DNA of 39,290 nucleotides from Bacteroidota bacterium. GTDB taxonomy: Bacteria > Bacteroidota > Bacteroidia > UKL13-3. Below, one piece after another: positions 1 to 39,290 of this stretch. The translations under genes and the position numbers were made by a program. Under the pieces are notes generated by a model. It ran no database searches and was not told the DNA's origin. It was given only the letters and a program-made list of their open reading frames with translations. Within the stretch, counting starts at the first letter, position 1; each line of letters starts with the position of its first letter. The DNA is taken from assembly GCA_947457395.1 (NCBI GenBank), contig CANGVA010000019.1:1-39290 (forward strand), in the 5' to 3' direction.

Positions 1-75
1 AGGTAGTCCTGAAAACTCGAGAACTACACATAGGAGCAGGAGCTTAATGATATTAAAAACGAAATGACATGTAAC

Positions 76-223
76 TAAGAAAACAGTACATTCGAGAACC
101 CATTTAAAACATCTTGCGAAGAAGGAGGGCATAAATTTAATTATGCTTTTCTCTTCAAAAGAAAATTATTGGCTTGTTCAACAGTGAATTGAGAAAAATT
201 TACTGCTTTACATAGGAACCCGT
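76..223. repeat. possible degenerate cassette spacer (repeat E)
   Basis: This stretch lies left of the first cassette boundary, where the other four boundaries carry an attC-like spacer. It ends directly at the GTTATGC boundary box at 224. A TAAC at 72-75 or an AAC at 108-110 could be its other end. It contains small hairpins: GCATAA (129-134) pairs with TTATGC (141-146) and is followed by a T-rich run, and TTTTCT pairs with AGAAAA just after. The conserved GTGGCG/CGCCA stem of the other spacers is not seen, so this is either a diverged spacer or unrelated sequence. No gene is visible in 1-223. Confidence 0.3.
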
Positions 224-1593
224 GTTATGCACCGTTTTTATTATTCCTTCACGATTTTTACTGTCTGCTGTCTGCCATTTTTGTCCGTCAAGAAAATAAA
301 TAACAATTGATTTGGTATATTGCTTAAGTCAATAGTTAACTGTCCGTTTTGCATACTTTTTTGATTTGACATAATCAAGCGCCCTTGGGTATCAAACACT
401 TTTATTTGCGTTAATTCAAAACCGCTTTGAATAGTTTTAATTGTCACAAAGTTTTTTGTCGGATTAGGATAGAAAGTGAAAAGGTTAGAATTATTATCAA
501 TTTCATCTATTGATAATGGCAGGCTTATATTTTTGATTACCTCACCGGAATCACATTCTGACCACCAGACTTTCTGGGTTATTGTATAATTACCAACTAA
601 AGTATAATTGTGTGTGGCTGTGCTAAAGTCCTGAAAAGGATGTGGCATTATCAACGTTGAATCCCCATCACCCCAATAAATCATTTTTTTATTTATCATG
701 CTTGAAGAAGAATCAATAACTGTTACACTAAGACTGTCAGATTCAATGGAAAAATCGGTATGAAATTGATTTATTTTATAATACCCATGAACGTATGCTG
801 AATCTTCTACTTGACTCCATGCTGTTTGTTGAAGCATATTAGCATCACTAATACTGATTCCTAATGGAGCTGGTGAACCAACCGCAGATTCATTATAAAG
901 TACAGAAAAAAGAACACAAGCATGTAAATATTGACCTTTTAAACCTGGATGATAATCTGTTGGTGAAGCCCACATGCCAGTTATTGCGGGATAATTATTT
1001 ATCACATCTCTGAATGCATGTGCTGTTGGCAAATAAGCGGCTCTCACAGAACGAGCAGTCATCGTATATTTATTTATTATGTTTGCTTGCATAGCTTCGT
1101 AAGTATATACACTTCCCGAATACGTTTCTGGATAACCTGGGGTTGCATACAACAGGATTTTACTGCAATTCGCTTTCGCAATCGAGTCAATGATTCCTAT
1201 CGGTCGGATGATGGGAGAACCAGGGATTACGGGTTGAATATTGCCTGCGCTCTGCTCCTGGACAACGATGTAATCAAAACCTTGCGCCATCAAACTTAGA
1301 GATACAGGATCTGTTACATGGTCAGATAAAAAATACCCTCCCGGAGTATTTTGAGCAGTGATTACTGTCTTTCCGTTTGAACTTGCAAGATTGGTTAATA
1401 AACCAGGTAAGTCTTGCACATAGGTCATAGAATTGCCAATGAATAAAATCCTTAAAGTGTCTTGAGCGTTGGCGGATTTTAAATAACCAAAAAGGACGAG
1501 GCTGGTTAGAATAATTAATCTAGTTCGATATAATGATGATTTTATTTTTATCATTAGATGTGTTGTTTTGTTGTTGTCAAAATGGTGCATAAC
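224..1593 (-). mobile_element. gene cassette 1 (inverted-repeat bounded)
   Basis: The left end GTTATGCACCGTTTT (224-238) is an inverted copy, 14 of 15 positions, of the right end AAAATGGTGCATAAC (1579-1593). The repeat encloses exactly one gene, the SGNH-hydrolase-like T9SS cargo on the minus strand: its stop is 2 bp inside the left repeat and its start 25 bp inside the right one. The right end runs straight into spacer A. The same layout with other repeat sequences recurs for four further cassettes in the window. That the unit is mobile is inferred from structure; no recombinase gene is present. Confidence 0.6.
241..1554 (-). CDS. secreted SGNH/GDSL-hydrolase-like protein with T9SS C-terminal sorting domain
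   Basis: Probable exported esterase/acetylesterase-type enzyme of the SGNH superfamily, 437 aa from the chosen start. After a signal peptide (hydrophobic run ending near SANAQ) comes FIGNSMT, matching block I with its nucleophile Ser, at about residue 42. TDYHPG near residue 200 gives the expected Asp-x-His of block V. Residues 270-350 look like a PKD-type beta domain. The last ~75 residues start FTFYPNPT and end in a basic VKIVKE, typical of the type A T9SS sorting signal, so the protein is probably released to or anchored on the cell surface. An in-frame ATG at 1590 would place 12 polar residues before the signal peptide and overlaps the cassette end, so ATG 1554 is preferred. The substrate cannot be told from sequence. 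It is the only gene of cassette 1. Confidence 0.75.
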   Translation of the reverse strand: MIKIKSSLYRTRLIILTSLVLFGYLKSANAQDTLRILFIGNSMTYVQDLPGLLTNLASSNGKTVITAQNTPGGYFLSDHVTDPVSLSLMAQGFDYIVVQEQSAGNIQPVIPGSPIIRPIGIIDSIAKANCSKILLYATPGYPETYSGSVYTYEAMQANIINKYTMTARSVRAAYLPTAHAFRDVINNYPAITGMWASPTDYHPGLKGQYLHACVLFSVLYNESAVGSPAPLGISISDANMLQQTAWSQVEDSAYVHGYYKINQFHTDFSIESDSLSVTVIDSSSSMINKKMIYWGDGDSTLIMPHPFQDFSTATHNYTLVGNYTITQKVWWSECDSGEVIKNISLPLSIDEIDNNSNLFTFYPNPTKNFVTIKTIQSGFELTQIKVFDTQGRLIMSNQKSMQNGQLTIDLSNIPNQLLFIFLTDKNGRQQTVKIVKE

Positions 1594-1711
1594 GGTTTGC
1601 GGCTACCCGAAGGTGGCGATTTCGAAGCACTTCACTGTCAACCAAGCAGAAACTTTGATAGAAGCACAAAGCCTCATGTAACCACTGAACCGCCAATTTC
1701 TTGTAGGTGCT
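1594..1711. repeat. attC-like cassette spacer A (118 bp)
   Basis: Non-coding spacer between cassettes 1 and 2. It begins GGTTTG directly after TAAC and ends directly before GTTAGC. It shares with spacer C a GTGGCG box 20 nt in (1613-1618) and CACTGAACCGCCA (1683-1695) exactly 16 nt before the end; GTGGCG and CGCCA(C) can pair as an inner stem. A GAAGCAC motif occurs twice inside. The outer arms do not pair well within the spacer, because each belongs to a different cassette. Confidence 0.65.
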
Positions 1712-2436
1712 GTTAGCAGTAGTTATTCTATCTTATTTTTATTTTTTAAGTCTTGAATATTTTTCTTTATCAAATCATAATCAATGCTATTTTTCATTGA
1801 AGTCCATTTCGCTTCAAGTATTTTTATTTCGTTTTCATTTATATAGGGAGCAATTTTTATTACATCATTTCTGAACTCAACATTAGCCGAAGTCACAGAC
1901 TTTGTAATTGCATAGTTTGTGAATAATAAAACCATTAGAAAAAAACTTAAAATATATAGGGAAAGTAATTTGTTGTCTCTTTTTAGTAAGCTCTCATGAA
2001 TTTGTTTAGAATTGTCTTCCAAAGATTCCAATTCTTTTAGAATTTCTTCTTTACTTTTTTCCTCCTCGGTTTCCTTTTTAGCTAATCTGTTCTTAGTCCT
2101 AGCAATATCTTTTAATGTCCTTTCAATATTTTTCTTAAGTTCTTTCTTTCTGCTTCCTATATATGAGATTGAGTAAAATAAAATAATGGAGATTATAATA
2201 ATAAGAAGAAAATTACTCCAGTCGGCAAATGTATTCGGGTCATTTTTTGCAATCGAAGTATAATAGTCATTTGAGAACTTATCACTTATCAAGATAAAAG
2301 TCCGAACAAAAAGGTCACCAAGAAAATTTAATACAGGCTGAACGTAGAAAAGAAATATACCTGTTAGTAACGAAATGATAATTTCTTTCTTATGCTTTTT
2401 AAGTGTTTCCATGCTGTCTATATAATTACTGCTAAC
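1712..2436 (-). mobile_element. gene cassette 2 (inverted-repeat bounded)
   Basis: The left end GTTAGCAGTAGTTAT (1712-1726) is an inverted copy, 14 of 15, of the right end ATAATTACTGCTAAC (2422-2436). The stop codon of the enclosed gene (1723-1725) lies inside the left repeat, and its start at 2412 is only 9 bp from the right repeat. No spacer follows the right end, so this is probably the edge of the left array. Confidence 0.6.
1723..2412 (-). CDS. membrane protein with long cytosolic coiled coil, unknown function
   Basis: Unrecognised 229-aa protein, METLKKHKKE start. Visible parts in order: an N-terminal membrane segment (about 12-35, LLTGIFLFYVQPVLNFLG), a second (about 67-88, LLIIIISIILFYSISYIG), a highly charged helical stretch of about 60 residues rich in Lys/Glu with heptad character (KELKKNIERTLKDIARTK and on), a third membrane segment (LYILSFFLMVLLFTNYA), and a charged C-terminus. 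A longer reading from 2517 would add residues upstream that cross the cassette boundary, so ATG 2412 is chosen. The gene is very AT-rich compared with the core genes, fitting acquired cargo. Membrane-plus-coiled-coil small proteins are common in phage-defence and toxin systems, but nothing here proves such a role. Confidence 0.6.
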   Translation of the reverse strand: METLKKHKKEIIISLLTGIFLFYVQPVLNFLGDLFVRTFILISDKFSNDYYTSIAKNDPNTFADWSNFLLIIIISIILFYSISYIGSRKKELKKNIERTLKDIARTKNRLAKKETEEEKSKEEILKELESLEDNSKQIHESLLKRDNKLLSLYILSFFLMVLLFTNYAITKSVTSANVEFRNDVIKIAPYINENEIKILEAKWTSMKNSIDYDLIKKNIQDLKNKNKIE

Positions 2437-2624
2437 TATCTTATACACGCTATACATGTTCGTATATACATCCAAATTTGGGTGTGTATGCGCTTGTATG
2501 CATATGCTGTTTATCATTATGTATTCCTGTTATAGGGTAGCTTAGCGTCCTTCTCTCAAAAATATCAATTTCTATAAAAAAACGGCTATGGGTTTTTCCC
2601 CTGCCGGGGTGGTATCTGCACGCA
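2437..2624. other. intergenic strip at edge of left cassette array
   Basis: No gene seen between the cassette 2 boundary and the terminator at 2625. It holds an alternating purine/pyrimidine run near 2458-2510 (GTATGCGCTTGTATGCATATGC-like) and a short CCCC-TGCC-GGGG hairpin at about 2598-2609. No spacer-like GTGGCG/CGCCA motif is present, so the array seems to stop at 2436. Confidence 0.5.
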
Positions 2625-2650
2625 TAAAAAAGCCGCCAAATAAGGCGGCT
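2625..2650 (-). terminator. rho-independent terminator for the 89-aa membrane protein gene
   Basis: AGCCGCC (2631-2637) pairs with GGCGGCT (2644-2650) across a 6-nt AAATAA loop; on the minus strand this is followed by a U-run (2626-2631). It sits downstream of the minus-strand gene ending at 2763. Confidence 0.75.
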
Positions 2651-2690
2651 GTAGGAGGGCAGCGGCATGGCTCACCACCAACGTTGGCTG

Positions 2691-2716
2691 CAAAACATGA
2701 TGACAATCATGTTTTG
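2691..2716. other. perfect 11-bp hairpin
   Basis: CAAAACATGAT (2691-2701) and ATCATGTTTTG (2706-2716) form an uninterrupted 11-bp stem with a 4-nt loop. It is near a 10-bp palindrome CCAACGTTGG (2678-2687), between the terminator and the stop of the small membrane protein gene. It could lie in that gene's 3' UTR. There is no strong U-run, so its role is unknown. Confidence 0.55.
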
Positions 2717-2762
2717 GCACGGTAGTAAATGGTGCAACCGGTATGCTTTTAAAGCTTACAAA

Positions 2763-3032
2763 TTATTCCTCGCTGGTAAATGCAACATACACAACATAAA
2801 TCCACCCCAGCAGGCCATGTATAATGGCCCATATAATAGATTTATTTCTGCTCCAGGATGCAACAACGGCTATAATAGAGCCCAGGCCTATGCCGCCATC
2901 TATGGCTTTGCTTGCAACACTGCTACTTTCGCCCTCAGCCAACAGCGGGCTTGCCATAGCCATTAAAGCAAGGGTTAACAGAATGGTTTGAATACCGCTT
3001 GGGTTGGTTTGTGGTTTGTTTGGTGTGCTCAT
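2763..3032 (-). CDS. small two-helix membrane protein, conserved-hypothetical type
   Basis: 89-aa protein of unknown function. From the chosen ATG (MSTPNKPQTNP) a short polar leader precedes a hydrophobic segment IQTILLTLALMAMASPLLA that could be a signal peptide (cut near LLAEG) or a membrane helix. Then comes a Gly-rich helix (IDGGIGLGSIIAVVASW), the basic SRNKS turn and a third hydrophobic stretch WAIIHGLLGWIYVVYVAF. The SRNKSIIWAIIHGLLGWIYV pattern resembles small hypothetical proteins I associate with Bacteroidota, but I know no function. The reading frame continues upstream to 3179, but the upstream part lacks any conserved look. Its terminator is at 2625-2650. Confidence 0.6.
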   Translation of the reverse strand: MSTPNKPQTNPSGIQTILLTLALMAMASPLLAEGESSSVASKAIDGGIGLGSIIAVVASWSRNKSIIWAIIHGLLGWIYVVYVAFTSEE

Positions 3033-3250
3033 GGTATTGGGTTTAATTGTACTTATTTGCAAGATGATTGAATGTTTGCTATTGGTTTGCCGGTTTTGCC
3101 AAGGTAGTGTCCTTGTTGCTGCAAGCAATAGGAAGGTGCAGTAAAAATAATAAAATATGTGAGTAAAGAAAGCAGGCAAACAGGCTTAACAGCCGCAGCT
3201 TATAACCCATACCGTAGCGATTATAGCTGTTTTACTGTTGGCATATGCAT

Positions 3251-3284
3251 AAAAAAAGCCACCCTGTTTATTTGGGGTGGCTTT
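3251..3284 (-). terminator. terminator downstream of tRNA-Arg
   Basis: AAAGCCACCC (3255-3264) pairs with GGGTGGCTTT (3275-3284) over a 10-nt loop, and on the minus strand a run of Us follows (3251-3257). The hairpin directly abuts, and by one base overlaps, the encoded CCA end of the tRNA. Confidence 0.75.
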
Positions 3285-3360
3285 GGTGGTCTCGACAGGA
3301 TTCAAACCTGTAACCTTCTGATCCGTAGTCAGATGCTCTATTCAGTTGAGCTACGAAACC
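3284..3360 (-). tRNA. tRNA-Arg (anticodon ACG)
   Basis: Read on the minus strand, the molecule folds as a full cloverleaf: acceptor GGTTTCG/CGAGACC, D-arm GCTC/GAGC, anticodon stem TCTGA/TCAGA with loop CTACGGA (anticodon ACG, window 3324-3326), and T-arm ACAGG-TTTGAAT-CCTGT. The discriminator A is followed by an encoded CCA (3284-3286). Wobble A34 would be edited to inosine to read CGN codons. It is a single gene with its own terminator. Its 3' end faces the accessory block on the left. Confidence 0.95.
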
Positions 3361-3447
3361 GTTTTTAAGAGCAGCAAATATAGTGCAATTTCAACTTTAT
3401 GCAATATTCATCATTAAATCAGTTGGGCCTGCGGCTGCCTGCAATAA

Positions 3448-3475
3448 AAAAGCCGGAAGCTAACCCCCGGCTTTT
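3448..3475. terminator. bidirectional-looking terminator after peroxiredoxin gene
   Basis: AAAAGCCGG (3448-3456) pairs with CCGGCTTTT (3467-3475) across a 10-nt loop, with A-run on one side and T-run on the other. It lies 17 bp past the stop of the minus-strand peroxiredoxin gene. Confidence 0.75.
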
Positions 3476-3492
3476 ATGCAATAGCATGAATA

Positions 3493-3978
3493 TTAGGCAC
3501 CGGCTTGCACACCCAGGCTTTGCAGCGTTTCATTAATGGCTGTAAAGTTGGGTAGTTCACCTGCATTTTCCAGTACTTCGGCATATTGTATGGTTCCGCT
3601 GCCATCTACTACAAATGCAGCGCGTTTGGCCACACCTTTCAGTCCCAGAATCCAGTCTTCATAAATGGCACCATAAGCCCTGATGGCGTCTTTGTTAAAA
3701 TCAGAAAGCAAATCAAAATTTAGTTTTTGCTCTTCTTTAAACTTAGCCAGTGTAAAAGGCAAATCCACAGAGATGGCCACTACGTTGGCTTTATCATTGC
3801 TGTATAGGCTAATGGCATCTCTAACGGTGCACAATTGCGTGGTGCAAACACCGGTAAATGCAGCCGGAAAAAAATGAATAATCAGGTTTTTGCCTGCAAA
3901 CTGTTCCAGTGTAACTTCTTTCTTGTCAGAATTAACCAGTTTAAATGAGGGGGCTTTATCGCCTTTCTTTAGTGTCAT
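3493..3978 (-). CDS. peroxiredoxin (AhpC/TSA family, BCP/AhpE-like)
   Basis: Thiol peroxidase reducing H2O2 and organic hydroperoxides in the cytoplasm. The 161-aa sequence starts with the family pattern KGDKAPSFKLVNSD and has the active-site motif FFPAAFTGVCTTQLCTVRD. C45 is the peroxidatic cysteine (PxxxFTxxC) and C50 lies four residues further, the position of the resolving cysteine in atypical 2-Cys BCP-type enzymes. The hydrophobic strands and the GVAKRAAFVVDGSGTIQY stretch complete the thioredoxin fold. No signal peptide. It has its own terminator at 3448-3475 and appears monocistronic. The exact subgroup (BCP/Tpx/AhpE) is not settled by eye. Confidence 0.9.
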   Translation of the reverse strand: MTLKKGDKAPSFKLVNSDKKEVTLEQFAGKNLIIHFFPAAFTGVCTTQLCTVRDAISLYSNDKANVVAISVDLPFTLAKFKEEQKLNFDLLSDFNKDAIRAYGAIYEDWILGLKGVAKRAAFVVDGSGTIQYAEVLENAGELPNFTAINETLQSLGVQAGA

Positions 3979-4027
3979 ACGTGTTATTGTTATTGTATTT
4001 AAATAGCAAAGATGTGTTTAAATTGTT

Positions 4028-4774
4028 TTAGTTCACCATGCGTTTAATGATGCGCAATTTGTGTGAGTATTCATCGCGTTCGGCATCATAAATTCCATGT
4101 CCGTCAATCTTATCAATTCTTACCCTGCCTGAGGCATGTATAATTTCATCAGGGTTTAGCATAATGCCCACATGGGTAATGCGGCCTTCATCGTTATCAA
4201 AAAATGCCAGGTCACCGGCTTTGGCTTCTTCTCTAAAACCCAGTGTTTCGCCCGTTTCGGCCTGTTGCCATGCATCTCTTGGCAGGTTTAATCCGCAAAT
4301 GCGGTAAACAATTTGTGTAAGGCCAGAGCAATCAATACCAAAAGGGGAGCGGCCGCCCCACAGATAGGGCGCATGTAAAAACTGTTTGGCCACATAAACA
4401 ATATCTGATTTGCCGAAGGCAATATTGGGTAAATCCAGTTCGTAGCTTTGCTTGTTTATGTTAAATATGCCATTGTTGTAATCGGGCAGCAGGCTTCCGG
4501 GTAAAATATAAAAGGCATCGTTGCCTGCTTTTGCTTTATTAAACGGATAGCCAACAGAAACCACGGCACCGGCAGGCTCATGCATAAGTTTTTCTGTTTG
4601 CCTGCTGCTAATCCAACCTTCATATTGGTCGGCATCGGTTTTAATATGAGTCCAGCCTGCTTCACTTTCTATCACCGTATAGGTTTCGCCAAAAAGCAGC
4701 ATGGTTGTCATTTCAGAGGTGCTGCTTGCTTCTTTGCGCACAGGTATGCAGGAGAGTTTACAAATGCCTTTCAT
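4028..4774 (-). CDS. NlpC/P60 (C40) cysteine peptidase with SH3-type N-terminal region
   Basis: Likely gamma-D-glutamyl-diamino-acid endopeptidase acting on peptidoglycan peptides, like YkfC/Spr-type enzymes. The 248-aa protein begins with an SH3b-like domain (about 1-60, PVRKEASSTSEMTTMLLFGE... GWISS) and a linker/second SH3-like region to about 120. The catalytic NlpC/P60 domain then has the nucleophile in GIDCSG (C149), His in THVGIM (H201) and a third polar His in IIHASG (H213). No signal peptide or lipobox is visible at the chosen start, so it may act on recycled murein peptides in the cytoplasm. A TAnnTTTG promoter is visible just upstream (4792-4799). Confidence 0.88.
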   Translation of the reverse strand: MKGICKLSCIPVRKEASSTSEMTTMLLFGETYTVIESEAGWTHIKTDADQYEGWISSRQTEKLMHEPAGAVVSVGYPFNKAKAGNDAFYILPGSLLPDYNNGIFNINKQSYELDLPNIAFGKSDIVYVAKQFLHAPYLWGGRSPFGIDCSGLTQIVYRICGLNLPRDAWQQAETGETLGFREEAKAGDLAFFDNDEGRITHVGIMLNPDEIIHASGRVRIDKIDGHGIYDAERDEYSHKLRIIKRMVN

Positions 4775-4791
4775 ATGTTCCCAAAATTATA

Positions 4792-4799
4792 AATAATAC
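4792..4799 (-). promoter_or_regulatory. Bacteroidota -7 box (TAATTTTG) for the NlpC/P60 gene
   Basis: On the minus strand this reads TAATTTTG, an exact TAnnTTTG match, 17 bp before the ATG at 4774. No clear -33 TTG is seen at the expected distance. Confidence 0.5.
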
Positions 4800-4839
4800 G
4801 GATATTGCCCAGGTAGCATAACATTGAATACTGAGTTGG

Positions 4840-5535
4840 TTAGTTGCAGGTTTGCTTCAGTTGTTTAATCCAGGTCATTACCAAATCAAACTGTTCCTGT
4901 CTGTTAAGGTGTGTGTTGTCCAACTCAATGGCATCGGCTGCTTTTTTAAGCGGACTATCGGCACGGGTAGAATCAATGCGGTCTCTTTTCTCCAGATTGG
5001 CCAATACTTCTTCAGCCGTGGTTTGTTGTCCTTTTGCTTTCAGTTCATCCAGCCTGCGCTGCGCTCTTACGGTGGGTTGTGCAGTAACAAAAATTTTCAG
5101 TTCGGCATCAGGAAAAACAACGGTGCCAATATCGCGTCCATCCATTACAATGCCTTTTTCTTTGCCTAATTCCTGTTGTTGTTTTACCAGAAACCTGCGC
5201 ACTTCGCTAATGGCACTTACATCGCTTACCACACTTGCCACACGCGGGTTTATGCGTATTTCCTGTTCCACATTTTCTCCGTTGAGCAGGGTTTGCTGTG
5301 TTTGTGTATCGGCATTGTAGCTAAAATCAATTTTTATAAAAGGCAGTGCCTCGGCTACCATTTCCGGATGATGAATATCAATCTGATTTCTGAGGAGGTA
5401 TAAGGCAACGGCTCTGTACATAGCGCCTGTATCAATAAACCGATAGCCCAGTTGTTTGGCTAATTGTTTGGCCAGTGTGCTTTTTCCGCAGGAAGAGTAC
5501 CCATCAATGGCAATAATGATTTTTGATTCAGGCAT
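4840..5535 (-). CDS. cmk: cytidylate kinase
   Basis: Phosphorylates CMP/dCMP with ATP, feeding pyrimidine nucleotide synthesis. The 231-aa protein is of normal length, with P-loop GYSSCGKST (12-20), the CMP-binding DTGAMYRA (36-43), and the MDGRDIGTVVFPDA motif characteristic of bacterial Cmk near residue 155. The lid region around KRDRIDSTRADSPLK carries the catalytic arginines. It lies directly downstream of porQ (40 bp), a neighbourhood I recall as common in Bacteroidota. Confidence 0.96.
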   Translation of the reverse strand: MPESKIIIAIDGYSSCGKSTLAKQLAKQLGYRFIDTGAMYRAVALYLLRNQIDIHHPEMVAEALPFIKIDFSYNADTQTQQTLLNGENVEQEIRINPRVASVVSDVSAISEVRRFLVKQQQELGKEKGIVMDGRDIGTVVFPDAELKIFVTAQPTVRAQRRLDELKAKGQQTTAEEVLANLEKRDRIDSTRADSPLKKAADAIELDNTHLNRQEQFDLVMTWIKQLKQTCN

Positions 5536-5575
5536 TGCGTTGTTGTTTCAGCAAAGTAAAGCAACGCAGTGATAA

Positions 5576-6646
5576 TTACGAAGCCGTTTTTTTCTTTTTC
5601 AGGTATTCATTCATAAACACAATGAATGAAATATGGTTGGTGGAGTGGCCCACATGATAGCCTGTGCGTCCGTATGCCACCTGAAATTTAGAGAGCCTTA
5701 GGCCAAAGCCCCAGGCAAAACCTGTCATACCACCGGTTTCTTCCAGTTTCATTTCCCACCTGCGCAAATGGTTATATCCCAAGCCCACATAAAAGTTTTT
5801 GCCCAGCAGCAACTCACCGCTCAGGTTTATGTGGCTCAGCACCTGATCAAAGGCATTAAACGATTCGGGTATGGGTTGGCCGGTTTCCAGGTCTCTTTTT
5901 AAGCCCGGTTTGTTGGGGTTGTTATACAACAGGCCTCCCGGATTTTGCAGGTTATGCGCCACCAGTGAAAAACGAAACGGGGCATGCGCAAATTTTTTGC
6001 TTACGCCAACTTGTAAATTAAAAGGCAGCGTTTCGTTGTTGCCTGCACGGTATGTTTTAATCTGGGTTCCAAGATTAGCGGCTACCACAGAGAGGGTAAA
6101 CAGTTTTTCGGGATCGTAGTAGGTAGCAGCCAGATCGGTGGCAATGCCCAGTGAGGTATAACTTTCAAGCGTGGAGTAAATAAATTTTAACTGGCCCCCA
6201 ACGCTTAATTTATTAAATGTTTTGGCATAGCCTGCCTGAAAGCAATACTCGGCAGCGGTAAATTCTCCCAGCACATCTCCGGTGGCACTGGTTTGCCTAA
6301 AAGTACCGTAGTTAATGTATTGCAAGCCTGCAGAAAAAGTGCCTACACTATCCATATGTTTGGCATAAGTAACATAGCCGGCACCAATGCCATCAAAATA
6401 AAACACATGGTTATAGCCCACCTGGTTATCCATTTCTTTAGTGAGCAATGCCGGATTTTGCGAAGCAAGGTTCACATCGTTTTCACGGGTTGCAATGGCA
6501 TAGCCACCCAGCGCGGCAATGCGTGCATTTGGCTGCAGGGTTAAAAACTGATAGGTTCCGGTGCCGCCAATTTGTGCCGATGTGTATGCGGCCAATATTG
6601 CAAATAGAATTAGTAAAGAAAATCTCACCGTTTCAAAAATATTCAA
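5576..6646 (-). CDS. porQ: type IX secretion system outer-membrane protein PorQ
   Basis: 356-aa predicted beta-barrel with N-terminal signal peptide (LLILFAILAAYTSAQ). The start of the mature part, GGTGTYQFLTLQPNARIAAL, with the following GG and ASQNPALL, is the signature I know from PorQ. It is followed by alternating barrel strands and a C-terminal strand before KKKKTAS. PorQ works with PorU/PorV/PorZ in the outer-membrane end of T9SS, which cleaves and anchors proteins carrying C-terminal sorting domains. Two such cargoes occur in this window (241-1554, 31413-33272). Its downstream gene is cmk. Confidence 0.88.
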   Translation of the reverse strand: MNIFETVRFSLLILFAILAAYTSAQIGGTGTYQFLTLQPNARIAALGGYAIATRENDVNLASQNPALLTKEMDNQVGYNHVFYFDGIGAGYVTYAKHMDSVGTFSAGLQYINYGTFRQTSATGDVLGEFTAAEYCFQAGYAKTFNKLSVGGQLKFIYSTLESYTSLGIATDLAATYYDPEKLFTLSVVAANLGTQIKTYRAGNNETLPFNLQVGVSKKFAHAPFRFSLVAHNLQNPGGLLYNNPNKPGLKRDLETGQPIPESFNAFDQVLSHINLSGELLLGKNFYVGLGYNHLRRWEMKLEETGGMTGFAWGFGLRLSKFQVAYGRTGYHVGHSTNHISFIVFMNEYLKKKKTAS

Positions 6647-6680
6647 TTAAACGATAATTGATGCTAAAAAGTATGGCAAT

Positions 6681-6706
6681 AAAAAAGCCCCTTGCGGGGC
6701 TTTAAG
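6681..6706 (-). terminator. terminator of the YugP-like peptidase gene
   Basis: AAAGCCCC (6684-6691) pairs with GGGGCTTT (6696-6703) over a TTGC tetraloop, and the A-run at 6681-6686 gives the U-tract on the minus strand. It separates the 6723 gene from porQ. Confidence 0.8.
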
Positions 6707-6722
6707 TATTGGTATATAAAAA

Positions 6723-7412
6723 TTAGTCTCTTCTTCCCATCAACATCATTACCCAATAAAGCAAAGAGGCAATGGCAGAAAGTGCAGCTACCACATAAGT
6801 CATGGCAGCCCATTTTAAGGCATCTTTGGCCATATCTCGCTCATCACTCATTACAATACCTTTATTGGTAAGCCATGCAAGGGCACGGTTGCTGGCATCA
6901 AACTCTACCGGTAAAGTAATTACAGAGAAAAGTGTAATTACACCCTGACAGGCGATGATGGTAAGCAATACAATCTCAAACGGAAATGCTTTGAATAAAA
7001 ACATACCACCAAACATCATTACCATGATAATGACATTGAGGATGCGTGCACTGGCATTTTGCATAGGCACCATGGCCGAACGAAATTTGAGCATGCTGTA
7101 GGCTGTGGCATGTTGCACTGCGTGTCCGCACTCATGCGCAGCAATAGAAGCAGCGGTAACGTTTCTGCCATGATAAACATCACGACTCAGGTTCACAGTT
7201 TTGTTAAGTGGGTTGTAGTGGTCGGTTAAGGAACCTTCGGTGCTAATTACCTTCACGTCATAAATGCCATTATCTTTAAGCATGGCCTCTGCAATTTCGG
7301 CACCACTCATGTCATGTCTTAATGACACCTGACTGTAACGGTTAACTTTAGAACGAAAACGCCAGCTAACAGCTAAGCTGAGCACGGCAAATACAATAAA
7401 CAGGAATAGCAT
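6723..7412 (-). CDS. YugP-type membrane zinc metallopeptidase
   Basis: 229-aa integral membrane protease of the zinc peptidase 2 (YugP, PF04298) family. The N-terminal membrane segment (1-18) precedes a domain with the zinc motif HECGH (93-97) in ASIAAHECGHAVQ, then several hydrophobic helices (VIIMVMMFGGMFLF, IVLLTIIACQGVITLF, and the C-terminal YVVAALSAIASLLYWVMMLM). The LPVEFDASNRA stretch after the helices is typical of the family and supplies a further acidic residue. Physiological substrates are not known. It has its own terminator. Confidence 0.88.
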   Translation of the reverse strand: MLFLFIVFAVLSLAVSWRFRSKVNRYSQVSLRHDMSGAEIAEAMLKDNGIYDVKVISTEGSLTDHYNPLNKTVNLSRDVYHGRNVTAASIAAHECGHAVQHATAYSMLKFRSAMVPMQNASARILNVIIMVMMFGGMFLFKAFPFEIVLLTIIACQGVITLFSVITLPVEFDASNRALAWLTNKGIVMSDERDMAKDALKWAAMTYVVAALSAIASLLYWVMMLMGRRD

Positions 7413-7463
7413 AGTTATTTTTAAAATTTACGTGTAAGGTTCTTCAATAATTGTTCCAATTGC

Positions 7464-7625
7464 TCAGAAAGCAAATTTAATAATCATGATAATAACACCA
7501 ATCAAAAACATCAGGATAGATATTTTATTGATGCCATGCATCATTTTTAAGTTAAACGAGTGTGGGTCACCCGGTGCAGGTTTTTTCCAAAACGTAATGT
7601 AGGAAACAAATTTTTTAATGATCAT
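7464..7625 (-). CDS. small single-helix membrane protein (DUF6728-like)
   Basis: 53-aa protein from ATG 7625 (MIIKKFVSYITFWKKP). A polar amphipathic N-terminal half with FWKKPAPGDPHSFNLKMMHG is followed by one hydrophobic helix SILMFLIGVIIMIIKFAF at the very C-terminus. The FNLKxMHGINKISIxMFL pattern resembles a short conserved Bacteroidota family that I believe is DUF6728; I am not certain of the number. An upstream ATG at 7646 adds seven residues with no support. Function unknown. It is divergent from mntR. Confidence 0.65.
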   Translation of the reverse strand: MIIKKFVSYITFWKKPAPGDPHSFNLKMMHGINKISILMFLIGVIIMIIKFAF

Positions 7626-7674
7626 AATCTTAAAACAAACATACATATATATAGTTTCAAAAGAAAAGCATGTG

Positions 7675-7690
7675 TTTAGGTATGTATAAA
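7675..7690. promoter_or_regulatory. MntR operator, distal box
   Basis: TTTAGGTATGTATAAA is an imperfect dyad. Its left half TTTAGGTATGT is an inverted 10-of-11 match to the right half of the proximal box. Together they fit a TTTAGGCATGCCTAAA-type site for DtxR/MntR regulators. Confidence 0.6.
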
Positions 7691-7697
7691 ATTAAAT

Positions 7698-7713
7698 TTT
7701 AGACATGCCTAAA
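7698..7713. promoter_or_regulatory. MntR operator, proximal box
   Basis: TTTAGACATGCCTAAA is a palindrome with only one mismatched pair of positions. Its centre is 23 bp (about two helical turns) from the distal box, and it ends 5 bp before the -7 box of mntR, so a bound repressor would block RNA polymerase. This suggests metal-dependent autoregulation of the mntR-mntH transcript. Confidence 0.7.
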
Positions 7714-7718
7714 AATAC

Positions 7719-7726
7719 TATATTTG
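7719..7726 (+). promoter_or_regulatory. -7 box (TATATTTG) of mntR
   Basis: Exact TAnnTTTG match ending only 4 bp before the mntR ATG at 7731. The transcript would start at or within a few bases of the start codon, implying a leaderless or nearly leaderless mRNA. No ribosome-binding site is visible upstream. Confidence 0.55.
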
Positions 7727-7730
7727 TGTG

Positions 7731-8390
7731 ATGTATTCGTTTACGGAAGAAAATTACCTCAAAGCTATTTACAAGCTTTCTGAAAACAACCGGCAATCCA
7801 TCAGCACCAATGCCATAGCAGATTTGTTGCAAACCAAGGCTGCATCGGTTACGGATATGATTAGAAAGCTGGCTGAAAAAAAATTACTCAAGTATGAAAA
7901 ATACAAGGGAGTGGAGTTAACAGATAAAGGCAAACGTGTGGCTGTTGATACGGTGCGCAAACACCGTTTGTGGGAAGTGTTTTTGTGCGACAAGCTTAAA
8001 TTTGGCTGGGATGAGGTGCATGATATTGCCGAACAGTTGGAGCATATCAACTCTGCATTGCTCATTGATAAACTGGATGCTTTTTTGGGTTATCCCTCGC
8101 ATGATCCGCATGGAGATCCCATACCTACCAAAAACGGTGATATCAAAAAATCTGAATTTGTATTACTTAATACAGTAAAGGCATTACAACCGGTTATCAT
8201 GTCTGGTGTAGCTGATCACAGCGTCCTTTTTTTACAGCACCTGGATAAAATTGGTTTACGGCTTGGTACCAGTTGTTTAATTGAGGAGATGAATGCTTAT
8301 GATGGTTCCCTTAAATTAAAACTTAACAGTAAACAATCCATTAACATTAGTAAAGATGTGGCAAAAAATATTTTAGTGAAACCGGTATAA
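7731..8390 (+). CDS. mntR: manganese-dependent transcriptional repressor, DtxR/MntR family
   Basis: 219-aa metal sensor. Residues 1-65 form the winged helix-turn-helix (MYSFTEENYLKAIYKLSE is the family start). The dimerisation/metal domain carries H78, E82 and the EQLEH segment (E101, E104, H105), matching the metal ligands of Bacillus MntR in spacing. The C-terminal ~75 residues form a FeoA/SH3-like domain, so this is the long DtxR form. A GTG at 7728 in frame is possible, but ATG 7731 gives the canonical N-terminus. The stop is 2 bp before the mntH ATG, so the two are co-transcribed. Two operator boxes and a -7 box lie immediately upstream. Confidence 0.93.
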   Translation: MYSFTEENYLKAIYKLSENNRQSISTNAIADLLQTKAASVTDMIRKLAEKKLLKYEKYKGVELTDKGKRVAVDTVRKHRLWEVFLCDKLKFGWDEVHDIAEQLEHINSALLIDKLDAFLGYPSHDPHGDPIPTKNGDIKKSEFVLLNTVKALQPVIMSGVADHSVLFLQHLDKIGLRLGTSCLIEEMNAYDGSLKLKLNSKQSINISKDVAKNILVKPV

Positions 8391-8392
8391 TC

Positions 8393-10273
8393 ATGAGCGA
8401 AGGAAAATCATTAAGCGAAGTACATGAAACGGTAAACGTACCGCATAAAAAGAGTTTTTGGAAAACCCTGTTTGCGTTTATTGGTCCGGCCTATCTGGTA
8501 AGCGTAGGTTATATGGATCCGGGCAACTGGGCTACCGATATTGCCGGGGGCAGCAAATTTGGATACCAGCTTATTTGGGTGCTGCTTATGAGCAACCTGA
8601 TGGCATTGCTGCTGCAAAGCTTGTCGGCCCGACTGGGTATTGTTAAAGGCTGGGATTTGGCGCAAGCCTCCAGGCAACAATATCCGCAATGGGCCAATAT
8701 ATCATTGTATGTGTTTGCAGAGATTGCCATTGCTGCCTGTGATTTGGCCGAGATTATTGGTATGGCTATTGGCCTGCAATTGTTGTTTGATATTCCGCTT
8801 GTATACGGTGTGCTCATCACCGCTCTCGATACTTTTCTGCTGCTCTTTTTGCTCAACCGTGGCATACGCAAAATGGAAGCATTTATACTGGTGCTGGTTG
8901 CCATAATTGGTGTTTCGTTTATTGCAGAGATGCTGATTGTGAAACCGCAGCTTACAGAGGTAGCCAAAGGATTTGTTCCATCCGGATTATCACATACCGC
9001 ATTGTATATTGCAATAGGTATCATTGGTGCTACGGTTATGCCGCATAACCTGTACCTGCACTCTGCTCTGGTGCAAACACGCAAGTTTCCTAAAGATGAT
9101 ATTGGATTAAGCCGCGCCATTAAATTTAATTTTATAGACTCAGCCGTGGCGCTTAACCTGGCTTTTTTTGTAAATGCTGCCATTTTAATATTGGCCGGTA
9201 CTGCATTTTATAACATGGGTTACCATGAGGTTTCAGATATTAAGGATGCACATATCCTGCTCAAAAATATTTTTGGCGATTTGGCACCTGCCTTGTTTGC
9301 CATTGCACTTATTGCTGCGGGTCAAAGCTCAACCATCACCGGCACACTTGCCGGACAAATTGTAATGGAGGGTTATTTAAACCTGCGCATCAGCCCTTGG
9401 CTCAGGAGGCTGCTCACCAGGTTGGTGGCCATTATCCCTGCCTTGTTTACCATTCTGTTTGTTGGTGAAAACAAGTTGGGTGATTTGCTCGTACTAAGCC
9501 AGGTTGTATTAAGCATGCAACTGGGATTTGCAGTTATCCCGCTTATCCATTTTACCTCCAGCAAAAAACTCATGGGTAAATTTGCCATTGGCAATACCCT
9601 TAAAATACTGGCATGGCTCTCTGCCATTATCATTGTTTCACTCAACGTTAAACTGGTTATAGAGGAAATACAATCGTTTTTTATTTATCTGGAAAACGGT
9701 TTCTGGTGGCTCAAGTTATTGGTATTACTTGCGGCTGCATTTGCTGCCGTGCTGCTCATCTTCATTTGTGTAGAGCCATTTCTACATCCTTACACAGCGG
9801 AAAAAAACGGGGTGCCGCATGGCAAAGCCATTTCATTTACAGAGGTTGAAAAACCGCAGTACAGGCATATTGCACTTACAGTAGATTTTAGTGCCAATGA
9901 TGAATCAACCATACAACATGCCTTATCTATGGGTGGCAAACAGGCACGTTACCTGCTCATACATGCGGTAGAGTCGGCTGGTGCCTTGCGCATGGGCAAA
10001 GAAATCCTGGATAATGAAACCCGACATGATTTACTGAATTTAAAAGCCTACCAAAACCGCCTGGTAGAAATGGGTTATGAGGTAAGCATAGAGCTGGGCT
10101 TTGGTAAATCGGCAAGGGCCATTACAGATATTATTAATAAAAATGAAATTGATTTGGTGGTAATGGCTGCACATGGGCATACCGGCATTAAGGATTTTAT
10201 TTTTGGTTCAACGGTAGATAAAGTGCGCCACGCAGTGCGTCCGGCTGTATTTATTGTTAAAAGTTCATCCTGA
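8393..10273 (+). CDS. mntH: Nramp manganese/proton symporter fused to a universal stress protein domain
   Basis: 626-aa inner-membrane importer of Mn2+ (and possibly Fe2+). About 11 membrane helices cover residues 25-460. TM1 has DPGN (42-45) and TM6 has VMPHN (215-219); Asp, Asn and the Met of these motifs are the known metal ligands of Nramp transporters, and Met favours Mn/Fe over Ca/Mg. Residues 490-626 form a cytosolic UspA domain, with the ATP-type signature HGHTGIKDFIFGS near its end; the first Gly of the usual G-x2-G-x9-GS pattern is Ala here. Normal MntH is about 410-450 aa, so the tail is an added regulatory domain. It is translationally close to mntR (2-bp gap) and overlaps the next gene by one base. 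Confidence 0.95.
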   Translation: MSEGKSLSEVHETVNVPHKKSFWKTLFAFIGPAYLVSVGYMDPGNWATDIAGGSKFGYQLIWVLLMSNLMALLLQSLSARLGIVKGWDLAQASRQQYPQWANISLYVFAEIAIAACDLAEIIGMAIGLQLLFDIPLVYGVLITALDTFLLLFLLNRGIRKMEAFILVLVAIIGVSFIAEMLIVKPQLTEVAKGFVPSGLSHTALYIAIGIIGATVMPHNLYLHSALVQTRKFPKDDIGLSRAIKFNFIDSAVALNLAFFVNAAILILAGTAFYNMGYHEVSDIKDAHILLKNIFGDLAPALFAIALIAAGQSSTITGTLAGQIVMEGYLNLRISPWLRRLLTRLVAIIPALFTILFVGENKLGDLLVLSQVVLSMQLGFAVIPLIHFTSSKKLMGKFAIGNTLKILAWLSAIIIVSLNVKLVIEEIQSFFIYLENGFWWLKLLVLLAAAFAAVLLIFICVEPFLHPYTAEKNGVPHGKAISFTEVEKPQYRHIALTVDFSANDESTIQHALSMGGKQARYLLIHAVESAGALRMGKEILDNETRHDLLNLKAYQNRLVEMGYEVSIELGFGKSARAITDIINKNEIDLVVMAAHGHTGIKDFIFGSTVDKVRHAVRPAVFIVKSSS

Positions 10274-10764
10274 TGGAGCAGCGTTTTACGGAGTTAAAAG
10301 CAAAGGCAACAAAAGAGCTGGATGCAACTAAGAAATTCTTTGAGCGCCTGAAAAAGAAAACACCCAAAGACCTGGACGATCAGTTTCTGCAATTGCATGA
10401 GCAAGCATTTGGGCATATTGATTGTTTGAAGTGTGCCAACTGCTGCAAAACCACCGGTCCGCTTTTTTTGCAGAAAGATATTGAACGGCTGGCAAAGCAT
10501 CTAAAAATGAAGCCGGGTGATTTTATTACCCGTTACCTGCACATGGATGAGGACGGAGATTTTGTATTGAATGTATTGCCTTGCCCTTTTCTGGGTGCCG
10601 ATAATTATTGCTCGGTTTATGATGCCCGCCCCAATGCCTGCAGGGAATACCCACATACCAACCAGAGAAAAATGCATACCATTTTTAAAGAAACACTCAA
10701 CAATACGTTGGTTTGTCCGGCTGTTTTTGAGATTGTAGAAAAATTGAAATCGGTTTATCCTTAG
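10273..10764 (+). CDS. YkgJ-family cysteine-cluster protein
   Basis: 163-aa cytoplasmic protein with an N-terminal Lys-rich helix (1-45) and a cysteine cluster typical of UPF0153/YkgJ: CLKCANCC (C51, C54, C57, C58), then CPF..., NYCSVYDARPNACREYP with three more cysteines. Such proteins are thought to bind zinc or an Fe-S cluster; biochemical function is unknown. The start ATG overlaps the mntH stop (TGATG), implying translational coupling and a third member of the Mn operon. The stop overlaps the convergent DCC gene by 4 bp. Confidence 0.88.
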   Translation: MEQRFTELKAKATKELDATKKFFERLKKKTPKDLDDQFLQLHEQAFGHIDCLKCANCCKTTGPLFLQKDIERLAKHLKMKPGDFITRYLHMDEDGDFVLNVLPCPFLGADNYCSVYDARPNACREYPHTNQRKMHTIFKETLNNTLVCPAVFEIVEKLKSVYP

Positions 10765-11174
10765 TTTATCTGTGCATCTAAAAATCGGTCTTGCATGGCG
10801 GCTGTTGGCAAATAGCAGCTTTGGTGCTTACCAAACCAGCCATAACGGTTATTGGCAATAAACCGGTACACGGCATTTCTGATGAATGCAGGAATGGCAA
10901 ATAATAACACAGCAAAAGCATAAATACCTCCAAGTTTTTGCAAGGCCCTGATGGCGGCACCTGAGCGCGTATACAGCTTGTCGTTGTCTTGCAACACAAA
11001 GGTGTTGGTATCGGTATCAGAAGGCAAGGCTTGCGCTGCATAAGCCGATTGCAGGGATGCAAAACGAAATACTTTCTTACGATCGCGCTTGAGTATAAAC
11101 TGTACACTGCGGATGCATAAACCGCAATAACCATCAAAAAAAATAACCGGATGCCGGGTGGAAGTAGCCTGCAT
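10761..11174 (-). CDS. DCC-family thiol-disulfide oxidoreductase-like protein (DUF393)
   Basis: 137-aa protein whose N-terminus contains the family mark DGYCGLC (D14, C17, C20), i.e. DxxCxxC, within VIFFDGYCGLCIRSVQFIL. The FRFASLQS segment and the C-terminal AIRALQKLGGIYAF and RFIANNRYGWFG are typical of the DCC family. It is presumed to have a thioredoxin-like redox role without a proven substrate. It is divergent from ffh (51 bp apart) and convergent with the YkgJ gene. Confidence 0.85.
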   Translation of the reverse strand: MQATSTRHPVIFFDGYCGLCIRSVQFILKRDRKKVFRFASLQSAYAAQALPSDTDTNTFVLQDNDKLYTRSGAAIRALQKLGGIYAFAVLLFAIPAFIRNAVYRFIANNRYGWFGKHQSCYLPTAAMQDRFLDAQIN

Positions 11175-11196
11175 GTTAATCTATGCTGCAAATGTT

Positions 11197-11204
11197 TATC
11201 TTCG
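11197..11204 (+). promoter_or_regulatory. -7-like box (TATCTTCG) of ffh
   Basis: TATCTTCG matches TAnnTTTG at all but one defined position, 21 bp before the ffh ATG. It predicts a short leader. The -33 element is not clear. Confidence 0.4.
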
Positions 11205-11225
11205 CGCCTTCAAATTTAGTACAAT

Positions 11226-12554
11226 ATGTTTGAAAGCTTAAGTAGTAAACTGGAAAAAGCCTTTAAGACACTCAAAGGTCAGGGTAAAATCACAGAAATA
11301 AATGTTGCCGAAACGATTAAAGAAATTCGTAAGGCATTGATTGATGCAGACGTTAACTACAAAATAGCCAAACAATTTACCGATACGGTAAAAGATAAGG
11401 CCCTTGGCCAAAATGTACTCACAGCAGTTTCTCCGGGGCAGTTGCTGGTAAAAATTGTAAACGATGAACTGGCTTTGTTGCTAGGCGGCCAAACGGCCGA
11501 TGTTAACCTCAATGGAAACCCTGCTATTATTTTAATGGCCGGTTTGCAAGGTTCGGGTAAAACCACGCATACCGCCAAACTTGCTTCATTTATTAAGAAA
11601 AAAGGAAAAAGTGTGATGATGGCAGCGGCAGACGTTTATCGTCCGGCTGCTATTGAGCAGCTCAAAGTGTTGGGTCAGCAAATTGATGTGCCTGTTTACT
11701 TTGAAAATGAGAATAAAAATCCGGTAAGCATTGCCCAAAATGCATTGAAAAAGGCCAAAGAGGATGGGGTAAAAGTGCTGATTGTGGATACGGCCGGCCG
11801 CTTAAGTATTGATGAGGAAATGATGGCAGAGATTGGCAATATCAAGAAAGCACTTTCACCTCAGGAAATTTTGTTTGTGGTAGATGCCATGACGGGTCAG
11901 GATGCCGTGAATACAGCCAAGGCATTTAATGATGTGTTGAATTTTAGCGGTGTTATTTTAACCAAGCTAGATGGTGATACACGCGGTGGTGCTGCGTTAT
12001 CCATCAAGTCAATCGTTGATAAGCCAATTAAGTTTATTGGTACAGGGGAGAAGATAGAGGCATTGGATGTGTTCCATCCGGATCGTATGGCTCAGCGTAT
12101 TTTGGGCATGGGTGATATTGTGAGTTTGGTGGAGCGTGCACAAGAGGTTTTTGATGAAGAAGAGGCGGAGCGTATTCAGAAAAAATTACTGAAAGACCAG
12201 TTTACGTTTGAAGATTTTTATACCCAAATTCAGCAGATTAAGAAAATGGGTAATATCAAAGACCTGATGGCCATGATACCCGGAGTGGGCAAGGCAGTAA
12301 AAGATCTGGATATAAGCGATGATTCATTTAAACACATAGAGGCCATTATCAATTCCATGACGCCTGCTGAGCGCAAAACGCCTGATATTATCAATGGCTC
12401 TCGCAGAAAGCGCATAGCCAGCGGCAGCGGAACCGATATTCAGAAAGTAAATCAGTTGTTGAAGCAGTTTGAGGATATGCGCAAAATGATGAAAACCATC
12501 GGCAAGTTCCAGGGCTCGGGTCGTGGTATGCCCAAAATGCCTTTTATGAGGTAG
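11226..12554 (+). CDS. ffh: signal recognition particle GTPase Ffh
   Basis: The protein part of SRP; with 4.5S RNA it brings nascent membrane and secreted proteins to FtsY/SecYEG. The 442-aa sequence has the helical N domain (1-85), then the G domain with P-loop GLQGSGKT (106-113), DTAGR (188-192) and TKLDGD (246-251). The M domain (about 300-442) is rich in Met and contains the RNA-binding ...NGSRRKRIASGSG segment near 385-400. Full length, no anomalies. No 4.5S RNA gene was recognised in the window. Confidence 0.98.
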   Translation: MFESLSSKLEKAFKTLKGQGKITEINVAETIKEIRKALIDADVNYKIAKQFTDTVKDKALGQNVLTAVSPGQLLVKIVNDELALLLGGQTADVNLNGNPAIILMAGLQGSGKTTHTAKLASFIKKKGKSVMMAAADVYRPAAIEQLKVLGQQIDVPVYFENENKNPVSIAQNALKKAKEDGVKVLIVDTAGRLSIDEEMMAEIGNIKKALSPQEILFVVDAMTGQDAVNTAKAFNDVLNFSGVILTKLDGDTRGGAALSIKSIVDKPIKFIGTGEKIEALDVFHPDRMAQRILGMGDIVSLVERAQEVFDEEEAERIQKKLLKDQFTFEDFYTQIQQIKKMGNIKDLMAMIPGVGKAVKDLDISDDSFKHIEAIINSMTPAERKTPDIINGSRRKRIASGSGTDIQKVNQLLKQFEDMRKMMKTIGKFQGSGRGMPKMPFMR

Positions 12555-12582
12555 TGCCTATAGCTAACTAAATGAAACCCGC

Positions 12583-13410
12583 TTAAGGCAAGCTATTTTT
12601 AAAATCCTGATAACGCTGATCAAACGTTTGACCTACCTTGCTGCCCAAAGCCTTCCATTCATTTTCAATATTGATTACCCGGTTATCCGGGTTGGGATGT
12701 GTGCTTAAAAATTCAGGCGGACTGCTGCTTCCCTGACTAATAATTTTTTCGAAAAAATATTTTGCACCACGTGCATCATATTCGGTAGGGTACAGGTAAA
12801 TCACAGAATATTTATCAGCTTCTGTTTCATTATCGCGGCTAAATTTTAAGCCAATTACGGCTGTTGCCATCTCTGCTACCAGTCCCGGGTTATTGCCTAA
12901 TACCACGCTGAGTAGTGTTGTGATGCCATAAATTTTTGTAAGTTGATCGGTGCTATGCCTGCGGTCGGCATGGGCTATTTCATGACCCATGACTCCGGCC
13001 AGCTGGGTTTCATTATCAAGAAATTTTATTAAACCGGTATACACATAAATATAACCGCCCGGTGTGCAAAAGGCATTGAGCACTTTATCATTTTTTATAA
13101 TCTTGGTTTTCCATTCAAACTTATCCTTATAAAAAACTTTACCTCCATCAAGGATGGTTTTGGTAATGCGCCTTAGATGTCCATATGCAACAGGATACTG
13201 TGTTTCACTCAGAATGGGATACTCCTGCGGATTTTTTTCAATTTCAGCTACGGTTTGTTTACCTAGTTGAATATCATCATCAACACCAAAAATATTGATA
13301 GAGTCATCATCCGGATTATCTTTTGAGCAGGAGGAGAAGCCTGTGCTGAGCGCAATGGCAAGGAGCAAGAGCCAGATACTATGCCGATATGCTATGATTG
13401 TATTTTTCAT
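12583..13410 (-). CDS. M48-family metalloprotease lipoprotein
   Basis: 275-aa lipoprotein: signal segment SIWLLLLAIALSTGFSSC with the lipidated C28. It is followed by an acidic SKDNPDDD stretch, comparable to the acid-rich lipoprotein export signals reported for Bacteroidota, so surface display is possible. The M48 (Oma1/YcaL/BepA-like) catalytic motif is HEIAH (143-147), and the third zinc ligand is likely E195 in SRDNETEAD. The CTPGGYIYVYTGLI stretch is typical of the family. Probable role: envelope protein quality control. It sits 20 bp after the CCA-transferase gene and is probably the last gene of its run. Confidence 0.9.
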   Translation of the reverse strand: MKNTIIAYRHSIWLLLLAIALSTGFSSCSKDNPDDDSINIFGVDDDIQLGKQTVAEIEKNPQEYPILSETQYPVAYGHLRRITKTILDGGKVFYKDKFEWKTKIIKNDKVLNAFCTPGGYIYVYTGLIKFLDNETQLAGVMGHEIAHADRRHSTDQLTKIYGITTLLSVVLGNNPGLVAEMATAVIGLKFSRDNETEADKYSVIYLYPTEYDARGAKYFFEKIISQGSSSPPEFLSTHPNPDNRVINIENEWKALGSKVGQTFDQRYQDFKNSLP

Positions 13411-13430
13411 CCGTTCAAATTTACAGAAAA

Positions 13431-14837
13431 TTAATTAACTGATTTGAGACCGTATTTTTTGCCCAGTTCAATCATCAAAGCTTCTGCCGCCTCCTTGTTA
13501 TTTGCAATTTTACCTTCCAGTATTTGTTCTCGGATTTCCATTTTGATTAAACCAACTTCTTTTGAAGGCCCAATACCAAATGTATGCATAATATCCTGAC
13601 CGGTAATGGGTGGTTGCCAGTTGCGCAACGCATCACGTTCGGTTACATCGGCTACCATTTTTTCTACTTCTTTTAGCCGATGGCGGTACAATTCAATTTT
13701 CTGCGGATTTTTTGAAGTCATATCAGCCCTGCAAAACATAAACAGAGCATCAATATCATCTCCTGCATCCACAATCAATCTTCTAATTGCAGCATCAGTA
13801 ACGCCTTCTTCCGCCAGGGCTTTAGGTCTGTGGTGCATGGTTACAATTTTCTCTACAAACTTCATTTTTTCATTTAGCGGAAGTTTAAGTCTTCTGAAGA
13901 TACCTGTAACCATGCGGCCACCTTTATCTTCATGTCCGTGAAAGGTCCATCCATTGCCGGCATCAAAACGTTTGGTTAAAGGCTTTGCAATATCATGCAG
14001 GATTGCAGCCCACCTCAGCCAAAGGTCATTGCTTTCTGTGCTAAGGTTATCTAGCACCTGCAAGGTGTGGTAAAAATTATCTTTATGAGCTTTGCCTTCT
14101 CTTTTTTCTACTCCGTACATGGCATGTAATTCAGGAAAAATAATTTCAAGTAAACCGCAATCAAATAACAGTTTAAATCCAACAGAAGGAAGGGGTGCAA
14201 CGATCATTTTATTGAGTTCCTCGCTGATGCGTTCAAATGAAATAATTTTTATGCGCTCTTTGTTGCGGCCAATGGCTTCAAATGTTTTCTCCTCAATACA
14301 AAAGCCAAGTTGTGCAGCAAACCTGATTCCCCTGAGCATACGCAGCGGATCATCGCTAAACGTAATATCCGGATTGGTGGGTGTGCGAATAATGCCATTC
14401 TTTAGATCATCCACACCATTAAACGGATCAACCAGGTTTCCAAAATCGTCATTTAAACTTATAGCCAGTGCATTAATGGTAAAGTCTCTTCTGTTTTGGT
14501 CATCTTCCAGTGTGCCCGGGGTTACCTCAGGCTTTCTGGAGTCTCTGGAGTAGGATTCTTTTCTTGCGCCAACAAACTCTACTTCCCACTCCTTGGTTTT
14601 AACCATGGCAGTTCCAAAATTTTTGAAATATGCGTAGGTAGCATCTTTGCCGCAGGTTTGTGCAAATTGCTTTGCAAGGGCAATGCCATCACCAAGTACC
14701 ACCACGTCCACATCTTTTGAGCTTCTTTTTAACAGCGTATCGCGCACATAGCCACCTACCACATATGCGGATACATTGCTTGCTTTGGCAATTGTTGCTA
14801 TCTGTTTAAATATCGGATCTTGTAATGCGTCTTTCAC
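13431..14837 (-). CDS. cca: CCA tRNA nucleotidyltransferase with HD domain
   Basis: Adds or repairs the CCA end of tRNAs. The 468-aa class II enzyme begins with the nucleotidyltransferase head: GGYVRD (28-33), metal-binding DVDVV (42-46) and the RRDFTINAL motif. Next come the RNA-binding neck (LRMLRGIRFAAQLGF) and an HD domain with LHDIAKP near residue 280, HGHEDKG and MHHRPKAL. The HD part suggests phosphohydrolase activity as in E. coli Cca. Since the tRNA-Arg gene here encodes CCA, the enzyme may serve mainly in repair for that tRNA. The gene lies between the TonB-receptor and M48 genes with gaps of 20 bp each. Confidence 0.95.
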   Translation of the reverse strand: MKDALQDPIFKQIATIAKASNVSAYVVGGYVRDTLLKRSSKDVDVVVLGDGIALAKQFAQTCGKDATYAYFKNFGTAMVKTKEWEVEFVGARKESYSRDSRKPEVTPGTLEDDQNRRDFTINALAISLNDDFGNLVDPFNGVDDLKNGIIRTPTNPDITFSDDPLRMLRGIRFAAQLGFCIEEKTFEAIGRNKERIKIISFERISEELNKMIVAPLPSVGFKLLFDCGLLEIIFPELHAMYGVEKREGKAHKDNFYHTLQVLDNLSTESNDLWLRWAAILHDIAKPLTKRFDAGNGWTFHGHEDKGGRMVTGIFRRLKLPLNEKMKFVEKIVTMHHRPKALAEEGVTDAAIRRLIVDAGDDIDALFMFCRADMTSKNPQKIELYRHRLKEVEKMVADVTERDALRNWQPPITGQDIMHTFGIGPSKEVGLIKMEIREQILEGKIANNKEAAEALMIELGKKYGLKSVN

Positions 14838-14857
14838 TCGGCTAAAATACTAATCAG

Positions 14858-16867
14858 TTATTGTTTTCTTTTCAGTTGAATACCTTCCAGCTGAAAAACA
14901 GCTGAAACAAACATTCGTAAGCCAATATTGGCACCCGCTGGGTGGTATATTTCATCCTGATTAAAGACATTGCGCAGGGTGGCATTGAGTTGCAGTTTGT
15001 TTTTAAAAACCGACTTGCTCACGCCTACATCGCACAAAAATAATTTCGGCATTTTTTGCATGATGGCATCACCTGCAGGCGTTGTCCTCATCCATTGCGT
15101 TTCGGATTGGTAATACCATCTGTTCCAAACTTTCAGTTGTTTGGGCAGGTTGCTTTCCAGTATTAAACTTAACTTGTTTTTAGGTATACTCAAAGCCAGC
15201 ATTTCATCACCTGTTATATTGCCGGTTCGCATGTAGTTTACATGCATTACCACATTATCCAGAACATTGTAATATAGGTTCACACGGTTAATTAAATTAC
15301 TCATGCTTGCACCTGTTGCAATGGTGCTTGAGCTATAGTTCAGTATTGTTGGATTAACAAACGTAATCAGCTGCAACTGATCGATGATATGCTTATACCC
15401 GATATTGTAACTAAACCTGAAATTATTTCCAATATTCAGTCCGTAGTAAAAATCGCTGGTAAACTGCTTTGGCAGCACCTGTTGAATATTAGTGAAAATA
15501 CCACCGCTGCCAAAATTAGATAACAATATATTGGTGCTTAACACAGGAATCAGTTCTTCCTCACTGATGCGTTGACTGTAGCCAAGTATCAGGTTCCAGT
15601 TTGTAATTAAATCAACCCGCTTGTAAATACCGGTTGTTACTTTAAATCCTTCATTAAATCTGCCTACCACAACTTCAGCATCTGTATTCAGCATGGCTTT
15701 TCTGCTAATGGGAAGGTGTAGCGAGGAGTAAGGTTTAATAAGTGTTTGCTCAAACTGTTTGTTTGTAATGTATTCAAATTGGTTTATTGAGGCTGCAATA
15801 CCATTCTTCCATAAGGCCGCTTTTTTTCTTTTAAAAAAATGGTAGCTGTGTGTAAAGTTGAGCAATACCAGTTGTGTGTTGCGAATTTCATAACCGGGTC
15901 TTCCCAAAGCATTGGTATCATGCAATTGCCCGTTTACCGATAAACTTAGCCTAAAACGGTGTGCAGCATTCTTGCGGTATTCTACCAGATAGCCGGCCTG
16001 GTAATAGGTTTGTTCCTTATACAACTCTGTTGCAAGCGGCATAAAGAAATCAAACTCTGCTGCACGTGTATAATATCCGTTTAGCTGATGATACCAGTTT
16101 TTACCGGCATAGCTCAGTTCAGGTCTGATGCCAAGCAGGTTACTTTTGGTGGTTAGCCCGGGATTATTGGTTGCTAAAAATCGGTTTCCCACTTGCTGGC
16201 TTCGTGCAAAATAATCCTGATAGGTATAATTGATTTTACATTGCAGTTGCTTGTTTGCATAACCTGCGGTATGCGCATAGTTGAGCCCAATTTTATCAAT
16301 ATTATACAGATTGCCGTTCAGGTAGCGGTAAGGTCCCGGATCGCCCGTAACGTTTCCCTGATTAATGAATGCTTTGTAAAAAAAGCCGGAAGGCATTTTT
16401 TTGGTGATGATATGAATGAGACCTTTATCAGCATATTCATTCAGATAAAGAATGGGGGTATTTATAATTTCAATTCGTTCAATATCATGCACGGGTATAC
16501 CCAGTGTATTGATGTGTGCGGCATCAAATGTATTTACAATTACCCGTTGCCCGTTTACCATCAATATCCAGTTTTGGTTGCCGTATGCGGATGTGCCATT
16601 GCTTTGCATGTACCAGCGGTCGCCATTGATGGAAGAAAAGGTCCATGCATCAGCCAGTTGCAAAACATCACTAAGCCTGCCATAGCCACTTAAACGTATT
16701 TGCTCAGCAGTAATGATTTGCCGCTGTGAGCTTGCCGGATTTTGCAATTGCGTAATATTATCTCTGTTTGCTGCATCAATCAAGGCACTGTCTGTTTGAC
16801 CAAATGCAGGGAACCCCAAAGGCATTAGTAAACTAATGATAGCAGCAATTTTATTTACTCCAGCCAT
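14858..16867 (-). CDS. TonB-dependent receptor-like outer-membrane protein
   Basis: 669-aa outer-membrane transporter-like protein. A signal peptide (IAAIISLLMPLGFPAFGQ) is followed by a plug domain (about 45-155: GYGRLSDVLQLADAW..., MVNGQRVIVNTFDAAHINT, ERIEIINTP, IHIITKK), then a beta-barrel ending near ALRNVFNQDEIYHPAGANIG. It lacks the carboxypeptidase-like N-terminal domain of SusC-type receptors, so it is a small classical receptor. The ligand cannot be inferred. The start overlaps the end of the upstream 190-aa barrel gene by 13 bp, so the two are probably translated together. Confidence 0.8.
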   Translation of the reverse strand: MAGVNKIAAIISLLMPLGFPAFGQTDSALIDAANRDNITQLQNPASSQRQIITAEQIRLSGYGRLSDVLQLADAWTFSSINGDRWYMQSNGTSAYGNQNWILMVNGQRVIVNTFDAAHINTLGIPVHDIERIEIINTPILYLNEYADKGLIHIITKKMPSGFFYKAFINQGNVTGDPGPYRYLNGNLYNIDKIGLNYAHTAGYANKQLQCKINYTYQDYFARSQQVGNRFLATNNPGLTTKSNLLGIRPELSYAGKNWYHQLNGYYTRAAEFDFFMPLATELYKEQTYYQAGYLVEYRKNAAHRFRLSLSVNGQLHDTNALGRPGYEIRNTQLVLLNFTHSYHFFKRKKAALWKNGIAASINQFEYITNKQFEQTLIKPYSSLHLPISRKAMLNTDAEVVVGRFNEGFKVTTGIYKRVDLITNWNLILGYSQRISEEELIPVLSTNILLSNFGSGGIFTNIQQVLPKQFTSDFYYGLNIGNNFRFSYNIGYKHIIDQLQLITFVNPTILNYSSSTIATGASMSNLINRVNLYYNVLDNVVMHVNYMRTGNITGDEMLALSIPKNKLSLILESNLPKQLKVWNRWYYQSETQWMRTTPAGDAIMQKMPKLFLCDVGVSKSVFKNKLQLNATLRNVFNQDEIYHPAGANIGLRMFVSAVFQLEGIQLKRKQ

Positions 16868-17427
16868 GATTTTACTTTTTTGGGTGTTTGTAAATAAAAG
16901 CGTGTTTGTAGCTGCACCAAGTGTTGATCAAATCGGGTAGCGGTATAAATCCTGGAAAAATAATAGCCAACCACTAAACCAAAAGACCCTTTATGCCATG
17001 AAACCTGAGGTGTGATGCTCATACATAATTCAGATTCGCCCTGCACATGTTTATTCACATTGTTGTCTTCAAATTGCATGTAGGCATTGCCTATCATAGC
17101 CGCAATATGAAATGTGAATGCGGCCTTTGTAGGAGCCCTATACTCGTAGCCTGCGCTGATGGTTGTAAGACTAAAATCAGGAAAAGAGGAAGCCGACTGA
17201 TAGTTGGTATGTTTTACGTCTGCAAGCAGATAGCCGTTCCAGTAACGTATACCGCTGATGAATTGAAATTGAGGATTGCTCTTCCACTCGGGATTGATGC
17301 CTGCAGAGGAGGGGTGAAGGTAGCCAACACCCAAAAACACTTTATTAAAAATAGAATCTTTTTCAGCTGCAACCACCGTTAGGTTACCTGTAATTAGCAA
17401 ACAAATAATGAGCAGCTTTCTGTGCAC
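16855..17427 (-). CDS. small outer-membrane beta-barrel protein, partner of the TonB receptor
   Basis: 190-aa protein with signal peptide (LLIICLLITGNLTVVAA) and alternating strand pattern (FLGVGYL, FQFISGIRYW, LTTISAGYEYRA, FTFHIAAMIGNAY, FGLVVGYYFSRIY, LVQLQTRFYL). No recognised family. Its 3' end overlaps the TonB-receptor start by 13 bp, and it follows the DUF4197 gene by 5 bp, suggesting one transcript and a shared outer-membrane role. Confidence 0.65.
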   Translation of the reverse strand: MHRKLLIICLLITGNLTVVAAEKDSIFNKVFLGVGYLHPSSAGINPEWKSNPQFQFISGIRYWNGYLLADVKHTNYQSASSFPDFSLTTISAGYEYRAPTKAAFTFHIAAMIGNAYMQFEDNNVNKHVQGESELCMSITPQVSWHKGSFGLVVGYYFSRIYTATRFDQHLVQLQTRFYLQTPKKVKSWLE

Positions 17428-17432
17428 CGTAT

Positions 17433-18164
17433 CTATTTTTTACCAAATACTTTTTTCAGTAGGTCTGTTACCTGTTCCAGCGGATTACTTCTGATGTCTT
17501 TTTCTTTTTCGGCAACTTTTAAAAACAGGCCATCCAGCCCCTTGCGCGTTACATGTTCACTCAGGCTGTTGGTTTTTATTTGCTCAAATAACAAGCCACC
17601 AAGCGATGCGGTATTATATGCGTTGATAAGGTCTTTATATGATTGCTCTGCAGAAATACCCAGAATAATTGGTTTGGAAAGAGATGTACTGATTTTGGGT
17701 TGAAAGGCCACCCGAAGCGGGTCATAGGTTTTATCTTTCAGGTAAACGGTTGCAGCCGTATCGGCACCATTTAAAATATTCAGTCCGTCACCAATCGTCA
17801 TGCTGGTAATGGCATCAATAAATATGGGTTTGGCCTCATCTGCCGCATCTTCGGCTGCGCGGTTAATGGTTAATACTGTTTGCTCAATTAAGGCAGAGCC
17901 ACCCGGAACTTTTGAAATATTGTTATAAATGGCCTGCGCTTCCTGTGGTAAAAAAATCTTAACTGCTGCATCTTTATAATACCCATCAACTTTGGAAAGC
18001 ATGGTTGCCGATGAATCCGTACCAACGGAGAGTGCTTGTTTTAATCCGGCAATAATTTCTTCGTTAGAGAGGCCAGCGTTATTCAGCACTTTATCAATAT
18101 CTTCTTTGGTGCAGGCTACATTTAATGTAGCCAATAGGCATATGCTTGCGATAATTTTTTTCAT
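17433..18164 (-). CDS. DUF4197 lipoprotein
   Basis: 243 aa from ATG 18164 (MKKIIASICLLATLNVACTK): lipoprotein signal with the lipidated Cys at 18. The body matches DUF4197: LNNAGLSNEEIIAGLKQALS at the start, mostly alpha-helical repeats, a Gly/Ala-rich ALIEQTVLTINRAAEDAA, and a C-terminal GLDGLFLKVAEKEKDIRSNP. Function unknown; related proteins are periplasmic. An extra 15 N-terminal residues from 18209 are unlikely. A TAnnTTTG box is at 18188-18195, and a terminator separates it from the lipA group. Confidence 0.85.
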   Translation of the reverse strand: MKKIIASICLLATLNVACTKEDIDKVLNNAGLSNEEIIAGLKQALSVGTDSSATMLSKVDGYYKDAAVKIFLPQEAQAIYNNISKVPGGSALIEQTVLTINRAAEDAADEAKPIFIDAITSMTIGDGLNILNGADTAATVYLKDKTYDPLRVAFQPKISTSLSKPIILGISAEQSYKDLINAYNTASLGGLLFEQIKTNSLSEHVTRKGLDGLFLKVAEKEKDIRSNPLEQVTDLLKKVFGKK

Positions 18165-18187
18165 TTGACTATGTGTTTCAGCGTATC

Positions 18188-18195
18188 CAAAAGTA
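18188..18195 (-). promoter_or_regulatory. -7 box (TACTTTTG) of the DUF4197 operon
   Basis: Exact TAnnTTTG on the minus strand, 23 bp before the DUF4197 ATG. A TTTG lies at 18220-18223, a little farther than the usual -33 spacing. It would drive DUF4197 and the genes behind it. Confidence 0.5.
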
Positions 18196-18210
18196 ATACC
18201 ATTCGGCATA

Positions 18211-18235
18211 TTTAAAAAGCAAATCAGATTGCTTT
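18211..18235 (-). terminator. terminator after the lipA-SdpI unit
   Basis: AAAGCAA (18216-18222) pairs with TTGCTTT (18229-18235) around a 6-nt loop; on the minus strand TTTTTAAA follows. It is an AT-rich but complete rho-independent signal just past the SdpI-like gene. Confidence 0.55.
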
Positions 18236-18250
18236 GTGCAGCTGCATGGT

Positions 18251-18589
18251 TTATCTTTTTATTTTTCGATTGCCATCGGCATCAAACACTACATTTAAGT
18301 ATTTCTCTGTTCGGTATATTACCAGGGCTAAACCAGCAACAGCAGGAATTACGAGGTATGATTCAATTGTTTTAATAGACATGGGCCAGCTAAATAAAAA
18401 GATAGCAACCATAAATAGGAATGCATTGATGCGAATGAGCCACATGGCTGCATAGGCATTGGCAAATTTCCATGTATCGGCATTTTTCATGCTCATACCT
18501 GTTCTGTATCCGTAAAAAGCATTTACCTTTTTCGGTGGAAGAAATTTAAGCATGAGTCCGGCTAATAGCAAGATGAATGAGGTAATCAT
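18251..18589 (-). CDS. SdpI-family membrane protein
   Basis: 112-aa protein with three membrane segments (1-17, about 52-68, about 76-92). The family signature is [20 protein letters not shown] after the first helix, as in the SdpI/YhfL C-terminal family. Named after an immunity protein of Bacillus, but the short form here is of unknown role. Its start overlaps the lipA stop by 4 bp, so it is co-translated with lipA. Confidence 0.85.
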
Positions 18590-19455
18590 ATCACGTGTTT
18601 TTCCGCATGGTAAGATGAGCGCACCAGCGGACCTGATTCAACATGTATAAAGCCCATCTTCTTACCTTCTGCTTCATAAAATGCAAATTCTTCGGGTGTA
18701 ATAAAACGTTCAACCGCAAGATGCATTTTGGTTGGCTGCAGATATTGCCCCAGTGTAAGTACATCACATCCGTGGTTTCTTAAATCCTCCATTAGCTCCA
18801 GCACCTCTTCTGTGGTTTCACCCACGCCCAGCATGGCTCCTGATTTGGTTCTGCGGCCACGCTCTTTTGTTTTCATGATTTGCTCCAGGCTTCGTTCATA
18901 CTTTGCCTGCGGCCTTACTTTACGATACAATCGTTTCACCGTTTCCATGTTATGGGATACCACCTCAGGCTTTTCATCAATTACCTGATACAGCAAATCC
19001 CATTTGCTCATAAAGTCGGGTATCAGTGTTTCCTGTGTGGTTCCGGGATTCAGTTCTTTTACCAGTCTGATGGTTTCTGCCCAAACCCAGGCACCTTTAT
19101 CGGGTAATTCATCTCTGTTTACGGATGTAATCACTGCATGCTTTACACCCATTAATCGGATGGCTTCAGCTACGCGTTTGGGTTCATCTGTATCATATTC
19201 TTTGTTTCGGCCGGTTGCCACAGCGCAGAAGGAACAACTGCGTGTGCAGGTATTACCCAAAATCATAAAAGTTGCTGTGCCTGCACCCCAGCACTCACCC
19301 ATATTGGGGCAATTGCCACTTTCGCAAATGGTATGCAGTTTATGGTTGTCTACAATTTTTCTAACGTTTCTGTAATTTTCTCCGGTTGGGAGTTTTACTT
19401 TAAGCCAGTCGGGCTTCTTCACACGGGCATCTGCCAGGGTAGGTAATTCAATCAT
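18586..19455 (-). CDS. lipA: lipoyl synthase
   Basis: Radical-SAM enzyme that inserts two sulfurs into octanoyl-E2/H-protein domains to make lipoate. The 289-aa sequence has the auxiliary cluster [12 protein letters not shown] (C44, C49, C55), the radical-SAM triad in CTRSCSFC (C70, C74, C77), and the C-terminal [11 protein letters not shown] with the serine ligand of the auxiliary cluster. Full length. It is in line with an outer-membrane protein gene upstream (2-bp gap) and SdpI-like downstream (4-bp overlap). Confidence 0.97.
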
Positions 19456-19457
19456 AC

Positions 19458-20204
19458 TTATTTATTCCATCCAAAACTATATCCAATAAAAAATAAAACC
19501 ACACTTCTTGTTTGCTCTCGTGCCACCATGCTTATTCCGGTAGGAAATACATCCAGCGACAAGCCTGCCTCAAGCGTGTGAAACTCGTCAGGGTATGCAC
19601 CCCATTCTACAGCCAATGATGCTTTGCCATATCCGCCAAAACGTGCCTGGGTATTTCCTATGCCTTCAAAAAAAGAAGAGTTTCCGTAAATAAGATTTTG
19701 ATAAATGTGTACATCCGGATCATATCGTTCGGCACGAACAAAAGCCCTAGTCTGGTCGCTTGAGATATTTAAAATATCCAGATATACCGGTTTAAGTAAG
19801 GCTGTTACAAGCCCAACAGAATAATTAAAATTTAGCCCAACTGCATTTTTATACGGCCTCTCCGTTATCAGAAAAGTTTGACCATATCCGGTGCGTAGCA
19901 TAAACACGGAATTGAGTTTGCCAAAACTATATTCCTGTGGATTTTGAGAGGCACCGTAAATATTGGTTTCCTTGGGGTGACGCACATACGCAAGTTCTGT
20001 ATCCAGTATGCGCTTCTTTTTACCCGTTTGGTGCCAGCCGTATTTAAAGTTGATACCACCGCGCACGGCAGAGTTCAAGTGTGCACCTAACTGTATGCGT
20101 TTGGTATAAAATAGTTGAGGCTCTGTGATGGCCTGGTTCTGCGCAAATAATGAACTGCCTGCAAGCAGAAAAAATATAAGCAATATGTTTCGTGAAGCTT
20201 TCAC
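19458..20204 (-). CDS. outer-membrane beta-barrel protein upstream of lipA
   Basis: 248 aa starting at GTG 20204 ([20 protein letters not shown] then AQ as cleavage site). The mature part shows barrel-like strands ([62 protein letters not shown]) and ends in an aromatic-rich strand. No known family recognised. Two base pairs separate it from lipA, so it is the operon's first gene; a perfect TAnnTTTG box is 13 bp upstream. Confidence 0.7.
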
Positions 20205-20225
20205 TATTTTCGCTATTCAAAAATA
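20205..20225. promoter_or_regulatory. interleaved divergent promoters (osmC / lipA operon)
   Basis: Plus strand: TATTTTCG (20205-20212), one mismatch to TAnnTTTG, for osmC. Minus strand: TATTTTTG (20218-20225), exact, for the lipA operon. The two -7 boxes are 5 bp apart, so polymerases would compete. The minus transcript would have a leader of roughly 8 nt. Confidence 0.45.
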
Positions 20226-20233
20226 CAAATAAT

Positions 20234-20641
20234 ATGCACACTTCCGAATTGCATTATCTGGGGGATCTCAGAACTGAACTAAAGCATGTATTTTCAGGTG
20301 CAGTCATCCATACAGATGCTCCTTTGGATAATCATGGAAAGGCACAAAATTTTTCTCCCACCGACCTGCTGGCAACCTCGCTGGCAGCGTGTATGGTAAC
20401 CATTATGGGAATTGAATCGCAACGCATTGGAGTTGAATTAACAGGCGTGCGTGCAGCAATTGTAAAAAAAATGTCAGCTAATCCCAGAAGGGTATCAACC
20501 ATAGGTGTAACCATAGAAATGCCTTCCGGAATCAGCTCGGAGCACCGTGAAATATTGGAACAGGCAGCACATAACTGTCCGGTTGCCAGAAGCATTCATA
20601 CGGAAATTGTACAGGATATTGGGTTTAAATACCCGGATTAG
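20234..20641 (+). CDS. OsmC/Ohr-family protein
   Basis: 135 aa from ATG 20234 (MHTSELHYLGDLRTELKH). It has the OsmC pattern: N-terminal strands, FSPTDLLATSLAACMVTIMG with the first redox cysteine, and AAHNCPVARSI with the second, both expected for peroxidase activity against organic hydroperoxides. The order and spacing fit the YhfA/OsmC branch more than Ohr. The longer reading from 20192 runs over the promoter and is rejected. The stop overlaps the convergent 38-aa lipoprotein gene by 4 bp. Confidence 0.9.
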   Translation: MHTSELHYLGDLRTELKHVFSGAVIHTDAPLDNHGKAQNFSPTDLLATSLAACMVTIMGIESQRIGVELTGVRAAIVKKMSANPRRVSTIGVTIEMPSGISSEHREILEQAAHNCPVARSIHTEIVQDIGFKYPD

Positions 20642-20754
20642 AAGGAAAGGCCAATGATAGGAAGATCAATACTAAATTTAGGGCAGGTAGCTTTACAACT
20701 TGTCATTCCCATCATGATAAGAGCCACACATGCGATAATTAAAAGGCGTTTCAT
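20638..20754 (-). CDS. 38-aa small lipoprotein
   Basis: Very short gene, complete from ATG 20754 to TAA 20638-20640. The peptide starts MKRLLIIACVALIMMGMTSC: basic n-region, hydrophobic core and a lipobox-like MTSC, so Cys20 would be lipidated. Only about 18 residues (C-KATCPKFSIDLP...) remain after it, with a second Cys and a hydrophobic tail. A perfect TAnnTTTG box on the minus strand (20779-20786) lies 24 bp upstream. It resembles the many tiny lipoproteins of Gram-negative envelopes; function unknown. Confidence 0.6.
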   Translation of the reverse strand: MKRLLIIACVALIMMGMTSCKATCPKFSIDLPIIGLSF

Positions 20755-20775
20755 TTAATGTTTGATTGATTACAA

Positions 20776-21975
20776 TTGCAAAAGTATACGAAAATATCTG
20801 ATTCATTGCTACATGCGGGGCTAAAAATTTTTTTAGAAGCCAATCAATCCATTGATCAGTTGCTCCTTTCAAAGCAATTCAGTACCCTCACCTCAGATGA
20901 CAAATCTCTGTTAGCCAGTCAGATAAAGCTATATCCAAAAGCGCTAAAGAAGTTACCTTCCTTTGCAGCCGCTTATTGTTTTTTTTCGGAAAAGGCTTTA
21001 GAACAAGCCAGTTCTGAAGCGCTGGCTAAGTATAAGAGTACAAAAATAAATGGTAATTTATTGCTGGATTTGTCGGCCGGACTTGGTGCAGACGATTGGG
21101 CATTTTCAAATACATTTCATCAAGTCATAGGAATTGATCCTGATACGGATTTAAACACCCTGGTGCGCAAAAACTTTGAATTGCTTGGTATCACCAATGT
21201 GAAACGTATGGATGACACGGCAGAAACTTTTTTGCAGCAGGCTCCTAAAGCAGATTGGGTTTATCTGGATGCTGACAGGCGCAGCGGTGGTGGCAAAGCA
21301 GTGCATTTGTTTGAAGGGAGCCCCAATGTGATGCAATTGTTAAATACATTACCGCAAGTTACCAATCAGGTTCTGTTAAAATTATCCCCCCTGGTTGATC
21401 TCACACATGTTATGAAAAACATAAGTGGCATCAGCCGTATAGAGGTGGTGAGCCTGTTTAATGAAGTAAAAGAGGTGTTGGTTTTTCTTAAGTTTAATTA
21501 TGCCGGTGAAATAGAAATTTGTGCAACTGATATTAACAGGCAGCATAAGGCAATTTCGTTCGCAGCTACTCATCCTGTGCGTGCTTCTGTGGCTACCAGC
21601 AATTGCGGGCATTACTTTTATGAGCCCGCCTTAAGCATTATCAAAGCAGGGCTCACAGCAGCTTATGCAGCTTCATGCGGGTTGCATCCGTTACAAGTGA
21701 ATGGTAATTATCTGATTAGTGAAAAGCTATTGCCCGAGTTTGTAGGAAGAATTTTTCAAATTAAACAAATGATGCCATTTAAGAAGGCTGCGGTAAAGGC
21801 GTATTTAAGCAGTGCTGGTATTTCTAAGGCAAACATAGCTCGCAGAGATTTTAAGGCTGATGTTGCAAGCTTGTACAATACATTCAATTTAAAAGAGGGG
21901 GGAGATGATTACTTATTTTTTACCACTGCAGCCAATCAGGAGAAAATATTTGTGCATGGCATCAAGCCTTGTTAA
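20776..21975 (+). CDS. PG_1098-like SAM methyltransferase with THUMP-like domain
   Basis: 399-aa protein. The central Rossmann methyltransferase has the SAM motif LLLDLSAGLGADDWAFS near residue 95 and VIGIDPD. DADRRSGGGKA near 165 is the characteristic catalytic-side motif of this Bacteroidota family. The N-terminal ~90 residues are helical, and the C-terminal part is a THUMP-like domain. Probably an RNA methyltransferase; substrate unproven. The only usable start is TTG 20776; an ATG at 20759 is followed by an in-frame stop. The stop overlaps the convergent transglycosylase gene by 14 bp. Confidence 0.85.
   Translation: MQKYTKISDSLLHAGLKIFLEANQSIDQLLLSKQFSTLTSDDKSLLASQIKLYPKALKKLPSFAAAYCFFSEKALEQASSEALAKYKSTKINGNLLLDLSAGLGADDWAFSNTFHQVIGIDPDTDLNTLVRKNFELLGITNVKRMDDTAETFLQQAPKADWVYLDADRRSGGGKAVHLFEGSPNVMQLLNTLPQVTNQVLLKLSPLVDLTHVMKNISGISRIEVVSLFNEVKEVLVFLKFNYAGEIEICATDINRQHKAISFAATHPVRASVATSNCGHYFYEPALSIIKAGLTAAYAASCGLHPLQVNGNYLISEKLLPEFVGRIFQIKQMMPFKKAAVKAYLSSAGISKANIARRDFKADVASLYNTFNLKEGGDDYLFFTTAANQEKIFVHGIKPC
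20779..20786 (-). promoter_or_regulatory. -7 box (TACTTTTG) of the small lipoprotein gene
   Basis: Exact TAnnTTTG on the minus strand, overlapping the first codons of the divergent methyltransferase gene. It supports the 38-aa gene being expressed. Confidence 0.45.
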
Positions 21976-23251
21976 CCCTTATTTTTAATTTTTGGCCTGT
22001 TGCAATCTTGCTGCCTTTTATTTTATTCCATCTTTTCAGTTCTTTCACGGTTACATCAAATTTGTTGGCAATGCTTGCCAGCAGGTCACCTTTTCTAACT
22101 TTATAAATAATGGTTTCACTACCACCCTGGTTTTTCTTTGCCGTGCTAACCTCTTTGTTTAGCGCAATCAGGTTAACGTCCTGTTTGGTTTTAAAACTAT
22201 CTGTACTGTTTAGTGCCGCATACACCATTGATTTATTGTAGGGCAAAGTAAGGGTTACTTTATCTGTTGTAAATGGTATCATCCCCTTACGCAAAGATGG
22301 GTTAAAGGCTTTTAACTCCTCCGTTGTCATCCCCAATGCGTATGCCAGCTGATTTAAAGAGTAACGATTGTCAATATGCACCGTATCTGTATGAAGGGTC
22401 ATTTGCACCTCCTCTGAAGGATAAATATTGTGCTCCGATGCGTAGTTCATCATATACGTAGCCGCAATAAATGCAGGTACATAGCCCCTGGTTTCTCTGG
22501 GCAGGTACTGTTGTATGGCCCAAAAGTTTTTAACCCCACCGGCACGTCTAATGGCTTTGTTTACATTGCCCGGTCCGCAGTTGTAAGAGGCAATAACCAG
22601 CAGCCAGTCTCCATAAATTCTGTAGGAATTGCGCAAATATTTAATTGCGGCATCGGTAGATTTAATCAGGTCCCTTCTTTCATCGTAATTACCTGTGGTT
22701 TTAAGGCCGTAAATTCTTCCGGTTGGGGCCATAAACTGCCACATGCCCGCTGCGCCCACAGGTGAGGTGGCCTGAGGATTTAAGGCTGATTCAATTACTG
22801 CCAGGTATTTCAGTTCCATTGGCATTCCCTCGCGGTCTAGCATCTCCTCAAAAACAGGGAAATAATATTTAGACCATGAAAGTATTTTTGAGCTAAGCTT
22901 TCTTCTTCTGATGGTATATAAATCAATATAAGGTCTTACATATTGATTGTATTCAAGCGGAATTTCGGATTCAAGTATGGAAAGGCGATAAGCATAAACA
23001 GAATCTGCATACATTGGTACGTCATTCTCCTCAAAACCATAAATATTCAGGTCTCCATTGGGGATCTGCGGATATAATTTATTTCTGACTTTCAGGGTAT
23101 TGCTGTCTACCAAAGCCAGCATCTCCTCATCGGCAGCAATGAGTGGATTGCGGAGTTGGGCAGCCGCCTGCATGCTCATTAGAAGTGTTATTGCAAGGCT
23201 AAGCAGGCCGGCATAAATATAGAAAGAAACCTTACGGATGTTTTTTGTCAT
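21962..23251 (-). CDS. MltD-like lytic transglycosylase with two LysM domains
   Basis: 429 aa from ATG 23251 (MTKNIRKVSF); a TTG reading at 23266 is less likely. A signal segment (LLSLAITLLMSMQAAAQ) precedes the SLT domain with catalytic Glu in LAVIESALNP (about E154), AAGMWQFM and ASYNCGPGNV. Two LysM domains follow: one about 300-345 (YSLNQLAYALGMTTEELKAF), one at the C-terminus (YKVRKGDLLASIANKFDVTV). It cleaves murein to 1,6-anhydro products in the periplasm. The gene converges on the methyltransferase gene. Confidence 0.92.
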   Translation of the reverse strand: MTKNIRKVSFYIYAGLLSLAITLLMSMQAAAQLRNPLIAADEEMLALVDSNTLKVRNKLYPQIPNGDLNIYGFEENDVPMYADSVYAYRLSILESEIPLEYNQYVRPYIDLYTIRRRKLSSKILSWSKYYFPVFEEMLDREGMPMELKYLAVIESALNPQATSPVGAAGMWQFMAPTGRIYGLKTTGNYDERRDLIKSTDAAIKYLRNSYRIYGDWLLVIASYNCGPGNVNKAIRRAGGVKNFWAIQQYLPRETRGYVPAFIAATYMMNYASEHNIYPSEEVQMTLHTDTVHIDNRYSLNQLAYALGMTTEELKAFNPSLRKGMIPFTTDKVTLTLPYNKSMVYAALNSTDSFKTKQDVNLIALNKEVSTAKKNQGGSETIIYKVRKGDLLASIANKFDVTVKELKRWNKIKGSKIATGQKLKIRVNKA

Positions 23252-23382
23252 TTCAGTGAATAACAAAAATAAGTCATCCTGTTTGATAAAAAAAAGTAAA
23301 AGTATGGTAAGAAGGCTTGGGTATAGAGCTAACTGCCTATTTTTTAGGTCAATAGTGGTTGTTTGAGGCAGCTCACCCTGTG

Positions 23383-24396
23383 CTATTTTTGTCGTGCTGC
23401 ATAAGGGGCGGCTTGTAAATCAGCGAATTGGTGTTGTCTGTATTGATGGTAGGCAGTTATGGCAATCATGGCTGCATTATCCGTGCAATACTCAAAAGCG
23501 GGGATAAATACTTGCCATCCGTTTTTCTTTCCGGTATCTGCCAATGTATGTCTAAGGGCACTATTGGCTGATACGCCACCGGCAAGCGCTACTTGCTTAA
23601 TACCTGATTCTTTGGCTGCTTTCTCCAGCTTCTTCATCAGGTGTTTTATGATTGCGTATTGCACTGATGCGCAGATGTCTGACAGATTTTTCTGTACAAA
23701 ATCAGGATCAGTTTTTATGGCATCTCTGATAAAATACAGTACCGAGGTCTTTAGTCCGCTAAAGCTAAAATCATAACCGGGTATATTGGGCACAGGAAAT
23801 GTAAAGGCCTTGGGATTGCCTTTTGCTGCATAAGCATCTATGAGTGGTCCGCCTGGATAAGGCAGGCCCAAAATTTTTGCCGTTTTATCAAATGCCTCGC
23901 CTGCTGCATCATCGATCGTTTTTCCCAGAGTGGTTTCGTTAAAATAGTCGTCCATTCGGGTAATCAGGGTATGGCCACCGGATACGGTTAAGCACAAAAA
24001 AGGAAACTCCGGTTTTGGTTGAGCAATAAAATGTGCCAGCACATGCGCCTGCATGTGATTTACACCAATTAATGGAATGCCCAATGCATGCGCCATTGAT
24101 TTGGCAAACGATGCACCAACCAGCAAAGAGCCGATTAACCCGGGCCCCTGTGTAAAAGCAATTGCGTGGAGCTGTTTTTTGTCAACGCCTGCTTTTTTAA
24201 GTGCTGCATCAACCAGTGGTACAATGTGCTGCTGATGCGCACGTGAAGCAAGTTCAGGAACCACCCCACCATACAGTTCATGTATTTGCTGCCCTGCTAC
24301 AAGATTGCACAGTATTTCTTCGTTTTTAATAACAGCAGCGCCCGTATCATCACAGGATGATTCAATAGCCAGGATATAGATATCGTGTTCTGCCAA
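23383..24396 (-). CDS. tsaD: tRNA N6-adenosine threonylcarbamoyltransferase
   Basis: Final enzyme of t6A37 tRNA modification, working with TsaB/TsaE. It has the opening YILAIESSCDDTGAAVI, the metal motif HMQAH in GVNHMQAHVLAH, the ASKH-fold TVSGGHT, and ALAGGVSANSALR near the C-terminus. The frame stays open to 24462, but family proteins begin about ten residues before ESSCDDT. TTG 24396 (giving MAEHDIYILAIE) yields 337 aa, the usual length; no ATG is available. The gene is divergent from tamB, 48 bp from its likely start, an arrangement I recall in Bacteroidota. Confidence 0.93.
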   Translation of the reverse strand: MAEHDIYILAIESSCDDTGAAVIKNEEILCNLVAGQQIHELYGGVVPELASRAHQQHIVPLVDAALKKAGVDKKQLHAIAFTQGPGLIGSLLVGASFAKSMAHALGIPLIGVNHMQAHVLAHFIAQPKPEFPFLCLTVSGGHTLITRMDDYFNETTLGKTIDDAAGEAFDKTAKILGLPYPGGPLIDAYAAKGNPKAFTFPVPNIPGYDFSFSGLKTSVLYFIRDAIKTDPDFVQKNLSDICASVQYAIIKHLMKKLEKAAKESGIKQVALAGGVSANSALRHTLADTGKKNGWQVFIPAFEYCTDNAAMIAITAYHQYRQHQFADLQAAPYAARQK

Positions 24397-24408
24397 TTGG
24401 TATAATAG

Positions 24409-24439
24409 TTGTTTAAAGCCTATAAATTCTATATTTTTG
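24409..24439 (+). promoter_or_regulatory. tamB promoter (TTG -33, TATTTTTG -7)
   Basis: TTG at 24409-24411, 20-bp spacer, then exact TAnnTTTG (TATTTTTG) at 24432-24439. Transcription would begin near 24444-24447, exactly where the in-frame TTG codon 24445 lies. The open frame from 24409 would therefore begin inside the promoter. Confidence 0.6.
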
Positions 24440-24444
24440 AACGA

Positions 24445-27400
24445 TTGAGCCGCCTCAAACAAATTGCAAAATACATAGCCATTGCGCTTTTTTCATTGCT
24501 GGGATTTTTGCTCCTTGGCATTTGGCTGTTATTTAACAATAACTACGTACAAAATAAAGTTACAGGTCTTGTTACCGATTATTTAAGTGCGCAATTTAAA
24601 ACAAAGATTCAAATAGGGCATATTTCCTATCATCCGCTAACGCAGCTAAGTCTGGATCAGGTATATTTTGGAGATAATAAAACAGATACCCTCTTTTATG
24701 TAGCGCATTTGAAGCTAAATATCGGAGGTTTTAATGCCGACTCCCTTAAGCTAACTTTTACTGATGTTTCCATTGATGGTGGTTTGTGCAAAATCATTAC
24801 GTATCCCGATAGTAGTTTTAATATAGATGTTTTGTTTAACATCGCTTCTGCTGATACTGTTCCCGACACAGCCGCGCTGCCATTTACGCTTGTTTTTAAT
24901 CAGCTATCATGCAAAAACTCACGTTTCAGATTCATTGATTCAACCAGTGAATTGGGAACTGAAGGTTTCAATGGCATGGATGAAGATTTTTATGATATTG
25001 CCTTTGAGGCAAACGATTTCAGCATCATTGGCGACTCGCTGCACCTGAATATTAATAAGTTGAGCTGTTTGGAAAAAGGTGGGGCACAAATAAAGCAGAT
25101 GGATTGCCAAACCATTCTGGCCTCAACAGGAATGTATTTTAACGACTTGAATTTGGAAGCCAGGTACAGTCATATCAAAGGCAATTTCTCTATGGCATAT
25201 TCAAATTGGGATATGGGTGATTTCAATTACCGCGTTAAAATGAAGGCCAGGCTCAAGGAGAGCCGCGTTGATATGCGCGATGTAGCAGATTTTGCTCCCG
25301 ACCTTAAAGGATGGAATCAGGTTGCGTACATCAGTGGAGATGTTTCCGGAACAGTAAATCAGCTGAGGGCAAAGCGCATTGAACTCAGAACAGGAGGTAA
25401 AACATATTTTAAAGGGAATGTGAGTTTATCAGGCCTTCCGGAAATTGATGAAACATTTATGGAAGCCAAAGTAGAGCAGGTTGTATCAGATGGCAAGGAT
25501 ATCGAGTATATCTGCCGTGAAGAACTGCCGGAATTCATAGATAAGTTTGGCGAAATCAGGTTTAAGGGCGCTTTTACGGGGTTTATAAAAGACTTTGTTG
25601 CGCATGGTAAATTTAATACCGATGCAGGTGAGGTGTATTCTGACTTTAATATCAAACTGGCCGATTCTATAATGCAGTCGGCTTACAAGGGAAAAATAGC
25701 ATTGGATAATTTCAATGTAGGTAAAGTGTTTAATTTGGAGTCAACACTTGGTTTGTTTAAGCTGCAGCTAAATCTTGACGGAAAAGGTTTTGATCTGGAA
25801 AACCTGTCTACCAATATTGGCCTGAATATAGATTATGCAAAAGTTGCCGGATATGGTTACAGTGCATTGAACACCAGCGGCCGTTTTGACGCAAAAAGGT
25901 TTAATGGCAATTTTGTTAGCAACGATCCCAATGCACGCTTTAATATTGCAGGGGAAGTTGATCTGTCGGGCAGTGAGCCTACTTTCAGAGGTAACTCAAC
26001 GCTTCAGTATATTAACCTCACATCCTTGGGTATGATTGACTCAGTTAATGTTACCCTCAAGGCAAAACTCAATATAAACTTTGCATTTAAAGACCTCGAT
26101 CATAATAACGGAAGCATAAATGCCAGTGAGATTGAGCTATTAAAAAATGGCAAAGATCTGGATCTATCTATGTTCAGGCTATACACAGTAAGTCAGAATA
26201 AAGAACGTGTCATTGATCTTAAAACCGATTACGCCTCCATTAATTTTAGAGGTGAATATTCTTTTGAGCAGTTGCCCGATAACTTTTATCATTTCATGCA
26301 CCTGCTGGCTCCTGCCTATTTTAAAGAATCATTGCCGTTGCCTCAAAAACAATTGTTCACCTATCAGTTAAAAATAGAAAAGGCAACTATACTCAATGAA
26401 TTGTTTGTTCCAGATTTGCATATTAAACAACTGCATGCCAAGGGCCAAATTGATAGTGAGAAACAATCCATGGTGTCTGATTTTTCTGCTGATTTACTGC
26501 ATTACAATCAACTGAGTTTACACGCATTTATGTTTCATTCAACGGTAGAAAATGGTGCGTTGGGAAAAGTTTCTTCAACAATTCAGGAATTTAAGAACAA
26601 CGATACGCTTGTCCTTCGTGAATTTTCAATGCATGGTAGTCTTGCACAAAACAAGGGTTCAGTCAATTTGTATGTAGCCGATACCGGAGGTATTGCAACG
26701 GGCAATATTATATCCGAACTCATTTTCAGTAAAGACCAAATTCAATTGCTGCTTGATTCTTCATTTGTAGTATTCAGAGATGTTCAATTTAATATCATGC
26801 AAAATGGTGAACTAACCTACCGTAATCAAAACATTGATATCCGGAATATTAAGATTAGCGGGGCAAAAGAAGATATTGTTATTAATGGCTTTTATGAAAC
26901 AGATGGCAATCATCATATAAAGACAGAAGTAAGACGCTTAGATCTTGAGCTCATCAATACTTTTGACAGAACCCAACTAATTGCTTTTAATGGAGAAACC
27001 GTAGGCACCGTTATATTTAAAGGGAATACAGAGAATAATAATATAGATGCATTTTTAAATATTAATGAACTGATACTGGATCAGGATACCATTGGAGATC
27101 TTTCTTTTACCTCGGCATATGATGATAAGCAGAAGCGCTTGCTCTTATACACCCGTTCATTATCTGGTAAGCTTAAAGACCTTGAAGCCGGTGGGTATAT
27201 CGATATGCGTACTGCGCCCTATGCATTAAAAATGAATGTGGCATTTTCCGAGTCAGATTTAAAATCATTTCAGGCATTCTTAAAGGACCAGGTAAATATA
27301 ACCACGGGCACCGTGCAGGCTAAATGTATTATTGAAGGAACTACCGAGAATATCGAAATTGACGGAAAAATTGAAGTGTCAAATGTTGTGGCACGTATTG

Positions 27401-28833
27401 AATACCTTAAATCAGTATATCGTTTTAGTTCCGTTGTGAATTTTAATGGCTCTGAAATTGAAATTCCCGCGTTTGAATTATTTGATGTTAATAACCGAAG
27501 GGCGACTATTTCCGGTAAAATTGCTCACCAGTCCTTTTCAAAGTTTACCTACGATGTAAATATTCAGGGATTAAACAGGTTCCAATTGCTAAACACCACC
27601 GCAAAAGACAATAACCTATTCTATGGTATTGCCTATGCCACAGGCAATATTCATCTAAGTGGGCCACAAACTGCATTGATGTTGGATGGAAATTTAAAAA
27701 CGGAAAAAGGCACCGTATTCAATGTTCCGCTTGCACAAGGCGAGGATGAAGAAACTACACTCATCACTTTTGTGAACAGGGATACCAACGTAACCATACA
27801 AAATATTATGAAGCCGGTAAAAATCTTCGGTTTTATGATGAGCATGATTATTAACATTACACCCGAAGCTGAAATTAATATTGTATTTGATGAGTTTAAA
27901 GGAGATAAAATTTCAGGTGCAGGGGAGGGAATACTAAAAATGGAAATGACCAAGCAGGGCTTGTTCAATATGTATGGCGAAGTGAAGATTAATAATGGCG
28001 AGTATAAATTTACAGCACTTGATTTTTTTACCAAAAAATTTAGCCTCAAAAAGGGGAGTACCATTACCTGGTCCGGTGATCCGTTGCAGGCGCGCATGAA
28101 TATTACCGGTTCGTATAACGTAAGACGAACATCTGTTGCCAATATTCTTACCACTGTTTCGGATGAGCAACGCAAGGAAGCACAAAATCAGCGTGTGCCT
28201 GCAGAGTGCTTAATGTATATTAAAGGAAGCTTGCAGGAGCCGCAGTATAAGTTTGATCTTGCTTTTACTGAAGTACGTGGGATTCTGAGTTCCTCTACCG
28301 TGAATGCCCTTGAAAGCAGCCTGAATAGTTTGCGTGCAGAGCCGCAGCAAATGGAGCAACAGGTTATAAATCTTATTTTATTTGGTAATTTTTTACCACT
28401 AGGGGGCACGCAACAGTTTGCAGGCAACTCTAGCTTGGCATCAGGTTTAAATAATACCCTTTCTGATATTGCTTCTGCACAAGCCAGTAATTTTCTTGAC
28501 CAAGTTATTCCGGGTTTGGATGTAAATATTGATTTGTCCAGAAATGATCAGCAAAATTTTCAGGCAATTATTTCTGCATCAAAAAAGCTTTTGGATGATC
28601 GACTGGAAGTGCAGGGTAGTTTAAACTCCGGTAACAACAATAATAACCTGATGACGCAGTATAACCTTACCAAAGAAGGTAATCTTAAACTAAGAGCATA
28701 CACCCGCAGTATTACAGATCCGATATACAACAGGCCTATCAATACACAGGGGTTAGGCTTGTTTTATCGCAAGGAATTTGATAAATTTTTTAAACAAACC
28801 ACCAAGGATACGACCGAATCAACAGTATATTAA
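24445..28833 (+). CDS. tamB: TamB-like translocation/assembly module protein
   Basis: 1462-aa inner-membrane anchored periplasmic giant thought to move lipids and/or outer-membrane proteins between membranes. One N-terminal helix (IAIALFSLLGFLLLGIWLLF) is followed by very long repeated beta-strand sequence (AsmA/TamB groove) with a KTKIQIGHISYHPLTQLSLD start. The C-terminal TamB (DUF490) domain spans about 1040-1450, with GNLKTEKGTVFNVP, KINNGEYKFTALDFFTKKFS, LILFGNFLPL and DVNIDLSR. The start is uncertain: the frame opens at TTG 24409, but a promoter covers that point, so TTG 24445 (MSRLKQIAKYI) is preferred. It is divergent from tsaD. Confidence 0.9.
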   Translation: MSRLKQIAKYIAIALFSLLGFLLLGIWLLFNNNYVQNKVTGLVTDYLSAQFKTKIQIGHISYHPLTQLSLDQVYFGDNKTDTLFYVAHLKLNIGGFNADSLKLTFTDVSIDGGLCKIITYPDSSFNIDVLFNIASADTVPDTAALPFTLVFNQLSCKNSRFRFIDSTSELGTEGFNGMDEDFYDIAFEANDFSIIGDSLHLNINKLSCLEKGGAQIKQMDCQTILASTGMYFNDLNLEARYSHIKGNFSMAYSNWDMGDFNYRVKMKARLKESRVDMRDVADFAPDLKGWNQVAYISGDVSGTVNQLRAKRIELRTGGKTYFKGNVSLSGLPEIDETFMEAKVEQVVSDGKDIEYICREELPEFIDKFGEIRFKGAFTGFIKDFVAHGKFNTDAGEVYSDFNIKLADSIMQSAYKGKIALDNFNVGKVFNLESTLGLFKLQLNLDGKGFDLENLSTNIGLNIDYAKVAGYGYSALNTSGRFDAKRFNGNFVSNDPNARFNIAGEVDLSGSEPTFRGNSTLQYINLTSLGMIDSVNVTLKAKLNINFAFKDLDHNNGSINASEIELLKNGKDLDLSMFRLYTVSQNKERVIDLKTDYASINFRGEYSFEQLPDNFYHFMHLLAPAYFKESLPLPQKQLFTYQLKIEKATILNELFVPDLHIKQLHAKGQIDSEKQSMVSDFSADLLHYNQLSLHAFMFHSTVENGALGKVSSTIQEFKNNDTLVLREFSMHGSLAQNKGSVNLYVADTGGIATGNIISELIFSKDQIQLLLDSSFVVFRDVQFNIMQNGELTYRNQNIDIRNIKISGAKEDIVINGFYETDGNHHIKTEVRRLDLELINTFDRTQLIAFNGETVGTVIFKGNTENNNIDAFLNINELILDQDTIGDLSFTSAYDDKQKRLLLYTRSLSGKLKDLEAGGYIDMRTAPYALKMNVAFSESDLKSFQAFLKDQVNITTGTVQAKCIIEGTTENIEIDGKIEVSNVVARIEYLKSVYRFSSVVNFNGSEIEIPAFELFDVNNRRATISGKIAHQSFSKFTYDVNIQGLNRFQLLNTTAKDNNLFYGIAYATGNIHLSGPQTALMLDGNLKTEKGTVFNVPLAQGEDEETTLITFVNRDTNVTIQNIMKPVKIFGFMMSMIINITPEAEINIVFDEFKGDKISGAGEGILKMEMTKQGLFNMYGEVKINNGEYKFTALDFFTKKFSLKKGSTITWSGDPLQARMNITGSYNVRRTSVANILTTVSDEQRKEAQNQRVPAECLMYIKGSLQEPQYKFDLAFTEVRGILSSSTVNALESSLNSLRAEPQQMEQQVINLILFGNFLPLGGTQQFAGNSSLASGLNNTLSDIASAQASNFLDQVIPGLDVNIDLSRNDQQNFQAIISASKKLLDDRLEVQGSLNSGNNNNNLMTQYNLTKEGNLKLRAYTRSITDPIYNRPINTQGLGLFYRKEFDKFFKQTTKDTTESTVY

Positions 28834-28846
28834 GCTCCATCTGCTG

Positions 28847-28877
28847 TTGCAGGCAACAGGATAATTGGTTATGTTCG
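28847..28877 (+). promoter_or_regulatory. promoter of the 2OG-oxygenase/GT39 pair
   Basis: TTG (28847-28849), 20-bp spacer, TATGTTCG (28870-28877, one mismatch to TAnnTTTG), 30 bp before the ATG at 28908. The -33 region lies in a small hairpin CTGTTG/CAACAG (28844-28859). Confidence 0.4.
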
Positions 28878-28907
28878 TATGTTACATTAAATGATATTTT
28901 AAATTAT

Positions 28908-29864
28908 ATGACGCATCAGGCAGGAATTCCATCTGTAGATTTATCAGACTTTTTATCAGGCGATGCCTTAAAAAAAGCTGCATTTGTAAATGAATTAGGC
29001 AAAGCCTACGAAGAAATCGGTTTTGTGGCCGTTCGCGGCCATTTCTTAACCGATGAATTATCGGCACAGCTTTACCAACAGGTAAAAACATTTTATGATA
29101 TGCCGCTTGATGCAAAGGAAAACTATGAAGTGCCCGGACTTGCCGGACAACGTGGCTATACATCTTTTGGTAAAGAGCATGCCAAAGGTAGAACCGTTGG
29201 TGATTTAAAAGAGTTCTGGCAGTTTGGTCAGTGGGTAGAAGATGGAGATCCTGTGAAAGCCGAATATCCGGATAACGTATCGGTAAATGAGTTGCCTGAA
29301 TTTAATAAGTTGGGCAAGGAAGCCTACAGAAGACTGGAGGAAACCGGTATGCACATGCTGCGTGCAATTGCCATTTATCTGGGTTTGGATGAATTTTATT
29401 TTGATGATAAAATACATAATGGCAACAGTATTCTCCGTGCCATTCATTATCCGCCAATTACCAATGAGCCGCAAAGTGCAGTAAGGGCTGCAGAGCACGA
29501 GGATATTAATTTAATTACCTTGTTAATGGGTGCCTCTGCCGAAGGATTGGAAGTATTAAACAAGCAAAACCAATGGGTAGCTATCACTGCTTTGCCGGAG
29601 CAGTTGGTGGTAAATGTAGGCGATATGTTGCAGCGTTTAACCAACAATAAATTAAAATCAACCACACATCGTGTAGTAAATCCGCCAAAAGAAAAATGGG
29701 GCACATCACGCTACAGCATTCCGTTTTTTCTGCATCCCAAATCAGATATGAAGCTGGATTGTCTGCCATCCTGTATATCGGCCGGTAATCCCTTGCAGTA
29801 TGACCCCATTACTGCAGGAGCATACCTGGATGAGCGTTTGAGGGAAATTGGCTTAAAGAAATAA
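28908..29864 (+). CDS. 2-oxoglutarate/Fe(II) oxygenase, isopenicillin-N-synthase family
   Basis: 318-aa non-haem iron enzyme. The N-terminal DIOX_N domain (IPSVDLSDFLSG..., YEEIGFVAVRGHFL, RGYTSFGKEHAKG) leads to the catalytic jelly roll with the facial triad AEHEDINLITLLM (HxD) and TTHRVVNPP (second His), plus the 2OG-binding RYSIPFF (Arg-x-Ser). All metal and co-substrate ligands are present. Substrate unknown; such proteins in Bacteroidota are often annotated only as family members. The stop shares one base with the ATG of the next gene (TAATG), so it is co-translated with the glycosyltransferase. Confidence 0.9.
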   Translation: MTHQAGIPSVDLSDFLSGDALKKAAFVNELGKAYEEIGFVAVRGHFLTDELSAQLYQQVKTFYDMPLDAKENYEVPGLAGQRGYTSFGKEHAKGRTVGDLKEFWQFGQWVEDGDPVKAEYPDNVSVNELPEFNKLGKEAYRRLEETGMHMLRAIAIYLGLDEFYFDDKIHNGNSILRAIHYPPITNEPQSAVRAAEHEDINLITLLMGASAEGLEVLNKQNQWVAITALPEQLVVNVGDMLQRLTNNKLKSTTHRVVNPPKEKWGTSRYSIPFFLHPKSDMKLDCLPSCISAGNPLQYDPITAGAYLDERLREIGLKK

Positions 29865-31339
29865 TGCCCTTGCGGTTGTTTATGCAACCTGTTGTAAAAC
29901 ATGCTATCACCTTTTTATTGCTGGCTGTGCTGGCCTACTTTACTTTTTTCCATCAGCTGGGTAAGCTAAGCTTGCGCTATTGGGATGAGGCAAGCTATGC
30001 GCTTAATGCATGGGAAATGCTGGAAACAGGTGAGTACATTAATTTATATCAATTTGGCAAATCAGATTTTTATAATACCAAGCCACCTTTTGCTATCTGG
30101 TGCATGGCACTTTCTATGAAAGCAGGTGGTATTAATGAAACGGCTGTGCGCCTGCCTGCTGCTTTCTTTGGTTTTCTTTCGGTTTGCTGGTTATTTGTGT
30201 TTTGCCTGCTTTATTTAAAAAACTATTGGGCAGGAGTTTGGAGCGCCTTCATCCTTATGACATCAAAGGGTTTTGTTGCTGAGCATGCTGCACGCACAGG
30301 TGATACCGATGCCATACTGGCTTTCTTTATTTTATTCTATCTAACCATTTTCTATGCATTTATTATTGAGCAGAAGGCCCGTTACATCTGGCTGTGTGCC
30401 GCAGGTATGGTGCTTGCCTGTTTAACCAAGGGTATTGCAGGTCTGCAGGGTTTGCCTGCATTGTTTTTGCTTGCTACCGTATTTAAACAATGGAAAGTGC
30501 TGGGTAGCACCAATCATGCTTTCCTATCGGTGCTTATCTTCATACTCATTATTGGCGGATATTATGTGTGGCGAGAGTTAAAGGCACCGGGATTTTTAAG
30601 CTATGTTGTTAAGTTTGAAATTGGCGGACGCCTGCATCGGCAGGAATATTTAAATCCGGAACACAGAGGATTTTTCTATTATATCGGTGCGTTTTATTTA
30701 CAGCATAAATGGCTGCCCTGGCTGTGGTTTACTATCTTATGTCCGGTAGCTTATTTATTTGCGTCAAAAACAGAAAGTCGCAAACCATTTCAATACATAT
30801 TACTAGCAACCGCAGGATTATATGCCATGGCGGGCATCTCATCAACCAAAAACAGCTGGTATGATGTGCCATTATACCCCTTATTTTCATTGTGTCTGGG
30901 CTATAGTGTAGCATTGCTCATGCAAAGTAATTGGTTTATACGCTATGCGTTGATGCTATTATTTGCTTCATTATTTTCCTACACATTTTCGCAAATAGTA
31001 AAACAACATATTTACCGCGAAGATGATTTGCTTTACCGCTCATTTCTTAATCAGGTTAGGGAAACTACAACAGGCCCAATCACCATTGTAAATGCGGATT
31101 TTGTTTTTCCTATAAACTTTTATCAAAAAATGGATGCTTATAAGGGTTTTACATCTTGCATTAAACACCCTGATGATACATTTGCTACCGGTGAAAAAAT
31201 AATTGTTTTTAAAGAAGCTAGAGAGGCTGACATGAAACGGAAGTATAACCTGCAACTGTTGCAGGCAGATGAAGAGGCCAAGCTTTTTCAGGTTTTATCC
31301 TTATCGCCCGATACATCCGTTTATCACAAAAATCTTTAA
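29864..31339 (+). CDS. GT39/ArnT-like membrane glycosyltransferase
   Basis: 491-aa polytopic membrane protein of the PMT/ArnT (GT-C) superfamily. The first loop after TM1 contains LRYWDEASYALNAWEM, with the Asp-Glu pair typical of the catalytic acidic motif, followed by FYNTKPPFAIWCMAL. About 11 hydrophobic helices follow (FFGFLSVCWLFVFCLLYL, AILAFFILFYLTIFYAF, FLSVLIFILIIGGYYVW and others), then a soluble ~100-residue C-terminal domain. It likely moves a sugar from a polyprenyl-phosphate donor to lipid A, protein or glycan in the periplasm; the acceptor is unknown. Confidence 0.85.
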   Translation: MPLRLFMQPVVKHAITFLLLAVLAYFTFFHQLGKLSLRYWDEASYALNAWEMLETGEYINLYQFGKSDFYNTKPPFAIWCMALSMKAGGINETAVRLPAAFFGFLSVCWLFVFCLLYLKNYWAGVWSAFILMTSKGFVAEHAARTGDTDAILAFFILFYLTIFYAFIIEQKARYIWLCAAGMVLACLTKGIAGLQGLPALFLLATVFKQWKVLGSTNHAFLSVLIFILIIGGYYVWRELKAPGFLSYVVKFEIGGRLHRQEYLNPEHRGFFYYIGAFYLQHKWLPWLWFTILCPVAYLFASKTESRKPFQYILLATAGLYAMAGISSTKNSWYDVPLYPLFSLCLGYSVALLMQSNWFIRYALMLLFASLFSYTFSQIVKQHIYREDDLLYRSFLNQVRETTTGPITIVNADFVFPINFYQKMDAYKGFTSCIKHPDDTFATGEKIIVFKEAREADMKRKYNLQLLQADEEAKLFQVLSLSPDTSVYHKNL

Positions 31340-31356
31340 CTAATTTGCAATTCAAT

Positions 31357-31364
31357 TATACTTG
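31357..31364 (+). promoter_or_regulatory. -7-like box (TATACTTG) of the deiminase gene
   Basis: TATACTTG, one mismatch to TAnnTTTG, 48 bp before the ATG at 31413. No convincing -33 element. Confidence 0.35.
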
Positions 31365-31412
31365 TAATACACGTAAACAATCAAACTGTTCAATACCTCA
31401 AATTAATTAGAT

Positions 31413-33272
31413 ATGAAAAAAGTTATATTAGCTATTTTACTATTAGCCTTTTTACAAACAGAGGCGCAACATGCTAAACGTTTTAAACTGCCTGCCTACC
31501 GCACCAACCGTGAGCGGGTACTAACCCAGCAACGCACACCGGATGCACAGCAATTTGGCAAAGGTGGTTTTACCATGCCTCCCAATGTTCGATTTCCGGG
31601 AGAGTTTGAAGAATCGCAAGCCATTGCCATTTCATGGTCGTTTGATTATGATATGGATGGAAATATAATCGGTGTTGATACGTTTTCTATTTTCGGTTAT
31701 ATCTCTGCGCAGTGTGCAAAATATATTTCGGATGAGTTACCCGTTTGGATACGGGTTCCTTTTGCTGCCGATACGCTTGCCATTAAGGCATTTATGGGTG
31801 AATTGGGATGGCCGCTTACCAAAAATTATACCTTTATCATTGCTGAAGGTGACGACTGGTGGATACGCGACTATGGGCCAAACGGCATATACTACGGCAA
31901 TCAGGATAATATAGCTTTTATAGACCTAAAATATTATGATGGCAGGGATAAAGACAATGTATATCCAAAAGTACTTGCTCAAAAATTGGGATATCCCAAT
32001 TATGAAACTGCTCTTTATGCCGAAGGAGGCAATCTGGTTTCTGATGGATTTGGTAAATTGTTTTACAGCCGCATGATTACCGATTTTAATACAGCCAGTG
32101 GTGTTCATTTTCCCCGCTGGAGTTTTAATCAAACCACAGATACCATTAAAAATTTGTTTAATGCCACGCAGCCCATTAACCTGCCTTCTTTGAAATGTGA
32201 CGGAGGAACGGAGCATATTGATTTATATATGAAACTGATTGATGAGCAAACCATGATTATGGCGCAATATCCGGCACAAGTTACTGCGGTTGACAGGCAA
32301 ACCATAGAAGATAACTATCAAACCATTGCTGCTATGAAAAGCACCTACAACAGACCTTTTCGTATTTACCGTATTCCTATGCCTACCAATGATGACGGAA
32401 CTTATTCCACCACCTGCGAAAAAATAGATTCAGATGCCAGAACGTTCATTAATGGCATTACTGCCAATACCATTTTTCTTTATCCGTCATATTCAGATGA
32501 AGTTGATGGGAATAAGGTGCAAACCGATTCGGTTACGCGTTTATTCAAAAAGCTAATGCCGGGCTATAAAATTATTCCAATCGACTCAAGGGCTATGACC
32601 TTAGGAGGTGGTGCCATTCACTGCATAACCCAGCAAATTCCCGCTGAAAATCCGGTGCTCTTCTGGCATCCAAGCATTGATGGCTTGCAACCCATTCAGC
32701 CTTCTTATCATATTGTTTCAAAAATTACCAACAAAAGTGGTATTAAAAAAGCAGTGTGTAAATGGCGTAAAAAACTGGATGCAGGCTGGAGTGTGGTAAA
32801 CCTAACCGATAGTGCAGGCTACTTTGTTGGTGATATAAACCCCGGTGCACTTACACAAAACGACTGGTTTATTTATTTTATAGAGGCCGAAACCAATAAT
32901 GGTAAAAGGGCAACAAAACCCATGAATGGTCCGGAGGGTTATTATCAGGTTTATTTTACACCCAACCCCGATACCCTTACGCTGGGTGTAGAAGCATTGC
33001 GCGTGTATCCTAAAAATCATGTATTTGCAGCATATCCAAATCCTGCACGTCAAACTGTAACTATTCCGTTTAATATCTTGCAGGCGGCTGAAGTTGAATT
33101 GATGGTGCATGATATCACAGGCAAAAAAATAGCAGCAGTAAAAGAAATGGTTCAGGCCGGAATGCAACAGCAGGAATTTAATGTATCTGAATGGCCGGAA
33201 GGTATTTATTTTTATACCCTCTACATAAACGGAGAAAAGCTACTTACACGCAAATTAACCGTTCAGAAATAA
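31413..33272 (+). CDS. secreted peptidylarginine/agmatine-deiminase-like enzyme with T9SS sorting domain
   Basis: 619-aa exported protein: signal peptide (VILAILLLAFLQTEAQ), deiminase domain of about 60-415, linker/Ig-like region, and a T9SS C-terminal domain (FAAYPNPARQTVTIPF ... LLTRKLTVQK). The guanidino-group-modifying fold has the expected catalytic residues: D153 in WWIRDYGP, H268 and D270 in GGTEHIDLYMK, and nucleophile C404 in GGGAIHCITQQ. This layout (signal, PAD domain, T9SS CTD) is the one of Porphyromonas gingivalis PPAD, so citrullination of peptide arginines or agmatine hydrolysis outside the cell is likely. Which of the two cannot be settled from sequence. Confidence 0.88.
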   Translation: MKKVILAILLLAFLQTEAQHAKRFKLPAYRTNRERVLTQQRTPDAQQFGKGGFTMPPNVRFPGEFEESQAIAISWSFDYDMDGNIIGVDTFSIFGYISAQCAKYISDELPVWIRVPFAADTLAIKAFMGELGWPLTKNYTFIIAEGDDWWIRDYGPNGIYYGNQDNIAFIDLKYYDGRDKDNVYPKVLAQKLGYPNYETALYAEGGNLVSDGFGKLFYSRMITDFNTASGVHFPRWSFNQTTDTIKNLFNATQPINLPSLKCDGGTEHIDLYMKLIDEQTMIMAQYPAQVTAVDRQTIEDNYQTIAAMKSTYNRPFRIYRIPMPTNDDGTYSTTCEKIDSDARTFINGITANTIFLYPSYSDEVDGNKVQTDSVTRLFKKLMPGYKIIPIDSRAMTLGGGAIHCITQQIPAENPVLFWHPSIDGLQPIQPSYHIVSKITNKSGIKKAVCKWRKKLDAGWSVVNLTDSAGYFVGDINPGALTQNDWFIYFIEAETNNGKRATKPMNGPEGYYQVYFTPNPDTLTLGVEALRVYPKNHVFAAYPNPARQTVTIPFNILQAAEVELMVHDITGKKIAAVKEMVQAGMQQQEFNVSEWPEGIYFYTLYINGEKLLTRKLTVQK

Positions 33273-33372
33273 TCATTGCTTTATAAGCGTTTAGCAAGGA
33301 GCATTGCCTGTTGGGTAAAGCTGTTTGTTTTATCAGCTTATTTTAAGCAAATTCACACCGTAAATCAGTTTT

Positions 33373-35376
33373 ATGTTAAAAGTACTTGTTTCCGTTTTTT
33401 CCGTTGGGTTGTTTTTTCAAACCGCTTGTGCAGGTAATGCCGATAGCACAGCCGTTAAATTATTAAACCCGGAACCTCAGCATGGCACCATTTTTACCAC
33501 AGTAACCCAGGCTGTTGCTTCCTATCATTTTAGCAAACCTCAAATTAATGATGCGTTTTCTGCAAAGGCGTTTCAGAATTATTTGGATAACATAGATCCA
33601 ACCCGCCAGTATTTTTTGCAAAGCGATATTGCCTCTTTTGAAAAGTATAAGTATGCCATAGATGATGCCATTTTCTCCGGTGATGTGTCGATGGCGTTTG
33701 AAATTTTTAATGTGTACCGCAAACGTTTGTATGACAGAATAGATTATGCGCTGGCCTTACTTAAAAACGATTTTGACTATACCGAGAACGATTCTTTTGA
33801 ATTCCAGCGCGAGAAAGCACCCTGGTGTAATGATTTTGCTGAGCTCGATTTGTTGTGGAAACGCAAGATTAAATACGAATGCCTGGTGCTGCGCGCAACA
33901 GGAAAGGATTTTGCATCCTACAGTGAAACCGTGCGTAAGCGCTATGAGAACCTGAAAAAGTTTGCCGATAAAACCAAAAATGAAGATGTGTTTGGTTTGT
34001 ATATGAACTCCTTGCTTGAGCTGGCCGATCCGCATACCAATTATTACTCACCACGCAATGCCGAAGATTTTAACACCAGCATGAGCCTTTCTTTAGAAGG
34101 TATTGGTGCCACCTTGCAAACCGAAAATGAATACACCAAAGTGCGCGAAGTGGTAAAAGGTGGTCCGGCTGATAAAAGTAAGAAAATATTTGCCGGTGAT
34201 AAGATAATTGCCGTTGGTCAGGGTAAAGACAGTGATATGGTAAACGTACTGGATTGGCGCATTGATGATGTGGTTTCGCTTATACGCGGAAAAAAGGGTA
34301 CTACCGTGCGCCTGGAAATTATACCGGCTAAGGACCCTGCCAAAACCAAAATCATTGAAATTATTCGCGATAAAATTGTGCTCGAAGATCAGTCGGCCAA
34401 AAGCAGTATAAAAACCATTACACGCAACGGAAAAAAAATAAAAATAGGAGTGGTAAGTCTTCCTGCATTTTATGTTGATTTTGCAGCTGCCCAACGTGGC
34501 GACCCAAATTATAAAAGCACCACGCGCGATGTTGCCAAACTCATTGTTGAGTTAAAGAAAGAAAAAGTACAAGGACTCATTATTGATTTAAGAAACAATG
34601 GGGGAGGCTCCTTGCAGGAGGCTGTAGACCTTACCGGTTTATTTATTAAAACCGGACCGGTGGTGCAGGTAAAAGATGTGAGCGGCAATGTAAAAACAGA
34701 GAATGATGATAATGAAGCTGTATTGTATGATGGACCGCTTACTGTATTGGTTAACAGATTTAGTGCATCGGCCAGTGAGATTTTTGCCGGGGCTATACAA
34801 GATTATGGCAGGGGCATCGTTATGGGTGAGCGCACCTTTGGCAAAGGCACCGTGCAAAACATGGTTGATTTGGATAATTTTATAATGCTAAGCGGCAAAA
34901 AAGCAGGACAGGTAAAGCTAACCATTGCCAAATTTTACCGTGTAACCGGCAGCAGCACCCAACACAAAGGTGTTACACCGGATATTGTTTTTCCGGGAGT
35001 ATTTAGTTCTACCAAGTATGGAGAGGAAGCCAGTGAATATGCTTTGCCGTGGGATCAGATAAGCAGTACCGGATTTATACAAACCCATTCCGTTGATGCC
35101 ACTCGCGATAAGTTGATAAACAAAACAAAAATGCGTTTGCAAACCAACCCTGAGTATAAATATTTGTTAGAAGACATACAGTATGTGCAGCAGGAAGAGC
35201 AGAAAAAATACATTACACTAAACGAGGCACGCTATAAAGCCAATACCGAGTTGCAGGATAAGCAAAAGAAACAACGTGAAGAAGAGCGCAAAAAGGTAAG
35301 GAAAGACGCTACACAGGCTCCTGATTTAGTTTTGGAAGAAGCAGAAGAAACCCTTGCGGATATGATGGGGAGGTAA
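33373..35376 (+). CDS. prc: carboxy-terminal (tail-specific) protease Prc, S41 family
   Basis: 667-aa periplasmic serine protease. Signal sequence (VLVSVFSVGLFFQTACA) is followed by the Prc N-terminal helical domain (ALNYLD-type: AFQNYLDNIDPTRQYFLQSD), a PDZ domain (about 230-320; SLEGIGATLQTENEY...VVKGGPADKS), and the S41 catalytic core with nucleophile Ser in NRFSASASEIFAGAIQDYG and Lys in ERTFGKGTVQ. The C-terminal part is charged and helical (QKKQREEERKKVRKD). It degrades or trims periplasmic proteins from the C-terminus. Not obviously in an operon. Confidence 0.95.
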   Translation: MLKVLVSVFSVGLFFQTACAGNADSTAVKLLNPEPQHGTIFTTVTQAVASYHFSKPQINDAFSAKAFQNYLDNIDPTRQYFLQSDIASFEKYKYAIDDAIFSGDVSMAFEIFNVYRKRLYDRIDYALALLKNDFDYTENDSFEFQREKAPWCNDFAELDLLWKRKIKYECLVLRATGKDFASYSETVRKRYENLKKFADKTKNEDVFGLYMNSLLELADPHTNYYSPRNAEDFNTSMSLSLEGIGATLQTENEYTKVREVVKGGPADKSKKIFAGDKIIAVGQGKDSDMVNVLDWRIDDVVSLIRGKKGTTVRLEIIPAKDPAKTKIIEIIRDKIVLEDQSAKSSIKTITRNGKKIKIGVVSLPAFYVDFAAAQRGDPNYKSTTRDVAKLIVELKKEKVQGLIIDLRNNGGGSLQEAVDLTGLFIKTGPVVQVKDVSGNVKTENDDNEAVLYDGPLTVLVNRFSASASEIFAGAIQDYGRGIVMGERTFGKGTVQNMVDLDNFIMLSGKKAGQVKLTIAKFYRVTGSSTQHKGVTPDIVFPGVFSSTKYGEEASEYALPWDQISSTGFIQTHSVDATRDKLINKTKMRLQTNPEYKYLLEDIQYVQQEEQKKYITLNEARYKANTELQDKQKKQREEERKKVRKDATQAPDLVLEEAEETLADMMGR

Positions 35377-35691
35377 AATGATGGGCTTGTTTTGAATAAT
35401 GGGAAGCAAGAAGTAATTTTATGATTCTGTTTCGCTTGAGCTATGAATTTCTTGATATTGTTTGATGCTTTTTGCTTGCACATCTATCGATCTGTAGCAT
35501 CAAAGTAGTCTTTACGTACTAGCAAAATGTTTTCATGTTCTATCCAAATCAACCTAAATGCTAAAGCCAATTAATAGAACCTTATTGGCTAAATGTCATT
35601 TGGAATAAATAAGGCTTTTAATTAGCCATTTGTTTAGTTGTCTTTAGCATAATAAAATCTGAGTCATCAACTCTTATAATCTTTAACTCAA
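35377..35691. other. gene-free strip with nested hairpins at edge of right cassette array
   Basis: No credible gene. An outer inverted repeat ATGCTAAAG (35558-35566) / CTTTAGCAT (35642-35650) encloses two hairpins: AGCCAAT (35565-35571)/ATTGGCT (35584-35590), and GGCT/AGCC around 35613-35627. A further pair GGCTAA (35587-35592)/TTAGCC (35622-35627) offers an alternative fold. It lies just left of the first boundary of the right array and is built differently from spacers A-D; it could be a small mobile repeat or a 3'-UTR structure. Confidence 0.45.
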
Positions 35692-36525
35692 GTTAGCGTT
35701 CGTTTATTTCTCTCCGGTATAAGATTTAACCATTCTAAAACCTGTTGCATTATCCCTGAATTCCGGTTTTACAAAAAATCTTTCACTCACTTTTCTTTCT
35801 GTTTTCCATGAACTACCTCTTATCACCTTTTCACCTGTTTCTGTCGTTAACAAAGTCCATTCAGCTACATTATCATTCATGTTGTAAAGTCCATATGCAT
35901 TCCTCTTTCCGCTTTTCACTTTTGTAATTATTTTGGTATTTACATGAGTAGAATTTGTTGCAGCATATTCCCATTCAGCTTCTGTTGGTAATCTATTTTC
36001 CGCTACATATGGTATACCTTTCTTTTTGTTTATTTCATTCTCCGTTTTTGTTTTCCAGCAGCAATAAGCAACCGCATTCATGTATGATATGCCAACAACC
36101 GGGTAATCGTCAAACTTCTTATCGGTGAAATAGTTTTTAAAATAGTTATCAGTATCCCATACAGATACGTCAAGAACATTCTCCAGAATTTCACGATAAG
36201 AATAAAAATTTAAGGCATCCTTCTTGTTTTTCGTTTCTTTAAATTTCTTTAAATCCATTATTCCTATGCTGTCATTTGGGTTATCTTTTAATGAATTAAT
36301 GAATGCTCTATACTCTTTATTTGTTACTTCTTCACTCATCCAAAAAGCAGCAATTGAAACAGTCCTCGTTGTTGTATCATTTTTAACAACTAGTGAACCC
36401 ATAGGAACAAAACTCATATTTTTCGGATTCATTCTTTGTGAAAACGAATAAAATGAGATTAGAACAAAAATCACAAATGGGGTTGTAGTTTTCATGGTTT
36501 TATCTATCTTTAAATGAAGGTTAAC
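35692..36525 (-). mobile_element. gene cassette 3 (inverted-repeat bounded)
   Basis: Left end GTTAGCGTTCGTTTA (35692-35706) and right end TAAATGAAGGTTAAC (36511-36525) are inverted copies at 12 of 15 positions. The stop codon (35704-35706) lies at the inner edge of the left repeat. Encloses one minus-strand gene. No spacer of the A/C type exists left of it; spacer B follows on the right. Confidence 0.5.
35704..36495 (-). CDS. FGE/SUMF1-domain protein, GldJ/GldK-like
   Basis: 263 aa from ATG 36495 (MKTTTPFVIFVLISFYSFSQ, a signal peptide). The mature protein is a formylglycine-generating-enzyme-type domain: NMSFVPMGSLVV start, FWMSEEVTNKEYRAFI, YPVVGISYMNAVAYCCWK, RLPTEAEWEYAA, NAYGLYNMNDNVAEWT, VIRGSSW and ATGFRMVKS end. 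The enzyme-type cysteines are not evident at the expected C-terminal positions, so it may be structural, as GldJ/GldK in gliding and T9SS are, rather than catalytic. The open frame continues upstream to 36573, but that part lies in spacer B and is not credible. It is the only gene of cassette 3. Confidence 0.8.
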   Translation of the reverse strand: MKTTTPFVIFVLISFYSFSQRMNPKNMSFVPMGSLVVKNDTTTRTVSIAAFWMSEEVTNKEYRAFINSLKDNPNDSIGIMDLKKFKETKNKKDALNFYSYREILENVLDVSVWDTDNYFKNYFTDKKFDDYPVVGISYMNAVAYCCWKTKTENEINKKKGIPYVAENRLPTEAEWEYAATNSTHVNTKIITKVKSGKRNAYGLYNMNDNVAEWTLLTTETGEKVIRGSSWKTERKVSERFFVKPEFRDNATGFRMVKSYTGEK

Positions 36526-36641
36526 GTTCGCAACCAGCCGCAGTCGCGGACTTGGTGAACGATTTTTCTCCACTAGGAGAAAACGAAGTTAAGAAAAAAA
36601 TAGTATGATTAACACAGAACCAGCGATTGCGCGTGATTGTT
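36526..36641. repeat. attC-like cassette spacer B (116 bp)
   Basis: Same length and layout as spacers A and C but different sequence. Inner stem CGCAGTCGC (36539-36547) with GCGATTGCG (36623-36631), 8 of 9 pairs; central hairpin TTTTCTCC (36564-36571)/GGAGAAAA (36576-36583) with a 4-nt loop. It begins after TTAAC and ends before GTTAGC. Conservation of shape rather than sequence is as seen in integron attC sites. Confidence 0.55.
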
Positions 36642-37465
36642 GTTAGCTGCTGTATTTTCTTATTAGAAAAAATAAATAATAATTTTCAAAATTGTAAAAA
36701 ACACTAATACGAAAATTAATATTGGAATTATTAAACTAAAAAGTGTTTTCCAAATTCTATTAGAGCCTTTTACTCCTTTGAATATTTGAAAAATTGTATA
36801 AAAAGCTAAAACATATCCAATCATATCTATAAATTGGTCTATGGATCTTGAATAATTTGTTTTACTAAGCCAATAATAAATTGGGAATGTCAGAATATGA
36901 AGAATTAGTTTTTGTCCTGCTATAAAGGAATTTATTACTAAATGTTCTATATAATTGAAGCCTTCTTTCTTAAACATTACGTAAGTCCCAATTGAAAAAA
37001 TGGGAATTTGAATTAATGTCACAACAGAATAATGTTGTGAAAACCACTCAGTCAATTTATCAACAGATGTTTTAAACTCGATAAATCCATCACCACTTCC
37101 TTTCATTTCATAATAGTTAGAAAGTAAATTAAGATGAAAGAAATGTGAAAGTAAACTATAAATACCTGCAAGAATTATTACTAATGAAATTGGTTTAAAA
37201 TGATTTACTCTTTTACCTTCTAAAAACTCTCTAATTGTGTTTCCGGGTCTCGTAAATAATTCTTTTGTAGTAAATAATATTCCCTTGTCGAAATGCAGTA
37301 ATCCGTGCTGAATGTCGTGCCATAGATAATGCAAATTAATTTTATGCGTTTTTGAACTTTGCCCACAATTAGAACAAAATTGCCCATTCATTTCAGCATT
37401 ACAGTTTAAGCACTTTGTTGTCATACTTTGTTCTATTATCGTTATGTTGTAATACAGCAGCTAAC
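36642..37465 (-). mobile_element. gene cassette 4 (inverted-repeat bounded)
   Basis: Left end GTTAGCTGCTGTATT (36642-36656) is a perfect inverted copy (15 of 15) of the right end AATACAGCAGCTAAC (37451-37465). It encloses one minus-strand gene, whose stop is 6 bp inside the left repeat and start 26 bp inside the right. Flanked by spacers B and C. Confidence 0.65.
36663..37424 (-). CDS. DUF3667 membrane protein with zinc ribbon
   Basis: 253-aa protein. An N-terminal zinc ribbon CLNCNAEMNGQFCSNCGQ (two CxxC pairs, residues 5-22) is followed by the DUF3667 stretch INLHYLWHDIQHGLLHFDKG, TTKELFTRPGNTIREFLEGK and HFKPISLVIILAGIYSLLSHFF. Then come about four further membrane helices (IPIFSIGTYVMF, FIAGQKLILHILTFPIYYWL, MIGYVLAFYTIF, SLIIPILIFVLVFFTILKIIIYFF). 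Function unknown; the family is common in Bacteroidota. AT-rich, like the other cassette genes. Confidence 0.85.
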   Translation of the reverse strand: MTTKCLNCNAEMNGQFCSNCGQSSKTHKINLHYLWHDIQHGLLHFDKGILFTTKELFTRPGNTIREFLEGKRVNHFKPISLVIILAGIYSLLSHFFHLNLLSNYYEMKGSGDGFIEFKTSVDKLTEWFSQHYSVVTLIQIPIFSIGTYVMFKKEGFNYIEHLVINSFIAGQKLILHILTFPIYYWLSKTNYSRSIDQFIDMIGYVLAFYTIFQIFKGVKGSNRIWKTLFSLIIPILIFVLVFFTILKIIIYFF

Positions 37466-37583
37466 GGTTTGGCGCTTGGCGTTGTGGCGTTTTTATGCAC
37501 CAAACTTCATACGGAAAACCGCACTTCAATTATACGAAAAATTGCCATACGAAGCACTGAACCGCCACTTTTGCCAAACCCAG
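37466..37583. repeat. attC-like cassette spacer C (118 bp)
   Basis: The clearest spacer. With its flanking boxes it folds as GCTAAC/GTTAGC, then a 1-nt versus 4-nt unpaired offset (G / CCAG), then GTTTGGC/GCCAAAC, and further in GTGGCG (37484-37489)/CGCCAC. Two stems separated by an asymmetric bulge are the plan of an integron attC site (R and L boxes). CACTGAACCGCCA (37555-37567) is identical to spacer A and also 16 nt from the end. The stop codon of the neighbouring gene lies in the right-hand GTTAGC box. Confidence 0.7.
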
Positions 37584-37584
37584 G

Positions 37585-38586
37585 TTAGCGGCTGGCATTC
37601 TTCAATGTCCATATTGCTCCGTTTTTTGTAGTCTGTTTTTCTAAATGACTTTTTGCTGTTAAGTTGTCCAAATATTTTTCACTTTCATTTCTTGGCATTC
37701 CTGTTAGTTCAGAAAATTCTTTTGCTGTCAATGAATGATATTTTGAAAATACAGCATTCCAAGTCTTGTCATAGATTGTTTTGGTAGCAGTAGGAAACAA
37801 TTTAAGCAAAGCACTCTCAAATGTGCTGTATGGTTTTGAGCCATAAACCATTTCTTTCTGTCCTGTTGAGTTTGTAAAAAACATAGTTGGAAACCCCCTT
37901 ACGCCTAATTCTCTACCCAATTTTAAATCTTCTTCAAAAAGCTCTTTTGCTTTTCCTTCAAAATCAGTTTTTAGCTTAACAATGTCAAGTCCAACTTTTT
38001 TCCCTGCTAATTCTAAATGTTCCCATTTAGTAATGTTCTTTTTTTGAAGAAAAACCATTTCTCGTATTTCACGGAGAAACAAAATTGCTTTTTCATTGTC
38101 TTGCATTTGTGCTGCTTTAAAAGCAATTGAAGGCGGATATGAGGAATTTAATGGGTCTTCCAACCAGACATTTCCGTCTATTGGCATATCGTAATAAACA
38201 CTTACTTCGTTCCAATGGTGAGCAACATCAGAAGGTTTGCTAATGCCACCACTATTATAACTCCAATTTGGCAACAAGCCACCCATTCTATATTCCACTT
38301 CAATGTTGTTTCCATATTCCAATTTAAGTTTTCGTAATTGTGGCTCAATGCCCCAACAAGAAGAGCAGATTGGGTCGGTGTAATAGATTATTTTTACAGG
38401 TTTCTTGTTTGCTTTTACCAAACTGCTGTCTGCTGAATTTGTTTTGTTAGTTGCTATTTCGCAAATACCACTTTCAGGGTCACACATTAAAGGATTGTTA
38501 TTTCCCATTTTCTTTTTTGTTTGAGATTGACAACTTACCTTGCCAAAAGTGAACATTGTGATTAAAATAAGATAAGTTATTTTCAT
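37585..38586 (-). CDS. DsbA-family thioredoxin-fold lipoprotein with C-terminal winged-helix-like tail
   Basis: 333-aa exported protein: signal (ITYLILITMFTFGKVSC; Cys19 is a probable lipidation site although Lys at -3 is unusual). An N-terminal Cys pair CDPESGIC (C35, C42) precedes the DsbA/FrnE-like domain with active-site CSSC (C74-C77) in YTDPICSSCWGIEPQL. A helical insertion follows, then the cis-Pro motif GVRGFPTMFF near residue 227. The last ~60 residues (LTAKEFSELTGMPRNESEKY...GAIWTLKN) look like a small winged helix. Likely a thiol oxidoreductase at the envelope, or an SpxH-like protein if cytosolic. TAA 37585-37587 overlaps the cassette boundary box. Divergent from the HxlR gene. 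Confidence 0.82.
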   Translation of the reverse strand: MKITYLILITMFTFGKVSCQSQTKKKMGNNNPLMCDPESGICEIATNKTNSADSSLVKANKKPVKIIYYTDPICSSCWGIEPQLRKLKLEYGNNIEVEYRMGGLLPNWSYNSGGISKPSDVAHHWNEVSVYYDMPIDGNVWLEDPLNSSYPPSIAFKAAQMQDNEKAILFLREIREMVFLQKKNITKWEHLELAGKKVGLDIVKLKTDFEGKAKELFEEDLKLGRELGVRGFPTMFFTNSTGQKEMVYGSKPYSTFESALLKLFPTATKTIYDKTWNAVFSKYHSLTAKEFSELTGMPRNESEKYLDNLTAKSHLEKQTTKNGAIWTLKNASR

Positions 38587-38614
38587 TTTTTAAAAGTGTC
38601 TTACACCGATTGTT

Positions 38615-38622
38615 TATCTTTG
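38615..38622 (+). promoter_or_regulatory. -7 box (TATCTTTG) of the HxlR gene
   Basis: Exact TAnnTTTG, 47 bp before the ATG at 38670. The candidate HxlR operator lies immediately downstream. Confidence 0.5.
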
Positions 38623-38627
38623 TGCAA

Positions 38628-38649
38628 AGTTGAGTACTTAAATTCAACT
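38628..38649. promoter_or_regulatory. candidate HxlR operator
   Basis: Dyad AGTTGA (38628-38633) - N10 - TCAACT (38644-38649) in the intergenic region shared by the DsbA-like and HxlR genes, starting 5 bp after the -7 box. The position suits autorepression and control of the divergent gene. Confidence 0.5.
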
Positions 38650-38669
38650 ACGCAATAAGTCAGGAAATT

Positions 38670-38981
38670 ATGACTACTAAAAAAGAAATTATTGATAACG
38701 AAACTTGTCCTGCACAAGGGCTTTTGAAGTCGCTGTCTGGAAAGTGGAAACCTGAAATTTTTCGTTTGGCTGTTGAAGCTCCTTTGCGTTTTAGTAGTTT
38801 GTTGCGTCAAATTGAAGGTTCTAACAAACAAACTTTGTCTGTCGCTTTAAGAGAGTTAGAAGAAGTCGGGCTGTTAGAAAAAGTTGTCATTCAGCAAAAG
38901 CCTTTGCATATAGAATATAATCTGACCGAAAAAGGGAAGTCGTTAATTCCTGTCTTTAAGCAGTTAGAAATTCTTGGGTAG
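38670..38981 (+). CDS. HxlR-family transcriptional regulator
   Basis: 103-aa MarR-like winged-helix protein of the HxlR family: CPAQGLLKSLSGKWKPEIFRL at the start, the recognition helix area RFSSLLRQIEGSNKQTLSVALRELEEVGLL, and the wing VEYNLTEKG-like segment IEYNLTEKGKSL. Cys13 is at the position of the redox-active cysteine of HypR/YodB-type members, so thiol sensing is plausible. ATG 38670 follows AGGAA. It is divergent from a DsbA-like gene, 83 bp apart, suggesting a thiol-stress module. Confidence 0.92.
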   Translation: MTTKKEIIDNETCPAQGLLKSLSGKWKPEIFRLAVEAPLRFSSLLRQIEGSNKQTLSVALRELEEVGLLEKVVIQQKPLHIEYNLTEKGKSLIPVFKQLEILG

Positions 38982-39004
38982 TGTCTGTTATACTTGCCGC
39001 TAAC

Positions 39005-39151
39005 GTTTCGCGTGTTGCCGCAGTTGGCGTCCCGAAAGTTTTCGGGATCGAAGCACAAAACTATCAATACACCATCCCGAAAGCTTTCGGGATTGATGTG
39101 AGGTAGAATGTTTAATTAACCACTTCACCCGCCATTGAGCCAAGCACCCAT
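39005..39151. repeat. attC-like cassette spacer D (about 147 bp, incomplete right end)
   Basis: Starts after GCTAAC with GTTTCGCG. TGGCG (39025-39029) and CCGCCA (39129-39134) match the inner stem of A and C in both distance from the start (21-25) and from the expected end (17 nt). It is longer because the middle carries two copies of a TCCCGAAAG-N-TTTCGGGA palindrome (about 39029-39048 and 39083-39102; the second is a perfect 20-bp palindrome) and the GAAGCAC motif. At the expected GTTAGC end the sequence reads GTAAAAGC instead. Confidence 0.55.
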
Positions 39152-39242
39152 GTAAAAGCAGTAAATTGGTTGCATAAAAATAAATAAAGTTTCACCTGTA
39201 GTCTGAGGAGATAAATCAACAGCTACCAAAACAAATGTGATT
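39152..39242. other. non-coding leader before putative IS110-type gene
   Basis: 91 bp with no gene, beginning exactly where spacer D stops resembling the others. If the following gene is an IS110 transposase, this would be the left end of the element, which in that family can encode a bridge RNA. Nothing in the sequence alone proves it. Confidence 0.25.
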
Positions 39243-39290
39243 ATGACAACACAACTTACTGCAAGTCCAAAGCTATACATTGACGTGGAC
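39243..39290 (+). CDS. partial gene start, possibly IS110-family transposase
   Basis: The open frame reads MTTQLTASPKLYIDVD and runs off the window. The KLYIDVD end resembles the beginning of the RuvC-like DEDD domain of Bacteroidota IS110 transposases, where (Y/F)IGID/IDVD is followed by HK; here only the first acidic residues are visible. Sixteen codons are too few for a firm call; it may be any other protein. Confidence 0.35.
   Translation, partial: MTTQLTASPKLYIDVD

Follow-up and report, generated by a model that had tools for sequence, protein, structure and literature searches.

A probable integron-like cassette system of Bacteroidota with a Xer-like integrase

The window, by which we mean the whole stretch of 39,290 nucleotides that was analysed, is contig C19 of a Bacteroidota genome assembled to 2.54 Mb in 34 contigs, and it carries gene cassettes at both of its ends (Table 1). 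All cassette genes read leftward except that of the HxlR regulator in cassette 3. An earlier note on this DNA had described the three cassettes on the right and overlooked the two on the left.

Table 1. Cassettes, cassette genes, attC-like sites and neighbouring features in the window
Feature	Position	Strand	Remarks
Left-end cassette	224..1593	(-)	ends GTTATGCACCATTTT / GTTATGCACCGTTTT, matching 14/15
Gene of cassette 224..1593	241-1590	(-)	Por secretion C-terminal sorting domain
attC-like site (TAAC...GTTA) separating the two left-end cassettes	1590..1715	(-)	
Left-end cassette	1712..2436	(-)	ends GTTAGCAGTAATTAT / GTTAGCAGTAGTTAT, matching 14/15
Gene of cassette 1712..2436	stop at 1723		leftward-reading
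tRNA gene near the left-end cassettes	3287-3360	(-)	
Cassette 1 (array-distal)	35692..36525	(-)	ends match 12/15; no recognised attC-like site 3'
Gene of cassette 1	35704-36495	(-)	SUMF1/FGE-sulfatase-like
attC-like site A	36522..36645	(-)	divergent member of the family
Cassette 2	36642..37465	(-)	ends match 15/15
Gene of cassette 2	36663-37424	(-)	DUF3667
attC-like site C	37462..37587	(-)	homologues in related genomes (see text)
Cassette 3	37584..39004	(-)	ends match 12/15; usual TG/AA break at positions 10-11
Gene of cassette 3	37585-38586	(-)	DsbA/thioredoxin-like; TAA stop falls inside the TAAC core
Second gene of cassette 3	38670-38981	(+)	HxlR regulator, divergent
attC-like site D, degenerate	39001..39155	(-)	outer GTTA is GTAA
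Loop of site D	39035-39095		palindrome pair CCCGAAAG...CTTTCGGG

The three right-hand cassettes were all found where the earlier note had placed them, with the end matches that it had given, and they came out on top in a blind scan of every GTTA...TAAC pair 400-3000 bp apart on the cassette strand of the window (n = 1,288). Eight pairs had at least 12/15 matches, namely these three cassettes, the two further ones at the left end (14/15 each) and three chance pairs, all of them at 12 matches. The palindromes in the loop of site D resemble the palindrome ATCCCGATATATCGGGAT at another locus (L041:1102-1218).

The two ends of a cassette are private to it. Across 50 cassettes the own ends matched at 8.1 of the 12 positions beyond GTTA, as compared with 4.15 for random pairings (n = 2,450), the comparison on which the earlier note had made its proposal depend, and with 4.07 for arms that flank the same spacer, so that its claim of a match across the gene but not across a single spacer is borne out. 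A second set, of 49 cassettes taken mostly from genomes that had not gone into the site model, gave an arm score of 8.0/9 for own ends vs 3.9/9 for random pairings. That the inverted repeats bounding each gene are the termini of passenger transposons or MITEs can hardly be credited at all: the ends differ from cassette to cassette, as the earlier note had said in setting them apart from a common transposon end, no transposase lies inside the cassettes, neighbouring cassettes are separated by homologous 118-bp spacers, and whole arrays begin at an integrase-linked site.

The match between own ends comprises positions 5-9 and 12-15 and stops sharply, with none from position 16 onward. Position 11 never matches; all 49 cassettes have an A there on the gene-side start, which gives a fixed A-versus-G break, and a single bulged base is a frequent variant of the ends. 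In a canonical Vibrio integron used as a control (49 cassettes) the own-end match was high up to position 9, faded over positions 10-12 and was at background at position 13. This control ruled out our expectation of a 7-nt match in canonical arrays, and it makes the 6-7 bp over which integrons were said in the earlier note to co-vary an underestimate. The extended end of about 15 bp proposed there therefore stands in part: the 15-nt arm is real and differs from the canonical one, but the contrast is with about 9-12 nt, and the extension consists of a second block, positions 12-15, past the invariant break at position 11. Arrays of this phylum that adjoin a canonical IntI also lacked the second block, as far as could be seen in a rough check with a 7-mer-only chain detector, which is noisy (false pairs, both strands).

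The spacers form a family of sites. A first pattern allowing a spacer of 80-110 nt gave no matches because the real spacer has 118 nt. The search with site C across relatives, which the earlier note had suggested, found homologues in 41 of the 58 related genomes, and an iterated profile found 111 sites; one relative (G016) has an array of eight cassettes, each with private ends matching at 13-15 of 16 positions. The sites share a layout with a fixed TAAC/GTTA core, an asymmetric unpaired stretch, an inner stem and a variable loop, and in the consensus hairpin from 46 aligned sites 17 of the 22 pairs show compensatory changes on both sides. No family matching these sites was found in Rfam.

For 35 cassettes the joint of an excised circle (own end, spacer and own start) was folded in silico. 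On the gene-bottom strand the mean was −30.4 kcal/mol, as compared with −22.8 kcal/mol for the site as assembled and −22.6 kcal/mol for the site with random ends, and the joint folded better than either in 35/35 cases. The bottom strand folded better than the top strand in 29/35. On the top strand the A-versus-G break leaves an A-C mismatch; the bottom strand has a T-G wobble there instead, so that a strand asymmetry is built in. In canonical integrons it is the bottom strand to which imperfections of the palindrome direct recombination (PMC8946536). An excised circle whose joint folds as a single strand, as the earlier note had envisaged, is thus supported as the best reading of these sequences by the folding of the joint, by the covariation of the inner stem and by the occurrence of whole units in more than one genome.

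These common units consist of a gene with its 3' spacer. One of them, 96% identical between two genomes, lies in the middle of the array in one (G016) and first at the attI-like site in the other (G003), with TAAC as the exact limit of homology on either side. A second unit is 91% identical between genomes of different families, with the homology limited to the unit. The surrounding contexts of the shared units differ, and in a congener (G001) a different cassette site lies behind the same peptidase gene.

At the head of the arrays lies a gene for a tyrosine recombinase, co-directional with the cassette genes. Neither this enzyme, with its non-IntI character, nor its attI-like site figures in the earlier note. 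In the second set 20 arrays bear an integrase, and in all of them the sites have one orientation and lie on the 3' side of the integrase gene; in Flavobacterium enshiense an extra site lies on the opposite side. Systems of this kind are present in cultured isolates, namely in Flavobacterium aciduliphilum and, as complete systems, in Algoriphagus ornithinivorans DSM 15282 and F. enshiense DK69. In most loci an attI-like sequence TATAA-NNN-A|GTTA, often preceded by inverted and direct repeats, is found 90-105 bp past the integrase stop, and the first cassette begins at its GTTA. The end match of this first cassette is 8-9/9 in the 12 loci with a usable attI, and at control AGTTA sequences a score of 8 was reached in 5/208.

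In the genome of the window the integrase gene is on contig C14, which terminates at ...AAGCTA|GTTA. The array in the window and C14 are not joined in the assembly; the integrase gene would lie to the right of position 39290. The contig ends were examined for a link between the two and none was found, with C14 being compatible with one. Of the 52 contigs with the integrase, six break off at the attI core (G000:C14 from the window's own genome, L058, L075, L076, L084 and L146), which suggests that the first cassette varies within the population.

Related integrases were also met elsewhere. Two Chryseobacterium plasmids, L208 (NZ_CP041688.1) and L209 (NZ_CP094530.1), carry an integrase of 62% identity with the attI-like sequence TATAAACAAGTT, and the regions behind it contain IS elements and a group II intron. 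Metagenome-assembled genomes binned as Spirochaetota (L136) and Firmicutes (L137) have related integrases with an attI-like site, and there the end match of the first cassette extends to as much as 20 nt and shows the A/G break as well. In one genome the integrase is split into two frames beside an otherwise intact array (L091, G003:C27, 4080-4972), and stops within the integrase were seen in several others.

The recombinase at the head of the arrays is, to judge from its sequence, a Xer/XerA-like enzyme and not an IntI. It aligns to the IntI model TIGR02249 on either side of a gap, with bit scores of 203-223 vs 471-523 for IntI (cut-off 265). The conserved motifs are 64-65 amino acids apart vs 106 in true IntI; the insert of about 41 residues that makes up the I2 region of IntI is missing, and residues 189-245 of 2A3V have no counterpart. 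The maximum-likelihood tree places IntI on a branch of its own (100/99) that includes none of the Bacteroidota proteins, and the Bacteroidota integrases group together (94/94) near XerA-like relatives. Among solved structures XerA recombinases come closest in both sequence and fold, and the structure nearest to the predicted one (pLDDT 85) is likewise XerA. This matters because the I2 helix has been stated to be necessary for cassette capture, to be unknown in other proteins and to be the innovation that created integrons (PMC7790495), and because the additional domain of IntI is treated as a defining feature of integrons (PMC9668308).

Many of the integrases have in addition an N-terminal domain of about 65 residues (residues 1-64 in L105), which is well predicted (pLDDT 87) and may be HARP-like. 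The Pfam family HARP is recognised in two of the 18 members (best E 5e-7), and the top match in Foldseek is 4o66, the HARP domain of SMARCAL1, which is weak (E 0.5). With VIA-align 4o66 was not among the matches listed, and XPB was among the weak structural matches; a sequence search of the PDB with the domain yielded nothing real. HARP and XPB-DRD are structure-specific DNA-binding domains, but in the Bacteroidota proteins the domain is fused to a tyrosine recombinase. Since integrases such as that of L046 lack the domain and nevertheless have an intact array, it cannot be essential.

How sites and enzyme are distributed was surveyed in 247 genomes drawn across the phylum. Sites were found in 128, the integrase in 82 and both in 73 (odds ratio 16, p 9e-18, in a count that treats genomes as independent, though relatives are not). 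Within the class of the window 36 of the 37 genomes with the integrase have sites. Outside it, sites are present in 20/24 genomes having the I2-less integrase alone, in 13/50 having canonical IntI alone and in 30/91 having neither, and 21 genomes contain both enzymes. The sites therefore follow the I2-less enzyme and not canonical IntI, and splitting the table by enzyme in this way led us to reject canonical IntI as the source of the phylum-wide co-occurrence.

The same figures bear on the idea that the sites belong to ordinary attC cassettes moved by a classical IntI encoded elsewhere in the genome or in other cells. The attC-like architecture, the GTTA/TAAC core, the private ends and the bottom-strand bias would all fit such a canonical integron. 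We nevertheless consider it quite improbable, because TIGR02249 is above its cut-off in 0 of the 58 relatives and in just 1 of the 61 genomes of the class, that one being without sites, because genomes with canonical IntI alone have sites no more often than those with neither enzyme, and because canonical arrays have neither the second match block nor the fixed break at position 11.

Of the 165 genomes in which no integrase was detected, 55 do have sites, and these sites must be put down to a different enzyme, to a diverged integrase or to orphan arrays. These 55 genomes could be taken to mean that the host XerCD works on the sites, as it does on the pdif modules of Acinetobacter plasmids, with the linked integrase being incidental. 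The recombinase family is indeed Xer-like, and a Xer half-site has 11 nt, which is also the length of the Bacteroidota arm beside the core. Yet a dif site is a single duplex of 28 bp, whereas the Bacteroidota sites are multiple, about 118 bp long, hairpin-forming and private-ended, and they stand in cassette arrays with their own attI-like site linked to the integrase, which sets them apart from Xer/dif systems including pdif. With private hairpins conserved in structure, a dedicated attI-like site behind the integrase gene, a consistent orientation and a strong co-occurrence, action of XerCD appears very improbable.

We regard it as highly probable that the region in the window is part of an integron-like cassette-capture system of Bacteroidota with a non-IntI integrase. 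For this speak, at the level of sequence, the arrays, the private ends, the covariation, the attI-like site, its linkage to the integrase, the orientation of the sites, the sharing of whole cassettes and the absence of the insert. A cassette consists of a gene and its 3' spacer, the spacer being an attC-like site. Excision would join the two private ends on either side of the spacer, after which the bottom strand (gene sense) could fold into one long hairpin, the outer arm of which is formed by the private end, that is, by the 4-nt core and 11 nt of arm that include a G-T wobble or a bulge at positions 10-11. We infer that the integrase binds the inner and outer arms of this bottom-strand fold in an excised or single-stranded cassette and recombines the hairpin with the attI-like site, with the crossover inside GTTA, whereby new cassettes would enter beside the integrase. 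An enzyme without I2 may need the full double-stranded 11-nt arm; this longer outer arm, often together with the HARP-like domain, would supply the grip on the hairpin that I2 gives to IntI.

That the I2-less integrase instead uses the sites as plain duplex DNA, the palindromes having another role, is suggested by the missing I2 segment and by the XerA recombinases, its closest solved relatives, which act on duplex sites. We hold this double-strand recombination to be unlikely since the private arms match solely across a cassette, since the inner stem covaries without being conserved in sequence and since a strand asymmetry is built in, with A at position 11 in every one of the 49 cassettes. 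Private arms, covarying stem and strand asymmetry look like signs that a structure on one strand is recognised. On balance we favour, with less assurance than for the system as such, single-strand capture without an I2 helix by a Xer-like recombinase with an 11-bp private arm and often a HARP-like domain, which would make this a separate or ancestral-type integron.

With the IntI/attI/attC integrons of the Vibrio type the system shares the cassette arrays, in which each gene has a palindromic attC-type site at its 3' end, the private matching ends, the GTTA/TAAC core, the unpaired central loop and the bottom-strand bias (in silico), an attI with repeats beside the integrase as the entry point of cassettes, and the sharing of gene and site as one unit. 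It differs from them in that the recombinase lacks the I2 insert, falls outside the IntI clade and scores below the family cut-off, in that the integrase gene is co-directional with the cassettes and abuts attI with its 3' end, in that the private arm extends over 15 nt and is always broken at position 11, as compared with about 9-12 uninterrupted nucleotides, and in that many members have an extra N-terminal domain. The additional domain of IntI was looked for in this recombinase and not found, and we therefore do not class the system as a classical integron, although it would work like one.

Surveys relying on IntI-type criteria reported almost no integrons in Bacteroidetes; IntegronFinder 2.0 gave a single complete one for Bacteroidetes proper, from Salinibacter (PMC9024848). 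In the open-access full-text papers that were searched we found no description of the present system. Of the phylum's sampled genomes, about one half has cassette sites and one third has an integrase lacking I2. If the mechanism is as outlined here, a large gene-exchange system would have been overlooked, one whose cassettes resemble the ones by which antibiotic resistance spreads elsewhere among bacteria. Should capture without I2 prove true, it would mean either that integrons had an independent origin in this group or that a stage before the acquisition of I2 has survived, and both the need of I2 for hairpin recombination and the origin of integrons could then be tested by comparing two natural solutions.
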